The notes beneath the pieces are model-generated. The model did not search any database. It was not told where the DNA came from and was given only the letters and a program-made list of their open reading frames with translations. From positions 1,320,001 to 1,384,000 of the forward strand of contig NZ_CP017305.1 in assembly GCF_001747405.1 (NCBI RefSeq): DNA of 64,000 nucleotides, given 5' to 3'. The position numbers and the translations under genes were made by a program. Every line of letters starts with the position of its first letter. Position 1 is the stretch's first letter. Positions 1 through 64,000 of the stretch are shown here, piece by piece. The stretch is from Chlorobaculum limnaeum. GTDB taxonomy: Bacteria > Bacteroidota > Chlorobiia > Chlorobiales > Chlorobiaceae.

Positions 1-915
1 CTCCACCGCCTCGACGCAAAGCTCCGGATCGGCCCCGGCCAGCTCGCCGCCGATTCTCGCGGCAAGCGCCTGAAGCTCGTCGAGAAACGCCGCTTTTCCG
101 GCGGAGGGCACGGCCACCAGCGACACCGACTCGCGCGGAATGGCGTTGCGCAGGCTCCCGCCGTCGATGACCGCGAGCAGCAGCCCGTGCCTCTCGCGGC
201 CCATCCGCAAGAGCCGGTTCATGACCGTGTTGGCGTTGCCCCGGCCAAGATTTATGTCCATGCCGCTGTGCCCACCGCGCAAACCGGAAACGCGGATTTC
301 AACGCCGGTGTAACTAGGCGGAACCGGATCGCCGGAATAATCGAAGCGCATCGTGCCGTCGAGTCCACCCGCGCAACCGATGAACAACTCCCCCTCGTCC
401 TCCGAATCGAGGTTCAGCAAAATATCGCCATCGAGGACGCCCGGTTTCAGACCGAGCGCCCCGGTCATGCCCGCCTCCTCGTTGGCGGTGAAAAGCGCTT
501 CGAGCGGCCCGTGGCGCAGCGCCGCCGATTCGAGCACTCCGAGCGCCGCCGCCACGCCGATGCCGTTGTCCGCGCCCAGCGTGGTGCCCCGCGCCCGCAC
601 CCACTCGCCGTCGATCACCGCGTCGATCGGGTCTGTCGCGAAATCGTGCTCCGTTCCGGCGTTCTTCTGCGGAACCATGTCGAGATGCGCCTGCAACACG
701 ACGACGCGACGCCGCTCCATCCCCGCCGTCGCGGGTTTGCGGACGATCACGTTGCCCGCCTCATCGACGAGCCACTCCAGCCCGCACCGCTTTGCGAAAT
801 CGACGACAGAGGCCCGAACCCCCGCCTCGTGCTCCGAAGGGCGCGGAATCTGCGTCAGGCGATAAAAATGGTTCCAGAGTATTTTCGGCTCAAGCGAGAG
901 AATTTCGGCACTCAT
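1..915 (-). CDS. pepD: Aminoacyl-histidine dipeptidase (PepD, M20C), partial
   Basis: The minus-strand frame opens with ATG at 915 (MSAEILSLEPK...) and runs off the left edge, so about 305 N-terminal codons are visible and the C-terminus is missing. Visible motifs are those of the M20C metallopeptidases: the HLD zinc/catalytic motif in LQAHLDMVPQKN, LGADNGIG, NEEAGMTGA with the catalytic Glu-Glu pair, and the RVSGLRGGHSG segment that begins the lid/dimerisation domain. Family members are cytosolic zinc enzymes that cleave Xaa-His and other dipeptides. PepD proteins are about 480 residues, so roughly a third lies outside the window. The next gene upstream on the same strand ends at 946, 31 bases away, so co-transcription is possible. 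No clear Shine-Dalgarno sequence precedes the ATG. Confidence 0.87.
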   Translation of the reverse strand, partial: MSAEILSLEPKILWNHFYRLTQIPRPSEHEAGVRASVVDFAKRCGLEWLVDEAGNVIVRKPATAGMERRRVVVLQAHLDMVPQKNAGTEHDFATDPIDAVIDGEWVRARGTTLGADNGIGVAAALGVLESAALRHGPLEALFTANEEAGMTGALGLKPGVLDGDILLNLDSEDEGELFIGCAGGLDGTMRFDYSGDPVPPSYTGVEIRVSGLRGGHSGMDINLGRGNANTVMNRLLRMGRERHGLLLAVIDGGSLRNAIPRESVSLVAVPSAGKAAFLDELQALAARIGGELAGADPELCVEAVE

Positions 916-945
916 GATGACGTTGTTCGATGCAATTATGAAAAA

Positions 946-2106
946 CTACGTTCCGGTGATCTTGTCGGCGGCCAGCCGGAGAAGCTTCCGGCCCGAATTT
1001 TTCAGCAGCTCCCGGTAGGTAATGTCGCCTGACATCAAATCCATGTAACGGCGCGGTGCAGATTCCGAGCGGGCGAGCGCCGAGATGAACAGCTCCCTGG
1101 TTGCGGCTGAAAAGAGGAAGTTCCGGATTTTTGCCGCATAGGCCAGCTCGCCGGTGATGACCGCGCACCGTTTGCGGTATTCGGCGTTGACATTTTTTGT
1201 ATGACCGGAGAGCGCGTCCAGAATCGACTGCGCAGCGTAAAATCCACTCTGCATGGCGTAGGCGATCCCCTCGCCGGTGATCGGATCGACCAGCCCGGCG
1301 GCATCTCCCGCCAGCAATAAGCCGTCGCGCCCCATGCTTTTTGCATAGTCGCCAAACGGCAAGAAATGCCCTTTGACCGCGCCCGTGAACGCTTTGCCGA
1401 AGCGCTCCTGGAAAAAGGTATTGAAAATCGCCCTGAAATCACGGTTCTTCGCGAAGAGTCCTCCGAGGCCAATCACAACCACGTCATTTCTGGGAAAAAT
1501 CCAGCCGTAACCCCAGTCGATGGAATCGAAATAGATCTCCGGCTCGGCGACTTCGCGCGAAAGCGTGGACGCGGGCAAGGTCGCTTCTAGGGCGAAAGCC
1601 TTGCCGTTCCTGTTCGCGTTATGTTTGAAAATGGAATTGGCGACAACGCTGTTTACGCCGTCCGCGCCTATCAGATAGCGATACGTTATCTCTTTTCCTG
1701 ATTGTAACTTGCAGACGCAATTCCGGGCATTGACCACCGTCACCCGCTCGCCCTGCACAAGCACCGCGCCACGCTCTTTGGCCTTGTCGATGAGGCGGGC
1801 ATCGAAACGGAAACGGTCGCAGACGTACAGCTCGCCGTAGTTTTCGATGGAGTTGACGAGCCGCTCGCCGTCAAAAAATTTCGCCCCGTTGCAGCGGTAC
1901 TCGTACATTTCATCCCACCCTGGCCCAAAAATCGCGGCGTAGTTTTTTTTCGCCCGTTGCGTCAGCAACCCGCCGCACAGCTTCTGGCGCGGAAACCGGA
2001 ATCGATCAACAACGCAAACCTCGACCCCGCTCTTGGCAAGCGTATGCGCGGCAGCCGAACCCGCAGGCCCCCCGCCGACAACAACCGCCGTGTAGTGGTT
2101 TTTCAC
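946..2106 (-). CDS. Geranylgeranyl reductase family FAD-dependent oxidoreductase
   Basis: The protein has 386 residues and begins with a GTG codon (MKNHYTAVVVGGGPAG). It carries an N-terminal Rossmann FAD-binding motif (GGGPAGSAAA, about residues 10-20), a CGGLL segment near residue 45 typical of geranylgeranyl-reductase-like flavoproteins, a GADGVNSVV motif near 150 and the second FAD motif GDAAGLVDPITGEGI near 270. Family members reduce isoprenoid double bonds, for example in the phytyl/farnesyl tails of chlorophylls, quinones or archaeal lipids. In a phototrophic green sulfur bacterium a role in pigment, quinone or carotenoid tail reduction is plausible, but the sequence does not identify the substrate. 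Length matches the family. A halogenase or other FAD monooxygenase is a less likely alternative because the CGG motif fits reductases better. Confidence 0.85.
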   Translation of the reverse strand: MKNHYTAVVVGGGPAGSAAAHTLAKSGVEVCVVDRFRFPRQKLCGGLLTQRAKKNYAAIFGPGWDEMYEYRCNGAKFFDGERLVNSIENYGELYVCDRFRFDARLIDKAKERGAVLVQGERVTVVNARNCVCKLQSGKEITYRYLIGADGVNSVVANSIFKHNANRNGKAFALEATLPASTLSREVAEPEIYFDSIDWGYGWIFPRNDVVVIGLGGLFAKNRDFRAIFNTFFQERFGKAFTGAVKGHFLPFGDYAKSMGRDGLLLAGDAAGLVDPITGEGIAYAMQSGFYAAQSILDALSGHTKNVNAEYRKRCAVITGELAYAAKIRNFLFSAATRELFISALARSESAPRRYMDLMSGDITYRELLKNSGRKLLRLAADKITGT

Positions 2107-2194
2107 GCTTTATTAACTGTTAATGGTCAACAATAAGACAAGATAGGTCTTCCGGGGCGAATGGTTCGTACAGAAAATATGCGTTTCTCCGTGA

Positions 2195-2220
2195 GGGCAG
2201 CCGCGAGGGCTGCCCCTACA
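2195..2220. repeat. GC-rich palindromic intergenic repeat
   Basis: GGGCAGCC and GGCTGCCC flank a GCGAG loop, followed by CCTACA. The same GGC...GCGAG...GCC-CCTACA design recurs at 5624-5648 and, in the opposite orientation and decayed, at 7299-7326. It lies between two minus-strand genes and could act as an RNA hairpin or simply be a dispersed repeat. Confidence 0.7.
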
Positions 2221-2307
2221 GGTGCCGCTCGGTTGTTTCCAGTACTTCCGGCAAGGTGTAAATCATCACAGTTTTCGCCCCATCGTCTCCGGCAACGCGC
2301 ATAGCTT

Positions 2308-2706
2308 TCACACCCGCCCTTCATCGCTGAGTTTGTCGAGCTGGTCGCGGAATTGCTTTTGCAAATCAGCGATGGATTCGTATTCGGTGTGGTAGTGCCC
2401 GAGGTCGCCGAGCTTTTTCTGAAAGTTCCAGAGCGACAGCAAGTCTTCGCGGTGGGTTGCGCTGGTTGAGACCGAGGCTTGTTTGAACCAGGTGTAGATT
2501 AGCGGTTTGCCGGTGTCTCTGAATGTCTGGTGTGCAACGTCGAACTCCTCTTCGGTGTATTTGCCGGTTTTGGTTTTGAAGAGGCTGACGAAGAGGTCGC
2601 AATTGCGGATTGCTTCGTTGTATTCGTTCTGCATCCGGGTGCTGGACATCGCGTCGAGGAAGTTTTCCCGGCGGACAATTTCCAGATAAAGTCCCACTTT
2701 TCGCAA
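2308..2706 (-). CDS. TIR-like / DUF4062-like domain protein, 5' end disrupted
   Basis: The intact frame from a TTG at 2706 encodes 132 residues, but recognisable homology extends further upstream in the same frame to about 2788: IFLASSSELREDRDAF can be read there, followed by LYLEIVRRENFLDAMSSTR and CDLFVSLFKTKTGKYTEEEF. This N-terminal pattern (IFLASSSEL...DxFxSLF) resembles TIR-like or DUF4062-like effector domains found beside or inside STAND proteins. There is no normal start codon for the full domain: an in-frame TGA at 2800-2802 precedes it, and the ATG overlapping that stop (2801-2803) is out of frame by one base. Removing one A from the AAA run near 2785 would join them as MRYCRTIFLASSSEL. 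The gene directly follows the STAND nuclease gene and ends in a basic/acidic helical tail. Family assignment is by pattern only. Confidence 0.6.
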   Translation of the reverse strand: MRKVGLYLEIVRRENFLDAMSSTRMQNEYNEAIRNCDLFVSLFKTKTGKYTEEEFDVAHQTFRDTGKPLIYTWFKQASVSTSATHREDLLSLWNFQKKLGDLGHYHTEYESIADLQKQFRDQLDKLSDEGRV

Positions 2707-2799
2707 CCGGTCATTCTGTTGACGGAAATAAAGGTCGAAGGCGTCGCGGTCTTCGCGCAGTTCGGATGATGAGGCGAGAAAGATTTGTTCGGCAGTATC

Positions 2800-5103
2800 T
2801 CATTCCGACAAGCACCCGAACATCTCTACGATTTCGGAGTCATCGGCATCTGTCGCTTGCTTTGGTTCATCATCATACCAGTCGTCTTGAGGCTCCTCAA
2901 TGCGTGTTCGTATTTCCTCTTTGGCCTCTTCAATTCGCTCGTGAATACTTTCTAAAGATACATCAAAAGTCTGCTCAAAGTCAGTTGCTAAATTGTCAAG
3001 TTCATCCAGTTCATTCTCGTCATCAGCTTCGCTGATATGATAATCAAAGATATCGTATCCTTCTTCATTCAGTCGCGTTTTAACCGCTTGAGTTCTGTCT
3101 TCTCCAATTGCACCAGGAGCGACTTTAATGAAGTTCTTGAGATCTTCAAACTGTTGAAGATCCTCGTATTCATCGGCATCTTCGTAGAGTTTGGTGGCCA
3201 AATCAATCAAGCGCTCACAAGCATCAGCGACTTCAGGGACTGACTTCACGGCTGAAATAACTTGAGGTAAATCAGAAAGACTGGCATTGCCTGTTTCAAT
3301 TCTTTTCTCTTCATGCATTAGCACCTGAACGATGAAAGAAGGTCGTTCAAAACTTGGCAGATCATTTGACATACGTATCGCATGAACGATATTTTGCTCC
3401 AAGTTGGTGCTGATCAAATTCAAAACTCTCGCAGTTCCATCACGATTGATTTGTACAACAAGGTTTTTAGCTGTACGCTTGACTGTTCGGAGAGCGGCGG
3501 AAACAATTGCATTATCTTCCAATCCTTCGCCAATTCGAGTAGGATTCCGTTGATATAGTGTTGCATGTGGGGTGAATACTCCCCGGAATTGATCATAGAA
3601 AACAAGACTCTCACATAGCAGCAGAGCTTGATCTGAGTTAATCGAGATATGCTTCTCAAGAAAGTCACGTACCGACGGATCATGAAAAGCTACAGCAACA
3701 CTATGGGCATTGCGTTCACATCGAATGAACGATCCTTCCAGTTCATCAAGTACAGTAGTAAACTCGTTGGCAGCACGCATCGAGCTAAGTTGCTGAGCTT
3801 CCAGTCGCCTGAATGCTTCAAATGCTTCCCGTAAATCCTCCAAGTCAACTGACCCTTGGAAGGAGTATAGGACAAGTAACATGCTACGTGCTGCTGGCGA
3901 AATATGGTTGCGGTAGGCATGCCGCCAGAGAATCTCTGGATCATTCAGTGTGTTTATAAAGACATTTGGATATTCGGCTGGCGCGCAGTCTCGTATATTC
4001 TGGACTCCAGACATCCAGTCCACTATTCGAGGCGAGTAATTTCTGTGATCAACGATGGCCAATAAACTCTTCTTTTGTACTAACGCATTTTTATGTTCTG
4101 GCGTCAAATCCGAAAAGAACACATGATTCAAAAGGATATGAGCCTTGTTTCGGCGAGTGTAGGATCCGAGTTCAATGATGCACTTAGCATGATCAAAATC
4201 CGCAGCATGGAGTTTCTCGTATACAGTTCGAGCCTGCTGTAAAATGTACTCCCGAGTCGTTAAAATAAAAATTGCGTGCTCGTGAACTCGAACATAGGAA
4301 ATAAAGTCCAAAATGCTCTGCTCCTCATTCTTTTCAAGCTTATCCTCCCATCCTGTCTGACCCAAAAAATCGTCATAATAGAATACCTGTTTGGTATTGG
4401 CCTTGAGTAATTTAAAGGCCTCGGAAATATGGCTTCTTACAACAACTGGCTCGAAGCCTTGGCGAATATGTTCAAGGAGCAAAATTTCAGCTAAAAACGT
4501 CTTTCCAATACCGGCATTCCCTGAAATGATGCAATACTTATGCCTTCTTAAAATTTTAAGGGCATCAAAAAAGCTACTATTCTGAACATAGCGCTGGGCT
4601 TTCCGCTGTATTGATTCAACGAGTAACGCTGTTTGACTATAAACGTCACTGTGAACAATCCGCTCTAAAACTGTCGTGCTGGTCAGCCACAGCTTGTAAT
4701 GGTTTCGCTCAATGTCCGGGTAAAGAGTGAGCAAGTTGTTAAGATCCTCGAGTCCGAAGATGTCTTCGTCGATTTTGCAGTGTGGTTCGAATATCGCGCG
4801 AATTTCTTGTTTGTTAGCAGGTGAGAGCGGAACTGATGTTGCAATACAGTATCGATTTGGGGCAATTCGGTTAACCTTCGAATTCTCTTTTTTTAGGGTA
4901 AATAGTAGTCCTGAGTATCCCGTTTCTGCATAGTGCTTGCATTGAACTACAAGTGAATCATCAGCTGATGGCGCATAGCGCAGATCAACGCCGCCGTCTC
5001 TACCAGACTTAAAGCTTTCGAGTACTATACCAAGTTTCTTTTGCAAAAGATCACGTACAAGCAACTCAAAATCGTAGGCAGACAAAGTCTTGAAGTCGTA
5101 CAT
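2800..5103 (-). CDS. Mrr-like nuclease fused to STAND NTPase (nSTAND3-like)
   Basis: The protein has 767 residues; the start at 5103 is preceded by an AAGGAA ribosome-binding site. The N-terminus looks like an Mrr-type restriction endonuclease (Glu13, GRDGGVD at 34-40, then the catalytic QCK at 54-56). A STAND-type P-loop ATPase follows: Walker A GNAGIGKT at 195-202 and Walker B VFYYDDFLG at 240-248, the latter typical of the nSTAND3 group. A long helical region and a very acidic C-terminus (Glu/Asp-rich from about 650) follow. Known antiphage STAND proteins (Avs family) use a C-terminal sensor to trigger an N-terminal nuclease; this one is about half the size of Avs4 and lacks an obvious repeat-type sensor. 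The TIR-like gene follows with overlapping stop/start. AT-rich composition against GC-rich neighbours suggests horizontal acquisition. Defence function is inferred. Confidence 0.82.
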   Translation of the reverse strand: MYDFKTLSAYDFELLVRDLLQKKLGIVLESFKSGRDGGVDLRYAPSADDSLVVQCKHYAETGYSGLLFTLKKENSKVNRIAPNRYCIATSVPLSPANKQEIRAIFEPHCKIDEDIFGLEDLNNLLTLYPDIERNHYKLWLTSTTVLERIVHSDVYSQTALLVESIQRKAQRYVQNSSFFDALKILRRHKYCIISGNAGIGKTFLAEILLLEHIRQGFEPVVVRSHISEAFKLLKANTKQVFYYDDFLGQTGWEDKLEKNEEQSILDFISYVRVHEHAIFILTTREYILQQARTVYEKLHAADFDHAKCIIELGSYTRRNKAHILLNHVFFSDLTPEHKNALVQKKSLLAIVDHRNYSPRIVDWMSGVQNIRDCAPAEYPNVFINTLNDPEILWRHAYRNHISPAARSMLLVLYSFQGSVDLEDLREAFEAFRRLEAQQLSSMRAANEFTTVLDELEGSFIRCERNAHSVAVAFHDPSVRDFLEKHISINSDQALLLCESLVFYDQFRGVFTPHATLYQRNPTRIGEGLEDNAIVSAALRTVKRTAKNLVVQINRDGTARVLNLISTNLEQNIVHAIRMSNDLPSFERPSFIVQVLMHEEKRIETGNASLSDLPQVISAVKSVPEVADACERLIDLATKLYEDADEYEDLQQFEDLKNFIKVAPGAIGEDRTQAVKTRLNEEGYDIFDYHISEADDENELDELDNLATDFEQTFDVSLESIHERIEEAKEEIRTRIEEPQDDWYDDEPKQATDADDSEIVEMFGCLSE

Positions 5104-5165
5104 CTTTTTTCCTTATACGTCAAACGTTATTTATTAATTCTACAAAATACAGCAGTCCCCTCCTC

Positions 5166-5315
5166 TCACTCCGAAGTCTTCCGATACCGGTTCACTGCCA
5201 GCGCCAGCATCACCACGACCTCCGCTCCGAGAATTCCGAACGGCTTTGCAATATCGCCAAGATTCGACCCTTTCAGCATCACCCTTCGCATGATGTCAAC
5301 GAAGTGGCGCACCGA
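5166..5315 (-). pseudogene. C-terminal remnant of an ABC-2 type permease
   Basis: Reading the minus strand from about 5312 to the TGA at 5166-5168 gives LSVRHFVDIMRRVMLKGSNL, then a hydrophobic helix (ILGAEVVVMLALAVNRY) ending in RKTSE. This is the usual C-terminal end of an ABC-2 family export permease, where the last periplasmic loop (HF-x-xIMRxxxLKG) precedes a final membrane helix. No start codon or upstream part of the gene is present, so only about 48 codons survive. It sits immediately upstream of the STAND gene, suggesting that insertion of the island destroyed an older transporter locus. Recognition is by pattern only. Confidence 0.55.
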
Positions 5316-5894
5316 GAGTTGACGAGGATGAACTTCTTGCTCGCGTAAATCTCGGACAGCCCCTCTGCCCGTCGCAAAAGCTCACGGTTTGCAAGCAGTT
5401 GCGCCCCATCGGGCGTCAGGCGAAGCGGTGGAACCTGGTTCATGGGCGGCGTAATTGCGGGTTTGGGAAATGCCAAGTGTAATATAGCTCAATACGCTGT
5501 TTTCCCCATCGGGGTTAACGACACTATTATTTTTGCTTGGTCGCTCTGCTTTATTTTGTAAAGTTTTTTGTGTGCTCAAAACTATCGCCCGCTACCATAA
5601 AGTCCGCGTTGTCCACCAAAGAAGGCAGGCGCGAGGCCTGCCCCTACAAAGAAATGCCAACACTGCGCAAGCCATGCCCCCCCCCTACAATTGAGAAAGA
5701 GCCGCCCCTACACAATACACAACCACGCGGCGAAGGCGAACACGCAGGTTCGCCCCTACAAAAGACCGGCAAGAGCCTCCCGGCCTCTCTCCCATTCTCA
5801 ATTGTCAATTATCCATTATCAATTATGTTCCTTATCTTCCCGAAACCATTTTCACGGGGCTTCTTCCCCGCCAATCTCATAGCGTTACGTTACC
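5316..5894. repeat. Intergenic region with clustered CCCCTACA repeats
   Basis: No convincing gene is visible in this 580 bp. From 5624 a palindrome (GGCAGGC-GCGAG-GCCTGCC) is followed by several copies of a CGCCCCTACA-like end at roughly 25-50 bp spacing (about 5640, 5685, 5705 and 5755), each preceded by different sequence. This looks like successive insertion or decay of one short dispersed element upstream of argH. A small open frame at 5279-5476 has no recognisable domain. Confidence 0.5.
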
Positions 5895-7286
5895 ATGTCC
5901 GATCAGTCCAATCAGAAAGAACTCTTGTGGCAGAGCCGTTTTTCGGAACCGTTTGACCGGGAGGCGCTGAAGTTCTCCTCGTCGGTGCATGTTGACGGGC
6001 TGCTCTATCGCGAGGATATACAAGGTTCTGTCGCCCATGCGACCATGCTTGGCGAGCAAGGGATCATCTCAGGCGAGGAGGCGGAGCAGATCGTCACCGG
6101 GCTGAAGGCGGTCGAGAAGGAGATCGAGTCGGGCGTTCTGGTGCCGGTGTGGGAGGACGAGGATATTCATACCGTGATCGAGAACCGGCTGAAGGAGCTG
6201 ATCGGCCCGGCGGCGGGTAAGCTGCACTCCGGGCGGAGCCGCAATGACCAGGTGGCGACCGACACGCGCCTCTACCTGCGCCGCAACATCGACCGCATCG
6301 GCGAATTGCTCAAGGCAATGCAGGCCACGCTGCTCGACAAGGCGGAGCAGTACAAGCACACCATCATGTTCGGCTATACGCACCTTCAGCGCGCCCAGCC
6401 GATGTCCGCGGGGCACTACTACATGGCGTGGCACTCGATGTTCGGGCGCGACCACGAGCGGCTCGCCGACCTTCGCAAGCGGGCGAACGTCTCGCCGCTC
6501 GGCGCGGCGGCTTTCGCGGGCAGCACCCTGCCGCTCGACCCCGCACGTTCGGCGGAGCTGCTGGAGTTCGACGGCGTCTTCACCAACAGCATCGACGCCG
6601 TGAGCGACCGTGATCTGGTGATCGAGTTCGTCTCGGCCTGCTCAATGATTATGATGCACCTGTCGCGCTTTTCGGAGGATGTGATCCTCTGGAGTTCGGC
6701 GGAGTTCAACTATCTCTCGATCAGCGACGCCTTCGCCACCGGTTCGTCGATCATGCCTCAGAAGAAGAACGCCGACATCGCCGAGCTGGTGCGCGGCAAG
6801 ACGGGGCGCGTCTATGGCAACCTGATGAACCTCTTCACCATCATGAAGGGGCTGCCGCTCTCCTACAACCGCGACATGCAGGAGGACAAGCCGCCGCTGT
6901 TCGACACTGCCGAAACTACCGCATCAAGCCTGTCTGTGTTCCGACGCATGATCGAAAAGACCTGGCTGAACGAAGAGCGCCTCGCCCGCCTGACCGCCGA
7001 GGACTTGAGCCTCGCCACCGAGATCGCCGAGTACCTGGTCAAAAAGCAGATTCCCTTCCGCGACGCCCACCGCATCACCGGTAAAATCGTGGCCTACGCC
7101 ATCGAACACGGCAAGACTTTGCCGACGATCTCGCTCGACGAGTACCGCACCTTCTCCGAAGCGTTCGACGAAGGCATCTACGACGACCTCAAACCTGACG
7201 CCAGCGTCAACTCGAAGAAAACCGCCGGAAGCTGCTCGTTCAAGTCGGTCGAAGAGCAGATCGCGCGGGCCAAAGCAGCGCGTTAA
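5895..7286 (+). CDS. argH: Argininosuccinate lyase
   Basis: The protein has 463 residues, the usual length. It contains the fumarase/aspartase superfamily signature [12 protein letters not shown] near residue 285, the substrate loop segment [12 protein letters not shown] near 115, and THLQRAQP near 160. The enzyme cleaves argininosuccinate to arginine and fumarate in the last step of arginine biosynthesis, as a cytosolic homotetramer. The N-terminus ([16 protein letters not shown]) fits the family start WxxRF, supporting the ATG at 5895. It stands alone between an intergenic repeat region and a convergent protease gene. Confidence 0.97.
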
Positions 7287-7298
7287 CGAACAATCTCT

Positions 7299-7326
7299 TG
7301 TAGGGTCAGCCCTCGCGGCCGCCCTG
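7299..7326. repeat. Decayed copy of the CCCTACA/GCGAGG dispersed repeat
   Basis: TGTAGGGTCAGCCCTCGCGGCCGCCCTG just after argH is the inverted form of the repeat at 2195-2220, with one arm mismatched. The conserved parts are TGTAGGG and CCTCGCGG. It may add a hairpin downstream of argH. Confidence 0.5.
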
Positions 7327-7435
7327 TTTCGGCAAACCGGGAATAAAAAAAAAGGCGGGTATAAAAACCGCCCCGGCCAGTTTCCAATCCTGTCCACCTC
7401 GTCCACGCCGTCCAGACCGCTCACTTTCCCCAAAC

Positions 7436-7466
7436 AAAAAAGGCGCTCCGTTCGAGCGCCTTTTTT
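7436..7466. terminator. Bidirectional rho-independent terminator
   Basis: AAAAAAGGCGCTC and GAGCGCCTTTTTT flank a short loop, giving a strong GC stem with a T tract on both strands. It lies between the convergent argH and prc genes and can serve both. Confidence 0.9.
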
Positions 7467-7486
7467 CATTTCATTGTAACTCCGCT

Positions 7487-9598
7487 TTACCTCACCGGAA
7501 CCACTTGCCTTACCGCAGGTCTCGCGGCCGGAACGGCGGCGGGAATGGCTGGCCGCGCCTTGAGCGCCACGAGGTCATTCAGAACGCCTGCGGCCTGTTG
7601 CAGAATGAAGTCGGTTTTCTTCTTTTTGCCGGTTTCGATGTTCGCGTCTCCCCAGCGATCCTGAATCTCTTTCAGGGCCTTGTTCTCCGCCTCGAAGCTT
7701 TTTTCCTGGAGCGACACGCTCTTGCGCTGGCGGATGCGGTTCAGGGTCGCCAGATCGGCAAGGTAGGACTGGTAGAGCTTGTTCCTGGCGGACTGGCTGG
7801 CGAACTGCTTTTTCAGCGACGCGATCTCTTCGCGGCTGACGGTTCCGGAAGGCAGGTAAGGCGTCCTCGAAACCGTCGTCCACGGCAGGCTGCTCGTATA
7901 GGTATCCTCGCCAACCACCTCCGGGTCGATCAGAGATGGCAGCACGATATCCGGCAGGACGCCGATATGCTGGGTGCTGCCGCCTGAAATGCGGTAGAAC
8001 TTGGCGATGGTCAGTTTGAGCTGGCCAAGATCGCTCTGTTTCATAAACATGCTGAAGGGCCTCTGGATGGTCACGATACTCTGCACGGTGCCTTTGCCGA
8101 AGGTTCTGTCGCCAACGACCAGGCCGCGACCGTAATCCTGAATCGCCGCCGCGAAAATCTCCGAGGCCGATGCGCTGTACCGGTTGACCAGCACCACCAG
8201 CGGGCCGCTGTAGAGCATCGGATAATTCTCGTCCCTCAGTACCATCTTGCCGCCGAGCGCATTGCTCACCTGCACGACCGGTCCCTTGCCGGTGAACAGA
8301 CCGGTGACGTTGACCGCCTCTTCGAGCGAGCCGCCGCCATTCTCCCTCAGATCGACGATGATACCCTCAACATTCTCGCGTTTGAGCTCGTTGATGATTC
8401 TGGTCACATCCTTCGTGGTGCTTGTGTAGTTCTGCTTTTGCTGCCGTTCGCCTTCGAAGTCGAGATAGAAAGACGGCAGAACGATGACGCCGATTTTACG
8501 GCCGTTTTTGTAGATGATCTTTTTCTGCGCGGCCTGCTCCTGCAAGTCAACCGTGGCTCTCACAAGGCGGATGATCCTTGCCGGGCCCTTGCCGGCCTGG
8601 CTGGCGGGCAGCACCTTGAGCCTGACCACCGTGCCTTTCGGGCCTCTGATCTTCTTGACCACGTCATTGATACGCCAACCGATCACATCGATAATCTCAC
8701 CCTTGTCACCCTGGCCAACGCCGACGATCTTGTCGCCCTTTTTCAGGCGGTTGCTCTTGAAGGCCGGGCCGCCGGGAATGATTTCGTTCACCACCGTGTA
8801 CTCGTTCTCCATCTGCAACTTCGCGCCAATGCCTTCGAGCGAACGGCTCATGTCGATCTGGAAATTCTCGAACTCGTCCGGCGAGAAGTAGTCTGTATGC
8901 GGATCAAACGAGGAAGTAACCGCTAACATGTATGCCTGAAAAGCATCTTCCGGCTTCTGCTGGTTGAAGATTTTGATGCGGTTATCGAAGCTTTTCAAGA
9001 GTTCTGTCCTGATATTTTTCCCCTTTTCACCCGAATACTTCATGCTCAGGTACTGATACTTCAGCTCCTTGCGCCACAGCTCGTGCAGTCCGGCCTGATC
9101 GGCAGGCCATGGAGCGGTCTTGCTGCGCTCGAGTTCGAGGGTTTCCGGCGCGGAGAAATCGAATTGCGCCGTCTGGAGCGAGCTCTTCATATACACCATC
9201 TTCTCCCTGGCGCGCTTCAGGAACAGATTGTAAATGGCGAACCCTCTCGCCGGATTGCCGGACACGAAATCATCATCGAGATGAACGCCAACCTCCTGCC
9301 TGAGCTTTTCGACCTCCGGAGCTGTGAAATAGCTGCGGTTGTTGTCGAGATTGTCGAGGTAACGGTTGAAAATCTGCTGGGCGAGCGAGTCGTTGACCGG
9401 TACCTTGCGATAATGATTCTGCAACAGGTACTGCGCGATGTATCGGGCAGCCTCCTCCTGGTTCGGAGTGGGCTTGAGCAGCGCCGGTTGCGCGCCTTTT
9501 CCGGCGGCAGCCATCGAGTAATCCCATGAGATCGCGAAAATCAGCAGAAAAAACAGAAATGGATAGAGTGTCTTGCGTATCTTTTTCATAAACTGCAT
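7487..9598 (-). CDS. prc: Tail-specific carboxy-terminal protease (S41, Prc-like)
   Basis: The protein has 703 residues with an N-terminal signal or anchor helix (LYPFLFFLLIFAISWDYSMAAA). A Prc-type N-terminal domain contains SFDPHTDYFSPDEF near 230. A PDZ domain follows (LEGIGAKLQMENEYTVV, GGPAFKSNRLKKGDKIVGVG). The S41 catalytic core contains ENGGGSLEEA, the nucleophile Ser in NRYSASASEIFAAA and the general-base Lys in GDRTFGKGTVQ. Family members are periplasmic processing proteases acting on protein C-termini (lipoprotein and penicillin-binding protein maturation and turnover). Length agrees with E. coli Prc. A second in-frame ATG at 9589 (MKKIRKTL) is an equally good start; neither has a clear Shine-Dalgarno sequence. 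It is monocistronic, convergent with argH and divergent from the aldolase gene. Confidence 0.94.
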   Translation of the reverse strand: MQFMKKIRKTLYPFLFFLLIFAISWDYSMAAAGKGAQPALLKPTPNQEEAARYIAQYLLQNHYRKVPVNDSLAQQIFNRYLDNLDNNRSYFTAPEVEKLRQEVGVHLDDDFVSGNPARGFAIYNLFLKRAREKMVYMKSSLQTAQFDFSAPETLELERSKTAPWPADQAGLHELWRKELKYQYLSMKYSGEKGKNIRTELLKSFDNRIKIFNQQKPEDAFQAYMLAVTSSFDPHTDYFSPDEFENFQIDMSRSLEGIGAKLQMENEYTVVNEIIPGGPAFKSNRLKKGDKIVGVGQGDKGEIIDVIGWRINDVVKKIRGPKGTVVRLKVLPASQAGKGPARIIRLVRATVDLQEQAAQKKIIYKNGRKIGVIVLPSFYLDFEGERQQKQNYTSTTKDVTRIINELKRENVEGIIVDLRENGGGSLEEAVNVTGLFTGKGPVVQVSNALGGKMVLRDENYPMLYSGPLVVLVNRYSASASEIFAAAIQDYGRGLVVGDRTFGKGTVQSIVTIQRPFSMFMKQSDLGQLKLTIAKFYRISGGSTQHIGVLPDIVLPSLIDPEVVGEDTYTSSLPWTTVSRTPYLPSGTVSREEIASLKKQFASQSARNKLYQSYLADLATLNRIRQRKSVSLQEKSFEAENKALKEIQDRWGDANIETGKKKKTDFILQQAAGVLNDLVALKARPAIPAAVPAARPAVRQVVPVR

Positions 9599-9779
9599 AA
9601 GAAGCTATGGTGAATTCAATCAAAAACGGAACGGCTGCTGTTCAACCGATTCCCGGTTCGTTGTATTATATTACAAAAACTTAGTATCTGCATAACTGGT
9701 TTCTGCGCAATCAGTAAATTCTTACAGAAATCCGCCCTGTGACACTGAAAAACATAAAATCTCAAATGGAGAGTACTCT

Positions 9780-10751
9780 ATGAAGAAAATTACCGGTTAT
9801 AAAGAACTGGGACTCGTCAACAGCCGTGACCTTTTCGCCAAGGCCGTTAACGGCGGATACGCGATTCCAGCGTATAACTTCAACAATCTCGAACAGTTGC
9901 AGGCGATCGTCATGGCTTGCGTCGAGACCGCTTCTCCGGTCATCCTCCAGGTTTCGAAAGGCGCGCGCAGCTACGCCAACCAGACGCTTTTACGCCATCT
10001 GGCCGCTGGCGCTGTAGAATACGCCGCCGAACTCGGCAAGGCCGTGCCGATCGTGCTGCACCTCGACCACGGAGACAGCTTCGAGCTGTGCAAGGACTGT
10101 ATTGAAACCGGCTTCTCGTCGGTAATGATCGATGGCTCGCACCTGAGCTATGAGGACAATGTGGCGCTGACCCGCAAGGTCGTTGAATTCGCGCACCAGC
10201 ATGACGTCACCGTCGAGGGCGAACTCGGCGTGCTTGCCGGCATCGAGGACGAAGTTCACGCCGCGACGCACACCTACACCGAGCCTGACCAGGTCGAGGA
10301 TTTCGTCGGTAAAACCGGCGTTGACAGCCTTGCCATCGCTATCGGCACCTCTCACGGCGCGTTCAAGTTCAAGCCAGGCGAAGAGCACAGCATCCGCCTC
10401 GACATCCTCGCCGAAATCGAAAAGCGCATTCCCGGCTTCCCGATCGTGCTGCACGGCGCTTCGTCAGTGCCGCAGGAGCTGGTGCAGATGATCAACGCGC
10501 ACGGCGGCAAGCTCATGGATGCCGTCGGCATCGGCGAAGAGCAGCTCCGCGAAGCCGCCCGTTCGGCGGTCTGCAAGATCAACATCGACTCGGATGGCCG
10601 CCTCGCCATGACCGCTGCCGTGCGCAAGGTGCTCGACGAGAAGCCGGAGGAGTTCGATCCGCGCAAGTACCTCGGCCCGGCCCGCGACGCGCTCAAGCAG
10701 CTTTACATCCACAAGATCGTCAACGTGCTCGGCTCCAACGGCAAGGCGTAA
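9780..10751 (+). CDS. fba: Class II fructose-bisphosphate aldolase
   Basis: The protein has 323 residues and starts at an ATG preceded by a GGAG ribosome-binding site. Class II (zinc) features are the first zinc His in LHLDHGDSFE near residue 85, GELGVLAGIEDE near 140, the second zinc His in GTSHGAFKF near 185 and the third in VLHGASSVP near 220, followed by the phosphate-binding NIDSDGRLA. The enzyme interconverts fructose 1,6-bisphosphate with the two triose phosphates. In an organism fixing CO2 by the reverse TCA cycle it mainly serves gluconeogenesis. A GC-rich hairpin follows the stop, so it is probably transcribed alone. Confidence 0.96.
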   Translation: MKKITGYKELGLVNSRDLFAKAVNGGYAIPAYNFNNLEQLQAIVMACVETASPVILQVSKGARSYANQTLLRHLAAGAVEYAAELGKAVPIVLHLDHGDSFELCKDCIETGFSSVMIDGSHLSYEDNVALTRKVVEFAHQHDVTVEGELGVLAGIEDEVHAATHTYTEPDQVEDFVGKTGVDSLAIAIGTSHGAFKFKPGEEHSIRLDILAEIEKRIPGFPIVLHGASSVPQELVQMINAHGGKLMDAVGIGEEQLREAARSAVCKINIDSDGRLAMTAAVRKVLDEKPEEFDPRKYLGPARDALKQLYIHKIVNVLGSNGKA

Positions 10752-10774
10752 AGCGACCTGCCCACCTGCAAATC

Positions 10775-10818
10775 AAAAGAGGCTGTCCCGGTTCACCCAG
10801 GCCAGCCTCTCTCTTTTT
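10775..10818 (+). terminator. Rho-independent terminator after fba
   Basis: AGAGGCTG pairs with CAGCCTCT around a loop of about 19 bases and is followed by CTCTTTTT. It is placed directly after the aldolase stop and before a convergent peptidase gene. The AAAAGAG on the other side could make it partly bidirectional. Confidence 0.75.
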
Positions 10819-10858
10819 CCTCTTCCATCCACCAAGTCCACGACGTCCACACGCATCT

Positions 10859-12076
10859 TTACCCCGCCAGATACCGCAGCGCCAGATAGCTGAGCATCCC
10901 CATGCCGGTTTCGAGGGCGTGCTCGTCGGGGTCGAAGGTTGGCGAGTGCAGCAGGTTGCCCGGAGCGGAGCCGTCGAGCCCAGTGCCGAGTTGCCAGAAG
11001 CTTCCGGGACACTCGCGCAGATAGTAGGCGAAATCCTCGGCAGTCATGAGCTTCTCGGACTGGTGCACCTTCTCGTCGCCGAGAAACTCCTTGGCTGCCT
11101 CCCAGGCGATGTCGGTCATGTCGGGATCGTTGAACAAAACGGGATAACCGCTCCTGATCTCGACCTCGGCTTCACAATCGAACGCGGCGGCAACCTGTTT
11201 GACCGTCCTGTCGAACTTCTCGTGCAGGAGCGCGCGTAGCTCCTCGTTCATGGTGCGCATCGTGCCCATCATCGTCACCTTTCCGGGGATGACGTTGGTG
11301 GCGTGACCGCCGTTGATCGAGGCGATGGAGAGCACCGCCGGTTCGTGCGGCGGCGAGACGCGGCTGACCAGATGCTGCAACGCCGTGATGATATGGGCCG
11401 AGGCGAGAATCGGGTCGCGGGTCTTGTGCGGCGCGGAGGCGTGGCCGCCCTGGCCGTGAATCGTGATATACAGCTCGTCGGCAGCGGCCATGAAGCTCCC
11501 CTTGCACATGGCGATACTGCCGCTTTTGACGCTCGGAAAGCAGTGCTGCGCGAAGATAGCCGAGGGATTGTACTTTTTCAGCAATCCCGCCTCGATCAGC
11601 GGCCTTGCTCCGCCGGGCGCTTTCTCCTCCGCCGGCTGGAAAATCAGCAGCACGTCGCCCTTCAGCGCATCCTTCATGCCGTTCAGGACGTTAGCCGCGC
11701 CAAGCAGCATCGCCGTGTGCATGTCGTGACCGCAGGCGTGCATGCAGCGCTCGACCGTCGAGCAGAAGTCGTGACGATTCTCCTCCTGAAGCGGCAGGGC
11801 GTCGATGTCGGCCCGCAGCGCCACCGTGCGCCGCTGGCCGGACGCCTCGCCCTCGCCCCGAAGCAGCGCAATGACGCCCGTCTCCATGAGCGGTGGCTCG
11901 GCTTCGATGCCAAGCCCGGCGAGATACTCCCTGATGAATGCTGTCGTCTGGAACTCCTCGAAGGAAAGCTCGGGATGCTGGTGCAGGTGACGCCGCAGCG
12001 TCGCTACTTCCGGATAGATTCTGCTTGCAGCCTCACGAACCCTGGCTGCGAGGGTACTGAACTCTTCATTGTGCAT
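10859..12076 (-). CDS. M20D family amidohydrolase (hippurate/IAA-amino-acid hydrolase type)
   Basis: The protein has 405 residues with the M20D signature: HQHPELSFEE near residue 30, ADIDALPLQEEN near 85, HACGHDMHTAMLLG (zinc ligands, including the Cys typical of this subgroup) near 110 and FQPAEEKAPGGA near 145. Members are cytosolic metal-dependent hydrolases that remove N-acyl groups from amino acids or related amides; the substrate cannot be told from sequence. It is the last gene in a minus-strand run with the CBS gene, rpiB, ppk1 and the 5-FCL gene, 41 bases after the CBS-domain gene. Confidence 0.92.
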   Translation of the reverse strand: MHNEEFSTLAARVREAASRIYPEVATLRRHLHQHPELSFEEFQTTAFIREYLAGLGIEAEPPLMETGVIALLRGEGEASGQRRTVALRADIDALPLQEENRHDFCSTVERCMHACGHDMHTAMLLGAANVLNGMKDALKGDVLLIFQPAEEKAPGGARPLIEAGLLKKYNPSAIFAQHCFPSVKSGSIAMCKGSFMAAADELYITIHGQGGHASAPHKTRDPILASAHIITALQHLVSRVSPPHEPAVLSIASINGGHATNVIPGKVTMMGTMRTMNEELRALLHEKFDRTVKQVAAAFDCEAEVEIRSGYPVLFNDPDMTDIAWEAAKEFLGDEKVHQSEKLMTAEDFAYYLRECPGSFWQLGTGLDGSAPGNLLHSPTFDPDEHALETGMGMLSYLALRYLAG

Positions 12077-12117
12077 ATGCCATCTCTGTCGTTGTGGCGT
12101 ACGGCCGTGCCGCGCCT

Positions 12118-12801
12118 TTACATGTCCATGTAGTGGATGAATTCAAGCGCCTTTTCACGAAGCTCGTCGTAACCCGCATCCGGAAAGATGGAGTGGTAGC
12201 GGATAATATATCCGTAATTCTCCATGTTCCTGACAAGTCGGAAAAAATCGTGGCTGGCGACCCTGAAAAAGATGATTCTTCCTCCGCCCGCCACGCCGCT
12301 TGGCCATGACGTGAAGCTGAGGATCGAGGCGTCGTTCTTTTCGATGGTCTCGATGATTTCGGAAAGCTTCGCCCCGGTAGGGGGCACCTCGATCTCCATG
12401 GTCGAACCGCCCTCGCCGGAGTGAATCCGTTCGGCCAGGAAGCCAAGGATTCGCTTGCTCGAAACCACCCCGGCGTACCGCCCCTCCGCGTCGGCAAGCG
12501 GCACGACGCCGCACTTCGACGCTGCCACGGAGATGAGGTTGTCGAAAAGCTGCTCGTCTGGCCGATACGTCCTGACGGCTTCGAGCAGCTCCTCGACGAG
12601 CCTCTCCCTGGCCGTCGGCCATCCCTTCCGGCCCCCGAGAAGGGCGGAAAGAAAAATCATTCCCAGATAGCGATCGCCGTCGAGCACCGGAGCGCAGACG
12701 CACCCCGACCCGACAATTCTCCGCGCTGCTTCGACTGTCGAGCTGCCAAGGGTAACGACCGGAAAGTCCGCCTCGACCAGATGTGAGAAGGTCACGGCCA
12801 T
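12118..12801 (-). CDS. CBS-domain protein with ACT-like C-terminus
   Basis: The protein has 227 residues. Two CBS motifs fill the first 130 residues (VVTLGSSTVEAARRIV...CAPVLDGDRYLGMI and KCGVVPLADAEGRYAGVVS), which normally bind adenosine nucleotides. The remainder (TMEIEVPPTGAKLSEIIETI...IIFFRVASHD) has the alternating pattern of an ACT-like regulatory domain. Such proteins act as small cytosolic energy or ligand sensors. Its start codon directly abuts the rpiB stop with no gap, so translation is probably coupled. The regulated partner is unknown. Confidence 0.8.
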   Translation of the reverse strand: MAVTFSHLVEADFPVVTLGSSTVEAARRIVGSGCVCAPVLDGDRYLGMIFLSALLGGRKGWPTARERLVEELLEAVRTYRPDEQLFDNLISVAASKCGVVPLADAEGRYAGVVSSKRILGFLAERIHSGEGGSTMEIEVPPTGAKLSEIIETIEKNDASILSFTSWPSGVAGGGRIIFFRVASHDFFRLVRNMENYGYIIRYHSIFPDAGYDELREKALEFIHYMDM

Positions 12802-13236
12802 TCAGCAGCAGTACTCGATTTTGTCGATCCGGCGCTGATGGCGTCCGCCCTCAAATTCAGAGGCGAACCAGCTTTCGAGAATCTTCGCGGCGCTCGCTTC
12901 GTCATTGAAACGCGCACCGAAGGCGAGCACGTTGGCGTCGTTGTGTTGACGCGCCAGCGCTGCGTATTCGGGGCCGCACACATTTGCCGCGCGAATCCCC
13001 TTCACCTTGTTTGCGGCGATGGAGATGCCGATGCCGGTGCCGCACATCAGGATTCCCTGGTCGAAAAGACCTTTTGCAACCGCTTCGGCAACCTTGTGAG
13101 CGAAATCGGGATAATCGACCGATTCGGCTGAATAAGGACCCATATCCTCGAAATCGTAACCATGTTTTTCAAGCCATGAGAGCACGTTTTTTTTCAGCTC
13201 ATACCCTGCGTGATCGCTTCCAACTGCAATCTTCAT
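12802..13236 (-). CDS. rpiB: Ribose-5-phosphate isomerase B
   Basis: The protein has 144 residues, the family's normal size. It shows GSDHAGYELK at the N-terminus, the catalytic Cys in MCGTGIGISIAANKVKGIRAA near residue 65, and HNDANVLAFGAR near 97. It interconverts ribose 5-phosphate and ribulose 5-phosphate in the non-oxidative pentose phosphate pathway. It lies between ppk1 (2 bases) and the CBS gene (0 bases) on the same strand, indicating one transcript. Confidence 0.95.
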   Translation of the reverse strand: MKIAVGSDHAGYELKKNVLSWLEKHGYDFEDMGPYSAESVDYPDFAHKVAEAVAKGLFDQGILMCGTGIGISIAANKVKGIRAANVCGPEYAALARQHNDANVLAFGARFNDEASAAKILESWFASEFEGGRHQRRIDKIEYCC

Positions 13237-13238
13237 AA

Positions 13239-15377
13239 TCAGTTAACCTTTGTTTTTATGTTTTTTTTCCTCCGGAGAGAGCGCCGCATGAACAGCCTCT
13301 GGCTGTCGGTCGCCGAGCGTCCGTTCCGTTTTTTCAAATATGTTCCATCCGGCTGCATCTCCCAGGCCTTGCGGTTATCGCTCAGAATCAGTTCGAGATC
13401 GGACTTCACCGATTCGACCAGGCGCTGATCGAGTACGGGAAAGAGCGTCTCGACCCGCTTGTCGAGGTTCCGCGGCATGATATCCGCGCTGCCCAGGAAG
13501 AGCCGCGCGTGACCGCCGTTGTTGAAGTAATATGCCCGGCTGTGTTCGAGAAAACGGCCGATCACGCTGATGACGCGGATGTTCTCGCTGATGCCCGGCA
13601 CTCCCGGCCTGAGGCAACAGATGCCCCGGACGACCAGGTCGATCTTCACTCCGGCCACCGATGCCCGGTAGAGCGCACGGATGATCTCGTCATCGACCAG
13701 AGCGTTCATTTTCATGACGATTCTGCCGTTTCCGTTTCGCTTCTGATGCTCGATTTCGTTGCGGATCATCTCCATCATCCACTTCCGGGTGTTTAGCGGC
13801 GATACGATCAGCGAGCGGTAGTGGCGATGCTTCGAGTAGCCAGTCAGGGAGTTGAACAGCTCGGTGACATCGTCGGCAAGCTCGGGACTGGTGGTCAGAT
13901 AGCTGTAATCGGTATAGATTCTCGAAGTCACGATGTTGTAGTTGCCGGTGCCGAGATGCAGATAGTGACGAAGCCCCTCCTGCTCGCGCCGCACGATCAT
14001 GGTCAGCTTGGCGTGGGTCTTGAGGCCGGGCAGGCCGTAAACCACGTGCGCACCGGCATCTTCGAGCGCCCTGGCCCAGAGGATGTTGTTCTCCTCGTCG
14101 AACCTCGCCTTGAGCTCGACCAGCACGGCTACCTGTTTGCGCTGCTCGGCGGCGAACATCAGCGCCTTGACCACCGGTGAATTGCTGCCCACTCGATAAA
14201 GCGTCTGCTTGATGGAAAGCACGTCGGGGTCGCGCGCCGCCTGCCAGATGAGATCGACCACCGGTTTGAACGAATCGTAAGGATGGTGCAGCAGCACATC
14301 GCCGGAACGCAGTTCCGTGAACATGTCGGCAGCACGCTTGCCATCGAGCGGATTGTTCGGCACGAAGAGTTCATCTTTCAGATCAGGCCGGTCGATGCCG
14401 ATAAGCTCCATCAATGAACTCATGCCGAGCACGCCGCAGATTTCATAGACATTCCGCTCGTAAGTTTCGAGATTCTGCACCAGAAGCGTCCTGATGGAGT
14501 GCGGCATGTCGGGGTTGATATCGAGACGCACCACCTTTCCGTACCGGCGAGAGCGCACCCCCTGCTCGATGCTTTCGAGCAGATCGCCCGCTTCGTCCTC
14601 TTCGATCTCGATATCCGCGTCCCGGATGATCCTGAATGGGTGGCACTGCAAAATGCGCATCTTCGGAAAAAGCTGATCCAGGTTGTGCTCGACAAGATCT
14701 TCGAGCCACAACAGGCGAATCCGGCCGTCGTCGAAACCAAGCTCCTCTATCTGGTCGAGCCGGACGATTCTCGACAGAATGCCGGGCACCTTGACGCGCG
14801 CGAACCTGATCGATCCGCTCTCTTCGTCTTCGAGTTCGATGGCCAGATTCAGCGAGAGGTTGGACATGAAGGGAAACGGGTGGCCCGTATCGAACGCCAG
14901 CGGCGTCAGAACCGGAAATATCTCCTTCCTGAAATAGGCCTGAAGCACTCGCTGCTGCTGGCTGGAAAGTGAAGTGACGCTGACAAATTCGATCCCTTTC
15001 CTTTTGAGGGCCGGAATGATTTCGTCGAAGAAGCAGGCGTTGCGCTGCCGGAGCTGGCCGATGACGCGCTCGCGGATCTGCTCGACCATCTCGATGGGGG
15101 TAAGGCCATCGACCGAACGTTCGTTGATGCCCGCGGCGCACTGGTCGTCGAGTCCCGCCACGCGGATCATGAAGAATTCGTCGAGGTTGGAGCTGAATAT
15201 CGAGATGAACTTGATGCGCTCCAGCAAGGGATGCGCGGCGGAATCGAGCGCCTCTTCGAGGACGCGCTGGTTGAAATCGATCCAGCTCAGCTCACGGTTC
15301 ACGTAGAGCGACGGATCGCGCAGATCCGGTTCGACCATCGCACTGGCGGTCAATGTCCCGTTTTCCGCGTTCCTCAT
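13239..15377 (-). CDS. ppk1: Polyphosphate kinase 1
   Basis: The protein has 712 residues, typical for PPK1. The N-terminal domain begins [19 protein letters not shown] and contains [15 protein letters not shown]. The C-terminal phospholipase D-like domains contain [24 protein letters not shown] and the autophosphorylated His in [10 protein letters not shown]. It makes polyphosphate reversibly from ATP at the membrane/cytosol interface, consistent with the polyphosphate storage seen in green sulfur bacteria. Its start overlaps the end of the 5-formyltetrahydrofolate cyclo-ligase gene by 4 bases, indicating coupled translation. Only the last few residues are basic (KKNIKTKVN). Confidence 0.96.
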
Positions 15378-15973
15378 CTGCTGTTATGCTGGCAATTGAT
15401 GATTTCATTTTCTGTTACGACCATGTCGAGCCGCTCGTCCCACGGATCGCACGGTACAGACGGAACTTCCTGAAAGCTGAACGCCAAACCGACTTTCACC
15501 GGATGGACGCCGCATGAAGAGAGAGAACTGAAAAAACGGTCATACCAACCCTTACCAAATCCGATGCGTCCACCGCTCCGGTCGAAGCCCGCAAGCGGTA
15601 CGAAAACGACGTCGAACCGCATCTCTTCGGACAGCGCGAGCGGCTCGGGAGTGGCCGGAGCCGATGGCGAAACCCTGAAGCGCTGCCCCTGATGGTAGAC
15701 TGCGTTCTTCATGACACCCTTTTCAATATAAGGCATATATACCGCTTTCCGTTCAAGCGCGAGCTTTTCGAGAAGCTCCAGCGTCCGCGCCTCGCGGTCA
15801 TGTTCCATGGAAACGTAACAGTGAACCCTCTCGGCCTGGACCAACAGCGGCAACGAAACGGCGTGCGCCTGAATCTTTTCGCTATCCGACAGCCACCTCT
15901 GCAGCGTCATCGCCCGGCGCTTCGCAAGCAGCGTCTTCCGTAATTCAGGTTTACTCTCGATCACAGATTCCAT
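15374..15973 (-). CDS. 5-formyltetrahydrofolate cyclo-ligase
   Basis: The protein has 199 residues of the MTHFS/YgfA family. It begins with the substrate-binding helix [15 protein letters not shown] and carries the P-loop-like family signature [15 protein letters not shown] near 135, preceded by [13 protein letters not shown]. The enzyme uses ATP to convert 5-formyl-THF to 5,10-methenyl-THF, salvaging an inhibitory folate. It is the first gene of the run through ppk1, rpiB, the CBS gene and the amidohydrolase, with a 4-base overlap with ppk1. Bacterial names vary (ygfA, fau), so no symbol is given. Confidence 0.92.
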
Positions 15974-16288
15974 GCAGTGACAATCCTCTCGCTCTTGCCC
16001 GCCGTCCAGCCCGAAAAGACGGACGCTACAGGCGCTTCAGTTACGTTATCAACTCGCAAGATAATAAATATGAACGCGATAACGCAGAACAGAGGCATTT
16101 CTTCCGGCCGCAAAATCTTCTGCATTATGAACGATTCAGCAGTTCGGCCACGAACGTGTAACCTTCTTCATTTATGTGAAATGAAGAAGGATTGTATTAC
16201 ATTGAGGTAAAATTGCACTGCGTCGTTTCCATCAGGTTCATGACGTGGTTCTTTCCGGGTATTCGATTCTCTTTTCAACACATAAATA
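15974..16288. promoter_or_regulatory. Intergenic promoter region between divergent genes
   Basis: These 315 bases separate the minus-strand 5-FCL operon from the plus-strand chlorosome-type gene and must hold both promoters. An AT-rich stretch around 16185-16215 (TTGTATTACATTGAGGTAAAAT) could contain the plus-strand promoter. No operator or riboswitch was recognised. Confidence 0.35.
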
Positions 16289-16531
16289 ATGACTAATATG
16301 GCAAACGAATCTGGAAACATCGGCGTATTTGGCGATCTCTTCACCGCTGTGGGCGACCTGGCCCAGCAGGCTGTGGACATGGCTGGCAGCGCGCTCAAAA
16401 CCGCTACCGACACGGTTCAGCCGGTAACCAGCGCATGCGTGCAGCTCTGCACCAGCAGCATCAATTCGGCAACGCAGGTCGTCGAAGGCGTGACCAAGAC
16501 CATCACCACTGCGCTCACCCCGAAGCAGTAA
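16289..16531 (+). CDS. Chlorosome envelope protein, CsmB/CsmF-like
   Basis: This 80-residue protein (77 if the ATG at 16298, MANESGN, is used) has the pattern of the CsmB/CsmF family of chlorosome surface proteins: an N-terminal MANES-type start, VFGDLFTAVGDL, a Val/Thr/Ala-rich amphipathic middle (VDMAGSALKTATDTV), and a C-terminal LTPKQ. Chlorosomes are the bacteriochlorophyll antenna organelles of green sulfur bacteria; envelope proteins coat the lipid monolayer. The second ATG fits the family better, but neither start has a clear ribosome-binding site. A long hairpin lies downstream. I recall the family pattern but could not align it, so the exact paralogue is open. Confidence 0.7.
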   Translation: MTNMANESGNIGVFGDLFTAVGDLAQQAVDMAGSALKTATDTVQPVTSACVQLCTSSINSATQVVEGVTKTITTALTPKQ

Positions 16532-16585
16532 ACTGCTCATGCGGCTATCCGGCGACGGAACCGCAAGCGAGACAGAGTGAAAATC

Positions 16586-16620
16586 GAAGCCCTTTACGCC
16601 ACACGGTTGTAAAGGGCTTC
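16586..16620. terminator. Long hairpin downstream of chlorosome-type gene
   Basis: GAAGCCCTTTA and TAAAGGGCTTC form an 11 bp perfect stem around a 13-base loop. There is no T tract, so it may be a transcript-stabilising hairpin or a factor-assisted terminator between convergent genes. Confidence 0.6.
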
Positions 16621-16655
16621 CGTATTATGGGACGAATATGAAACGCCATGGCTTT

Positions 16656-18305
16656 TCACAACTGGCATGAACGGCCCGGCTCGATTGATTTCAATGCGAA
16701 GACAAGCTGGTTCAGCTCCCTGCTGTAGAGATCGTTGTCATGCTCCCAACCGTAAAATGTCGGAATGAAGTTTTTCCTCAGCTCCCTGCCGAGATTCCGT
16801 CCGCTCTCCTGATCGGTCAAATCCCACTCGTCGAGCTTGCTCTCCTTGACCAGGCTGACCGGAAAGAGCAGGCGCTGCCCCTCCCGAGACTCTCGCCGCA
16901 CGCCGTTGATCACCGTGTTTTTCATCCACTCTCCTTTCATGCCGGCATCGGAAACGATCACCAGCATCTTTTCGCAGCACTGGGTCGTGCGGTCGATATG
17001 CCCATCGATATAGCGGTCGCTTTTGAGCGTGTCCGGGCAAAGCCAGCACCTGATTCCCTGCGATTGCAAATCGGCGTAAAGACGCTCGACAAAATTCCTG
17101 TCACGCATGCTGTGGCTGATGATGCACGAAAGATAATCGAACGGCTGGCCGGAGATGGCGCGAACATGCTCGATCATGCTTTCGGGCAGGCCGCAGCCGC
17201 GCATGAACACGTCGGAGAGCTGACCCTGCGAGCGGTAAACAGTGCTGATGCTGACCTCCGACGGCCCCCGGTGAGTGATGGCGTCGAGTCCTTTGACCTT
17301 CCGGAGATCGAGATTCATGAAGCTGGTGTGAAAGGTCTCCGACTCGGCGAGATTGGCCATGTTCAGCTCCGCGCTCCTGAAATTGGCAAGGCAGAGATTC
17401 GCGCCACCGAGGTTAGCGTCGCAAAGATTCGCACCCGCAAAGTCAACGCCGCTGAGATTGGCACCTGTCAGATTCGCGCCGCTCAGGTTCGCCATGCTGA
17501 AATCCGCGCCGCTCAGGTTCGCCCCCTTCAGGTTGGTCCAGCGGAGGCGGGCATCTCCAAAATTGGCCTCGCTGAGATCGGCGTCACTCAGGTCAGCCTC
17601 GCTCAGGTCAGCCTCGCTCAGATCGGCATCGTGAAGATTGGCGTGATGGAGGTTCGCGTCCCTGAGATCGGCATCGTGCAGATTGGCCTCATGGAGATCG
17701 GCATCGTGCAGATCCGCGCCGATAAGATCGGCATCATCGAGCATCGTGTCGTGAAGATCAGCCTCGCCAATATTCGCCATGCTCAACGCCACGCCAGAAA
17801 GATCGGCCCAGCTCAGGAGCGCCTCGCGCATGTCGCACTCGTTGAGGTTGGCGCAGTTGAGTTTCGACTGGGTGAGAATCGCCCCCTTCAGGTTGGCATG
17901 ATTGAGGTCGGTCATCGAAAGGTTCGCCCCCTCCAGAATAGCGCCGCTGATGTCGGCCCGCACCAGATTTGCACCGCTGATGTCAGCATTGGAAAAATCG
18001 GTCTGCCGCAAATCAGCACCCGCGAAGTTAGCGCCGTTCAGTTTCGCGTCGCGGAATAGCGCCTTGCTGAGGTTCGCGCCGCTGAAATTGGCCGCCTTGA
18101 AGCTCGCGCCGCTGAGGTCGGCTTCTGAGAGATCGAGTTCCCTGAAGTCTCGCTTGTTGAACTCCACGACTTCATCGGGATGCGCTTTGCGGTAGCGATT
18201 CCACTCCGGCACCGATCTGAGCAACAGTTCAAGAGCCTCTGCGGTTTTCGTCTGCGGATTCACGGCTCCGGTTTGCCGGTCAGTGTTTGGCTCTTTTTTG
18301 TTCAT
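16656..18305 (-). CDS. Pentapeptide-repeat protein with C-terminal TIR domain
   Basis: The protein has 549 residues. About residues 50-330 form an almost unbroken run of A(D/N)Lxx pentapeptides (SEADLSGASF, HDADLHEANL, SGANLTGANL), which fold into a right-handed quadrilateral beta-helix. The last 180 residues contain a TIR-type domain: YLSCIISHSMRDRNFVERL, LYADLQSQGIRCWLCPDTL and MLVIVSDAGMKGEW. The Ser-His-Ser in place of the usual SYS is a small variation. Related proteins occur in cyanobacteria and other environmental bacteria. TIR domains either scaffold or cleave NAD, and pentapeptide helices can mimic DNA. Whether this is a defence, signalling or scaffold protein is not shown. It is monocistronic and convergent with the chlorosome gene. 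Confidence 0.88.
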   Translation of the reverse strand: MNKKEPNTDRQTGAVNPQTKTAEALELLLRSVPEWNRYRKAHPDEVVEFNKRDFRELDLSEADLSGASFKAANFSGANLSKALFRDAKLNGANFAGADLRQTDFSNADISGANLVRADISGAILEGANLSMTDLNHANLKGAILTQSKLNCANLNECDMREALLSWADLSGVALSMANIGEADLHDTMLDDADLIGADLHDADLHEANLHDADLRDANLHHANLHDADLSEADLSEADLSDADLSEANFGDARLRWTNLKGANLSGADFSMANLSGANLTGANLSGVDFAGANLCDANLGGANLCLANFRSAELNMANLAESETFHTSFMNLDLRKVKGLDAITHRGPSEVSISTVYRSQGQLSDVFMRGCGLPESMIEHVRAISGQPFDYLSCIISHSMRDRNFVERLYADLQSQGIRCWLCPDTLKSDRYIDGHIDRTTQCCEKMLVIVSDAGMKGEWMKNTVINGVRRESREGQRLLFPVSLVKESKLDEWDLTDQESGRNLGRELRKNFIPTFYGWEHDNDLYSRELNQLVFALKSIEPGRSCQL

Positions 18306-18566
18306 GGAAGTCGGAATAAAATTTTATCTATGAAACGGATTTCATGAAAAAAACTGCCAACGATACCCGCCGATTTTCAGGATGTCACGCAAATAGAATA
18401 TCCAGAACGAAATCGCAAGATTTTCCCGACAGAAGCAGAAGCTTGCTGATTATTGATGCAATAAAACAATACCCCACTCGGCATTACCCTCCCTCTATCA
18501 GAACAGTCATGAGATATATTTGTTCATGCAAACAAAATTCAGTCATTACCTAAACACTTCAACAGC

Positions 18567-19280
18567 ATGAAAACGTTTTCGGATTTGTCGAAACCTGCGC
18601 TCCCCCTCTCGATTTACTGCGTCGGCAAAAACTACCCGGATCACGCCAGAGAGATGGCTTCGTGGGAGCCGGAGAAGCCCGCGCTTCCGCCTGAAGAGGA
18701 GCCGATCATCTTCATGAAACCCGGCACGGCCCTTTCGGCGGACGACCACACCTCGATTCCCCGCTTCGAAGGGCGACCGGTGAGCACGAGCCTCCATTAC
18801 GAAGGCGAGCTGGTGCTCCTCGTCGGCGCGGATGCCGACTGCGTGGAGCTTGCCGATGCTCCGGCGTTCATCGCCGGGTACGCCGCGGGACTCGACATGA
18901 CCTTGCGCGATGTGCAGCTCGAAGCGAAAAAAGCCGGAAATCCGTGGCTGAAATGCAAGGGGTTCCGCCGGAGCGCGCTCGTTTCGGAGTTCATCGCTCC
19001 GGAGTCGGCAGGCGCGTGGGAGGAGCTCGCCATTTCGCTCCGGCTGAACGGCGAGCGAAAGCAGCTCTCGAAGGTTGCGAAAATGAGCTTTTCGCCCGCC
19101 TATCTCGTGCACTATTTGTCGTATATTTACGGGCTGCGAGCCGGAGATATGATCTTTACCGGCACTCCGGCGGGCGTCGGCAGCGTCCGGCCCGGCGACC
19201 GTCTCGACGTTTCGCTCGAAACCGGAGGCGGCGAATCGCAGCCTTTGACATTGGTATCGCTCCAGGCGACTGTTTCCTGA
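18567..19280 (+). CDS. Fumarylacetoacetate hydrolase family protein
   Basis: The protein has 237 residues with the FAH fold: YCVGKNYPDHAREM near the N-terminus, IFMKPGTALS, the metal-binding acidic residues in LHYEGELVLLVG near 78, GYAAGLDMTLRDVQ near 110, KCKGF, and the C-terminal FTGTPAGVG near 200. Members act on C-C bonds of acylpyruvates or related diketo acids; YcgM-like members are acylpyruvate hydrolases or oxaloacetate decarboxylases/tautomerases. The gene lies 18 bases upstream of pyrC on the same strand. Confidence 0.9.
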   Translation: MKTFSDLSKPALPLSIYCVGKNYPDHAREMASWEPEKPALPPEEEPIIFMKPGTALSADDHTSIPRFEGRPVSTSLHYEGELVLLVGADADCVELADAPAFIAGYAAGLDMTLRDVQLEAKKAGNPWLKCKGFRRSALVSEFIAPESAGAWEELAISLRLNGERKQLSKVAKMSFSPAYLVHYLSYIYGLRAGDMIFTGTPAGVGSVRPGDRLDVSLETGGGESQPLTLVSLQATVS

Positions 19281-19298
19281 ACCATTCACTCCCCGACC

Positions 19299-20618
19299 AT
19301 GAGCACTCTTTTTCTGAACGCAAGACTCCTGAATCCCGCTGAAAATCTCGATACCATCGGCTCGATGAAGATCGGCGACGACGGCCTCATCGAAGCGGTC
19401 GCGACTGGCGACGAACCGATTCCGGCGCAACCGGGCGACCGCGTCATCGATCTCGCGGGCAAGGTGCTCGCGCCCGGCCTTTTCGACATGCACTGCCACT
19501 TCCGCGAGCCGGGCCAGGAGTACAAGGAGACGCTCGAAACCGGTTCCGCCGCCGCCGTGGCTGGCGGGTTCACCGGCGTGGCGCTCATGCCAAACACCCG
19601 CCCGGTCATCGACAGCCCGCTCGGCGTGGCCTACATCCGCCACCACAGCGCCGGATTGCCGATCGATCTCGAAGTGATCGGCGCCATGACCGCCGAAAGC
19701 AAGGGCGAAGCGCTCGCGCCCTACGGCAAATATGCGTCGTACGGCGTGAAGGCGGTGTCTGACGACGGCACGGCGATCCAGAGTTCGCAGATCATGCGGC
19801 TCGCCATCGAGTACGCGGCCAACTTCGACCTGCTCCTGATCCAGCACGCCGAAGACAAGCATCTTACCGCTGGCGGCGTCATGAACGACGGCGCGGTATC
19901 GGCCATGCTCGGCCTGAAAGGCATTCCCGAAGTGGCTGAGCCGATCATGATCGCCCGTGACCTGCAACTCGTCGCCTGGCTGAAAAAGCACAAGCTGAAC
20001 GGCGCGATAGCCGAGCCGCGCTACCACGTGGCGCACATCAGCACCGCCGCGTCGGTCGAGCTGGTGCGCAAGGCCAAAGCCGCCGGGCTGAAGGTCTCCT
20101 GCGAAGTGACGCCACACCACTTCACTTTGAGCGAGCACGACCTGGCGGATGCGGTCGAAAAGGGCAACTTCATCATGAAACCGCCGCTCGCCTCGGAGGA
20201 GAACCGCGCGGCGCTCGTCGAGGGGCTGCGGGACGGCACCATCGACGCCATCGCCACCGACCACGCGCCTCACGCCCGGCACGAAAAGGAGTGCCCGCCC
20301 GACCAGGCGGCCTTCGGCATCATTGGCCTCGAAACCTCGCTCGGCCTGACGATTACCGAGCTGGTCGAAAAAGGGGTCGTCACCCTGTCGCGAGCCATCG
20401 AGCTGCTTTCGACCAACCCGCGCCGCATCATGGGCCTCGAAACGATCCTCTTCCAGCCGGGCCAAAAAGCCAACCTCGCGATCATCGATCCCGCCCTCGA
20501 GTGGACGGTCAGCGAGGCCGATTTTGGCTCGAAGTCACGAAACACCCCGTTCATGGGCCGCACGCTCAAAGGCAAAGCGCTGGGCATCTTCCACAACGGC
20601 AAGTTGACGATGCGGTGA
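19299..20618 (+). CDS. pyrC: Dihydroorotase
   Basis: The protein has 439 residues of the class I (PyrC/AllB-type) dihydroorotases. Evidence includes the metal motif FDMHCHFREPGQEYKET near residue 60, HAEDK near 180, HISTA near 240 and the catalytic Asp in ATDHAPHARHEK near 310. It catalyses cyclisation of carbamoyl aspartate to dihydroorotate in pyrimidine synthesis. Class I enzymes carry a binuclear zinc site with a carboxylated Lys, often replaced by Asp; that position was not resolved here. It is probably co-transcribed with the FAH-family gene 18 bases upstream. Confidence 0.95.
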   Translation: MSTLFLNARLLNPAENLDTIGSMKIGDDGLIEAVATGDEPIPAQPGDRVIDLAGKVLAPGLFDMHCHFREPGQEYKETLETGSAAAVAGGFTGVALMPNTRPVIDSPLGVAYIRHHSAGLPIDLEVIGAMTAESKGEALAPYGKYASYGVKAVSDDGTAIQSSQIMRLAIEYAANFDLLLIQHAEDKHLTAGGVMNDGAVSAMLGLKGIPEVAEPIMIARDLQLVAWLKKHKLNGAIAEPRYHVAHISTAASVELVRKAKAAGLKVSCEVTPHHFTLSEHDLADAVEKGNFIMKPPLASEENRAALVEGLRDGTIDAIATDHAPHARHEKECPPDQAAFGIIGLETSLGLTITELVEKGVVTLSRAIELLSTNPRRIMGLETILFQPGQKANLAIIDPALEWTVSEADFGSKSRNTPFMGRTLKGKALGIFHNGKLTMR

Positions 20619-20780
20619 CAGGCGATTTCGGTTTCGATCGGGATTCGAGGTTTTATGGCGTCACCCGAGGCAGCAACTATCTTTTATCTTTTTTGTTAAC
20701 GCTATTTTTCTTACTTTCGGTATCTTTTTAGCTGAATTTGTTGTACAGCGTCAACCCAAAGCATTTCATATACACGACCT

Positions 20781-20972
20781 ATGGCCAAGAAACAAACGTT
20801 CGGTGACAAGCAGAAAAAGGGCACAGTTGATTTCAAGATGGCGAAGCTGGTCTATTCGGTGAAGTCCGAAAAAACCAATGCCTGGAAATTCGTCGAGAAG
20901 AGCGTCCGCATTCCCAACGGCGAGAACGAGCTCGACGTCCTGAAAAAAGCGATGGCTGGCCAGGGCAAGTAA
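20781..20972 (+). CDS. Small basic protein, DUF4295-like
   Basis: This 63-residue, Lys-rich protein starts MAKKQTFGDKQKK and continues with MAKLVYSVKSEKTNAWKF, VEKSVRIPNGENELDVL. The layout (MAKK start, KxVKSxKTxAxxFxE, then VPN/IPN) resembles the DUF4295 family of Bacteroidetes, small proteins that I recall being linked to ribosomes. The match is by eye and modest. It lies alone, 160 bases after pyrC and 41 before a methyltransferase. The absence of a Shine-Dalgarno sequence is notable. Coding is supported by GC-rich third positions and an uninterrupted frame. Confidence 0.75.
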   Translation: MAKKQTFGDKQKKGTVDFKMAKLVYSVKSEKTNAWKFVEKSVRIPNGENELDVLKKAMAGQGK

Positions 20973-21013
20973 TCCCGGCACAGCTTTCCTGTTTTTTTGT
21001 CTGACCTCACCTC

Positions 21014-21811
21014 ATGAGCGATCACCTGACTCATTCCCGGGATGAAAACGCCCGGGAGTGGTTTGAAGAGTGGTTCGACCATCCCCTCTATCTCAAGGTT
21101 TATCATCACCGCGACGCCGAAGAGGCCGACCGCTGCGTGCGGACGATTCTCGCGCTGACCGGCATCGATCCGGATCGACAGCCTGCGCCCTCCGTGCTCG
21201 ACGTCGCCTGCGGCGCTGGCCGCCATGCGCACGCCTTCGCCCGCGCGGGACTCGGCGTGACCGCCAACGACCTCTCCCCCTTCCTGCTCGACCAGGCCAA
21301 AGAACAGGCCGCGACGGAGGGAATCGAGATGGAGTTCAGCCGTCAGGACATGCGGACGATCCGCTTCGAGCGCCGCTTCGACCTTGTCGCCCAGCTCTTT
21401 TCAAGCTTCGGCTATTTCGAAACCGCCGGGGAAGATCATCAGGTCATCGCCAGCGTCGCCGCATTGCTCCAGCCCGGCGGCTGTTACGTGCTCGACCTCA
21501 TCAATCCCGCGCAACTGAAGCACAACTTCAAGCCGCGCACCGAACGCAACGCCGGAACGCTCTCGATCATCGAAGAGCGCACGCTCTCGGAAAGTCATGT
21601 GACCAAACGGATTACCTTGCGCGAGGAGAGTGGAAAAGAGCACTCATTCTCGGAATCAGTGCGGCTCTACAGCCTCGACGACGCCGTCGCGATGCTCGAA
21701 TCGGGCGGATTTACCGTTGAACGAGTGGTCGGCGACTACGACGGCGGCCCATTCGACACCGCCACCTCACCGAGGATGATGCTTTTTGCCCGCAAGTCGG
21801 CAGAAGCGTGA
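21014..21811 (+). CDS. Class I SAM-dependent methyltransferase
   Basis: The protein has 265 residues. Motif I VLDVACGAGRHAHAFA near 65 and the acidic TANDLSPFLLDQA near 88 define the SAM pocket. EFSRQDMRTIRF and DLVAQLFSSFGYF continue the Rossmann-like fold, and the C-terminal half has the beta-strand pattern of small-molecule methyltransferases (RLYSLDDAVAMLESGGF). No substrate is suggested by the sequence or neighbours. It is convergent with the exonuclease gene. Confidence 0.88.
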   Translation: MSDHLTHSRDENAREWFEEWFDHPLYLKVYHHRDAEEADRCVRTILALTGIDPDRQPAPSVLDVACGAGRHAHAFARAGLGVTANDLSPFLLDQAKEQAATEGIEMEFSRQDMRTIRFERRFDLVAQLFSSFGYFETAGEDHQVIASVAALLQPGGCYVLDLINPAQLKHNFKPRTERNAGTLSIIEERTLSESHVTKRITLREESGKEHSFSESVRLYSLDDAVAMLESGGFTVERVVGDYDGGPFDTATSPRMMLFARKSAEA

Positions 21812-21848
21812 AGGCCATGAAGGCATTTACCCGACTGTTCTTATGTAA

Positions 21849-22547
21849 TCACTTCAGCAATAACTTTCCAAGCGTGTCGATGCCCGCTTTTCGCCCGACG
21901 GCGAGCAGACGCTGGAAGAGTTGGGCCGTGAGGTAGGCGTCACCAGGAGCGGTGTGGCGGTCGTAAAGACAGATGCCGTAACGTTCGCAGAGGTTGTCGA
22001 GCCGGTACTCTCCGCTCTTGTGCGCGAGATTGTAGTACGGCCCTTTTTCGAGCCGCTTGGCGAAACTCGCCGTATCGAGCGCTTCGTTGAACAGCTTGAT
22101 GCCGTATCGCCGCGAGAGCACCCGGCCAACCATGGCGATATCGAAATCGGCGTGATGCGCCACAATCACCCCGTTGCCGAGATAATCGAGAAAACGGCAG
22201 ACCGCCTCGTCCTCCTCCAGCCCCTGATTGAGATCCCGCTTCAGGATACCATGCACACTGACCGCCTCCTTGCCGCCAATCGCCTCCTGACGAAGCAGCA
22301 CCTCGAACGAGTCGGCGACATCGATCTTCGACCCGTTCATGGCCACGGCGCCGATCGAAAGTATTCTGTCCCTGACAAGATCGAAACCGCTGGTTTCGGT
22401 ATCGAAAATGACGAAACGCACCTCCTCAAGCGGTGTATTGCGCTGTAACGGGTGGTCGAACAGACTGACATACCGGCAAATGCTCTCAGGCAGCAGGCCT
22501 TTGCGGCAACGCATCGACACCTGGATTTTGCGGACGAGTTCAATCAC
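21849..22547 (-). CDS. DnaQ-like DEDDh 3'-5' exonuclease
   Basis: The protein has 232 residues. The exonuclease core shows all DEDDh motifs: FDTETSGFD (ExoI), AHHADFDIAMV (ExoII) and the HTAPGDAYLT motif (ExoIII with the catalytic His). The fold matches the epsilon subunit of DNA polymerase III and RNase T relatives. Its ATG lies inside the last codons of the upstream DUF294 gene (8-base overlap). This DUF294-exonuclease gene pair is common in bacteria. It may be a stand-alone nuclease acting on DNA or RNA ends. Confidence 0.9.
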   Translation of the reverse strand: MIELVRKIQVSMRCRKGLLPESICRYVSLFDHPLQRNTPLEEVRFVIFDTETSGFDLVRDRILSIGAVAMNGSKIDVADSFEVLLRQEAIGGKEAVSVHGILKRDLNQGLEEDEAVCRFLDYLGNGVIVAHHADFDIAMVGRVLSRRYGIKLFNEALDTASFAKRLEKGPYYNLAHKSGEYRLDNLCERYGICLYDRHTAPGDAYLTAQLFQRLLAVGRKAGIDTLGKLLLK

Positions 22548-24501
22548 GGATGTAGTCGAGCTGGTAGCGAAGATTCAGCATGCTCTGAACCTTGCCAATG
22601 GTTGTGAAAAGATCTCGCAGCTCCTGCCGCTGCATTTTGTTCAGGTGTTCGGGATCGATGTAGCGTCCCGAAGAGCGCTCGGCCAGGCCATGCTCTGTAC
22701 GCAGGCGCATGAGGAACTCGTAGGCTTGCGCGGCCTCTTCCGACAGCTCCTGGAACGACGGCAGCAACTGGCCGATGCGCCGGAAACGCTCGACCGTGCC
22801 GAGAAACTCCGTGACGCCGAACTCGCACGCCAGCACCCTCGCCGCATCGGAGAGTGGCATCATGGCGCGCGCCTTGATGTCGAACTCGTGCGCGTGCTCG
22901 CGGCTCTTCTCGACCAGGAAGTTCCGGAAAAAGCCGAGCGGCGGCGGATTCTGCAGAGCGTTTTTCGCGAAGAATTGCAGGAAGCCCCGCCCGCGCTCGA
23001 TCTCGGCGTTGATCTGCCGCTTCATTTCGAGCGCGAGCGCCGTGCTGCCATAAACCGGCCTGAAGTCGAAGAAGATGGTCGAGTTCATCAGCGCCTTCGG
23101 TTCGGGAGTGCCGATCCATTTGCGGAAGTAGTTCATCCATCCGCTCAGCGGCTGACACCAGGCCGGGTTGCTCGCCATGATCTCCGCCGGGCACGGTTCG
23201 AAGCCGCAGGCGACCAGAATGGCGCTGACCCGCTTGCCGAGTTCCAGGAAAAAACGCTGGGCAGATTCGCGCGAAGCTTCATCTTCGGGATCACGGTACA
23301 AAATAGCGTTGTCCTGGTCGGTTCTGAGCAACTGCTCCTTGCGCCCTTCGCTGCCGAGCGAGAGCCAGCAGAACTCGATCTCGGGCAGGTCGATCCCCTC
23401 TCGTTTCATGTCGGCAACCGAAAACTCGATCGCCTTGACGATCAGCGCGTCGTTCAGTTCGGTGAAAATGTTCGAGATGAAATGGATGGCCACATCCTGG
23501 GCGATGTACACCCTCAGCAGCTTTTCGGCCTTTTCCCGCTCCTGCGAGAGCTGCTCGACGCTCTCGGACTGCATGATCGCCTTCATGATCACGGCGGGGT
23601 TGATCCCTTCGGAGGTGACAATATCGTGCTCGGAGATGATGCCGATAACCGGCGTGTCAGTCGTGCCGTCTTCGGTGATGCAGAAGTGGCGGAGCTTTGT
23701 CCTGACCATGAGCATCATCATGTCGGCCACCGTTTTTCCGGCGGTGATGGTGTAGACCGGGCTGGTCATGATGTCGCTCACCGGACGCTCGTTGACCTGT
23801 CCGGCAACGGCCACCACTTTTTTGCGCAGATCGGTATCGGTGATGATGCCAAGCGGATGGCGGTTCTCCGCGGCGACGATGATCGAGCCGATGTTGTTGA
23901 CGGACATGATCCGCGCCGCCTCCCTGATCGGAATATCGGGCTCGCAGGTAATGACGTTGCGTACCTGATCGACCACCAGCGCCTCGTTGGCGAGCAGGCT
24001 TCCGCTGCCGGGTTCCATCAGGCTCCTGCGCATATCGATGGCCTCGGAGAGGGAGTGCTCGATGTGCTGCACGCTCCGGGCGATCGCGCCGGTGAAAAAG
24101 GCCGCGACCGAAGGCTCCGACTGCACCAGCTCTTTGATCGTTTCGACCGGAATGGCGAGCAACAGGCTCTCCTCGACAACCTGCGCCGAAAGCAGGTAGG
24201 CGCTGGTGCCGAAAATCGCCCGCACCCCGAACAGATCGCCTTCGTCGCACAGATCGACGAGCACCTCTTCGCCATCGATCGAATCGAACAGGCGCACCGC
24301 CCCCTTCATGACCATGTAGGAAAACCGGCCGAGCTGCTCCCCTTTTTTGAACAGTATCTCGCCCTCCTCGTGATACTCCACGGCCAGGGATGCGGCGATC
24401 TTTCTGTTTTTATCGAGGCTGAGTCGGTCGAAGGGCGGATATTTGCCCAGGTCGGCGGCAACCCTTTCGACGATGGTGTTGGATGGAGTGGTGGTTTGCA
24501 T
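22540..24501 (-). CDS. cNMP-binding / CBS / DUF294 nucleotidyltransferase-like protein
   Basis: I placed the start at 24501 (MQTTTPSN) because a GAGAGGAAG ribosome-binding site lies 7 bases upstream; an upstream ATG at 24570 lacks one. The resulting protein is 653 residues. Domains in order: a cyclic-nucleotide-binding-like domain (about 20-130, LFKKGEQLGRFSYMVMKGAV), a CBS pair (about 150-290, NIGSIIVAAENRHPLGIITD and PVIGIISEHDIV), a DUF294 nucleotidyltransferase-like domain with GSEGRKEQLLRTDQDNAILY near 395, and a DUF294 C-terminal helical domain. This architecture is known for GlnD-like regulatory proteins of unknown target. It overlaps the exonuclease gene by 8 bases. Confidence 0.88.
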   Translation of the reverse strand: MQTTTPSNTIVERVAADLGKYPPFDRLSLDKNRKIAASLAVEYHEEGEILFKKGEQLGRFSYMVMKGAVRLFDSIDGEEVLVDLCDEGDLFGVRAIFGTSAYLLSAQVVEESLLLAIPVETIKELVQSEPSVAAFFTGAIARSVQHIEHSLSEAIDMRRSLMEPGSGSLLANEALVVDQVRNVITCEPDIPIREAARIMSVNNIGSIIVAAENRHPLGIITDTDLRKKVVAVAGQVNERPVSDIMTSPVYTITAGKTVADMMMLMVRTKLRHFCITEDGTTDTPVIGIISEHDIVTSEGINPAVIMKAIMQSESVEQLSQEREKAEKLLRVYIAQDVAIHFISNIFTELNDALIVKAIEFSVADMKREGIDLPEIEFCWLSLGSEGRKEQLLRTDQDNAILYRDPEDEASRESAQRFFLELGKRVSAILVACGFEPCPAEIMASNPAWCQPLSGWMNYFRKWIGTPEPKALMNSTIFFDFRPVYGSTALALEMKRQINAEIERGRGFLQFFAKNALQNPPPLGFFRNFLVEKSREHAHEFDIKARAMMPLSDAARVLACEFGVTEFLGTVERFRRIGQLLPSFQELSEEAAQAYEFLMRLRTEHGLAERSSGRYIDPEHLNKMQRQELRDLFTTIGKVQSMLNLRYQLDYIRD

Positions 24502-24597
24502 GAGCAATCTTCCTCTCGATGAGTGAGATGTTGAAGGCTTTTTGGCGACCCGGAACCGCGCCTGAAACAACAGAGCCGCCCAGCCGGATGGCTCGCG

Positions 24598-25602
24598 TCA
24601 GTTCAGCATCCGGCGCTCTCGATACCATTCGAACGTCCGGCGGATGCTCTTTTCGAACGGCTCGTAGCGCATGCCGAGTTCTCGCTGGGCTTTCGATGAA
24701 TCGAAATAGAGAAACTTCGACGCCACCGTGAACATGGTCATGTTGAAGAGCTTTGAAATCTTGTGCCGCTCTTTGCTGAATCTGCTGAATCCGAGCACGA
24801 AACTGATCACGTGCGCCCCCCAAATCGGCAGCGGAAAGGAGCGCTGATGCACGCCGGTGACCCGCATGATCGTCTGGGCAAGCTCTTTGAACGAAACGTT
24901 GTCGCCGCCGACGATATAGCGCTCGCCCGTGCGTCCTTTCTTCATGGCGGCGATGAGGCAATCGACCACGATCTCCACATCCACCACGCAGATTCCGCCG
25001 GTGGGATAGAACGGCATCTTGCGCTTGTAGACATCCTTGATGATGCGCCCGGCGTTGAAGTTGATGTCTCCCGCGCCGAACACGAACGCCGGAACCACGA
25101 TCACGACATCCAGCCCCTTTTTGACCTCCGCCGCCACGATCTTCTCGGCGGCGTGCTTGGTGCGGGCATACTCAAGATCGATCATGTCGAAGTTCCAGCG
25201 GCTCTCCTCGTCGAACTTGCGGTTCGGGCCGCTGATGCCGACCGCCGTAATCGAACTCACATGCACCACCCGGCGCACCTTCGCCCGGCGGCAGGCGTCG
25301 AGGACGTTCTGCGTGCCATCGACATTGATTCGCTGAAGCAGCGGATTCTTGCGGTCGCCCATGTAGGTGATGCCGGCGCAGTGATAGACCTCGTCAGCGC
25401 CCTCGATCGCGCTGAAAAGCGACGAGGGATCGGTCACGTCGCCGTAAGCCAGAGTGATTTTGTCACGGCACTCTGCGAGAGAGGCCAGGTCGGAACTGGC
25501 TCTCACGAGCGCATGAACATCTTCGCCCTGAGCGGCCAGCCTGTGGACAAGACGGGATCCGATGAAGCCGGTGCCTCCGGTGACGACTATTTTCTTTCTC
25601 AC
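24598..25602 (-). CDS. NAD-dependent epimerase/dehydratase (extended SDR)
   Basis: The protein has 334 residues. TGGTGFIGSRLVHRL at the N-terminus binds NAD(P), YARTKHAAEKIV near 145 holds the catalytic Tyr and Lys, and VHVSSITAVG supplies the Ser/Thr. The general pattern (DVTDPSSL, GADEVYHCAG, VVIVVPAFVFGAGD) resembles dihydroflavonol-4-reductase and hopanoid-associated (HpnA-like) sugar epimerases. The substrate is not identifiable. It is in the same orientation as the DUF294 gene, 96 bases upstream of it. Confidence 0.88.
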   Translation of the reverse strand: MRKKIVVTGGTGFIGSRLVHRLAAQGEDVHALVRASSDLASLAECRDKITLAYGDVTDPSSLFSAIEGADEVYHCAGITYMGDRKNPLLQRINVDGTQNVLDACRRAKVRRVVHVSSITAVGISGPNRKFDEESRWNFDMIDLEYARTKHAAEKIVAAEVKKGLDVVIVVPAFVFGAGDINFNAGRIIKDVYKRKMPFYPTGGICVVDVEIVVDCLIAAMKKGRTGERYIVGGDNVSFKELAQTIMRVTGVHQRSFPLPIWGAHVISFVLGFSRFSKERHKISKLFNMTMFTVASKFLYFDSSKAQRELGMRYEPFEKSIRRTFEWYRERRMLN

Positions 25603-25691
25603 GAATACAGGATGGTATTGAAAAACTGATGGTTAGACGGATAGCGACCGGAATTCGATCTCCCGGACATGATCCGTTTTCTGATGACGCG

Positions 25692-26735
25692 TCACTCCTG
25701 AACCTCGATCTTGCCGTCGAGAATGTCCTTGCGGATCGACTCGATACGTTCGTGCTCGGATTGATCGATCAGCTTGTCGTTGCCGCTGTTCCAGACATAG
25801 TCGGTATAGCGGCCATCGAGACCGAAGACCCGCTGCTTGCCGCCCTGGAACTGCCCTTTCATCGCATCGTCAACCGTGGTGAAAACCGCCTTGTCAACCG
25901 CCTTGGTCATGCTGGTCAGCACGTAACCCGGCGCGAGATAGGCTTGATCCATGTCGGTGCAGATCACCAGCTTCTTCGTCTCTCGCGCGGCTTCGATCAC
26001 GCCGAGGCCGCTCGCGCCAGCCGCCTGGTAGATGATGTCCGCCCCGCGGCTGTACTGGCCGAGCGCAAGCTCCTTGCCCTTGGCGGGATCGTTGAAGGCG
26101 CTGCCGGTCATGCCGATGAAGCCGGTGATGACCTCGATCTCCGGCTTTACATGCTTCGCGCCCGCGATGTAGCCGCTCTCGAATTTCCTGATGATGTTGG
26201 AATCCATGCCGCCGATGAAACCGATCTTGCCGGTTTTCGATTCGAGCGCCGCGATGGCTCCGGCAAGGAACGACCCCTTTTTCTCCTCGAAGGTGATGCC
26301 GGAGAGGTTTGAGGGAATCTCTGCGCCCGGCTGCGGATTATAGTCGATACACGCGAACTTCTTGTCGGGGAACTCGCGGGCGATGGCCGTAATGTCATCG
26401 GTGAAAAGCAGACCGACGCCAATGACGAGTTTGACGTCAGGATCGGCGGCCATCTGCCTCAACGCCGCCTCGCGGTCGGCCCCCTCGCCTGACGGCTCGA
26501 TGTAGTCGAACTGGATGCCGAGCTTCTCTTTTGCCTGTTCCAGACCGCTGTAGGCCGAATCGTTGAACGACTTGTCGCCCCGTCCGCCAACGTCGAACAC
26601 CAGGCCGACCTTGTACGCATTGGCGTTTTTCCCCGTTTCCGCATTTTTACCGGAACATCCCGCAATGAGCAGAACCAACATCGTCAAAATGGACGACAGC
26701 CTGAAAACGGACAAGGAAGATTTCCGGTAAGTCAT
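25692..26735 (-). CDS. BMP-family ABC transporter substrate-binding lipoprotein
   Basis: I chose the ATG at 26735 (MTYRKSSLSVFRLSS), which gives a proper signal peptide ending in a lipobox (LLIAGC); an earlier in-frame ATG at 26837 would add an implausible leader. The 347-residue protein has the BMP/Med fold: VGLVFDVGGRGDKSFNDSAYSGLEQAK, VIGVGLLFTDDI, GFIGGMDSNIIRKFESGYIAGAK and DIIYQAAGASGLGVIEAA. BMP proteins bind nucleosides or related ligands for ABC importers. No ABC ATPase or permease gene is adjacent, so it may serve a distant transporter or act as a receptor. Confidence 0.92.
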   Translation of the reverse strand: MTYRKSSLSVFRLSSILTMLVLLIAGCSGKNAETGKNANAYKVGLVFDVGGRGDKSFNDSAYSGLEQAKEKLGIQFDYIEPSGEGADREAALRQMAADPDVKLVIGVGLLFTDDITAIAREFPDKKFACIDYNPQPGAEIPSNLSGITFEEKKGSFLAGAIAALESKTGKIGFIGGMDSNIIRKFESGYIAGAKHVKPEIEVITGFIGMTGSAFNDPAKGKELALGQYSRGADIIYQAAGASGLGVIEAARETKKLVICTDMDQAYLAPGYVLTSMTKAVDKAVFTTVDDAMKGQFQGGKQRVFGLDGRYTDYVWNSGNDKLIDQSEHERIESIRKDILDGKIEVQE

Positions 26736-27063
26736 GTCTGAAGCGGAGGTTGATTCGTCGAAATTTTGTTTTGCAATATAACAAAAAAGCGCTCGTTTTT
26801 CGAAACCGCTCCCGGCAGTCGGCCCTGATTGCGGCAAATGGGGTCGCTATTGAGCAACGCAATGAATTTTCTGTAGTTAACCAAGCTGAAGTACTGCCGG
26901 ATTCAATCAGCAAACCGGTCAGCCATGACCACGTTATCCGATAAGGCGGAAAGCCGCAAGACCCTCTTCTGACAACACCTGCACCCCGAAGCAGTCGCGC
27001 TGCCCGGCAAACCCGCAACATTCCATGTCGCTACAGGCTCTACCGGGAGGTCATACCGGAATG
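26736..27063. promoter_or_regulatory. Intergenic region upstream of the BMP lipoprotein gene
   Basis: About 330 bases without a supported gene. It must contain the promoter for the BMP gene. A short open frame (26750-26944) reads through it without recognisable domains. TTTTCTGTAGTTAA at about 26868 resembles TTTCTGTAGTTTAC near 29970, a coincidence I could not evaluate. Confidence 0.3.
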
Positions 27064-27099
27064 AAAAAAGGCTGTCCCGGCAGCGCGCCGGAACAGCCT
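27064..27099 (-). terminator. Rho-independent terminator
   Basis: On the minus strand AGGCTGTTCCGG pairs with CCGGGACAGCCT around a 7-base loop and runs into TTTTTT. It sits just past the membrane protein gene that ends at 27146. Confidence 0.85.
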
Positions 27100-27145
27100 C
27101 CTGTTCAGCAATCCAGCGCCAGCGCTTTTCTCCGCTGGGGACGGC

Positions 27146-27805
27146 TCACGGCTTCAACTGGTTCTCCCGCTGGGCGAAGAGGCTTCTGATGGCCGGAAGC
27201 ATCGAGAGGGCAGCGGACTCGTTGCCCTGCCTGACCGCCTCGGAAAGCTCGTCAATGGCTCGCGTGATACTCTGGTTGACCATCATATCGGCACTGCTGG
27301 AACCAGCGGACAGGAACCGGGTCTCGCCGCCAAGCCGCAGCATTTTGGTTTTTAATTCAGGCTTCATGCAGCGGCGGCCTGCGGCCTCGATGCGGTCAGC
27401 CCATTCCGACGGGCCAGCGCTGATATCAGCCTTTTTTCTTCTGCCCGTCGAAACCTCGTCCATGCCATTCGAAACAAAGAGAACGGCCAGGCCGGTCACG
27501 GTGAAGATACTCGAAATGATAGCGCCAGTGCTCATGCCCTGAAGCTCCAGCACGAGGCCAGCGATGGCGGCAAGAAACGCGAACAGCGCGATCCCGGCGC
27601 TGATCATGGTTGAAAGGTTCCAGCCGAGTCGGAATCCCCTGACGACGGCGTAGGAGCCTGCCGCGAGCGACAGGGTAAAGAGCGCCACCGGCGCAAACTG
27701 CAATTCACCATCGATGAGGCTTCCGAAAAACAACGCAAAAAAGAGAGCCAGAACCGTCAGCACGATGCCCAACGGCAGCAATACCCAAAGCCAGGATTGT
27801 TTCAT
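27146..27805 (-). CDS. Four-helix membrane protein of unknown function
   Basis: The protein has 219 residues. Four hydrophobic segments lie in the first 115 residues (WVLLPLGIVLTVLALFFALF, APVALFTLSLAAGSYAVV, MISAGIALFAFLAAIAGLVL, GAIISSIFTVTGLAVLFVSN), followed by a soluble 100-residue tail rich in charged helices (ITRAIDELSEAVRQGNES). I do not recognise the family. It is monocistronic with its own terminator. It could be an inner-membrane sensor or structural protein. Confidence 0.75.
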   Translation of the reverse strand: MKQSWLWVLLPLGIVLTVLALFFALFFGSLIDGELQFAPVALFTLSLAAGSYAVVRGFRLGWNLSTMISAGIALFAFLAAIAGLVLELQGMSTGAIISSIFTVTGLAVLFVSNGMDEVSTGRRKKADISAGPSEWADRIEAAGRRCMKPELKTKMLRLGGETRFLSAGSSSADMMVNQSITRAIDELSEAVRQGNESAALSMLPAIRSLFAQRENQLKP

Positions 27806-28072
27806 TCCTCAGTAGTTTTATCAGTCACGAAATGTTCCACCTTGCGGCGCAAAACGCATCCCGGACTTTTTCGCCACGGCCCGGAAGCGCCGACAGATTG
27901 CCAAGATAAGAAAATCCCGCGCAAAGGCGCGAAATTCTCCTCCTCAACCCGCCACGCATACACGCCCTCTGCCTTCTGCCGATCAGGTTTCGACCTCCCG
28001 CTTCATGAAAGATAACTGGCGGCCTTTCGGGTTAAACGTGCTACATTCACTGTCCAAAATTCGATAACCTTA

Positions 28073-29326
28073 TTGCATACCATGCCCTTTTCCGCCCTCG
28101 GACTCATCGATCACCTCCGCAAAGCTCTCGCCGAAGAGGGCTACAACTCGCCAACCCCGATACAGGCCGAAGCCATTCCGGTCATTCTCGACGGCAACGA
28201 CCTTCTCGCCTGCGCCCAGACCGGCACCGGCAAAACCGCCGCTTTCGCGCTGCCCGTGCTGCAACTGCTTCACCAGAGCCGGATGCACGGCGAAAAGCGC
28301 AAAATCCGCTGCCTCGTGCTCACCCCCACCAGGGAGCTGGCGATCCAGATCGGCGAAAGCTTCACCGCCTATGGCCGCCATACCGGCCTTGCCAACACGG
28401 TGATTTTCGGCGGCGTCAACCAGAACCCGCAGACCGAACGCCTTGTGAAGGGCGTCGATATTCTGGTCGCCACGCCGGGCCGCCTGCTCGACCTGATCGG
28501 CCAGGGGCACCTGCACCTGCGCGACATCGAGTATTTCGTGCTCGACGAAGCCGACCGTATGCTCGACATGGGCTTCATCCACGACATCAAGCGAGTGCTG
28601 GCGGCCTTGCCGAAAAAACGGCAATCGCTCTTCTTCTCGGCCACCATGCCGCCAGAAATCATCAGGCTTTCCGCGGCGATTCTGCATAACCCGAAAGAGA
28701 TCATGGTCACGCCGGTTTCATCGACCGTCGAGATCATCAACCAGCAGATTCTGTTCGTTGACCGCGAAAACAAGAACGGCCTCCTCGTGCACCTGCTCCG
28801 GGAGCGGAACATCGAAAGCGCGCTGGTCTTCACGCGAACGAAGCACGGAGCGGACAAGGTTGCCCGGTTCCTTGCCCGCCACGACATCACCGCCGAGGCG
28901 ATTCACGGCAACAAATCGCAGAACGCCCGGCAACGTGCGCTCGGCAACTTCAAGACGAGGCAAACGAGAGTGCTGGTCGCCACTGACATCGCCGCGCGAG
29001 GCATCGACATCGACGAACTCGAATATGTGATCAACATCGACCTGCCCAATATCCCGGAAACCTACGTGCATCGCATTGGCCGAACGGGCCGGGCCGGAAA
29101 CCGTGGAGCCGCCTACTCCTTCTGCAACGCCGAGGAGAAGGAGTTCCTGCGCGACATCGAAAAGCTGATCGCCAGGAAAATCCCGGTCATCGAAAATCAC
29201 CCGTTCCCGATGATGAACTTCGAGGTGGAAGAGCCGAAGCCAGCAAGCCAACCGGCCAAAAAGTCTGCTCATCGAAAAAAGCCTTCCGGCAGCCATCCCG
29301 GAAACTCGCACTGGAAACGGAAATGA
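28073..29326 (+). CDS. rhlE: DEAD-box RNA helicase, RhlE-like
   Basis: The protein has 417 residues with all DEAD-box motifs in order: Q motif ([13 protein letters not shown]), Walker [32 protein letters not shown], and the second RecA domain with [10 protein letters not shown] and [10 protein letters not shown]. The tail is short, Lys/Pro/Ser-rich ([18 protein letters not shown]) and would bind RNA nonspecifically. RhlE-type helicases act in ribosome assembly and RNA turnover. The start could equally be the ATG at 28082. It is monocistronic; a weak AAGCCT-AGGCTT hairpin follows. Confidence 0.92.
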
Positions 29327-29409
29327 AAGCCTGAAAAGAGGCTTCCTGTGAGCGCCCGCAATTGTTTGATTTCTGTCTGCGGAATCGCTGCTGTTTTATA
29401 AGTCTGAAA

Positions 29410-29447
29410 GCTGAACCGCTCAACTCAACCGGGCTGAGCGGTTCAGC
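29410..29447. repeat. Perfect 13 bp inverted repeat
   Basis: GCTGAACCGCTCA and TGAGCGGTTCAGC flank a 12-base spacer. It lies about 80 bp past the RhlE stop at the edge of a degraded region. There is no T tract. It may be a stable hairpin or the end of a lost element. Confidence 0.6.
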
Positions 29448-29469
29448 GGCGAGCGTCCTGATTCGACGC

Positions 29470-29840
29470 GGAGGCAACCGCCCGATGACGAATGGACAAC
29501 CGAAATCACCCGCCGCGCCGGAAAATGGCCGATCAGCTCGAAACCGGAAATCCTGAATGTCGTGCTGAGCGTGCCGTGGGCGCTGCTCAGCAAGGAGCGC
29601 TTCGCCATCCTCATCCGGGCTTGCGTTGAATCCCTGCCGCCAAAAACGCCAGTCGCCGCTCAACGAAGAGCCAAAAAATACATCGACGACATGCCCGAAG
29701 CGCTGAAACGCTTCTTCAACGAACGCTGCCAAGGCGGGAATCGATGAAGAGCTGTTCGACGTAGTTTCCGGGCTCCAGCCGCTCGGCGACATTTCTGCCC
29801 GTACGCGCAAGCTCAATCCGCACCGAAATTCCCGCTGTTA
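29470..29840 (+). pseudogene. Possible remnant of an unidentified coding sequence
   Basis: Codon-like, GC-rich sequence continues through this stretch but in two frames: LNVVLSVPWALLSKERFAIL and IDDMPEALKRFFNER in one, then AGIDEELFDVVSGLQPLGDI in another, with stops between. That suggests a frameshifted gene fragment. I do not recognise the family. The surrounding 29330-30060 otherwise holds no gene, and 29860-30050 is AT-rich with nothing visible. Confidence 0.3.
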
Positions 29841-30056
29841 AAGTGGTTTATGAAAGCGTATAATAACAGCAACACAATGAAATGGAGTAGCTGATTCGTT
29901 GTTTCAACCGACAAGTGATCTTTATTACGTCACACTAAAATACTCGGCAACGCTGTTTTTTCACGAAACTTTCTGTAGTTTACGCGATACATGTATGAAC
30001 AAGCGTTTCATTATTACTCCGGCAACAATAAATCTCAATTTCACCCATTGTAAAAG

Positions 30057-30117
30057 GTTGGGCTAAAGCCCTGATTTATATTGCTTTATCCGCGTACCCC
30101 GGACTAAAGTCCGGGGC
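30057..30117. repeat. Double hairpin with CTAAAG loops
   Basis: Two hairpins with the same loop lie side by side: GGGCTAAAGCCC at about 30060 and CCCCGGACTAAAGTCCGGGG at 30097-30116. Palindromes of this CGGACTAAAGTCCG kind are dispersed in many bacterial genomes. It lies about 50 bases upstream of the repeat-protein gene and might also influence its leader. Confidence 0.6.
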
Positions 30118-30168
30118 AATTGTTTAAGAGTTTTAATGGCCGGAGTAATAACACGGACACGTTCAGGT

Positions 30169-30474
30169 ATGGCAACCAGAAGCATCCGCATCCTGCTGCT
30201 CCTGCCGTTTTTCATGATCGGCTGGTTAGACGTTCCATCGGAACCATCCTGCCGCATATATATATCTTCGCTGGATGCTACGCCGCCAATTCCAGACGAC
30301 TACCCCGAACCGGGAAATCCTGATGACGCCCCACCGCCCGGCAACCCTGACGAGGCTCCGGCCCCCAATCCGGATGACGCTCCACAACCCGGCAATCCCG
30401 ACGACGCACCGCAGCCCGGCAACCCGGACGATGCGCCAGCCCCAAATCCCGATGACGCGCCGCAGCCGATGTAA
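30169..30474 (+). CDS. Secreted Pro/Asp-rich repeat protein
   Basis: From the ATG at 30169 the 101-residue product begins MATRSIRILLLLPFFMIGWL, a plausible signal peptide. After about residue 40 it consists of octad-like repeats (PGNPDDAP, PNPDDAPQ) repeated about seven times to the C-terminus PQPM. The mature part would be extended, acidic and proline-rich, so probably exported and possibly calcium-binding or surface-associated. It is flanked by degraded DNA, and no homologue is recognised. An in-frame ATG at 30136 is possible but weakens the signal peptide. The repeat regularity at the DNA level could also allow slippage. Confidence 0.55.
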   Translation: MATRSIRILLLLPFFMIGWLDVPSEPSCRIYISSLDATPPIPDDYPEPGNPDDAPPPGNPDEAPAPNPDDAPQPGNPDDAPQPGNPDDAPAPNPDDAPQPM

Positions 30475-30591
30475 CCTTGAAATGAGTGATTTCCATGTAG
30501 GGTAAACCAAAGCTCGACGTTCCCGAATCGCCTGGAGCATTTTCCCGTGCTTTGGATTCAGGACGCGAGCTGCTTGCCGACCACGGCCCCG

Positions 30592-31134
30592 TCACTTGCC
30601 TCCATACCTGATCGAGTGCGCCCGGTGCAATTCGAAGTTCTTGACATACCTGTTCACCAGCGGCTTGTTCCCCTTGATGACCATGAGGTTCTCGGCATTC
30701 TTCTCTTCGGCGGCCTTGGTGAAATTGAATGATCCGGTGATCAGCGTCGCGCGGTCGATGATGATGATCTTGTTGTGCGCAATGGCGTGCTTGTCGTCGA
30801 TGAAGGTCGGGATGCGCATATGGGCCAGAAAGTCCGCTTCGGTGTACCGTTCCTTGCGCTGGCTTTTGTCGAGCACCACCACCACCTTCACGCCCCGCTT
30901 GCTCGCCTTCACGATGGCCTGCGCGATGGGCTTCGAGGTGAAGGAGTAGGCCTGGATGAGGATTTCCCGTCGCGCTCCGTCGAGTTCGCGCACGACAGCC
31001 GCAGTCGCGCCACCACGGGGCGAGAAATAGACATCGATCGTGCCAGTGGATTTGATGGGAACTGCGATGGCGTGAGCGGGTGAAAGCGACAGCAGAGCGG
31101 AGAAAAGCAGCGTGGCGGAGATAAACTTCCTCAT
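30592..31134 (-). CDS. Secreted phospholipase D-type nuclease
   Basis: The start at 31134 (MRKFISATLLFSALLSLSPAHA) gives a clean Sec signal peptide; an ATG at 31257 would add 41 residues with no support. The mature part of about 155 residues has one HKD motif (HAIAHNKIIIID, then TGSFNFTKAAEEKNAEN), so it would act as a dimer like Nuc and BfiI. KRGVKVVVVLDKSQ supports the fold. Such enzymes hydrolyse DNA or RNA phosphodiesters without metal, probably extracellularly or in the periplasm. It is monocistronic. Confidence 0.88.
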   Translation of the reverse strand: MRKFISATLLFSALLSLSPAHAIAVPIKSTGTIDVYFSPRGGATAAVVRELDGARREILIQAYSFTSKPIAQAIVKASKRGVKVVVVLDKSQRKERYTEADFLAHMRIPTFIDDKHAIAHNKIIIIDRATLITGSFNFTKAAEEKNAENLMVIKGNKPLVNRYVKNFELHRAHSIRYGGK

Positions 31135-31394
31135 AAAGGTACTACGGTGTAACTGATTGCAAATAGCGAAGCTAATGTACAATGCCGAGCCACGGCGCGC
31201 AAGGAGATTTGCCGCAAACTGCCTGTTTTTCGCGGGCCACTGACAATACCTTTTCAAAAAAAAGCCCTATTTTTCTCGTAGTCTTGCTATCAGCACCCGA
31301 GCCACCAATACACCCCTAAACTCTATCTGATGGATGCTATTTTTGATTTAGAGATATTGAGACTTCTACAGAAAAAAAGCAATGGAGGAATCAT

Positions 31395-31791
31395 ATGTTA
31401 ATTTCAAGAGGGCAAAAAGAAAAGCTTCATCGGCTTGCTTATAATTGTTTCCGTTTTCTTGGAATAGTTGCCGCCTATACAGTTATTATTCTCACACCAG
31501 AATTAATAACTGCATGGCCGGGAAAAAATCCTAGTGGAGTGGCAGGTATTCTCGGTTTTTGGAATTTTCTTTCCCTTAGGTATACCAATACTTGTTGCTA
31601 TCGCAATTGGACTTCCTCTTTCTTTATATTTCTGGAGAGACAAATTATTGATATTATTATTTCTTTTAACCATCGCAACATACCCATTGCTTTTTATGGT
31701 AAATGTTTATTATATGACGCTTATTCTCCTTTGCTTTTCAGTGATTATGCTGTTGTTAACGAAATACGGAATTAAACATATTATGGATTAA
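31395..31791 (+). pseudogene. Small membrane protein split by a frameshift
   Basis: A good ribosome-binding site (GGAGG) precedes the ATG at 31395, and the first frame reads MLISRGQKEKLHRLAYNCF, a membrane helix (FLGIVAAYTVIILTPELI) and PSGVAGILGF. The coding signal then moves to the next frame (GIFFPLGIPILVAIAIGLPL, LLILLFLLTIATYPLLFMV). Deleting one T from the TTTTT run near 31555-31560 joins them into a 131-residue protein with four hydrophobic helices. Either a real mutation, a sequencing error or slippage would explain it. The family is unknown. The region is AT-rich. Confidence 0.55.
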
Positions 31792-31917
31792 TGTCCGATG
31801 ATAAAAATATTCTCCAACACCACAAAATCACACTCACCCCCTCTCCTTCTCCCGAAAAATCCGTATCTTTACCGTAGTCTTTAAAACCCTTTCCTGCCAA
31901 TTTTCCGCGTTTTCGAT

Positions 31918-32076
31918 ATGACAATTCTGGAGTACGTCGAGGCCCTCAACCAGCAGTTCAAGACCGGAATTTCCACCGAGCACAGTTACCGCCCGCTGCT
32001 TCAGGGATTGCTGACGGAGCTGTTGCCAGACGTCGCGGTGACCAACGAGCCGCAGCGCATCGAGTGGAGATTGTGA
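31918..32076 (+). pseudogene. 52-codon N-terminal stub of a DNA methylase/restriction enzyme
   Basis: The frame reads MTILEYVEALNQQFKTGIST, then EHSYRPLLQGLLTELLPDV and AVTNEPQRIEWRL before TGA. The pattern FKTGIST-EHSYR-xLLxxLL-P-xxxTNEPxRIE is the typical N-terminus of large type ISP/IIG-like restriction-modification proteins of about 1000 residues, where it would continue into GAPDY. The sequence diverges exactly after RIEW, so the rest was deleted. This marks a former restriction-modification gene next to a HicAB pair. Confidence 0.6.
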
Positions 32077-32413
32077 TTCATCGGATTATAATTTCGATTT
32101 TAAAAACAGGTTTGCCAGCAACAGCAAGTTTCCAATCCGCTATCAAATCTTCTTTACGAATCTCGATCTAGGCTTGAACCAATTTCATCTTTGAGGAGGG
32201 CAAACTTCCATCCAGTATTGTTCCATCCTTAATAGCAATCGAGGCATAATGCTCTCCGTATTCAGCCTGAATGTGAGGACAACGATGTCGCTTGTTGTGA
32301 TAAAAATAAATCTGATTCAGGATACCATAAATATTGAAATGGTTGGCTTCACAGTGCTTCTTTCTCTGATTTCAACATTGATGATATGTGTTTATCCATT
32401 TATAATATCAACA
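32077..32413. other. AT-rich intergenic region, no supported gene
   Basis: A hydrophobic 66-codon frame (32249-32449, MLSVFSLNVRTTMSL...) overlaps the 3' end of hicB on the other strand and shows no domain; I do not support it. No terminator or repeat stands out. Confidence 0.3.
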
Positions 32414-32770
32414 TTACGCCGTTTCCCGCTTGCCCAGGCTTTCGGATAAAAATGATATAACCAGTGAATTCATGCTGACTCCCTCCTGTTTTGCTCTGGC
32501 TGCCAGACGTGCGTGAAGGCTTTTCGGCACTCGCTGAATGAACTTGCCGCTGTAATCACCGCCACTTCCCGGCTCAGGCACCGGCTGCCCGATACTCTCC
32601 AACGCTGCAATGGTTTCCGCCAACGCATCCTGGCCATTTTGAATGGCTTCTTCCACGGTCTCGCCGTCCGAGATGCACTCCGAAAAGTCCGGGAAAGAGA
32701 TCAGATACCCTCCACCATCATCGTCACTCAATGGATGAATTTCAAATGGATATTGCCGTAAGTCTCTCAT
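32414..32770 (-). CDS. hicB: HicB-family antitoxin
   Basis: The protein has 118 residues. The N-terminal half is the partially degraded RNase H fold of HicB (PFEIHPLSDDDGGGYLISFPDFSECISDGETVEEA), and the C-terminus is a ribbon-helix-helix DNA-binding domain (LHARLAARAKQEGVSMNSLVISFL). It would neutralise the HicA toxin and repress the operon. It starts 3 bases after the hicA stop. Order toxin-antitoxin is normal for hicAB. Confidence 0.88.
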   Translation of the reverse strand: MRDLRQYPFEIHPLSDDDGGGYLISFPDFSECISDGETVEEAIQNGQDALAETIAALESIGQPVPEPGSGGDYSGKFIQRVPKSLHARLAARAKQEGVSMNSLVISFLSESLGKRETA

Positions 32771-32773
32771 AAA

Positions 32774-32998
32774 TCAACCACTTATAAATTCAACAAACTT
32801 CTTGATGTAAATCGGTTTTATCGGGCGATGCGCTGGAACTGGCAGTGTCTGGCCATCAGGTCGAATAAACACTACATGACTTGTGCCACGTTGACGCCAC
32901 TCAATCCCGTATCCTTCAGCAACGGTTTTGACCTGCTCAATCCGCCAATCACGAGAATTGATTCTCATTTTGTGAAGGATTTTTTCCGCGTTGCTCAT
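32774..32998 (-). CDS. hicA: HicA-family mRNA interferase toxin
   Basis: The protein has 74 residues with the double-stranded RNA-binding-like fold of HicA; the catalytic His is in GTSHVVFIRPDG, followed by LPVPAHRPIKPIYIKKF. Toxins of this family cut mRNA in translation arrest. It lies directly upstream of hicB, so the pair is intact. It is slightly longer than many HicA proteins because of an N-terminal helix (EKILHKMRINSRDWRIEQ). Confidence 0.85.
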   Translation of the reverse strand: MSNAEKILHKMRINSRDWRIEQVKTVAEGYGIEWRQRGTSHVVFIRPDGQTLPVPAHRPIKPIYIKKFVEFISG

Positions 32999-33118
32999 AC
33001 ACGGATGATACTACTTGTAATATCTTAAAACAAGCATATACCTCTACTGGTTCAGTCGAGGATACGCTTAATTCTTCTTTGAAAATCAGCAAGACCCGCA
33101 GTAACTATAGTCCACAAA

Positions 33119-33160
33119 CAAAAAAAGCCGGGGAATGCCGTGAAAAGCATCCTCCCGGCT
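33119..33160 (-). terminator. Rho-independent terminator after sqr
   Basis: On the minus strand AGCCGGGAGGATGC pairs with GCATTCCCCGGCT (one bulge) and is followed by seven T residues. It lies 27 bases past the sulfide:quinone reductase stop. Confidence 0.88.
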
Positions 33161-33186
33161 GAACAGTCCGGTTGCTGCAACAATCG

Positions 33187-34413
33187 TTATCCGACCTCTT
33201 TACCAGCCATGACCAGCGTGGGCGGCATGCCGAGGTGTTTGCCGTCGAGCAGGACGTTCCAGTAGAGCGGCTCGAAGGCGAGCTTGCCGTACCAGTTCGC
33301 TTTGGTCTCCTTCAGGAGCGTGAACGGGCCGAGCTTCGGCATCGGGAACTTGCCCGGCAGCGGCTCGATCTTGTAGTTGAAGTCGATCAAGGACGACGTG
33401 CCCTTCGAGTAAACGATGAAGCAGGTCGAATGACCGTCGTAAATCTCCTCCGGCTTTGCGCCGTAAATCTCCGCCATGATGTTGAACACCACGACGTCCG
33501 CCTCGTAGTGCGCCACCGAACCGGCCTTCGAGGTCGGCACGTTGGTGGCGTCGCCAATCACATAGACCCTGTCGTGCTTGAGCGCCTTGAGCGTGTTGTG
33601 GTGCGTCGGCACGAAACCGATGCCGTCGTCCATGCCAGAGTCGCTGATCACCGGATCGCCAATCGTCGTCGGCACGATAACCAGCGTGTCGTACTTGACC
33701 TTGTCGCCCTGCACCGACTCGATGTATTTCTCTTTGCCGTCTACGCGGTTGAGCTCGAAACTCGTGGTGATCTTGATGTTCTTCACCCTGGCCGACTCGG
33801 TAAAGACCGCCGCGGCCTTGGGTTTGGTGAAGGCCATCGGCAGCGGCGTCACCAGCTCGATCTCGGACTTGTGCCGGATCCCCTTCTTTTTCAGGAACCA
33901 GTCGGCCATGAAGACGAACTCGATCGGCGCAACCGGGCACTTGAACGGCAGCTCGGCGATGTTCATCACCAGCTTGCCACCGTCGAACTCCTTCAGGCGA
34001 AGCCGGAGCTGATCGGCCGCATCCTTGTCATAGAAAGTAAAAGCATTCTTGCCCCAGGCATCCATCAGGCCATCGTTCTCCTCGGGAACGATCCGGCAGC
34101 CGGTGCTGATAACGAGGAAGTCGTAGGTGAAGGTGTGGTTTTTGGTCTTGACCGTTCTCTTGTCGGGATCGATACCGGTGATTTCATCCATCACGAAATT
34201 GACGCCCGGAGAGATGTACTTTTTTCTCGACTTTACGAGCGTGCTCGACTTCTGGATGCCGAACGGCACGAACAGGAGGCCTGGCTGATAGATGTGTTCA
34301 TCGTCTCGGTCGATAACCGTAATTTCCCAGTCTTTTGGCAGATGACGCCTCAGATTGTTCGATACAATCGTTCCGGCGGTACCCGCTCCCAATACGACAA
34401 TTTTTTTAGACAT
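33187..34413 (-). CDS. sqr: Sulfide:quinone oxidoreductase
   Basis: The protein has 408 residues of the SQR/flavocytochrome c flavoprotein family. It has GAGTAGTIVSNNL (FAD), DEHIYQPGLLFVPFG, STGCR near 105, the redox Cys in LPFKCPVAPIEF near 160, the second FAD motif YVIGDATNVPTSKAGSVAHYEA near 285, and a third Cys in HSTCF near 330. It transfers electrons from sulfide to the quinone pool at the membrane; no signal peptide or membrane helix is visible, but the C-terminus (FEPLYWNVLLDG) is amphipathic as expected. A GGAGG ribosome-binding site precedes the ATG. Green sulfur bacteria carry several SQR types; this may be the type VI (SqrF) form, which I cannot settle. It has its own terminator. 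Confidence 0.9.
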   Translation of the reverse strand: MSKKIVVLGAGTAGTIVSNNLRRHLPKDWEITVIDRDDEHIYQPGLLFVPFGIQKSSTLVKSRKKYISPGVNFVMDEITGIDPDKRTVKTKNHTFTYDFLVISTGCRIVPEENDGLMDAWGKNAFTFYDKDAADQLRLRLKEFDGGKLVMNIAELPFKCPVAPIEFVFMADWFLKKKGIRHKSEIELVTPLPMAFTKPKAAAVFTESARVKNIKITTSFELNRVDGKEKYIESVQGDKVKYDTLVIVPTTIGDPVISDSGMDDGIGFVPTHHNTLKALKHDRVYVIGDATNVPTSKAGSVAHYEADVVVFNIMAEIYGAKPEEIYDGHSTCFIVYSKGTSSLIDFNYKIEPLPGKFPMPKLGPFTLLKETKANWYGKLAFEPLYWNVLLDGKHLGMPPTLVMAGKEVG

Positions 34414-35066
34414 GCTCCAGCCTCCAGCGCTGTTGTTTGAATTGAAATGGAAAAATCGTGAGGCGCGACCTCAGATATCATGTCGGTACATCGATCATAC
34501 CGCCGCCAAATAACAATCGTTAAAAGCAAACCACGCAGAAAACCGGCCTCCGATTGCTCAAAGAGCAGTTCAGATTCAGCAAAAATATTTCCTGCCCGGA
34601 AGTACAATCAGGAATCTGGTGGAGGCTCCCGTCAGAGTCATCCATCCAGTACATGCTTACGGAAAAAAACGCTTTTAACGATCGACCTTCATGCTCCCCT
34701 GAACAGGGTTCTCTTGCAGAAAAAACGAATCTGCGCGCTTCACAAAAACCCAACTATATAACCAAATCGTTATTTTTATAGATAAATGTATCGAAAACAA
34801 AGAATAGACACAAGGAATCAGACTCATCTCTCTAAAAAAATTCAGTACATCGTCTTCAGTAACCTATCATTTGTAATAACGAAGCATTTTATTGAGTACA
34901 TTCAAGTGAAAAGCTGACGCCATGGGTGCCTCTGCTTCACTCCGTCACCGATACAATCCTCCAGACGGATAATTGCTTTCGACGGATAGCGTGAGTCCAC
35001 AGAGAAAACGTTTCAAGCTTTTTGACTTAAAACACTCTCAATGAACTGAAAACATGGAGGGAAATC
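34414..35066. other. AT-rich intergenic region, divergent promoters
   Basis: About 650 bases between sqr (minus) and the secreted GHG/HAC protein (plus). Short overlapping frames occur on both strands near 34480-34780 but lack domains and good start contexts. It presumably contains both promoters. Only the GGAGGG ribosome-binding site at about 35057 is clear. Confidence 0.35.
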
Positions 35067-35789
35067 ATGGATCGGAAACCGCTCACGTCTGTCAGAAGCA
35101 AGCACTTGTCCAACCTGCTTCTGTTGCTAACCCTCATCATTCCCGCCCGGGAGGTGTCGGCTGTCGATCACTGGGAGGGCGGCTATGTCGGCAGCAAGAC
35201 CGAAGGAGACGCTACGACCCCGGTGTGGAACTTCATCAAGAATTTTACATGGAACCAGTATTACTGGGCAGAAACGTTCCAGTTCGACTCCTATAACAAC
35301 GAGCGGGTCGATAAGATGGACTTCGCCTATTTTGTCGGCCACGGAAGCCCATGGAACATCAAATGCCAGTCAACCTGGCTTGACCTGAGCGCGGCGGGAG
35401 CATCCGCCCACAAGGGATGGGGAAACAGCAACGCTGAATTCGTGACGCTCCATGCCTGCAACGTCGTCGCGAGTCCGCTGGAGGTTGCTGACTGGTATTC
35501 CGCATGGACCGGCAATGATGGCGTCTTCGACGGAGTTCACCAGGTCTGCGGATTCCGAACGGGAGCCTCGATGTCATGCGATCAGGATATTTCCGAATAT
35601 TTCGGCAGCCGCGTCAAGGCCGGAGCCGCTGTCTGGCAAGCATGGTTCGATGCCATTTCGCTTTATGGAGATGGCAGCGAACGCGGGGCGGCAGTCATGT
35701 ATCCGCCTTGTGATGGTGACACTTACGCGGTTTTCAGCGTCGATCCGCCCGAGGAGCACAACTGGTTGAGAATCTGGTATCAATTATAA
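35067..35789 (+). CDS. Secreted DUF6345-like protein with GHG...HAC motif
   Basis: The protein has 240 residues; the start follows a GGAGGG site. A signal peptide is present (LSNLLLLLTLIIPAREVSA). The mature region contains VDKMDFAYFVGHGSPW (His92) and EFVTLHACNVVASP (His129, Cys131). A Gly-His-Gly strand end followed by a hydrophobic strand ending in Ala-Cys is the layout of the His-Cys dyad in clan CD peptidases (caspase, gingipain, legumain), so a caspase-like fold is plausible; I recall the family as DUF6345. Catalysis is not shown. It forms a unit with the secreted protein that starts 18 bases downstream. Confidence 0.72.
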   Translation: MDRKPLTSVRSKHLSNLLLLLTLIIPAREVSAVDHWEGGYVGSKTEGDATTPVWNFIKNFTWNQYYWAETFQFDSYNNERVDKMDFAYFVGHGSPWNIKCQSTWLDLSAAGASAHKGWGNSNAEFVTLHACNVVASPLEVADWYSAWTGNDGVFDGVHQVCGFRTGASMSCDQDISEYFGSRVKAGAAVWQAWFDAISLYGDGSERGAAVMYPPCDGDTYAVFSVDPPEEHNWLRIWYQL

Positions 35790-35807
35790 TCGCAAGGGAG
35801 GTTCATC

Positions 35808-36872
35808 ATGAAAAAAGCGATCACCATGATCATGCTGGCTGGCTTGACCTCGTTTCTCATAGCAACAGGCCCCGCCGATCTCAGGAGCGAAAATCTCCGG
35901 AAACCGTTGACCGCCGTCAGCGCGCCTGCATTCAGTAACCTGCGCATCGAGCGGATGAGAACCCTGACTTATGAAGCCGTTCCGAAAAAGGCGCTCGACC
36001 AGCAAAGCGCCCGAAACCTTCTGTCAGGACTCGCCGAACGTTCCGCCGTGAAAATGTCTTTTGAAAAGGTTGAAAAACTGAATGGGCGGCTCATCTTCTC
36101 TTCACCTGAAGACCCGTCAGCCGTCTTCGACATCGATGCCAATAACGGCGCATTTCTCCTGAACACCGGTCTGAAACGGTATTCGGGAGATGAATCGAGC
36201 AAAAATCTTCCATCCGGCAAAGAGGCCCCCGAACTTGCGAAGAAATACCTGCTCGACACAGGTTTTCTGCCGAAGAAAGGTCAGGAGATGGTACTGGCTC
36301 ATGTCGGAGGCCTCAACATGGCGGTCTCGAAAGAGGGGCGGAGCGTCGGCAACTTTCGCAAGCTGGTAACCGTTCGATTCAGCCGCGTCCTGAACGGCCT
36401 GCCCGTTCAGGGGCCGGGTTCGAAAATCGTGGTACAGCTCGGCCACGACGGCGAACTTCAGGGCATGATCCACAACTGGCCGGAGGTCAGCGCAAAATCG
36501 CTCCCTGCCGCCGCCCTGAAAAGCGATGAAGAGATCAGGCGTGAAACCGGCCTGCGTTTGCGCAGAGAGGCCGGCGAGGCGCAATCGGTCGCGATCCGCT
36601 CTTCACGGCTGGTGCTCTACGATGATGGTCGGGGCGTTATCGAACCGGCGATCCATGTCATTGCCGATGCTCGTTACAAAGGTCCGGCGACAAAAGAGAG
36701 CGTGAACAATCCCGTCGATTTCTACGTTCCGCTCCTCAAGGCCCCGAAAGCCATCTACCCATTCATGAAATCCGCTGAATCGAAGATGCCCGAAGGCGAC
36801 GGCAGGCAGAAATCTGCCGAAGCCGCGTCACGTCAGCCATCACAATCACAAGATTGGTCAGACGGCAAATAA
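35808..36872 (+). CDS. Secreted protein with propeptide-like (FTP/PepSY-type) region
   Basis: The protein has 354 residues and a strong GGGAGG site. The N-terminus MKKAITMIMLAGLTSFLIATGPA is a signal peptide. From about 170 to 220 the sequence VTVRFSRVLNGLPVQGPGSK, IVVQLGHDGELQGMIHNW resembles the propeptide (FTP/PepSY) domain of secreted metalloproteases, which acts as an inhibitor or chaperone. The C-terminus is low complexity (KSAEAASRQPSQSQDWSDGK). It follows the DUF6345-like gene by 18 bases, so it may control that protein in trans. I infer this from arrangement only; no direct homologue is recognised. Confidence 0.65.
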   Translation: MKKAITMIMLAGLTSFLIATGPADLRSENLRKPLTAVSAPAFSNLRIERMRTLTYEAVPKKALDQQSARNLLSGLAERSAVKMSFEKVEKLNGRLIFSSPEDPSAVFDIDANNGAFLLNTGLKRYSGDESSKNLPSGKEAPELAKKYLLDTGFLPKKGQEMVLAHVGGLNMAVSKEGRSVGNFRKLVTVRFSRVLNGLPVQGPGSKIVVQLGHDGELQGMIHNWPEVSAKSLPAAALKSDEEIRRETGLRLRREAGEAQSVAIRSSRLVLYDDGRGVIEPAIHVIADARYKGPATKESVNNPVDFYVPLLKAPKAIYPFMKSAESKMPEGDGRQKSAEAASRQPSQSQDWSDGK

Positions 36873-36909
36873 TGTCAGCGGGGGGGATTTGTTTCATGGT
36901 TTATGAAAG

Positions 36910-36945
36910 CAGAAAACGGTGCTCCGGTCGCACCGTTTTCTGTTT
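36910..36945. terminator. Strong hairpin between convergent genes
   Basis: AGAAAACGGTGC and GCACCGTTTTCT form a perfect 12 bp stem around a 7-base loop, followed by GTTTGT. It separates the secreted two-gene unit from soxW and could stop transcription from both sides. Confidence 0.75.
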
Positions 36946-36965
36946 GTCCATGCGGCGGAATGTGC

Positions 36966-37520
36966 TCAAGGTTTTTTCGTGTTGACCGCCTTGATGACGA
37001 GCGACTCGAAGTCCTCTTTGGTGAGGCCGCCGCTGACGGCATCGAGCAGTTTGCCGTCGCGCCCGACGACGAAGGTCGCGGGAATCGCCCGGATTTTTCC
37101 GCCGGGCATGAACTTGCCGAAGGCCGCTTCGAGCTCCGGAGTAGTCAGGCCGACCGGATACTCGACCCCCATCTCCCAGAGAAAATCTGGCAGGGTCGCC
37201 GGGCGATCCCGGAAAGCGATGCCGACAAAGGTGAAGCCCTGTCTGGCATACTTTTTCTGCAACGCCACCATGCCGGGAAGCTCCTCACGGCAGGGCGGGC
37301 ACCACGAGGCGAAAAAGTTGACGATATAGGGCCTGCCCGCAAGCTGCGAGCTTTTCAGTTCCTTGCCGTCGAGCGTCCTGAGCGTGAACGCCGGAGCGGT
37401 TTTGCCCGCAACAGCGGGGCTGGCGGGAGGCGCCGCCGCAAATGCATTTGCAGCCGGAACCGCGCCGAGCATCGAAAGCGCCACGAAAGAGGTGGCGTAC
37501 AATTTTTTAATGAATTTCAT
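36966..37520 (-). CDS. soxW: Periplasmic thioredoxin, SoxW-like
   Basis: I placed the start at 37520 (MKFIKKLYATSFVALSMLGA), which yields a normal Sec signal peptide; the upstream ATG at 37547 would add nine residues. The 184-residue protein is a TlpA-like thioredoxin: APAFTLRTLDGKELKSSQLAG, FFASWCPPCREE with the CPPC active site near 85, and the cis-Pro in IRAIPATFVV. SoxW reduces SoxY or other periplasmic disulfides in thiosulfate oxidation. It is the last gene of the sox run, 200 bases after soxB, where a hairpin lies between. Confidence 0.85.
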   Translation of the reverse strand: MKFIKKLYATSFVALSMLGAVPAANAFAAAPPASPAVAGKTAPAFTLRTLDGKELKSSQLAGRPYIVNFFASWCPPCREELPGMVALQKKYARQGFTFVGIAFRDRPATLPDFLWEMGVEYPVGLTTPELEAAFGKFMPGGKIRAIPATFVVGRDGKLLDAVSGGLTKEDFESLVIKAVNTKKP

Positions 37521-37621
37521 GAACCATTCATGGATTGAGCGTTTCAAAACAAACGGAGTCCGTCAACAGGCCCTTTCAGGAAAAAGCGAACAGTGTTCTC
37601 AAAAGCAAAAATCTGTTGGCT

Positions 37622-37651
37622 GACGGAGGGCTGGAATGTCCACCCTCCGTT
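37622..37651. terminator. Hairpin between soxB and soxW
   Basis: ACGGAGGG and CCCTCCGT form an 8 bp stem around a 12-base loop. There is no T run on either side. It may lower soxW expression relative to soxB or protect the upstream transcript. Confidence 0.55.
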
Positions 37652-37719
37652 CATTGCGGAAACTGGAATCAGTCGCGGTTTCGCTTCTGAAAGAGCCTTG
37701 TCCGCCGACGATATTCGCC

Positions 37720-39474
37720 TCAAGTCAAATCGATCCCCGGATTGCTGCCCATGTTTTTCAGTTCGGGCTGATTGAGCTTTTTCACTTCGACCACCTTCTT
37801 GTCTTTCAGATACGCGGCCACGGTATCCCAGACCGGCTCGCCCGGCGACTTTGCGCCGACGGTCGCCCAGCCCGCGACACGGTACTTTTTCGACGCATCC
37901 ACCGGCTTGCCGTTTTCGAGCCGCATGTTGTCGATGCGCTTGCCCATCGTGGCCGTCGGATCGATGCGGTAGCTCAGGCCGCCGGTGCGCACCATGTCGC
38001 CTCCCTGCTGGTAGAAGGGATCGAGATTGAAGAGGTTGTCGGCCACGTCTTCGAGAATGTTCCTGATATCCGCGCCGCTCATCTCGCGCACGTAGGTTTC
38101 GGGATAGGTCATGCAGGTCTGGTCGAGCACATGCTCCATCGTGATGGTCTGGCCGGGCAGAATGCTGGTGCCCCAACGGAAGCCGGGCGAAAGCGAAATC
38201 TGCGCGTCGTTCTGCTGGCGAAGCGCGTTGCAGATGATCTGGTCGAACGGGCCATCGAAATTGCCGCGCCGGTAGAGCAGCGATCCCGCCGTGGCGAGCG
38301 GCTCCCTGAGCTTGTCGAGGTAAGGGGCGCGTGTCTTGTCGATGAACGCCTGCATTCCGTTGTGCGCCGGAAGTTCGTTGGAAAAGACAGGAAGCAGTTT
38401 GTAATGATATTCCTTGACGCCGCCGTTGCCAAGCTTGAGGTCGATGACGCCGAGGAATTTGCCGTTCGAACCGGCGTTGGTTACCAGCGTTCGGCCCTTG
38501 GCGTTCTGCACGACAAAGGGCTGCGGCACGCCGTCGTGGGTGTGGCCGCCGAAAATCACGTCGATGCCGCTGATCACCTGCGCGAGCTTGATGTCAACAT
38601 CCATGCCGTTGTGCGAAATGAGCACCACCGCGTCCGGCTTCTCTTTCGCCCGGACGGTATCGACAAGCTGCTGCATATCGCTTGCATTGATGCCAAAGGT
38701 CCAGTTCGGAATGAAACGCGCCGGATTGGCGATCGGCGTGTAGGGAAACGCCTGACCGATAACGGCAACGCGGTGGTTGCCCACCGTCTTGACCACGTAG
38801 GGACGGAAAGCGTGACCGGTATTTTCATCGAACGCCTTGGCTCCGTTGAAGAGCGCATCCTCCTTGACCTTGATATTCTGCGCCACGAAGTCACCCTTGA
38901 ATGCCGCGAGGTTTTTGAGTACCTCCTCTTCGAGATAGGTGAACTCCCAGTGGCCGGTCATCACATCGACGCCGAGCAGATTGCACGCCTCGACCATGTC
39001 CATGCCTCGATTCCAGAAGGCCGTGCCGGAACCCTGCCAGGTGTCGCCGCCATCGAGCAGGAGGGTCTTGTTGGCTCCGTACTCCGAACGCATCCGGTCA
39101 ACGAGCGTCTTGAGATGCGCGAAACCGCCAACCTTTCCGAACCGCTGCGCCGCCTCGGCGTAATCGATCGCACTGTAGGCGTGAGCGAGCTTGCTGCCGG
39201 GGGCGATGCCGTAATATTTCAGAAGCTCATTGGTCACCAGATGCGGAGGACGTCCGAAAGCCTGCCCGAGACCGAGGTTCAGGCTCGGCTCGCGATAGTA
39301 GATCGGCATGAGCTGGGCATGGGTGTCCGTGATGTGCAACAAGCGAATGTCGCCGGATTGTCCGAGATCGTAGAGATCGACGGGGTTGCCTGCCGCGGAA
39401 GCCAGGCCAGGCAGAAGACCAGCGGCTCCGGCAAATCCGAGAATGCGGAGAAACTCACGACGGGATAGGTTCAT
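37720..39474 (-). CDS. soxB: Thiosulfohydrolase SoxB
   Basis: The protein has 584 residues. The N-terminus MNLSRREFLRILGFAGAAGL is a Tat signal with the twin Arg. The di-manganese metallophosphatase core shows LLHITDTHAQLMP, LLDGGDTWQGSG, GHWEFTYLEEE, ISHNGMDVD and VIFGGHTHDGVP. The C-terminal 5'-nucleotidase-type domain follows (MSGADIRNILEDVADNLF). SoxB hydrolyses sulfate from the SoxY-bound S-thiosulfonate in the periplasm. The location between soxK and soxW fits green sulfur sox clusters. The length is normal. Confidence 0.96.
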   Translation of the reverse strand: MNLSRREFLRILGFAGAAGLLPGLASAAGNPVDLYDLGQSGDIRLLHITDTHAQLMPIYYREPSLNLGLGQAFGRPPHLVTNELLKYYGIAPGSKLAHAYSAIDYAEAAQRFGKVGGFAHLKTLVDRMRSEYGANKTLLLDGGDTWQGSGTAFWNRGMDMVEACNLLGVDVMTGHWEFTYLEEEVLKNLAAFKGDFVAQNIKVKEDALFNGAKAFDENTGHAFRPYVVKTVGNHRVAVIGQAFPYTPIANPARFIPNWTFGINASDMQQLVDTVRAKEKPDAVVLISHNGMDVDIKLAQVISGIDVIFGGHTHDGVPQPFVVQNAKGRTLVTNAGSNGKFLGVIDLKLGNGGVKEYHYKLLPVFSNELPAHNGMQAFIDKTRAPYLDKLREPLATAGSLLYRRGNFDGPFDQIICNALRQQNDAQISLSPGFRWGTSILPGQTITMEHVLDQTCMTYPETYVREMSGADIRNILEDVADNLFNLDPFYQQGGDMVRTGGLSYRIDPTATMGKRIDNMRLENGKPVDASKKYRVAGWATVGAKSPGEPVWDTVAAYLKDKKVVEVKKLNQPELKNMGSNPGIDLT

Positions 39475-39562
39475 GAATCGGGGCGGTTTGAGTTGCCGTA
39501 AAATTACTGATGAATGAAGATCGGGACGCCGGTGAGGGGATCAGCCGACGTCCCGGCGGAAG

Positions 39563-39889
39563 TCAGTTTTTGGGAATCATCATCTTCCAGTTCTTCGCCA
39601 TGTACTGACCCTGCGCTTTTCCCGCGCGGGCCTGCAAGAGGGCTTTCGAGGCGAGTTTGTCGGACTCCGCCTGGTCGCCTTTCTGGAGCGCCTCCCTGGC
39701 CGACTGAATGAGCGAAGCCGTATCGCGCCACTCGTAGCCGAGGGCATCAGCCTCCTTGCGCGCCGCCTCGGCCTGGTCGATCAGCGCCGAAGATGGCGCT
39801 GCCGGAACGACCGCCGCGGGATCGGCCAGCAACATCGTGCCAGAGGGCATGAGCGCCAGCAAGCTCAAGAGCGATAACACTTTTTTCAT
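39563..39889 (-). CDS. soxK: SoxAX-binding protein SoxK (SAXB)
   Basis: The protein has 108 residues with a signal peptide (VLSLLSLLALMPSGTMLLA) and a mature helical region (ALIDQAEAARKEADALGYEW, LQKGDQAESDKLASKALLQA) ending in NWKMMIPKN. The size, position between soxA and soxB, and pattern match the small protein that binds SoxAX and raises its activity in Chlorobium. A GCAGGAG site precedes the ATG. Identification rests on context as much as on sequence. Confidence 0.85.
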   Translation of the reverse strand: MKKVLSLLSLLALMPSGTMLLADPAAVVPAAPSSALIDQAEAARKEADALGYEWRDTASLIQSAREALQKGDQAESDKLASKALLQARAGKAQGQYMAKNWKMMIPKN

Positions 39890-39901
39890 GGTTTCTCCTG
39901 C

Positions 39902-40762
39902 TTATTTTCTTGAGGCCGGGCCATTGAACTTCAGGCCGTTTGACATGGCCGTCTGGAAAAATTCCAGATTGCGATACTCCTTGCTCTGCGAGGCAAACGG
40001 CTTGGCTCCGATGTTTTCGTTGCAGCCGGCGTAGCGTCTGTGCAAGGTACCGATCTCGCCCCATTTCGAACGGAACACCGGAAAGTGCGTGGTGTGACCG
40101 AGCGCCGGGCTCATGATTTCGGCCCGCAGGCGGCGTCCGGCATACTCCATGTGGCAGCCCGAGCACGACATGTTGAGCTGTCCGCGCTTGGCGTAAAACA
40201 TCTCCTTGCCCTTCATGTAGGCGTCGTAGGCCGCCTTGCTTTTCACCTTGACATCGACCTTCTGGCCGCGGCTGATCGAGGCGATGTAGGCTGAAACCCT
40301 GGCGATGTCCCCTTTTTTCGGAGCGTAAGGTTTTTCGCCATTGGCCACGCGGCACTCGTTGATGGCCATTTCGAGCGTTATCACCTCTTTGCGCTTCTCG
40401 TCGAAGTAGGGATACATGCCTCGCACGGCTCCCCCGTTCGGGAAGCAGCTCGCCAGCGATTTGCCATTGGCGAAGGGTTTGTTGAAAAGCGCCTTGCCAG
40501 CCTCGACATCAAGTTCATAGGGCGGAAACTCCTCCATCTCCTTCCACTGCTTGCGGGAATCCTCATCGAGAGCATAGACGCCATCGCCGAAATCTTCAAA
40601 CTTCACATCGGGAAACTCCTTGCGAAAAAAGCCCTGGAACTTCCTGACATCCGCATCGACCAGCGCCTGGTAATTGACCGCCGCGTGAGTCGGCTTCGCC
40701 GTCAAGGCCGTCATCAGAACGAGCGCGCCGGTAAACAGCCCTCGCTGAATTGTTTTTTTCAT
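39902..40762 (-). CDS. soxA: Cytochrome SoxA (monoheme)
   Basis: The start at 40762 (MKKTIQRGLFTGALVLMTAL) follows an AGGAGA site and gives a signal peptide; a frame open to 40840 lacks such support. The 286-residue protein has one heme motif, CSGCHMEYAGRR near 183, and the conserved distal Cys in RYAGCNENIG that is expected to be the persulfidated heme ligand. The first heme site of diheme SoxA is reduced to a lone Cys (ASCFPNGG) with a second in INECR, probably a disulfide. SoxAX oxidatively couples thiosulfate to SoxYZ. Confidence 0.94.
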   Translation of the reverse strand: MKKTIQRGLFTGALVLMTALTAKPTHAAVNYQALVDADVRKFQGFFRKEFPDVKFEDFGDGVYALDEDSRKQWKEMEEFPPYELDVEAGKALFNKPFANGKSLASCFPNGGAVRGMYPYFDEKRKEVITLEMAINECRVANGEKPYAPKKGDIARVSAYIASISRGQKVDVKVKSKAAYDAYMKGKEMFYAKRGQLNMSCSGCHMEYAGRRLRAEIMSPALGHTTHFPVFRSKWGEIGTLHRRYAGCNENIGAKPFASQSKEYRNLEFFQTAMSNGLKFNGPASRK

Positions 40763-40787
40763 GGATGGGTTCTCCTGTGGTTGGGAA

Positions 40788-41093
40788 TTACATCGCCGTA
40801 ATGGCTGCCTCCGCGGTTTCGGAACCGCCTTTGTTGTCAACCCAGGAGACCTTCAGCATATCGCCTGCCTTAGCGCCGGTGAACTGGAAAGACAGATAGG
40901 GATCTTTCGAGACGCCGGGGCCAAGTTCGGCGTGGAATACGGTCTCGCCATTGTGAGTGGCCGTCACCTCGGTGATGTAATGGTGCGGCACCAGCGTACC
41001 GTTCTGCTCTTTGCGGCGGCCGGTCTCCATCGGATGCGGCATGAGCATTTTGACCGCGACGGCGTCATTCTGTACTACTGCTTTGATTTTCAT
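40788..41093 (-). CDS. soxZ: SoxZ sulfur-carrier partner
   Basis: The protein has 101 residues of the SoxZ fold: MLMPHPMETGRRKEQNGTLVP, HYITEVTATHNGETVFHAEL and SYLSF-like strand LSFQFTGAKAGDMLKVSWVDN. No signal peptide is expected, since SoxZ is exported with SoxY by Tat. SoxYZ carries the sulfur intermediates. An AGGAG site precedes the start. The gap to soxY is 37 bases. Confidence 0.95.
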   Translation of the reverse strand: MKIKAVVQNDAVAVKMLMPHPMETGRRKEQNGTLVPHHYITEVTATHNGETVFHAELGPGVSKDPYLSFQFTGAKAGDMLKVSWVDNKGGSETAEAAITAM

Positions 41094-41130
41094 TGTTTCG
41101 CTCCTGAAATGTGTTTTGAATGGTTATCGA

Positions 41131-41592
41131 TTATCCGCCACAGCCGCCGATGGTCACCTTGACCTCGCGAACCGTCCTGTAGAGCTTGCCGCCCGCCTGG
41201 ACGATAACGACGAGATTATCGGTCTTGGCCATCCTCATGCGAAGCGAAACCTCGGGCTTCATGCGCGGCAGCACGTCGAACGATGCCACCATCGGGCTGA
41301 AGTTTGCCGGAGTGAAGATGCTGATGCTGGTAGCGCCGGGAATGGTGGTCGAGACCGTCACCGGCACGAAAGCGCCGTTCTCGGCGATCTCGGGAGCCTT
41401 GATCTGGATTGCCGTCGAATCCTGGATCGGAAGAGAACCGAACTTGGCCGCAATGGCATCGTCGAGCTTGCTGGCGGAAAAAGCTTTCTCGCTCCAGCTC
41501 GCCATAAGCGTGCCGGGCATGAACGCAAGAACCGCGACTGACGCTGCCGAACCGGCTACCGTTTTACAAAAAACTCTGCGGGAAATACCCAT
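41131..41592 (-). CDS. soxY: SoxY sulfur-carrier protein
   Basis: The protein has 153 residues. It has a Tat signal (MGISRRVFCKTVAGSAASVA) and ends in the signature GGCGG, whose Cys carries the sulfur intermediate on a flexible arm. NADA-like strands PVTVSTTIPGATSISIFTP and MRMAKTDNLVVIVQAGGK complete the fold. A GGAGG site lies upstream. A CCCCGCGCGGGG palindrome sits in the 71-base gap toward soxX, which may tune expression between them. Confidence 0.96.
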   Translation of the reverse strand: MGISRRVFCKTVAGSAASVAVLAFMPGTLMASWSEKAFSASKLDDAIAAKFGSLPIQDSTAIQIKAPEIAENGAFVPVTVSTTIPGATSISIFTPANFSPMVASFDVLPRMKPEVSLRMRMAKTDNLVVIVQAGGKLYRTVREVKVTIGGCGG

Positions 41593-41663
41593 GGGAGCCT
41601 CCTACAAAAAAAGAGTGTTATTGGTGTGACCCCGCGCGGGGCCTTGTCTTAAAAAAGGTGAAC

Positions 41664-42017
41664 TCAGAGCGTATAGAGATAGTCGATGATCTGGGCGATT
41701 TCCGAATCGGTCAGGATACCGTGCTTGCCAAAAGGAGGCATGATGCTTTTCGGATTGATGGCCGATGCGTCCTCGACCTGCTTGCGAAGCACGGCCTGAT
41801 CCGGATAACGCTCTTTCATCTGGATGAGGGGCGGGCCGTAGTTTCCGGGAAATTCACCCTCCCCCATCATGTGGCAGGCAATACAATTCCCCTTGTTGGT
41901 GTCCAGCGCGAGCGCCTTGCCCTTCTCGACAGAAGAGTCGACTACCGGAGCCGCTGCGTTGCCGAGTGCTGGAAGCAGAAGGATGGCCGCTGCCGCGATT
42001 ATGCCTGAAGACTTCAT
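41664..42017 (-). CDS. soxX: Cytochrome SoxX
   Basis: The protein has 117 residues with a signal peptide (SGIIAAAAILLLPALGNAA), the heme motif CIACHMMGEGEFPGN near 40, and the Met ligand in KSIMPPFGKHGILTD. It pairs with SoxA as the c-type cytochrome that receives electrons from thiosulfate coupling. A GAGAGGACAT ribosome-binding site precedes the ATG. Confidence 0.95.
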   Translation of the reverse strand: MKSSGIIAAAAILLLPALGNAAAPVVDSSVEKGKALALDTNKGNCIACHMMGEGEFPGNYGPPLIQMKERYPDQAVLRKQVEDASAINPKSIMPPFGKHGILTDSEIAQIIDYLYTL

Positions 42018-42110
42018 ATGTCCTCTCTTGTTTAGTGAGTTGAAATCCTGTGTGAGTAAAAAAAATCCGCGATCACCCGCGGCAAAACCGCGCGCTGCGT
42101 CCTGAAATGC

Positions 42111-43403
42111 TCAATCCCAGGTATCCTGCGAAATATTGCGATACCAGTTATCCGCCTGCTCGGCCTCCCCGGCAAGCTGAGCGGTGGTCGCCTCCATCGA
42201 GGTCAGATGGATGGACTCGGGATTGTCCTTGATGCCATCCGGGCTTTGGATGTAGCCGCCTGCGACGGAGATTGCATAACCGGGAGCGAGCATGCTGTAA
42301 CAAAGGCTGGCCAGATCGTGCTCGCCGTCAGCAGGGCCGCCAAACGCAGCGACGATAGAGGCCGCCAGAGCCTTGGCCTGTGTATTGGCCGCCGTTCCCG
42401 ATTTGGGCATGGTTCCCACCAGAGCCGCATCGCCGATGACGTGAATGCCAGGGTGCTGGAGCGATTCGAAGTCCGCGGGATTGACCGGGCACCAGCCGGA
42501 AGCGTCGGCAAGCCCGGCATCGATGGCGATGCGCCCGGCTCTCTGCGGAGGAATGACGTTGATCACCCCGCCCTTTTCATCGCCGAACTCGGTCGAAACG
42601 GTCATCGTCGCCGGATCGAGCCGCTCCACTTTTCCTCCAACGGAGGCTGACCGCCACTCGATCTTTCCGGAATAGAGTCGATCCCAGCCGAGCATGAACA
42701 GATCCTGCTTGGTAAAGACCTCTTTATCATCGAGAATGATGACCTTGGATTTCGGCTTGTTTTTTTTCAGATAATGCGCGATGAGACTTGCGCGCTCGTA
42801 TGGAGCGGCGGGACAGCGGAAGGGATTTTTCGGAGCGCAGATGATCACGCTTTCACCATCTTTCATGGCGAGAAGCTGCCTGCGCAGCAAAAGAGTCTGA
42901 GGCCCTGCCTCATAGGCATGGGGCATGACCGATTCGGCGGCCTTCTGACTGTAGCCTGCAATGGCGTCCCAGATGAAATCGACGCCCGGCGACACCACGA
43001 GACGATCGTATTGAAGCGATCGCCCGCCCTTGAGCTTCACGGTTTTCTTCACCGGATCGATGAGCGTAGCCGTATCGTGAATCACTTCAACGCCGTAACG
43101 ATTCCGTAACGCACTGTAATTATGGGCGATATCCGGCATCGTCCGAATCCCGCCGATCACCGCGTTGCTCATCGGACAGGTATGAAACACCGTCTTTGGC
43201 TCGACAAGCGTCACCGAAATCGCCGGGTCCAGCTTCTTGAGATAGCGCGCGACTGTAGCGCCACCGAATCCCCCGCCAATCACGACAACGCGGGCTTTTG
43301 AAACGGAGGCCATCAGAGGTCCGCCAGACATGAACAGAGACGAACCGGCAAGTCCGGAAATCAGCATTTTACTGAAACTCCTGCGAGAAATCGTATTTCC
43401 CAT
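42111..43403 (-). CDS. soxJ: SoxJ, flavocytochrome c FccB-like flavoprotein
   Basis: I chose the ATG at 43403 (MGNTISRRSFSKMLISGLAG) because it opens with a Tat motif; the open frame extends to 43454 without support. The 430-residue flavoprotein has VVVIGGGFGGATVARYL (FAD), TVFHTCPMSNAVIGG, CPAAPYERASLIAHYL and HVIGDAALVGTMPKSGTAANTQ, as in the sulfide dehydrogenase flavoprotein FccB. No FccA cytochrome gene is nearby. As first gene of the sox run it corresponds to SoxJ of green sulfur bacteria, with uncertain role, perhaps sulfur release from SoxYZ. Confidence 0.88.
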   Translation of the reverse strand: MGNTISRRSFSKMLISGLAGSSLFMSGGPLMASVSKARVVVIGGGFGGATVARYLKKLDPAISVTLVEPKTVFHTCPMSNAVIGGIRTMPDIAHNYSALRNRYGVEVIHDTATLIDPVKKTVKLKGGRSLQYDRLVVSPGVDFIWDAIAGYSQKAAESVMPHAYEAGPQTLLLRRQLLAMKDGESVIICAPKNPFRCPAAPYERASLIAHYLKKNKPKSKVIILDDKEVFTKQDLFMLGWDRLYSGKIEWRSASVGGKVERLDPATMTVSTEFGDEKGGVINVIPPQRAGRIAIDAGLADASGWCPVNPADFESLQHPGIHVIGDAALVGTMPKSGTAANTQAKALAASIVAAFGGPADGEHDLASLCYSMLAPGYAISVAGGYIQSPDGIKDNPESIHLTSMEATTAQLAGEAEQADNWYRNISQDTWD

Positions 43404-43905
43404 AAGCTCGAATAGGTATTTACCGTTGAACGTAAAAATCGGAAAGAGTGGCATTGGCCACGAGAACGCATCAAAAACTTTGTGTCAGATAAATGGCAAA
43501 GACAAAGCCGAAAAATTGTTATATGCTTATGTAGTTATATAATGAAACAGGAGTAAATATGCAAGACTTAACCTCTTTTTTACACTCATATAAACGCGCT
43601 GAAGAGAAAAAATCGGGGAGAAACGAGAATCTGCCGTAATGCGAAATGAACGAGAGCGACTCAAATGGAATTCATTCGGGACTAAAAAAACCGCACCGAC
43701 GTCATTTCGGCGTAGGATCGGCCATCAAAATACTCCAGAGCGTTCATTATATTTAATAATAAGATTAAGGTTGACTCTCTTGTCTTCCCCAGGCTTCCCG
43801 TCAATCTTGCTCGAAAAATCAAATCGCGCCAATCACTTCAATGGAGATGCGCCAGTGCCGTCAGCCCCTGCTTCGCGAAAGAACCAGCTACCGACGAGAG
43901 CCTCA
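43404..43905. promoter_or_regulatory. Divergent promoter region of the sox cluster
   Basis: This AT-rich stretch separates soxJ (minus) from the methyltransferase (plus) and must hold the sox promoter. An open frame from 43639 continues into the methyltransferase gene but its first 89 codons are AT-rich and lack domain sequence. No operator was recognised. Confidence 0.4.
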
Positions 43906-44787
43906 ATGGTCGAAGCGGGAGTCAGGTGCGCCCATTCGCTGATGATGGACGAAGACGATATCTGGTCACGCTACAGCAACGACAAAACCGATATCGGAGA
44001 ACATCTGGCGGGGGTCATCAGAACCCTGTCGGCTTCCCTGCCGCTCACCCGGAAGCTTCGGGCGCTCTCGATCGGATCAAGCAGCGAGCCGCAGTTCCGG
44101 ATACTCGAAACCGCTTTCAGGGGTGGGCTGTACCTGCTCGACATCGATCCGCAGGCTTTGGAAACGGTCAGGGAACGGGTGAACCGCCAGGATATCCGGC
44201 ACGTGCGGATGATCACCTGCGACTATAACCAGGTGCTCCGGCAGCCGGAGAGCGTGAAAACATTTTTCCGGCAATCGCTCGACAACCACAAGCTCGACCT
44301 CATCACGCTGCACCATTCACTCTACTATTGCTGCATGGACGACTGGCTGCCGTTGTTCCTCAACATCCACAAGCAACTTCTCGCTCGCACCGGCGCGATT
44401 CACACCGTGCTGATGTCTCCCGACAGCCGCGATCCGCACACCACTTCCTGGCTTTACAACCACTTTGCCGGAAGATATTTCGGCATCACCAACGACCAGA
44501 GCCTTCCCTCGCTGAAACGCCAGCTCGAAAGCCATCCGGAGTTCCGGGACACGAGGATCATCCTGAAAAGCAGCCGTGTTCGTTTTTTCGTGGAGGATTT
44601 CGAAAAGCTGATGAAAGTTGTCTGGATGGTTCTGCTCTACCCCGGCGTCCATGATTACAGTGAAACTCAGAAAGAGGAGATCGTCTCCTTCGTGTACGAC
44701 AACTTTTTCCTGAAAAAACAACCGCTTTTCCAGAAACAGCACCACCTGATCCTCTACCGTGGCATCAAACTCCCTGCACTTGCCTGA
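43906..44787 (+). CDS. SAM-dependent methyltransferase-like protein
   Basis: From the ATG at 43906 (MVEAGVRCAHSLMMDEDDIW) the protein has 293 residues; the frame is open back to 43639 and a start at 43945 is also possible. RALSIGSSSEPQFRILE is a divergent motif I, LYLLDIDPQALETV the acidic strand, and LDLITLHHSLYYCC motif II. The C-terminal half (VRFFVEDFEKLMKVVWMVLL) is unusual. The glycine pattern is weaker than normal (SIGSSSEP), so SAM binding is inferred. The gene diverges from the sox operon. Confidence 0.7.
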   Translation: MVEAGVRCAHSLMMDEDDIWSRYSNDKTDIGEHLAGVIRTLSASLPLTRKLRALSIGSSSEPQFRILETAFRGGLYLLDIDPQALETVRERVNRQDIRHVRMITCDYNQVLRQPESVKTFFRQSLDNHKLDLITLHHSLYYCCMDDWLPLFLNIHKQLLARTGAIHTVLMSPDSRDPHTTSWLYNHFAGRYFGITNDQSLPSLKRQLESHPEFRDTRIILKSSRVRFFVEDFEKLMKVVWMVLLYPGVHDYSETQKEEIVSFVYDNFFLKKQPLFQKQHHLILYRGIKLPALA

Positions 44788-45465
44788 AAATCGCTGAAAC
44801 ATCACTATCGAAGCCTCTGAAACCGGCTCAGCAGTACTCAGCTTTGCAGCTCATCACCCGCCCAATCGACCACTACACTACGCATTTCCTCAAAACTCAT
44901 TAAAGAATCGGACTGCCTCGCCATTTCCATTCTTAGAGTAATCATTCGCATCGAGCCACAAGCATATCATATATAATATGAGTGGATAGATATAATTCAT
45001 CAATATTCTACCAGAAACCTGAGGATGGTCATTTTGAACTATCAGAAATTGACACACCACATAGTCAACCGATTTAAACAATGAAGCATAAATATGAAAA
45101 CATATACACCAAATAAACACAAAGCAATTCAACAAACATTTTCGATATACAAAAAGTCATAGCGTCACCATACCAAATCAAAGAAGAGCATCTCCGGCAT
45201 AAAAAACAATCAGTGCAAACATCATAAACGCATAATACCACACCTTTCTGGTGCTGATTTTATCAGGCGTGATAAGAAAGATCATTCACGATCATCCTTA
45301 CCACAACATCATTTCAAACAATAGAAATACTTGATATTCTAAAGTACATATAATTCCTCATTGAGGATAAGTCGCAAGACGTTCTCTTCAAAACAATAAG
45401 GCGTGGAAGAAAAGGAATGATTGATCAGAGGTGTAATCGCAGTGAATCGCGCAAGAGCAGATTGG
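44788..45465. other. AT-rich non-coding region before the CRISPR units
   Basis: About 680 bases with only short, unsupported frames (for example 44890-45135 on the minus strand, hydrophobic without a ribosome-binding site). The base composition shifts sharply to AT at about 44890, marking the border of the CRISPR region. Confidence 0.35.
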
Positions 45466-45814
45466 ATAAAAATCCACGCGCCCACAAGGGGCGCGACCTT
45501 ACCGGTACATATCGGTATTCATATTTTTGTTCGTTTCAATCCACGCGTCTGCCGAGGACACGACCCTGAAGAAATTCACCAAAAACACCAATCATCAACC
45601 GAATTCGAACACGTCATAATTCCCTTTATACTATATGGAATTATAATGAAACCATCTGCCATGAGTCGTCATTAATTGACGATCCAATATAGTGACGATT
45701 TCAGCAAAACAAAAATGTTTCAATCCACGCGCCCTTTCGGGGCGCGACAAGCAAGCCATAATCAGCCCTTGTAACCTATCTGGTTTCAATCCACGCACTT
45801 ATCAAAAGCACGAC
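45466..45814 (-). CRISPR. Diverged type I-C CRISPR units, downstream group
   Basis: Four 32-base repeats at 45466-45497, 45533-45564, 45717-45748 and 45783-45814. As minus-strand RNA the repeats read GTCGCGCCC-loop-GGGCGCG, then TGGATTGAAAC, the 11-base handle typical of type I-C. Spacers are 35 bases (45498-45532) and 34 bases (45749-45782); a 152-base gap separates the pairs. The repeats differ in stem and loop but each can form a 6-7 bp hairpin in the minus-strand RNA, using G-U wobbles in the second and fourth. The handle is intact in three and degenerate (TGGATTTTTAT) in the first. Orientation matches the cas genes, which end 1 kb away. No cas1/cas2 is present, so this is a frozen or remnant array. 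Confidence 0.82.
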
Positions 45815-46829
45815 TTTTTCCGAAACTCTGTCTCCCTCCTTTTTCATTGTTATCTGACCACCTGACAACTCTTATATGAAACAATATTTCATATAAAATA
45901 TGTCGCTCGACATCTATTAATCATATTTATATACTATCGACGCCATCTTAATTGAGGCTGCTTGCGCAAACCCTCTTCTACACGTCTAAAAATTGTTACC
46001 ATTTAAACTCTTATCTCTCATTATCTATAACTCTGATATTTTTCCTGAAAATTAATAGACAAGAAACATATAGCAGGCGGTTATCAAAACAACTAAAACT
46101 CAGCTCCACGATCCAGAACGTAGTTGAAATTCGAAATGGCACCAAATACTTCAACATTGCATGGAGCGAAACAACAACCGTTGACATAGTTGTAGCAAAA
46201 TTGATTTGCTGTAAATTTCTATGGGGTTTGACCGGCAGGAAGGAAAATACTTGACCAAAACAAGCTGAAAAGATAGTGTACACGCGTTGTATTGCCCGTT
46301 TTTGATTCCCTCCCAACCATTCAGGAGGATCGATAGCGTTTTAAAAAAGCAAATTACAGCTTATAATACTGCAAATACATAACGAAATTTCTGTTCGTCT
46401 ATCCGATAAAACGGTTATGAGGACTCTCATCTGCATTGACCGTGTTCCATTCACTCAATCCGTGATGCAAAGATTTTTGAACCGCTCGATCCTGAACCAT
46501 GCACGTGTATCGCCAGTTCCTCCGTGACGAGGATAATACTGCCAATGAACGCCCGATTCAGCGCCATTTCTTGCGTTCATCGTCAATAACGGAACCTGGC
46601 TATCCGGGCATCGCGTGCGTCTTGTCGATACGGTACTCACTAACCGACATGGTTACAGTGATCTCTTTTCAAAATACATCAGCAGATTTCAGTGCATATA
46701 CGCCACCATATTATTTCACACCTCGATTCACCTGAATTTTCTGAACAGCGTTCGCATTGCCATTCCAAGTATGAGTCAGTTTTCACAGCCTCACCGATTG
46801 TTGATCAGCACTTCGCGAAACTGGCATCA
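45815..46829. other. Region between cas7 and the CRISPR units
   Basis: About 1 kb where cas4-cas1-cas2 would be expected in type I-C. I could not recognise any of them on either strand, even as fragments. A short minus-strand frame at 46455-46640 and one starting MSVSEYRIDKTHAMPG just downstream of 46660 are present but unidentified. A 25-base AT palindrome (TTATATGAAA-TTTCATATAA, 45872-45895) lies 57 bases upstream of the first repeat in transcript direction, in the leader. Confidence 0.4.
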
Positions 46830-47927
46830 TCAGAGCAGCTTATGCAGTTTCACCCCTTCGAGCGCACTCTCGTCAATTAGAACGGCATAGTCTTCGAATG
46901 AACGCGCAGGGCCTTCGGAACCGGATTTTCTCACTATGTTGATTCGCTCGAACAACTTATGCGCCGCAGCGTTGCCCAATGCTGAACTGTGTTCGAAGAC
47001 GTAGAGTCCGCGCGTTGACATCAAACCCCTGGCCGCCGAACGATCATGCTCGAACATATATAAAAGAGACTCCCAGAACAGGTTCAGATCATCTTCCGAA
47101 AAGCCCGTTTTAAAAGCCAGATGTGCTGAAATAAAACCGTGAGCACGATAAAGGCCATACGGAATGGTGTATTTTCGGCCCATCGTACGGTTCTCACCAC
47201 TCTGCTTTTCTGCTTCGGCTTCAGTTGCTACCGCCATTCTGGTTATGCTGTGCTCCAGAGCGACCACCGGTTCGACAGAGCGGGCGAATGTCATTTGAAC
47301 GGGACCGCGAACCTGACCGCAATTCGGAGCCGATTTGAGAGCCATCACGGCGCCAAACGTTCTGATATCATAATAGTCCTGACACATTTTGTCACGACCC
47401 TTGCTGGTTTCATCAGGTGTAGGTTTTCTTGGTTTTGAATCCTTCAACGCTTGCTCAATAACTGTTATCACGCTCTTGGCAACCCAACTTTTATTTTCTT
47501 TAAGCCAGTTTTTGATTTCGTTTTTATCGGCATCAGCCTCAATAACAAGCAAACCTTTTTCATCTTTCATCTCGAATCTTACACCTTCAGGCAGCTCCAC
47601 TTCGTTCAGGATTTCGAGCAACTCTTTGTCGGATATCTCTTTTCCGGATGCTTCGCCTATATTGATACCAAGCTCATTGAATGCCTGAAAATGAGCACGA
47701 CCCAACACGCCTTTTTCTTTGACATAAATATCATAAGGTCTTTCACCGCTTTTGACGATCCAGATAAAATTCCTGACTTTCCTTTTGAGGCATACATCTG
47801 TTACCAGACCGACTCCGGTTTCCGCATCGATACGAGGAAGGTTACCTGCATCAGGGTCACCATTCGGATTTCCATCCTTTACATCAAACAGCAAAACGAA
47901 ATCATATCGCTTGTCAACAGGTTTCAT
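46830..47927 (-). CDS. cas7c: Cas7c (Csd2) Cascade backbone protein
   Basis: The protein has 365 residues. It begins with the Cas7 signature YDFVLLFDVKDGNPNGDPDAGNLPR and has KRKVRNFIW, CQDYYDIRTFGAVMALK, CGQVRGPVQMTFARSVEPV and ENRTMGRKYTIPYGLYRAHGFI, all typical of type I-C Csd2. Multiple copies line the crRNA. Typical Csd2 is about 280-290 residues; the surplus lies at about 95-165 (ISDKELLEILNEVELPEGVR... and an acidic helix), an insertion or extended thumb. It is the third gene after cas5c and cas8c, 14 bases after cas8c. Confidence 0.93.
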   Translation of the reverse strand: MKPVDKRYDFVLLFDVKDGNPNGDPDAGNLPRIDAETGVGLVTDVCLKRKVRNFIWIVKSGERPYDIYVKEKGVLGRAHFQAFNELGINIGEASGKEISDKELLEILNEVELPEGVRFEMKDEKGLLVIEADADKNEIKNWLKENKSWVAKSVITVIEQALKDSKPRKPTPDETSKGRDKMCQDYYDIRTFGAVMALKSAPNCGQVRGPVQMTFARSVEPVVALEHSITRMAVATEAEAEKQSGENRTMGRKYTIPYGLYRAHGFISAHLAFKTGFSEDDLNLFWESLLYMFEHDRSAARGLMSTRGLYVFEHSSALGNAAAHKLFERINIVRKSGSEGPARSFEDYAVLIDESALEGVKLHKLL

Positions 47928-47941
47928 AATTCCCCCTCTTC

Positions 47942-49669
47942 TTATTGTATAATTAAGGATTTGTTAAAATCACTCTTTTGATGATAATATCCTAAAGCAA
48001 ACCGTGCCTGTTCTTCCATTACCAATCCAGAGGGCATATCGGGTTGAATCCTGTTCATGATTTCTGATAGCAAATTTTCGTATTTACGCCTCAACCCTCT
48101 AACTTTAATTCTTTCAAGATGGTAATTCTTCATTTTCAATAATTGAGGAAACACTGTCGATGGCGTTGACGATGCTGATGCATAATAATGGTCACGTATA
48201 GTGCTATGAATACCAGGAACTCCCTGCTCCTGAATTTTTTCAAGAACAGCAAACAACCTTCCAAGCAGGTATCCAGTTCTCATGTTCGTTTCATCAAGAC
48301 TCATGGATATTGCCTCCTTTTCACTGAATGAATGAATTCTGGAAGAACGGTTCAGGTAAGCCTTCAATATTCCAGCCTGCATTCTCCTCACGTTCCGCAT
48401 TGCACGGATACGCAGCACGGTCTGATGAAGCATCGTTAATGGATACGCCTCACCCGTAACGATAGCCCGAAGAATTTGTGATGCCATGTTCGATGGAATA
48501 TTGTCAATCTTGTTTTCTGTCGCCATCGCTGACAGTAACCAATACACTGAATAATGTCCAGTATCATAAGTTGATCGAACAATATCGATATCTTCAAAAT
48601 GCTGTCGTATGGCAGCCGCAATTTCACCATCAGTGCTTTCATGCCAGAATCTCACTGATATTCTGGCCGCGTTCGGCCCCAGTCCCAACACGCAAAACCG
48701 CTCAGACTCTCCGTCAGTAACGGAAAGACAGGCATTGTCATTCAGAGCGGCTACTGCCCGAGCATCGACCTCGGAGTCATCAGTTTTGGGAAAACAAAAA
48801 AAAGAAGGAAATAACTGCTCTAATTCACTCTGCCTCTCTGCCCAAAAGACTATGGTAATATCACCTATTTGAACTTTATTTTTTGAGTTACGTGAGAGAA
48901 GTCCGTTTAACGCTGTCGTATAGGCAAATTCAGCTATTTTGCTTATTGGAGCATTATACGCCTGTTCTTTTCCATATGAATCGTAACCTGAATTTTTCTG
49001 AAAAGAAACGATTTTTTTTGAATCCTTATTTATCGGCGTATCGCCATGTATTCGAGCTATAGGCCCATACAATCCTGTCAGAAGACAAATGCCAAGTCCT
49101 TCTTCATCACTTTGATTTAAATCAAGAGACTCAACATATAATCGAACGCTTTTGCTGCAAGGAATCAAGAAAGCATCATCTTTGATCCGGAAGCTCATGT
49201 TACAACCAATGATTTTCATGCATTCGTGCCACTTATCGGAACTCGACACTTTTTTATACTCTTCTTTCTCATAAAACAAAGCAACTGCGGCGACTGCATC
49301 ATTTTTTCCAAGATGTTCCTTCAATGATTCGACATTTTGTACAAATGTGAGTAGCTGCTTTTTAGCCATTTCGTTGCTTTTAGCATCATCTCCTCTGGGG
49401 ATTCCCAGCACATAACCATAATGATCCCAAAGCAAATTACTGGTCATCCATGAGTTGGAACCAGACCTCCCTGTCGACTTTGGGAGCAAATAGGTCTCAC
49501 CTCTTTTAGTTTTGCCTTTACGTGTATCTTCAAGGGCAATAAAATTCCCATCCATATCGATAACTATGATAAATGGTATTTCTTTCCATTCGAATCCCGG
49601 TGGCGCAATGCCGCTTTCCGGATCGGCTGCTTTTTGCCGGTAATAGTTATAGAGTGCCTGCAAAATCAT
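47942..49669 (-). CDS. cas8c: Cas8c (Csd1) Cascade large subunit
   Basis: The protein has 575 residues. MILQALYNYYRQKAADPESG, FIIVIDMDGNFIALEDTRKG, YLLPKSTGRSGSNSWMTSNL and CLLTGLYGPIARIHGDTPIN are characteristic of Csd1, the type I-C PAM-recognition subunit that also produces the small subunit Cas11c from an internal start in some systems. The frame is uninterrupted and normal in length. It overlaps cas5c by 4 bases (ATGA). The low GC content of the operon contrasts with the core genome. Confidence 0.93.
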   Translation of the reverse strand: MILQALYNYYRQKAADPESGIAPPGFEWKEIPFIIVIDMDGNFIALEDTRKGKTKRGETYLLPKSTGRSGSNSWMTSNLLWDHYGYVLGIPRGDDAKSNEMAKKQLLTFVQNVESLKEHLGKNDAVAAVALFYEKEEYKKVSSSDKWHECMKIIGCNMSFRIKDDAFLIPCSKSVRLYVESLDLNQSDEEGLGICLLTGLYGPIARIHGDTPINKDSKKIVSFQKNSGYDSYGKEQAYNAPISKIAEFAYTTALNGLLSRNSKNKVQIGDITIVFWAERQSELEQLFPSFFCFPKTDDSEVDARAVAALNDNACLSVTDGESERFCVLGLGPNAARISVRFWHESTDGEIAAAIRQHFEDIDIVRSTYDTGHYSVYWLLSAMATENKIDNIPSNMASQILRAIVTGEAYPLTMLHQTVLRIRAMRNVRRMQAGILKAYLNRSSRIHSFSEKEAISMSLDETNMRTGYLLGRLFAVLEKIQEQGVPGIHSTIRDHYYASASSTPSTVFPQLLKMKNYHLERIKVRGLRRKYENLLSEIMNRIQPDMPSGLVMEEQARFALGYYHQKSDFNKSLIIQ

Positions 49670-50397
49670 TTTTTTACCTCTTCACTTTCCCAATCTGGCA
49701 CGTCTATTATTCCGCTATTCATCTGTGCACGAAAAAATGCTGGGGATGGATTTTGTGGATTTTTGAAATCGAGATCATACAGCATAAAACCAAGATCCCT
49801 CGTTTCATCGATTGGCTCTGGCTCTTTTGAAAGATCTTCGACATACCTGAATTCACAACTGAACTCACGGCAACCAAGATATGGCTGGTTGAAACACTGT
49901 CCTTTTCTGGCCCGACGCTCAAACATGGCATAATATTTCCCTGGATTCTCATCTTTCCGTAACATCTCTTTTTCCCAAGCCTCTTCTGATGGCGCGGCAA
50001 GCGAATTGCACCCTTTCGTTCTGTCTGATGGTGGAATAAATTCCAGATCGGCATACAACCGGTAAGCGACATCACGAAGCAAAAGACTTGCTCTTTGCTG
50101 ACGGTGTTTCAATCCCCCCTGATTATCTGTATCATCAATATATATTCCTCCGTTATTGCTCATGACAACCCCCAACTCATTACGGCGAACAGATATCCAT
50201 TTGACTGGCCGTAACACGTCGATCTTACGAATTCTCCACCGTACAGCCGGCTTCCAGAATATGGACTCGAATACCGCACGCGCTGCAGATGGCGTAATCA
50301 CGTCATAACTTACTCGTTCAACCTTCATTTCAGGTCTTGTAAAACAGGCAAAATCCCCTTTTACCTCGAGACAGAAGGTTTTGTTGAAATATTCCAT
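49666..50397 (-). CDS. cas5c: Cas5c (Cas5d) crRNA-processing endoribonuclease
   Basis: The start at 50397 (MEYFNKTFCLEVKGDFACFT) follows an AAAGGAA site; the frame is open to 50499 without support. The 243-residue protein has the RAMP core and FTRPEMKVERVSYDVITPSAARAVFESIFWKP, then the KHRQQR segment with the conserved Lys-His associated with repeat cleavage in type I-C. It substitutes for Cas6, cutting 3' of the repeat hairpin. It is the first gene of this operon: cas3, normally directly upstream, is absent. Confidence 0.93.
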   Translation of the reverse strand: MEYFNKTFCLEVKGDFACFTRPEMKVERVSYDVITPSAARAVFESIFWKPAVRWRIRKIDVLRPVKWISVRRNELGVVMSNNGGIYIDDTDNQGGLKHRQQRASLLLRDVAYRLYADLEFIPPSDRTKGCNSLAAPSEEAWEKEMLRKDENPGKYYAMFERRARKGQCFNQPYLGCREFSCEFRYVEDLSKEPEPIDETRDLGFMLYDLDFKNPQNPSPAFFRAQMNSGIIDVPDWESEEVKK

Positions 50398-51526
50398 ATC
50401 GCTGTTCCTTTGAACTCTTTTAGTAATAAAGTCTGAACATATCAGGTTTGATGCCTCATCACATTGCAGCCATCTCCCGAGTTGAAGTAATCGAGTCATA
50501 ATCCCGCGTAATGATGATCAATCCTCGACGTTTTCTTTTGACATATGTCCGGCGCGCAGCAGCATTCACCGAAAATCTTTGAATCGCAATCGCTTCTCAA
50601 TCGAATGCCCCATTGACAAAAATGAATCACCATCTTGCTCATCCTCCCCCAATCATCCAGTTTGACTGCTACTCTTGCCTGATTTGATAATACGGTGAAG
50701 CCAATCATAACGTGCCTGGCAATTTGCCGACTATGATGAATCTGGAATTCTAAAACCTATACACTATAAACAACCATCCAAAATGAAAACGCAAGTATTA
50801 CTTCAAAACAAGAACTGTGCCGTAAATCCAGACAACAATGCATCAGCGAAAAAAAAGCGACAGATTGTTTTAAGGAGCTCCGTCAATTCAACGCTGTACT
50901 CTGAATATTCAACAATTATGCTCATGGAGAAAAAGAATTCTTCAATATATATGTAAAATTAATAATGTCTCTTTTTAAAGACCTCTATATACATTCATGC
51001 ACAAATACAAGCCTTGCTTAACCCAACTTCAACTGCTCAGCAACGAAGTCTTCGTCTCAGCAGCAATCATGATCATCTGAGATTTTTCACTGATCCAGCC
51101 AAATGACATCAGAACATCTGAAAAAAATCCTGATCATAACGTTCTGAAAAAACAGCATTTGACGTAATATTTAAGATATAAATGCATAAGTAAACGAATC
51201 GATATAAAAAAACAGAGAATCGCCAGAATGACATGGGGTCGAATAGATCAACGAAAAGCTTGCCAATTGATTATCGAGTGAAGCCATGATCGGGAAATCT
51301 GGCCTGAAAAAGGTGGGAAACGCAGACTAAACGATGAAAAAATAGAGCGATACTGGAGAAAGGCATAACATCCCCATACGGCATCGTACCTCAAGAAGTG
51401 CAGAAGCCGGAACCTCCCGCTTCATGCGGGACATTCCGGCTTCTGCGCTCGGTCAACCATGAATCCCTTGAAAGGTAATGCACGGCATAGAGGAATATAC
51501 TTGACTTTTATTATCGCATAAAGATT
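50398..51526. other. AT-rich region upstream of cas5c with a long hairpin
   Basis: About 1.1 kb where cas3 would be expected; only short, domain-free frames exist and I found no Cas3 (HD or DEAH) motif. At 51400-51446 there is a strong hairpin: GCAGAAGCCGGA and TCCGGCTTCTGC pair perfectly with an inner CCCGC-GCGGG helix and a TTCAT loop. It lacks a T tract and may mark a small RNA or an ancient element. The cas promoter must lie between 50398 and about 50700. Confidence 0.45.
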
Positions 51527-52035
51527 GCTTCAACCCACGCGTCACCAAACACGCGACTTTTAGTACATGTTAAATTAGCACCTTGCGATCAATAAGGCAA
51601 TCATCTAATCAGCCTCGAAAAGATGCTTGTCCAATCTGGCGCATACTTCAGATGCTGCTATCAATCACCCTCATCACGGCAAAATAGCGTATTATTGACG
51701 TCCCTTATGAATAATCCTGATTCGACCGGAACATTGGCCTTTGCAACAGACAAGCTCCAGAATGGAGATGCAGGCCTTTCATTACCAAATGTAATACACA
51801 TCTTCAAGCTGCAATCAGCGCTTAAAATACTTAATTGATACTTGATAAAAATAAAATAACTCCTTGATCTTGCAACTTTCAAGGATAACGTCTCGCACAA
51901 AAAAACAATTGATTACCGAGCGCAATAATTATCTTTAATCAATATCCACGCGCCCTGAAGGACGCGATAAAAACGATACGCTCAAAAACAATCATAATCA
52001 TAGTTTCAACCCACATGCCCGATCAAAGACATGAC
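51527..52035 (-). CRISPR. Diverged type I-C CRISPR units, upstream group
   Basis: Three repeat-like units lie upstream of the cas genes: a single copy at 51527-51557 and a pair at 51938-51968 and 52003-52035 with a 34-base spacer (51969-52002). As minus-strand RNA they form CGCGU-ACGCG, CGCGUCC-GGGCGCG (one U-G) and CAUGUCU-GGGCAUG (two U-G) stems. The handle reads TGGGTTGAAGC, TGGATATTGAT and TGGGTTGAAAC. The third has changed both arms from CGCG to CATG, a double compensatory change. In transcript order the first and third are preceded by AAAA, as is the copy at 45783-45814. Spacer size and repeat design match the other group. Confidence 0.72.
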
Positions 52036-53113
52036 TTTTTCTTCGCCTTTTAAATGAGGATACGCTTCACTGTACATTATCAACTCTCACGAGAGAATAT
52101 ATATAATTATTATATATAACACTCAAAGATAAACATAAATAACAAAAAAACCAACACTTATCTCCGAACTGTCAGATATTCCATGGCGCAATTTGCTTTT
52201 CACATTGAACCACTTTGTATTCCACAGAACATTTTACGCAGACCCGACAATATGGAGCACATTCATCCAGCAAATCAGTTTCACAATAGAGCACAGAAAA
52301 AACTTTTGTAAAATAATCGCTATCCAATAACTTTACAACATCATACTTAAAAATACAGAACAGGATAACCGGAACAACTGTATTTTTATACAGATAACTC
52401 CTTATAAAGAAATCCTAACTTTCAGATTACGCCACACTCAGACCAAATCAACGTACCGAAACGCATACCGAAACATATATCAAATTATCTGCATGTTAAC
52501 AAAACACCTTAACGCTTGTCGTTCCAGTCCATAAAAAAGATCTAAATTTATTTCAACCTGAATACTCAATCTATCCGCCACATGATGAGACTTTTGAGAA
52601 ACAGAGTACACGATATGATTAATAAGTTATTATTGGTCATGGACATATATCTCACATTTTCTAAGACACAATTTCTATACCAAAAATATACATTTCGAAA
52701 TTACACACTCACTTTTCACCGGATTTCTCCGAAATAATCGCAACACCTGATCTCCAGAATAGCTAACTACCCTATGCATTCATGGCTGGGCTGTATTCTC
52801 TTTCAGTTTTTCGCCATTTCCGGTTGCGCCTGAGAAAAAAAAAGTCGAACACTGCCTCGATGCCCCAGACAGCCTTGCCTTCCGCAATGCCGTATGGCTC
52901 GCCATTGAATACGCTGCCGTTGTGGTGACAGATATGGCCTTTTGAAGTTCAATGTTTTGCCATATATTTTAAAGTATCGACACACCAACAAACATATAAA
53001 CTGACGCCCCACGGTGAGATACTTTGTAAAACCAATGCACAACATCATGTGATAAAATTTGCATTCGGTTCTTTGTCCATTTCGAAAATCAGTAAATTTA
53101 ACCTGGAGGGTTT
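52036..53113. other. AT-rich non-coding region before the peroxidase gene
   Basis: About 1.1 kb without a supported gene. It contains AT palindromes around 52095-52125 and a more GC-rich stretch at 52800-52945 that may be a coding remnant in the minus strand (ICHHNGSVFNGEPYGIAEG), which I could not identify. A GGAGGG site at 53105 serves the next gene. Confidence 0.35.
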
Positions 53114-54163
53114 ATGACAAAAAAATCGTTCGTTGCAGCGCTCACGATCATGGCCACAGCAACAGCTTGCTCTTCGAAAACTCCGCCAAAACCAACAGAA
53201 AAGCCCGCGAATCAACAGGCCATCACCCAGAAGAGAGGCGATGAACCCGTAAAAATTATTCAACCGGCAAAGATTTCCGACCAGGCGCTTGTCGAACTCG
53301 GCAAGAAACTCTTTTTCGACCCGAGGCTCTCTAAATCCGGATTCATCTCGTGTAATTCGTGCCACAATCTTGGTATGGGCGGAAGCGACAATCTCAAGAC
53401 TTCGATTGGCCACAAATGGAACAGAGGCCCCATCAACGCTCCCACAGTGCTGAACTCAAGCATGAATCTCGCCCAGTTCTGGGATGGCCGTGCCAAAGAC
53501 CTGAAAGAACAGGCTGGCGGTCCGATCGCAAATCCAGGTGAAATGGGTTATACTCATGAACTTGCGGTAGCAGAGTTGCAGACGATCCCCGGGTATGTGG
53601 ATGAGTTCAAGGCTATATTCGGAACGGAAAAAATCGACATCGACAAGATTACCAAAGCAATCGCTGCGTTCGAAGAGACACTCGTTACGCCGAACTCTCC
53701 TTTCGACGAATGGCTGAAAGGCGATGACAACGCCATCACCAAAGAGGAGCTTGAAGGATACGAGCTGTTCAAATCGAGCGGCTGCACCGCCTGCCACAAT
53801 GGAGCGGCTCTCGGAGGAAACTCGTTCCAGAAAATGGGAGTCGTCGAGCCATACAAGACGACCAATCCCGCCGAGGGACGGGAAGCCGTTACCGGCAAGG
53901 ATGCTGACCGCTTCAATTTCAAGGTGCCAACATTGAGAAACGTCGAGCTGACCTATCCGTACTTCCATGATGGAGCGGCGCAGACGCTTGGTCAAGCGGT
54001 TGACATCATGGGAAAAATCCAGCTTGGAAAGGCATTTACACCGGAAGAGAACGCAAAAATCGTCGCCTTCCTGAAGACCCTGACCGGCGATCAGCCAAGC
54101 TTCTTGCTGCCCATTTTGCCTCCATCGTCCGACAAGTCGCCCCGGCACAATCCATTCAACTGA
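53114..54163 (+). CDS. Diheme cytochrome c peroxidase (lipoprotein)
   Basis: The protein has 349 residues and a GGAGGG site. The leader MTKKSFVAALTIMATATACSSK ends in a lipobox-like ATAC. Two heme motifs are visible: CNSCHNLGMGG near 77 and CTACHNGAALGG near 220. APTVLNSSMNLAQFWDGRAKDL, KVPTLRNVELTYPYFHDGAA complete the CcpA/MauG fold. It would reduce hydrogen peroxide in the periplasm with electrons from c-type cytochromes, useful for an anaerobe under oxygen stress. It stands alone with its own terminator, at the edge of the AT-rich region. Confidence 0.94.
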   Translation: MTKKSFVAALTIMATATACSSKTPPKPTEKPANQQAITQKRGDEPVKIIQPAKISDQALVELGKKLFFDPRLSKSGFISCNSCHNLGMGGSDNLKTSIGHKWNRGPINAPTVLNSSMNLAQFWDGRAKDLKEQAGGPIANPGEMGYTHELAVAELQTIPGYVDEFKAIFGTEKIDIDKITKAIAAFEETLVTPNSPFDEWLKGDDNAITKEELEGYELFKSSGCTACHNGAALGGNSFQKMGVVEPYKTTNPAEGREAVTGKDADRFNFKVPTLRNVELTYPYFHDGAAQTLGQAVDIMGKIQLGKAFTPEENAKIVAFLKTLTGDQPSFLLPILPPSSDKSPRHNPFN

Positions 54164-54198
54164 TAAAAACGGCGAGCGCCGGTTGTCATTTCACTATA

Positions 54199-54229
54199 AC
54201 AAACAGCCTCCTGAACGAGGCTGTTTGTT
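54199..54229 (+). terminator. Rho-independent terminator after the peroxidase gene
   Basis: ACAAACAGCCTC pairs with GAGGCTGTTTGT around a 6-base loop; the stem ends in a T-rich arm (TTTGTTC). It lies 36 bases after the peroxidase stop. The region from 54230 to 54509 holds no recognised gene. Confidence 0.85.
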
Positions 54230-54509
54230 CTGGACACGTATTTATCGCGTTTATCTGCTGCCAATATCCATGAAATGCCAGAGGACATCGGCATTGAGCG
54301 AACAGTTCAAGACATCGAGCCGTCCAACGGTGACCGTCAACATCACCATTTTGAGCAGCAACGGCAGAGCTGAATCCTTCGCCAGTCGCAAGTCATTTCG
54401 AGAGATGGTGGGGCGCTAAATGCTGGCTGACGAGCGACACAAACACGCCAGACACTATCGCACGGAGCGGGCCGGAGCGATTGGCGGCGAACCGGCAAAA
54501 GAGCGATGT

Positions 54510-54743
54510 TTACCTGAGAGTGTCCGGATCAGATGGTGGAAGGGTCTCCCAGTCCTCCTCTCTCTCATTTGCGGGATCGCTCACGGGGGCTGCCGAAGTG
54601 CGATTTTCCTTCATCATGGCGTCAGCGAAAAACAAACCGGCTCCTGCAATAAGAAGACCAGGCAAGCCGCAAGCAACGATCGACACTCCGATTGGAGGCA
54701 GAAGTAACGCGCCTCCCGTAACAGCAGCAGCTTCTTTCAACAT
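54510..54743 (-). CDS. Small two-helix membrane protein
   Basis: The 77-residue protein (MLKEAAAVTGGALLLPPIGV) has one or two hydrophobic helices (SIVACGLPGLLIAGAGLFFA) and a polar acidic tail (ANEREEDWETLPPSDPDTLR). A CGGAG site is placed 6 bases before the ATG, which supports a real gene. I do not recognise the family. It is divergent from the sirtuin gene. Confidence 0.6.
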   Translation of the reverse strand: MLKEAAAVTGGALLLPPIGVSIVACGLPGLLIAGAGLFFADAMMKENRTSAAPVSDPANEREEDWETLPPSDPDTLR

Positions 54744-54878
54744 GGCAACTCCGTTGATTCGGTAAGAGAATCTTCTCTATGAATATTTTCTTCAATATAA
54801 TTACCTATACACTTCTTTGCAGCATTCCCGATAACAAATGTCTGCCTGCCAACCGACTCATGCAATCCGCGAAACCTC

Positions 54879-55568
54879 ATGAAAATGATCGACCTCGAAT
54901 CATACCGCAGCATCGTCTTCTTCACCGGAGCTGGAATGTCGGCGGAGAGCGGCGTATCGACCTATCGGGGCAAGGGGGGATTCTGGAGCCGGTACGATTA
55001 CGAGGAGTACGCCTGCCAGGAGGCGTTCGGGCGCGATCCCGAAAAGGTGCTGCGCTTCCATGAACTCCGCCGCAGAACGGTTCTCGACTGCCATCCGCAC
55101 GAGGGACACCGCCTCATCGCCTCTTTGCCGAAGGCCCGCGTGATCACGCAAAACATCGACGGAATGCACCAGCGAGCCGGGTCGCGCGACGTCGTCGAGC
55201 TGCACGGCAGCCTCTGGCGCTTGCGATGCGAGCGGTGCGGAGCGCGCAAGGAGGATTTCGGGCGAAACTACGAAACGCTGCGATGCGATTGCGGTAACTG
55301 GCTCCGGCCCGCCATCGTCTGGTTTGGCGACCTGCTCGACGAGGCGGTCATGCGCGAAGCCTCGGATATAATCGCCACGTGCGACCTCTTCGTCAGCATC
55401 GGCACATCCGGCACCGTCTGGCCCGCGGCGGGCTTCCCCGCCCTCGCCCGAAAAGCCGGAGCGTTCTGCGTCGAAATCAACCCGGAGCCGTCAGGGGCGA
55501 TCCCTTACGACCTGGTGATCAGCGAACCGGCAAGCAGGGCGCTTCCGAAGCTGTTCGCCACGAAATGA
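54879..55568 (+). CDS. Sir2-family NAD-dependent protein deacylase (CobB-like)
   Basis: The protein has 229 residues: FFTGAGMSAESGVSTYRGKG (NAD site), TQNIDGMHQRAGSRDVVELHG with the catalytic His, a zinc ribbon CERCGARKEDFGRNYETLRC-DCG, and GTSGTVWPAAGF. It removes acetyl or succinyl groups from lysines; the missing Tyr/Arg pair of class III sirtuins (YEEYACQ is in its place) makes deacylase specificity uncertain. Architecture is that of a metabolic sirtuin rather than a defence SIR2. It is monocistronic. Confidence 0.92.
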   Translation: MKMIDLESYRSIVFFTGAGMSAESGVSTYRGKGGFWSRYDYEEYACQEAFGRDPEKVLRFHELRRRTVLDCHPHEGHRLIASLPKARVITQNIDGMHQRAGSRDVVELHGSLWRLRCERCGARKEDFGRNYETLRCDCGNWLRPAIVWFGDLLDEAVMREASDIIATCDLFVSIGTSGTVWPAAGFPALARKAGAFCVEINPEPSGAIPYDLVISEPASRALPKLFATK

Positions 55569-55640
55569 GAGAGCGCCGCCTTCGATCCGGCATTCCGGTA
55601 ATCGACGGCGGCGCCCTGAAAGGCAGGATGGCTGTAACTA

Positions 55641-56117
55641 TCAGAAAGTGAACAGCTTGATGCCATCCTCAGCCATGGCTGCGGCGACGGCTGGCGGCTG
55701 GGCAACCGTGACTCCGTCAATGAGAGCAGATGGCTGCTTGCCGGTGTTCGGCAGGTAAATCGGACAAACCTCGACCTTCACCCCCTTTGCAATCAGCCCT
55801 TTAAGCAGCATCTGGGGAGACTTGTCGAGCGGCTTGAAAAGCTTCTCCTTGCTGCCTTTCAGCACAAGCTCGCCAGCCTTGCCGCAAACCAGCACGCGGA
55901 CGGAACGCCCCTGGGTGAGCGTCTGGGTCGAAAGCACCATCGCCATCATCTGCGTCATGGGGTCATCGGAGGTGACCACCACGAACAATCCTTTGGCGGC
56001 TGGCTGGACGGCTGCGGCCTGAGGTTCCGGGGAAGCGGCATCGAGCGTCGCGCCAAACGAAAAGATGGCGGTCAGCGCAAATGCAAGAATGGTGAACGAT
56101 TTTCTGAACAGTGACAT
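55641..56117 (-). CDS. Secreted DsrE-family protein
   Basis: The protein has 158 residues with a signal peptide (FTILAFALTAIFSFGATLDA) and an AAAGGAGA ribosome-binding site. The mature part has the DsrE/YchN fold: LFVVVTSDDPMTQMMAMVLS, QTLTQGRSVRVLVCGKAGEL with a Cys near 80, and KGVKVEVCPIYLPNTG with a second Cys. DsrE-like proteins carry or sense sulfur. A periplasmic version in a sulfide oxidiser suggests a sulfur-carrier role, but no partner gene is adjacent. Confidence 0.85.
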   Translation of the reverse strand: MSLFRKSFTILAFALTAIFSFGATLDAASPEPQAAAVQPAAKGLFVVVTSDDPMTQMMAMVLSTQTLTQGRSVRVLVCGKAGELVLKGSKEKLFKPLDKSPQMLLKGLIAKGVKVEVCPIYLPNTGKQPSALIDGVTVAQPPAVAAAMAEDGIKLFTF

Positions 56118-56398
56118 AATTTGCTCTCCTTTTCATGTTTAAGTGAATTAACGGTCTTAATATACAACAAAAACATCAGCTCCCGAGCAAGCTCGTCATG
56201 ACGAGGCCATTGTTTCAATAACGTGACGCCCCGGCAAAACGCTGGGCCAACAGATGCGCCTCTTCTTTGGAACACCGCTCCCGACCGCAAATATCCCGTT
56301 TCATAACCGAAAAAGGCCGTTGTATATTTTTCACTGACGCTCACGCCCGCCATCCGGCGACAACTCTTTATGCCGAAACAAGAAATGACGCCCCGTAC

Positions 56399-57217
56399 AT
56401 GACTCCGAAAAAGAACCTGCGGCAGCAACTGCACCATATCATTTTCGATTACGACACGATCCCGGCCAAAGCCTTCGATCTCGTGCTGATCGCGGCGATA
56501 CTGCTGAGCGTCATGGTGGTGATGCTCGACAGCGTCGCTGCGATTCACGGGGCATACGGACAGGCGCTCTATGGCGTGGAATGGTTTTTTACGGTTCTTT
56601 TTACGCTGGAATACATCATGAGACTCTATGCGTCAGAATCGAGAAAACATTACTTCTTCAGCTTTTACGGCATCATCGACCTGCTTGCCATCATGCCCAC
56701 CTGGTTCAGCATCTTTGTTCCCGGAACCCAGTATTTGCTCGTCATCCGCTTCTTCCGGGTGCTGCGGATTTTCCGGCTGCTCAAGCTGGTCAAGTTCGTC
56801 AAGGAGGCTGAATTCGTCAAGGCCTCGATCATCGCTTCAGGTCGCAAGATCGTCTTTTTCCTCTTCTTCGTGCTCGTCACGGTCAGCATCATCGGCTCGC
56901 TCATGTACCTCATCGAGGGCGAAAAGAACGGATTCACCAGCATTCCGAAGGGAGTCTATTGGGCGATCGTCACCATCACCACGGTCGGCTACGGCGACAT
57001 CTACCCGCAGACCGTCCTTGGCCGCACCCTTGCCGCCCTCCTGATGATCGTCGGTTACAGCGTCATCGCCGTGCCGACAGGCATCGTCAGCGCCGAAATG
57101 GCCGCCATGCACGAAAAGCTTGAGGCCGGACGCAACCACGGCGAATCGTGCTGCCAGCGCAACGCCCGCGACCCCGAAGCCCGCTTCTGCAAAATCTGCG
57201 GACGGGCGCTGGAGTGA
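56399..57217 (+). CDS. Voltage-gated potassium channel with C-terminal zinc-ribbon tail
   Basis: The start at 56399 (MTPKKNLRQQLHHIIFDYDT) gives 272 residues; the frame is open to 56267 without support. Six membrane helices are visible, including an S4-like segment with regularly spaced Arg/Lys (RFFRVLRIFRLLKLVKFVK), and the pore helix and filter TITTVGYGDIYPQT. After S6 (MIVGYSVIAVPTGIVSAEMA) a 40-residue tail ends in CCQRNARDPEARFCKICGRA, which has four Cys suited to bind zinc. Selective K+ conductance across the inner membrane is expected. Confidence 0.92.
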   Translation: MTPKKNLRQQLHHIIFDYDTIPAKAFDLVLIAAILLSVMVVMLDSVAAIHGAYGQALYGVEWFFTVLFTLEYIMRLYASESRKHYFFSFYGIIDLLAIMPTWFSIFVPGTQYLLVIRFFRVLRIFRLLKLVKFVKEAEFVKASIIASGRKIVFFLFFVLVTVSIIGSLMYLIEGEKNGFTSIPKGVYWAIVTITTVGYGDIYPQTVLGRTLAALLMIVGYSVIAVPTGIVSAEMAAMHEKLEAGRNHGESCCQRNARDPEARFCKICGRALE

Positions 57218-57254
57218 GGCAGACGCCCGTCCGGTCAGAAGCGCGTAACGTCCT

Positions 57255-57788
57255 TTATTCCCGAGAGTTCCGGTCGCTGAACATCACACCCGCCTTCGCC
57301 TCTTTCCAAAGGTCGCCGTACTTGAGCTTTTCGGCGTCGGAGAAACGGATGGCTCCAGCGAGATACCACGACGCCGGGTGCTTCTCCGGGTCGTCGCCTT
57401 CGCTCTGGCCCATCGGTTTCAGGGCGGCGACCTTGCCGTCCTCGCCGCGAATCACCCTCCAGTGGCCCATGACGTAGTGCTCCGCGCTGGCGGCCACCAC
57501 GTCGAGCACCTCCTCGATCTCGCCGAGATCGCTGTCGCCCCGCAGCGCCAGGCCGCCATAGGCGTAGGCTATCGCGCGGTGCTCGTCGAGCACGAAGCGC
57601 AGAAATTTGTTCCGCGCCATCGGTTGCAAGGTCAGTCCGTCAGTCAGGTAGATGAACTGGCAGCCATCGGCGGCAATCCCCGAAATCGAGCGCGGCAAAA
57701 CCCCATCCTCCTCGGCGAGGCTGAAGTACCACTCCGAATACTCCTCGTACAGCTCGCGGAGCAGCTCCATTGAATCGGCAGTTTGCAT
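57255..57788 (-). CDS. Conserved-looking protein of unknown function
   Basis: The protein has 177 residues, Glu/Leu/Tyr rich, without signal peptide or membrane segments (MELLRELYEEYSEWYFSLAE, LPRSISGIAADGCQFIYLTD, FVLDEHRAIAYAYGGLALRG). The pattern SAEHYVMGHWRVIRGEDGKV suggests a soluble mixed alpha/beta domain. I do not recognise it. It lies 3 bases after yjdM on the same strand and is probably co-transcribed. Confidence 0.7.
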   Translation of the reverse strand: MQTADSMELLRELYEEYSEWYFSLAEEDGVLPRSISGIAADGCQFIYLTDGLTLQPMARNKFLRFVLDEHRAIAYAYGGLALRGDSDLGEIEEVLDVVAASAEHYVMGHWRVIRGEDGKVAALKPMGQSEGDDPEKHPASWYLAGAIRFSDAEKLKYGDLWKEAKAGVMFSDRNSRE

Positions 57789-57791
57789 GAC

Positions 57792-58130
57792 TCACCCCTT
57801 TTTGACGAATTCCGATTTGAGTTGCATCGCGCCGAAGCCATCGATCTTGCAATCGATGTCGTGATCGCCCTCGACGAGACGGATATTTTTCACCTTCGTG
57901 CCGCCCTTGAGCACCGACGACGCGCCGCGAACCTTGAGATCCTTGATGACCGTCACGGTGTCGCCATCCTGAAGGATGTTGCCATTGGCATCCTTCCAGA
58001 CACGAGGCTGGTCGAGCTCGCCCGCTTCGGAACGGCTCCATTCGTGGGCGCACTCCGGGCAAACGAACAGCGTTCCGTTTTCATAGGTATATTCGCAGTT
58101 GCATTCCGGACAGTTCGGCAGATCGCTCAT
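57792..58130 (-). CDS. yjdM: YjdM/PhnA zinc-ribbon protein
   Basis: I start at 58130 ([20 protein letters not shown]), giving 112 residues, the normal size; the frame is open to 58328 but that part covers the neighbouring pseudogene's end. A CPEC...CPEC zinc ribbon occupies the first 40 residues, followed by the PhnA C-terminal domain ([40 protein letters not shown]). Despite its old name (alkylphosphonate uptake), the function is unclear. It precedes the unknown 177-residue gene by 3 bases. Confidence 0.9.
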
Positions 58131-58257
58131 GGCAGTATTCGTTCTGAAATTGAGACAAGAAAAAAAATTGTGGCGACAGTATAACGATTTCCCGCCAGCA
58201 TCCATGACGCGGAGCGCGGCAAAGAGGGCATTCCTCAAACGCGCTCCAGCCGCTCCA

Positions 58258-59466
58258 TCAACGCACGTCGCTGCGGGAGCGCGTCCGAAAATCTGCGATG
58301 AGCTCGTATGCTTTTTCGCGCCCGCCAAGCTTGATCATTTGCGCAAATAGCGGCACACTTCCTGATAATGATTCCGCCCAACCTTTTCTTTCAGATAATC
58401 GGCAATCGCCAGCGCGTACATTTCAACCAGCTTAGCGGCGTACTTTTCCGAGAGAAACGATGGGTACCTGTCTATGGTATAAAGATTCGGCGACTGGCTG
58501 ACGTGATTCAAGAGCTGCTCCATCCAGCCTTCACGAATGCAAATCGCGGTAATCTGATAGACTGCCAGCCAGCTTTGCCTGATGCCGATCTCCCGGACAA
58601 ACTCCTCAACGAACGATTACCAGCGTTCAGAGGCTCGATCTGCTGCTTCAGGATAGCGTAATAATCCTGTTCGTGCGTAAAATTCTCGACGAACAGAAAT
58701 CGCGCATAGTCAATGACATGATCACGGTCACCTTGCGCCTCGGCGATTTTGAACAGTCAGTCACGCCATTCGACCACAAGGCCCGGACATTTCTGTTTGT
58801 CGTACGCGATTTCATCCTCCGCGATTTGACGAGCCTTGTCGAACTCCCGATTGTCCGGCGTTTTCTTGACATTAGCAGAATATTCTCGACGCCCCTGGCG
58901 ACCCGGTTCGACTCCGAGCAGCCGATAAAACCCGACCGGTCTTGGCGCTGTGCACATTCGCGCTCAACTGCTGCGTGTAAAAGCTCTTCGATTCGCCGGA
59001 CTCGGGAGTGGCGAAGGTCGCGAGCAGAAGGTTCCGGAACTGGACGATCTGCTTCGCCTGCTCCCTGACGAACGGCCGAAGATCACCCGGATAGACGGTT
59101 TCCAGCAATGCATCGACGCGCTCCGCGATGGTTTTGCGCTTCGAGGTTTTTTTGGCTCCGTCATTTTTGGCCCGCGCCTTTTTCACCTTCAGACCAGGGT
59201 CATCCTTTTGCAGGTAAAAGGGCACCACCGCCACGTGCTTGCAGACCGGCCCGTGTCATTCGGGCAACTGCACACATGCTCGACAACCTCGCCGCAGTCG
59301 ATGACGAGCCGCGCGGTGCAGGGCTCCGAACCTTCAACGACACCCTCGAACTCTCCCGGAGCTCTCTCTGCATGCCCCCTGCCTGGTCGTTCCTGAAACA
59401 GGTGAGACCTCGCTTCAGGATAGCGTCATCGACACACTCGTCGAAACGGTTCAATGGGATTCGCAT
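58258..59466 (-). pseudogene. SWIM zinc-finger protein, multiply frameshifted
   Basis: Pieces of one protein can be read in order across several frames: MRIPLNRFDECVDDAILKRG, LTCFRNDQ (from 59466); CPNDTG then, one frame over, PVCKHVAVVPFYLQ (the SWIM CxC...CxH motif, with a G missing from a GGG run near 59255); ERVDALLETVYPGDLRPFV; FYRLLGVEPGRQG (other frame) and EFDKARQIAEDEIAYDK; EQLLNHVSQSPNLYTIDRYP; and finally [20 protein letters not shown] ending at the TGA at 58258. At least four frame changes are needed. SWIM proteins are DNA- or protein-binding factors often encoded beside SNF2 helicases; none is here. Confidence 0.7.
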
Positions 59467-59670
59467 GGCATTTTCAAAGGCTTGATAGTGTTCTTACTGT
59501 ATGACTGAACAAGACAATGCAGGCAGAATCTTATTACCAGCAAAGCCGTCACGGCCGATCCATGATGATGAATAACTATAGGAAAATAAAATAAATAGGT
59601 CAACAGACCTTTTTCAAAACAGCAGCAAATCACATAATCCGGAACGGATATCAAACATGGAGATGAAACG

Positions 59671-60117
59671 ATGCAAAACGCGAACACGGAACTGATCGAA
59701 TCGGCGAGAAAAAAGTTCGCGCGATTCAGGGAGCTGACCGAAAAGCACGGTGAAGCCGTGGCGTGGGAAATGATGCTCGAAGGCTTACCCGAGATGCAGA
59801 AACAGCGCATGGGGCCTTTGCTGGCCTTGCCAACGCTCGCCGAAGCGTTTCGACAGGCTATCCCGCAGTTCAGAACCATCGGCATGGAGATGGATGTGGT
59901 CGATATTTCCAACCGGGGCATCGATGCCGTACTCGAAATCCAGCGGATTTGCCCGTGGCTGGAGGTGTGCAAGGAGTCCGGATTCGAGACGCCCTGTCAC
60001 GTCATCTGCGAACTGGATATAGCCGCCACAGGCCGGGCCTTCCCCGAAATGAAAGGCGAAATCCTCAGCAGAATCGCGCGCGGCAACCCTGTCTGCATCT
60101 TCAAGTACGAGCGGTAA
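59671..60117 (+). CDS. ATC hydrolase-like / L-2-aminothiazoline-family protein
   Basis: The protein has 148 residues, soluble, with ARFRELTEKHGEAVAWEMML, CPWLEVCKESGFETPCHVIC and ISRIARGNPVCIFKYE. The cluster of Cys residues (ICPWL, VCK, PCHVICELD, VCIF) near 115-145 resembles the ATC-hydrolase family (PF14196), which ends with a similar C...F motif. The fit is by eye. The genomic setting is a decay zone. Start is chosen by ATG and an ATGGAGATG context. Confidence 0.5.
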   Translation: MQNANTELIESARKKFARFRELTEKHGEAVAWEMMLEGLPEMQKQRMGPLLALPTLAEAFRQAIPQFRTIGMEMDVVDISNRGIDAVLEIQRICPWLEVCKESGFETPCHVICELDIAATGRAFPEMKGEILSRIARGNPVCIFKYER

Positions 60118-60266
60118 CGGATGCTCGTTTACAGCACTGTCTCCGTGCGGGCCTGAAATTTGCACTGAAATTTTTTGCGCATTTATCACACTGTATACAG
60201 AATCAATCACAACACCAGATACAGGAGTTTAAGGGCAACTGATAAAAAATTTTATCTTCGCTTCTA

Positions 60267-60610
60267 ATTTTAGAGTTCTTCGTGTATATAAAAAACACAA
60301 ACTTTATCATGACCAGATCAGAAAAAGTATTCAACATATAAAACATTACCATATTTGCATATATTTAGTTTATATTCATTCGAAATTCCAGAAAAACAAA
60401 ACCGGTACAAATACACTTCTTTTTTTTCAAAATCTGAATACGATACAGACCTCCCGAGCCTATATTCGCCAGTCGTCATGGCTTACACAGGTCTATAACG
60501 GTTTAAATAGCTTCCAGAAGCTTGCGAATTAAGTAATGGACTTTGCTTGTTATTTTAAAGTTCTTCGCATATACAAAACGCATGAACATTATCACGACCA
60601 GATCAGATAA
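60267..60610. repeat. Imperfect 58 bp direct repeats upstream of transposase
   Basis: 60267-60325 and 60552-60610 share the order ATTTTA-AGTTCTTCG-ATA-AAAC-CATTATCA-GACCAGATCAGA with about 75% identity. They lie in the 518-base gap between the ATC-hydrolase-like gene and the IS1595 transposase. They could be two copies of one IS end, pointing to nested insertions, or an RNA leader. The rest of the gap is AT-rich and empty. Confidence 0.6.
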
Positions 60611-60635
60611 TCGATAAATCCCCTAACCTCTTGTA

Positions 60636-61301
60636 ATGCCGATTAATAATCGTTACATCTATCGTTCAAAAATTTCAGAAGCAAAGTTCAGAGAGCTGAT
60701 ACGTTATTTTTCCGCCGACCTTGATGCAACACAGATCACCTCGCTCACTGGTCTGAACCGCAATACCGTGAATCGATACCTCAAGGCCGTTCGCGAACGC
60801 ATTGCCGAACATTGCGAGTCGGAATCGACGCCTGTCAGCGAAGTCGAAGGCGACGACTCTTTTATCGGCCCTCATCGTGTACAAATCAGACCTGCTGGTG
60901 ACGCGACGGCCAGAACCACCGTTTTCGGCATCATCAAGCAGTACAGCAAAGTGCACACGCGGATCGTGACGGATGGCGCTATTGCTGCGCCGAAAAAAAG
61001 CATCATTGCCGGTATGGCGAGTCGTGAACGGGTGATGTACGCCAACGAACTGTCGAACGGGAACGGAGTCGCGGATGATGGGGCTAATGAATTTGTCAAA
61101 AATCTCAGCCGCGTCAATGGCATCGAGGGATTCTGGAGCATTGCCAAAATGAGGCTCGTCAAGTTCCGTGGCGTGAACAAGAACACCTTTTACCTGCACC
61201 TCAAAGAGTGCGAATTCCGGTACAACCACCGCAACGAGAACCTGTACCTGAAAATCCTCAAAATCGTCAGGGAAAAACCGCTGTTCCAGGAATCGCCATA
61301 A
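60636..61301 (+). mobile_element. IS1595-family transposase, probably defective
   Basis: The 221-residue product has an N-terminal helix-turn-helix (ITSLTGLNRNTVNRYLKAV) and the IS1595 DDE-type core: VEGDDSFIGPHRV with the first Asp, VFGIIKQYSKVHTRIV, and HVNGIEGFW-like VNGIEGFWSIAKMRL, TFYLHLKECEFRYNHRN. Where IS1595 relatives have the second catalytic Asp in a HSDGWxxYDGL segment, this one reads VMYANELSNGNGVAD, and about nine residues are missing before NEF. So the second Asp seems lost. No terminal inverted repeats could be paired across the gene. Length is near that of many IS1595 transposases. Confidence 0.82.
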
Positions 61302-61409
61302 CAATGCGCCGGATGACCAAGCTTTTGCTTTTTCGCGAATTTGGGTTCCCTCTTCCCGATCAGTGCCTTGCCGTTCAGACTGGGCAGGTCGCTGCCAGTC
61401 TTTCTCGGC

Positions 61410-62861
61410 TCACTCCCCGTTTTTGCCCAGCGCTTCGGCGACCAGCGTGAACTGCTCCAGCGCGGCTTGCAGGTTTTCGACGATTTCGGCGGCGATTACT
61501 TCCGGCGCGGGCAGGTGGTCGAGGTTTTGCAGGCTGTCGTCCTTGAGCCAGAAAAGGTCGAGGTTCAGCTTGTCGCGTTTAATCAGATCGTCATACGAAA
61601 AACGACGGAAGCGTTCGGTTTCCTGGCGCTCTTTGAAGCACTGCACGAAGTCGTCGAGATCGGCGGCTTTGAGCGGGTTGGTTTTGAGCGTGAAGTGCAC
61701 GTTGGTGCGGAAATCGTAAATCCACAGCTCCCTGGTTTGCGCCTCCTTCGACGCCGGGCGCTTGCTGAAAAAGAGCACGTTCGCCTTGACGCCGGGGCTG
61801 TACCAGATGCCGGTCGGCAAACGCAGGAGCGTGTGGAAGTTGAACTGCTCCAGCAACCGTTTGCGGATTCACTCTCCCGCTTTTCCGGCCTCGAAAAGCA
61901 CATTGTCCGGCAAGACGACCCCCGCGCGACCGTAGTCGTTCAGGATGGTCATGATGTGCTGGAGGAAGTTGAGCTGCTTGTTGGAGGTGGTGAACTTGAA
62001 GTCTTCGCGCTCGTAATTCTCGCGCTCGGTCGAGACCTGCCCATCCTGGCCGACCACCTTGTAGCTGCTCTTTTTACCGAACGGCGGGTTGGTGAGCACG
62101 ACGCTGTACCGCTCCTTCGGCAAAGTGGCGAGCGCGTCGCCCTGCCGCACCGGGCTGCCGCCGTTGCCGATGCCGTGCAGGTAGAGGTTCATGGCGCAGA
62201 GCCGCACGACCTCATCGACAATATCCGTGCCCTGGAATGCTTCGTGGCGCAAGTGGCGAAGCAGTTCGCGATCCTGCTTCTGGGTTTTCATGAAGTCGTA
62301 GGCAGAGAGCAAAAATCCGCCGGTGCCACAGGCGGGATCGCAAACGGTTTCGCCGATGCGCGGATGCACGCATTGTACAATTGCGTCGATGACCGGGCGT
62401 GGCGTGAAGTACTGGCCCGCGCCGGACTTGACTTCAGAGGCGTTCTTTTCGAGCAGTCCTTCGTAAATCCGCCCTTTCACATCGACGCCAATGCCGATCC
62501 ACGGCCCTTCGCTGGCGATGAGCGACACCACGCGCTTGAGCTTGGCCGGGTCGGTGAGCTTGTTCTGCGCTTTGCGGAAAATGGTGCCGATCAGCCCCGG
62601 CTCCTTGCCGAGCTGTTCGAGCGAGTGGCGGTATTGCAGCTCCAGCGCGTCGCCGTCCTTGCCCACCAACTCCGCCCAGCGATACTCGTCGGGAATGATC
62701 GACGGTTCGCCAAGCAGCGCCGTGCGCTCATCGTCCATTTTGAGGAACAGGAGATAGGTGATCTGCTCGACATAATCGCCGTAGGATATGCCCTGATCGC
62801 GCAGCACATGCGCGTAATTCCAGACTTTGGAGACAAGAGACGAATAGTCGCGTTCGGTCAT
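61410..62861 (-). pseudogene. hsdM: Type I modification methyltransferase HsdM with in-frame stop
   Basis: The first 330 codons (62861 to 61872) encode an HsdM N-terminal helical domain (YSSLVSKVWNYAHVLRDQGI) and the methylase core with GQYFTPRPVID, DPACGTGGFLLSAYDF (SAM) and the catalytic NPPF in VVLTNPPFGKKSS. At 61869-61871 a TGA interrupts DNVLFEAGKAGE; the same frame continues directly with IRKRLLEQFNFHTLLRLPTG to 61410. The full gene would be 483 codons, the normal HsdM length, so one base change or substitution at that codon produced the stop. Unless read through, no full HsdM is made. HsdS lies upstream; HsdR is outside or absent. Confidence 0.85.
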
Positions 62862-62901
62862 AGGGAAAATTTGATTTTTGTGCTGTTCCGTTTGTTTTTC
62901 C

Positions 62902-63022
62902 TGTCATTCTGAGTCCGACAAAGTCGGGGGAAGAATCCAGATGAGCCTCGTAAGATATTCTGAATTAGTCAGTTATTACGACGTTCCGAAAAACTGGATT
63001 CTTCACTTCGTTCAGAATGACA
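62902..63022. repeat. MITE-like inverted-repeat element
   Basis: A 121-base element has TGTCATTCTGA at 62902-62912 and its complement TCAGAATGACA at 63012-63022; inside each end, AAGAATCCAG (62931-62940) mirrors CTGGATTCTT (62994-63003). The arms differ in length by 10 bases. Miniature elements with TGTCATTCTGA ends are widespread in bacterial genomes. It sits between hsdM and hsdS, so it may separate them. Confidence 0.75.
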
Positions 63023-63042
63023 ACCCAGATTTTTGTTATCAG

Positions 63043-64000
63043 TCAAGTCGTTGCCTTACGCCCGCGCCTTCCGGCGGTTTTCGGCGCGTTCCCATCCCGC
63101 GCCGCCGATGCCCGTTCGGCCTGAATCCGCGCCAGAAGCTCGCTGGCTGGTTCGTCACGCGGGTCTTGCGGCACCAGCTCGCCGGAAAACGCCGCCTTCA
63201 GAATCGACTGCCGCAGCATCCCGCTCCGCGCCAACTCCGTAGCGCACCACTTCTCAAGCGCATCGATTTGCGAGAAAATATCGTCAACTTTTGATATGAT
63301 TTCTTTTTGTTCGATAGACGAACAAAGAACAAACGGCAGATTTTTAATAATGGAAAGATTCAAAATATCCATTGTTGCACCATGAGCATCAAGGTGATAC
63401 ATTGACTTTAGGAAAGCGCTCTCAAAGTACATTTTGAAGAACTTCGGATCATAAATACTCAAATCAAATGATATTTTAATCAATCGAGGATTTATTATTC
63501 CTGGCTCAATTTTTTCAGGCAAAACCATAACTTTTCCAATTGTCCCGACGAGACTTATAAGAACATCAAAAGGCTTAACTGCACAGCTTTTTAATAACTC
63601 ATATTTTTCCTCATTTATATAATAATCTCCATATTGTGAATCCCCAGATATAACCTGCTCTTGACCATATATTTTATAACCAGAACCCACATAAAACTCT
63701 TTTTTCAGAGCACTACCAAATGGCCCCGCTTTAATTGCATTTTTCTCATCACAAGCTAAACTTTCAATTGATACCCATACCCAAGTATCAGGAATTTGCG
63801 GGAGAGCTGATGTATCTATAATTGTCGGCTCCTGATATTTTCCACGCCCATTCCAGTTCTTTCGTCGCAACTCAAGAATCCGCCGCAAAAGCGCCTCGCC
63901 AGATTCAAGCCGATGCTCGTTCTGCTCACGCCACTCTCTGGTCAATTCACCGGTAACAGCAGCTTTTAAAACAGATTGGCGATAGACGCCAAGCTGTTGC
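63043..64000 (-). CDS. hsdS: Type I restriction specificity subunit HsdS, partial
   Basis: The frame enters from the right edge and about 318 C-terminal codons are visible. It begins inside the central conserved region (LGVYRQSVLKAAVTGELTRE, then WREQNEHRLESGEALLRRIL), continues with the second target-recognition domain (TWVWVSIESLACDEKNAIKAG, HGATMDILNLSIIKNLPFVL) and ends with the distal conserved region (MLRQSILKAAFSGELVPQDP). It determines the second half of the DNA recognition site; the first half is outside. The recognition domain is AT-rich, as usual for exchanged domains. Its stop precedes the MITE-like element. Confidence 0.9.
   Translation of the reverse strand, partial: QQLGVYRQSVLKAAVTGELTREWREQNEHRLESGEALLRRILELRRKNWNGRGKYQEPTIIDTSALPQIPDTWVWVSIESLACDEKNAIKAGPFGSALKKEFYVGSGYKIYGQEQVISGDSQYGDYYINEEKYELLKSCAVKPFDVLISLVGTIGKVMVLPEKIEPGIINPRLIKISFDLSIYDPKFFKMYFESAFLKSMYHLDAHGATMDILNLSIIKNLPFVLCSSIEQKEIISKVDDIFSQIDALEKWCATELARSGMLRQSILKAAFSGELVPQDPRDEPASELLARIQAERASAARDGNAPKTAGRRGRKATT

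Follow-up and report, generated by a model that had tools for sequence, protein, structure and literature searches.

Two adjacent genes of Chlorobaculum limnaeum, found in the window (the whole stretch of 64,000 nucleotides that was analyzed), probably encode an exported cysteine peptidase of the clan CD type with a His92/Cys131 dyad (P1) and, as a separate gene product, its dedicated FTP/PepSY-like inhibitor or folding partner (P2). P1 belongs to the Pfam family DUF6345, for which no mention was found in a full-text literature search and no description of a function, a fold or a partner came to light. The family can now be assigned a modeled fold and a probable active site, together with an obligate partner. 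The results also suggest that the FTP/PepSY regulator fold, which is known from the propeptides of metalloproteases, acts on caspase-type enzymes as well.

The features of the pair are collected in Table 1. The stop codon of P1 and the start codon of P2 are 18 bases apart, a ribosome-binding site of the GGAGG type precedes each open reading frame, and P2 is read in the frame of P1, which is continuous across the TAA of P1. As judged by eye, the N-terminus of P1 is a Sec-type signal sequence with a basic start, an LLLLLTLII core and a VSA/V cleavage motif (...LLLLLTLIIPAREVSA/VDHW), and P2 has a Sec-type signal sequence of its own, MKKAITMIMLAGLTSFLIATGPA. Lipobox calls on P1 were dismissed because the cysteine in question is part of the hydrophobic core, with an A-x-A-like cleavage site after it. 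The two reading frames, their spacing, their secretion signals and the positions of His92 (GHG) and Cys131 (HAC) in P1 were all found where the initial annotation had placed them.

Table 1. Positions of the P1-P2 features in the window and of the Kazal-domain genes at five other loci
Feature	Position	Strand	Basis
P1 ribosome-binding site, GGAGGG	35056-35061	+	sequence read
P1, predicted exported DUF6345 protein with modeled caspase (clan CD) fold, 240 aa	35067-35789	+	PF19872, AF2, Foldseek
P1 likely Sec signal peptide, residues 1-32	35067-35162	+	by eye
P1 His92 codon, putative catalytic His (GHG)	35340-35342	+	conservation and model strand 86-90
P1 Cys131 codon, putative nucleophile (HAC; relatives usually ESC)	35457-35459	+	conservation and model strand 125-130
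P2 ribosome-binding site, GGGAGG	35796-35801	+	sequence read
P2, predicted exported FTP/PepSY-like partner, 354 aa	35808-36872	+	model fold match and linkage to P1
P2 FTP-like motif, residues about 185-224, NGLPVQGPGSK...GELQG...W	36360-36479	+	sub-threshold PF07504 matches of relatives
Kazal-domain gene, L065	7903-8241		
Kazal-domain gene, L067	7835-8173		
Kazal-domain gene, L068	8014-8334		
Kazal-domain gene, L069	5246-5581		
Kazal-domain gene, L070	8103-8447		

The membership of P1 in DUF6345 (PF19872) was established with an E-value of 1.3e-18 and a score of 67.7 bits (cut-off 26.9). No sequence match of P1 to the known clan CD families C11, C13, C14, C25, C50, C80 and C84 was found in Pfam, NCBIfam or the PDB, and sequence searches of the solved structures in the PDB gave no meaningful direct match for either P1 or P2. 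The fold of P1 was approached with an AlphaFold2 model built from 38 sequences (pLDDT 82.5, pTM 0.78). When this model was compared with the PDB using Foldseek, it matched a SAVED-CHAT filament in the activated state (E = 1e-5), legumain from plants and many caspases, and nearly all of the top matches belong to clan CD. In clan CD, neighboring core strands carry the His-Gly pair and the Cys at their C-terminal ends (PMC4357240). The P1 model has this arrangement: strand 86-90 is followed by His92-Gly93, strand 125-130 is followed by Cys131, and the two core strands are adjacent. The proposal of a clan CD-like layout, made from the sequence of P1, is thus borne out by a modeled caspase/haemoglobinase fold in which His92 and Cys131 directly follow two core strands.

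Conservation gives the same answer for both residues. His92, Gly93, Cys131, His158, Thr165 and Trp193 are invariant in all 38 sequences (P1 and 37 relatives), which excludes a chance occurrence of the GHG and HAC motifs, and by eye the His and Cys are also retained in the divergent DUF6345 copies of the Acidobacteriota, where one protein (L092) has HA instead of HG. Residue 129, which immediately precedes the A/S-C pair, varies among the relatives (H, E, D or M), and no S1 pocket or cleavage specificity is therefore proposed. The modeled fold and these residues give good support to the view that P1 would work like a clan CD peptidase, and from the two we infer a peptidase activity.

The linkage of P1 to P2 was determined by a blind scan of 84,980 species genomes in which only P1 relatives served as queries. 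The scan yielded 37 loci from Chlorobiaceae, Bacteroidota, Methylococcales and other gammaproteobacteria, Acidobacteria, and one alphaproteobacterium. A P2 homologue was found at every one of them, either directly downstream (34 loci, with gaps of about -28 to +125 bp) or as the N-terminal part of a fusion with DUF6345 (3 loci, two from Chlorobiaceae and one from the alphaproteobacterium). The propeptide-like domain is thus in cis with, or next to, the putative peptidase at all 37 loci, and the co-occurrence is reciprocal. A profile of P2 searched against 395 genomes was found in 16 (11 of 98 genomes of the class and 5 of 297 Acidobacteriota); all 16 matches are in DUF6345-positive genomes, at the DUF6345 locus, and there was none in the DUF6345-negative genomes of this set. 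P1 and P2 are co-inherited, and their linkage is strict.

A survey of the Acidobacteriota with the Pfam DUF6345 model returned nine positive genomes, one of which (G396) was already among the 37 loci, the other eight being more divergent. A P2-like gene or domain is present in eight of the nine, in three architectures: a separate gene downstream of DUF6345 (G396, L089, L090, L091 and L095), a PepSY-like domain followed by DUF6345 in one protein (L092), and DUF6345 followed by a PepSY-like domain (L094 and L096, and also L033 and L034 of the Chlorobiaceae). No P2-like gene or domain was recognized at L093. Among the genomes in which one of the two partners was detected, nearly all have both, side by side or fused. 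In profile comparisons with P2, the separate and N-terminal forms gave a probability of 99.5 (E = 5e-23) and the C-terminal form a probability of 95 (E = 3.6e-8). The control comparison of P1 with P2 was negative (probability 0.3), and a common ancestry of the two proteins was rejected on this basis. The fused versions that had been suggested as worth a search therefore exist in both domain orders; L072 is one of the natural fusions. The description of the protease and its inhibitor as separate genes holds for the commonest arrangement but not for all.

Since the PepSY-like domain is found on its own as well as at the N- or C-terminus of DUF6345 proteins, the family is a natural test case of a propeptide turning into a stand-alone inhibitor. 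We give about an even chance to the broader proposal that the DUF6345 proteins form a new family of exported peptidases with the caspase fold and that control throughout the family is by an FTP/PepSY-type domain, be it the product of a separate gene, an N-terminal propeptide or a domain at the C-terminus. One of the Acidobacteriota proteins (L091 4974-8657) is 1227 residues long and carries CUB and fibronectin-like repeats before a terminal DUF6345, so that large exported proteins of an adhesive kind also make use of the domain.

P2 itself matched nothing in Pfam, NCBIfam or the sequences of the PDB. Its relatives come close to the FTP model PF07504 (E = 0.0028 and 0.036, in L067 and L063, over the stretch that corresponds to the FTP-like motif of P2; 14.4-17.9 bits against a cut-off of 21) and to DUF4901 (E = 0.0092-0.018), in both cases below the curated cut-off, and neither P2 nor its relatives reached the Pfam cut-off of PF07504 or of a PepSY model. 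By eye, the stretch KLVTVRFSRVLNGLPVQGPGSKIVVQLGHDGELQG of P2 resembles the FTP motif. The FTP-like pattern NGxPVxGxGSK...G(E)...W is conserved in the relatives, as are G202, S205 and W224. The modeled fold of P2 matched 5coz (E = 1.6e-9), YycI (E = 1.6e-6) and the propeptide of vibriolysin MCP-02 (3nqz_A; E = 0.013, probability 0.89). The propeptide fold is therefore among the matches, although the PepSY-like folds of YycI and 5coz match much more strongly. The likeness to FTP/PepSY propeptides claimed in the initial annotation was recovered in the modeled fold but not in the Pfam searches; as a whole, the initial interpretation largely survives. PepSY domains are believed to act as inhibitors of proteases (PMC5842191), which counts in favor of P2 as a putative inhibitor and folding aid of P1. 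A lipobox is present on P2 in some relatives from the Bacteroidota and Acidobacteriota.

The arrangement of the two proteins was modeled as a joined chain, the native read-through of P1 and P2 with the TAA read as Gly, using 12 paired and 30 unpaired rows with the P2 rows trimmed; the chain carries an artificial linker that includes the signal peptide of P2. The pTM was 0.78. The pLDDT was below 50 for 124 of the 601 residues, namely the signal peptides, the linker and the C-terminal tail, and mostly about 90 in the ordered part of P2 (approximately positions 300-555 of the chain). Two domains placed randomly with respect to each other would be expected to give a pTM near 0.5, as estimated from the definition of pTM. 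The value found is close to the ordered fraction of the chain (about 0.78-0.79), and the model is therefore confident of the P1:P2 arrangement. A P1:P2 complex is predicted on the strength of this model confidence, its interface being read from the pTM.

A dedicated substrate would show a linkage just as strict, and it is conceivable, if unlikely, that P2 is the main substrate or effector of an active P1, cleavage releasing or activating an exported or lipid-anchored P2 with no inhibition. The lipobox of some relatives means that cleavage could free P2, and the C-terminal tail of P2 is disordered in the joined model. However, P2 resembles known propeptides, fusion in both orders, as found for P2 and P1, is characteristic of domains that aid folding or inhibit, and no conserved cleavage motif was identified. 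We regard as quite unlikely that P2 is instead a positive partner, such as an adaptor, a substrate receptor or a permanent subunit, and that the complex is the active form. The second-best fold match of P2, YycI, is a non-inhibitory regulator with a PepSY fold, and this match, together with the moderate strength of the propeptide match and the scores of the FTP hits below the Pfam cut-off, counts against P2 as an inhibitor; the confidence of the joined model and the retention of both domains in the fusions would also suit a positive partner. The precedent in clan CD is one of blocking domains, since in the enzymes other than caspases N- or C-terminal regions hold the active site blocked (PMC4357240). 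The sub-threshold FTP matches suggest that, within this fold, P2 belongs with the propeptides. The suggestion that P1 has a caspase fold but is a pseudoenzyme, a ligase or a structural protein, with P2 as its assembly partner, is in keeping with the absence of a sequence match to any known clan CD family but is very improbable, as pseudoenzymes usually lose catalytic residues of this kind, whereas His92, Gly93 and Cys131 are invariant across phyla and the His and Cys are kept even in the divergent Acidobacteriota copies.

For a peptidase P1 with P2 as its dedicated inhibitor and folding partner, we infer inhibition, chaperoning, a trigger and a substrate in the following terms. P1 and P2 would be made from one two-gene unit and exported separately, P2 being probably lipid-anchored in some bacteria. 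The two proteins would encounter each other beyond the inner membrane; there, P2 would bind the exported P1 and act as a propeptide in trans that aids the folding of P1 and blocks its active site. The block would be lifted once P2 is removed or degraded. In the fusions, the P2 domain would serve as an ordinary propeptide.

P1 is like the members of clan CD (caspase C14, legumain C13, clostripain C11, gingipain C25 and CHAT) in its modeled fold and in having His-Gly and then [AS]-Cys after two core strands (PMC4357240), and it is predicted to be exported like gingipain and legumain; it has no sequence match to any of these families. P2 is like the FTP/PepSY propeptides of the M4/M36 metalloproteases (thermolysin, vibriolysin MCP-02) in its modeled fold and its FTP-like motif, but it is paired with a cysteine peptidase fold, is usually encoded by a separate gene and has an additional N-terminal module. 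As far as is known, the blocking regions of clan CD belong to the chain of the peptidase itself and are not FTP/PepSY-like (PMC4357240). No paper in which a PepSY domain is joined to a caspase-like peptidase was found in a literature search. Among the known systems closest to the putative P1/P2 system are also SpeB/Spi, staphopain/staphostatin and the Bacteroides C10 protease/Bfi, which are secreted papain-fold cysteine proteases with co-encoded (co-transcribed) specific inhibitors (PMC3462683). Unlike P1, these enzymes have the papain fold, and their inhibitors are unrelated to P2. The presumed site of action of Spi and the staphostatins is the cytoplasm; P2, in contrast, carries an export signal. 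What differs from these precedents is the pairing of folds and the separate export of P2. If the proposal is correct, P1 would be the first clan CD enzyme under an inhibitor of the FTP/PepSY fold and the first to receive its propeptide in trans, as a separately exported protein.

The pair lies in a segment of 2555 bp between sqr and a TlpA-like gene (window 34414-36968). In ten relatives of the genus that do not have the pair, the distance from sqr to the TlpA-like gene is only 444-618 bp. The site is empty in these ten relatives, and the pair has therefore either been inserted here or been lost elsewhere. The placement between sqr and sox given in the initial annotation is correct as a position but is not conserved. 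A link to sulfur oxidation through sqr and TlpA/sox was rejected given the ten empty sites and the different neighbors at the other loci, and the location is incidental. The pair is sparse in the phylum (12 of 394 genomes), and it is also found on a contig of a Thermoanaerobaculales MAG (L037 5944-7690), where P1 is 77% identical to that of the window. The sparse distribution and this identity fit horizontal transfer; the contig itself could reflect a recent transfer or be misbinned. An origin from a phage or a plasmid was rejected after searches of phages, plasmids and viral contigs all returned no match to the pair.

Further genes were observed near DUF6345 loci or elsewhere in the window. 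At five loci of the Flavobacteriaceae/Saprospiraceae type, P1 and P2 are followed by a third gene, for a small, exported and often lipoprotein-like protein with a Kazal-type protease-inhibitor domain (Table 1), which adds to the theme of protease control. Just upstream of the DUF6345-PepSY-like fusion of L034 is a gene (1959-4277) for a large protein that by eye has a CHAT-peptidase-like region (FSGHGEF...LSACQSG) followed by an NTPase domain, and this is possibly a defense-type gene. In the window, the open reading frame at 30136-30474 has a hydrophobic N-terminal segment and a C-terminal repeat rich in Pro and Asp (PDDAPQPGN units), and it may be either spurious or a repeat protein.
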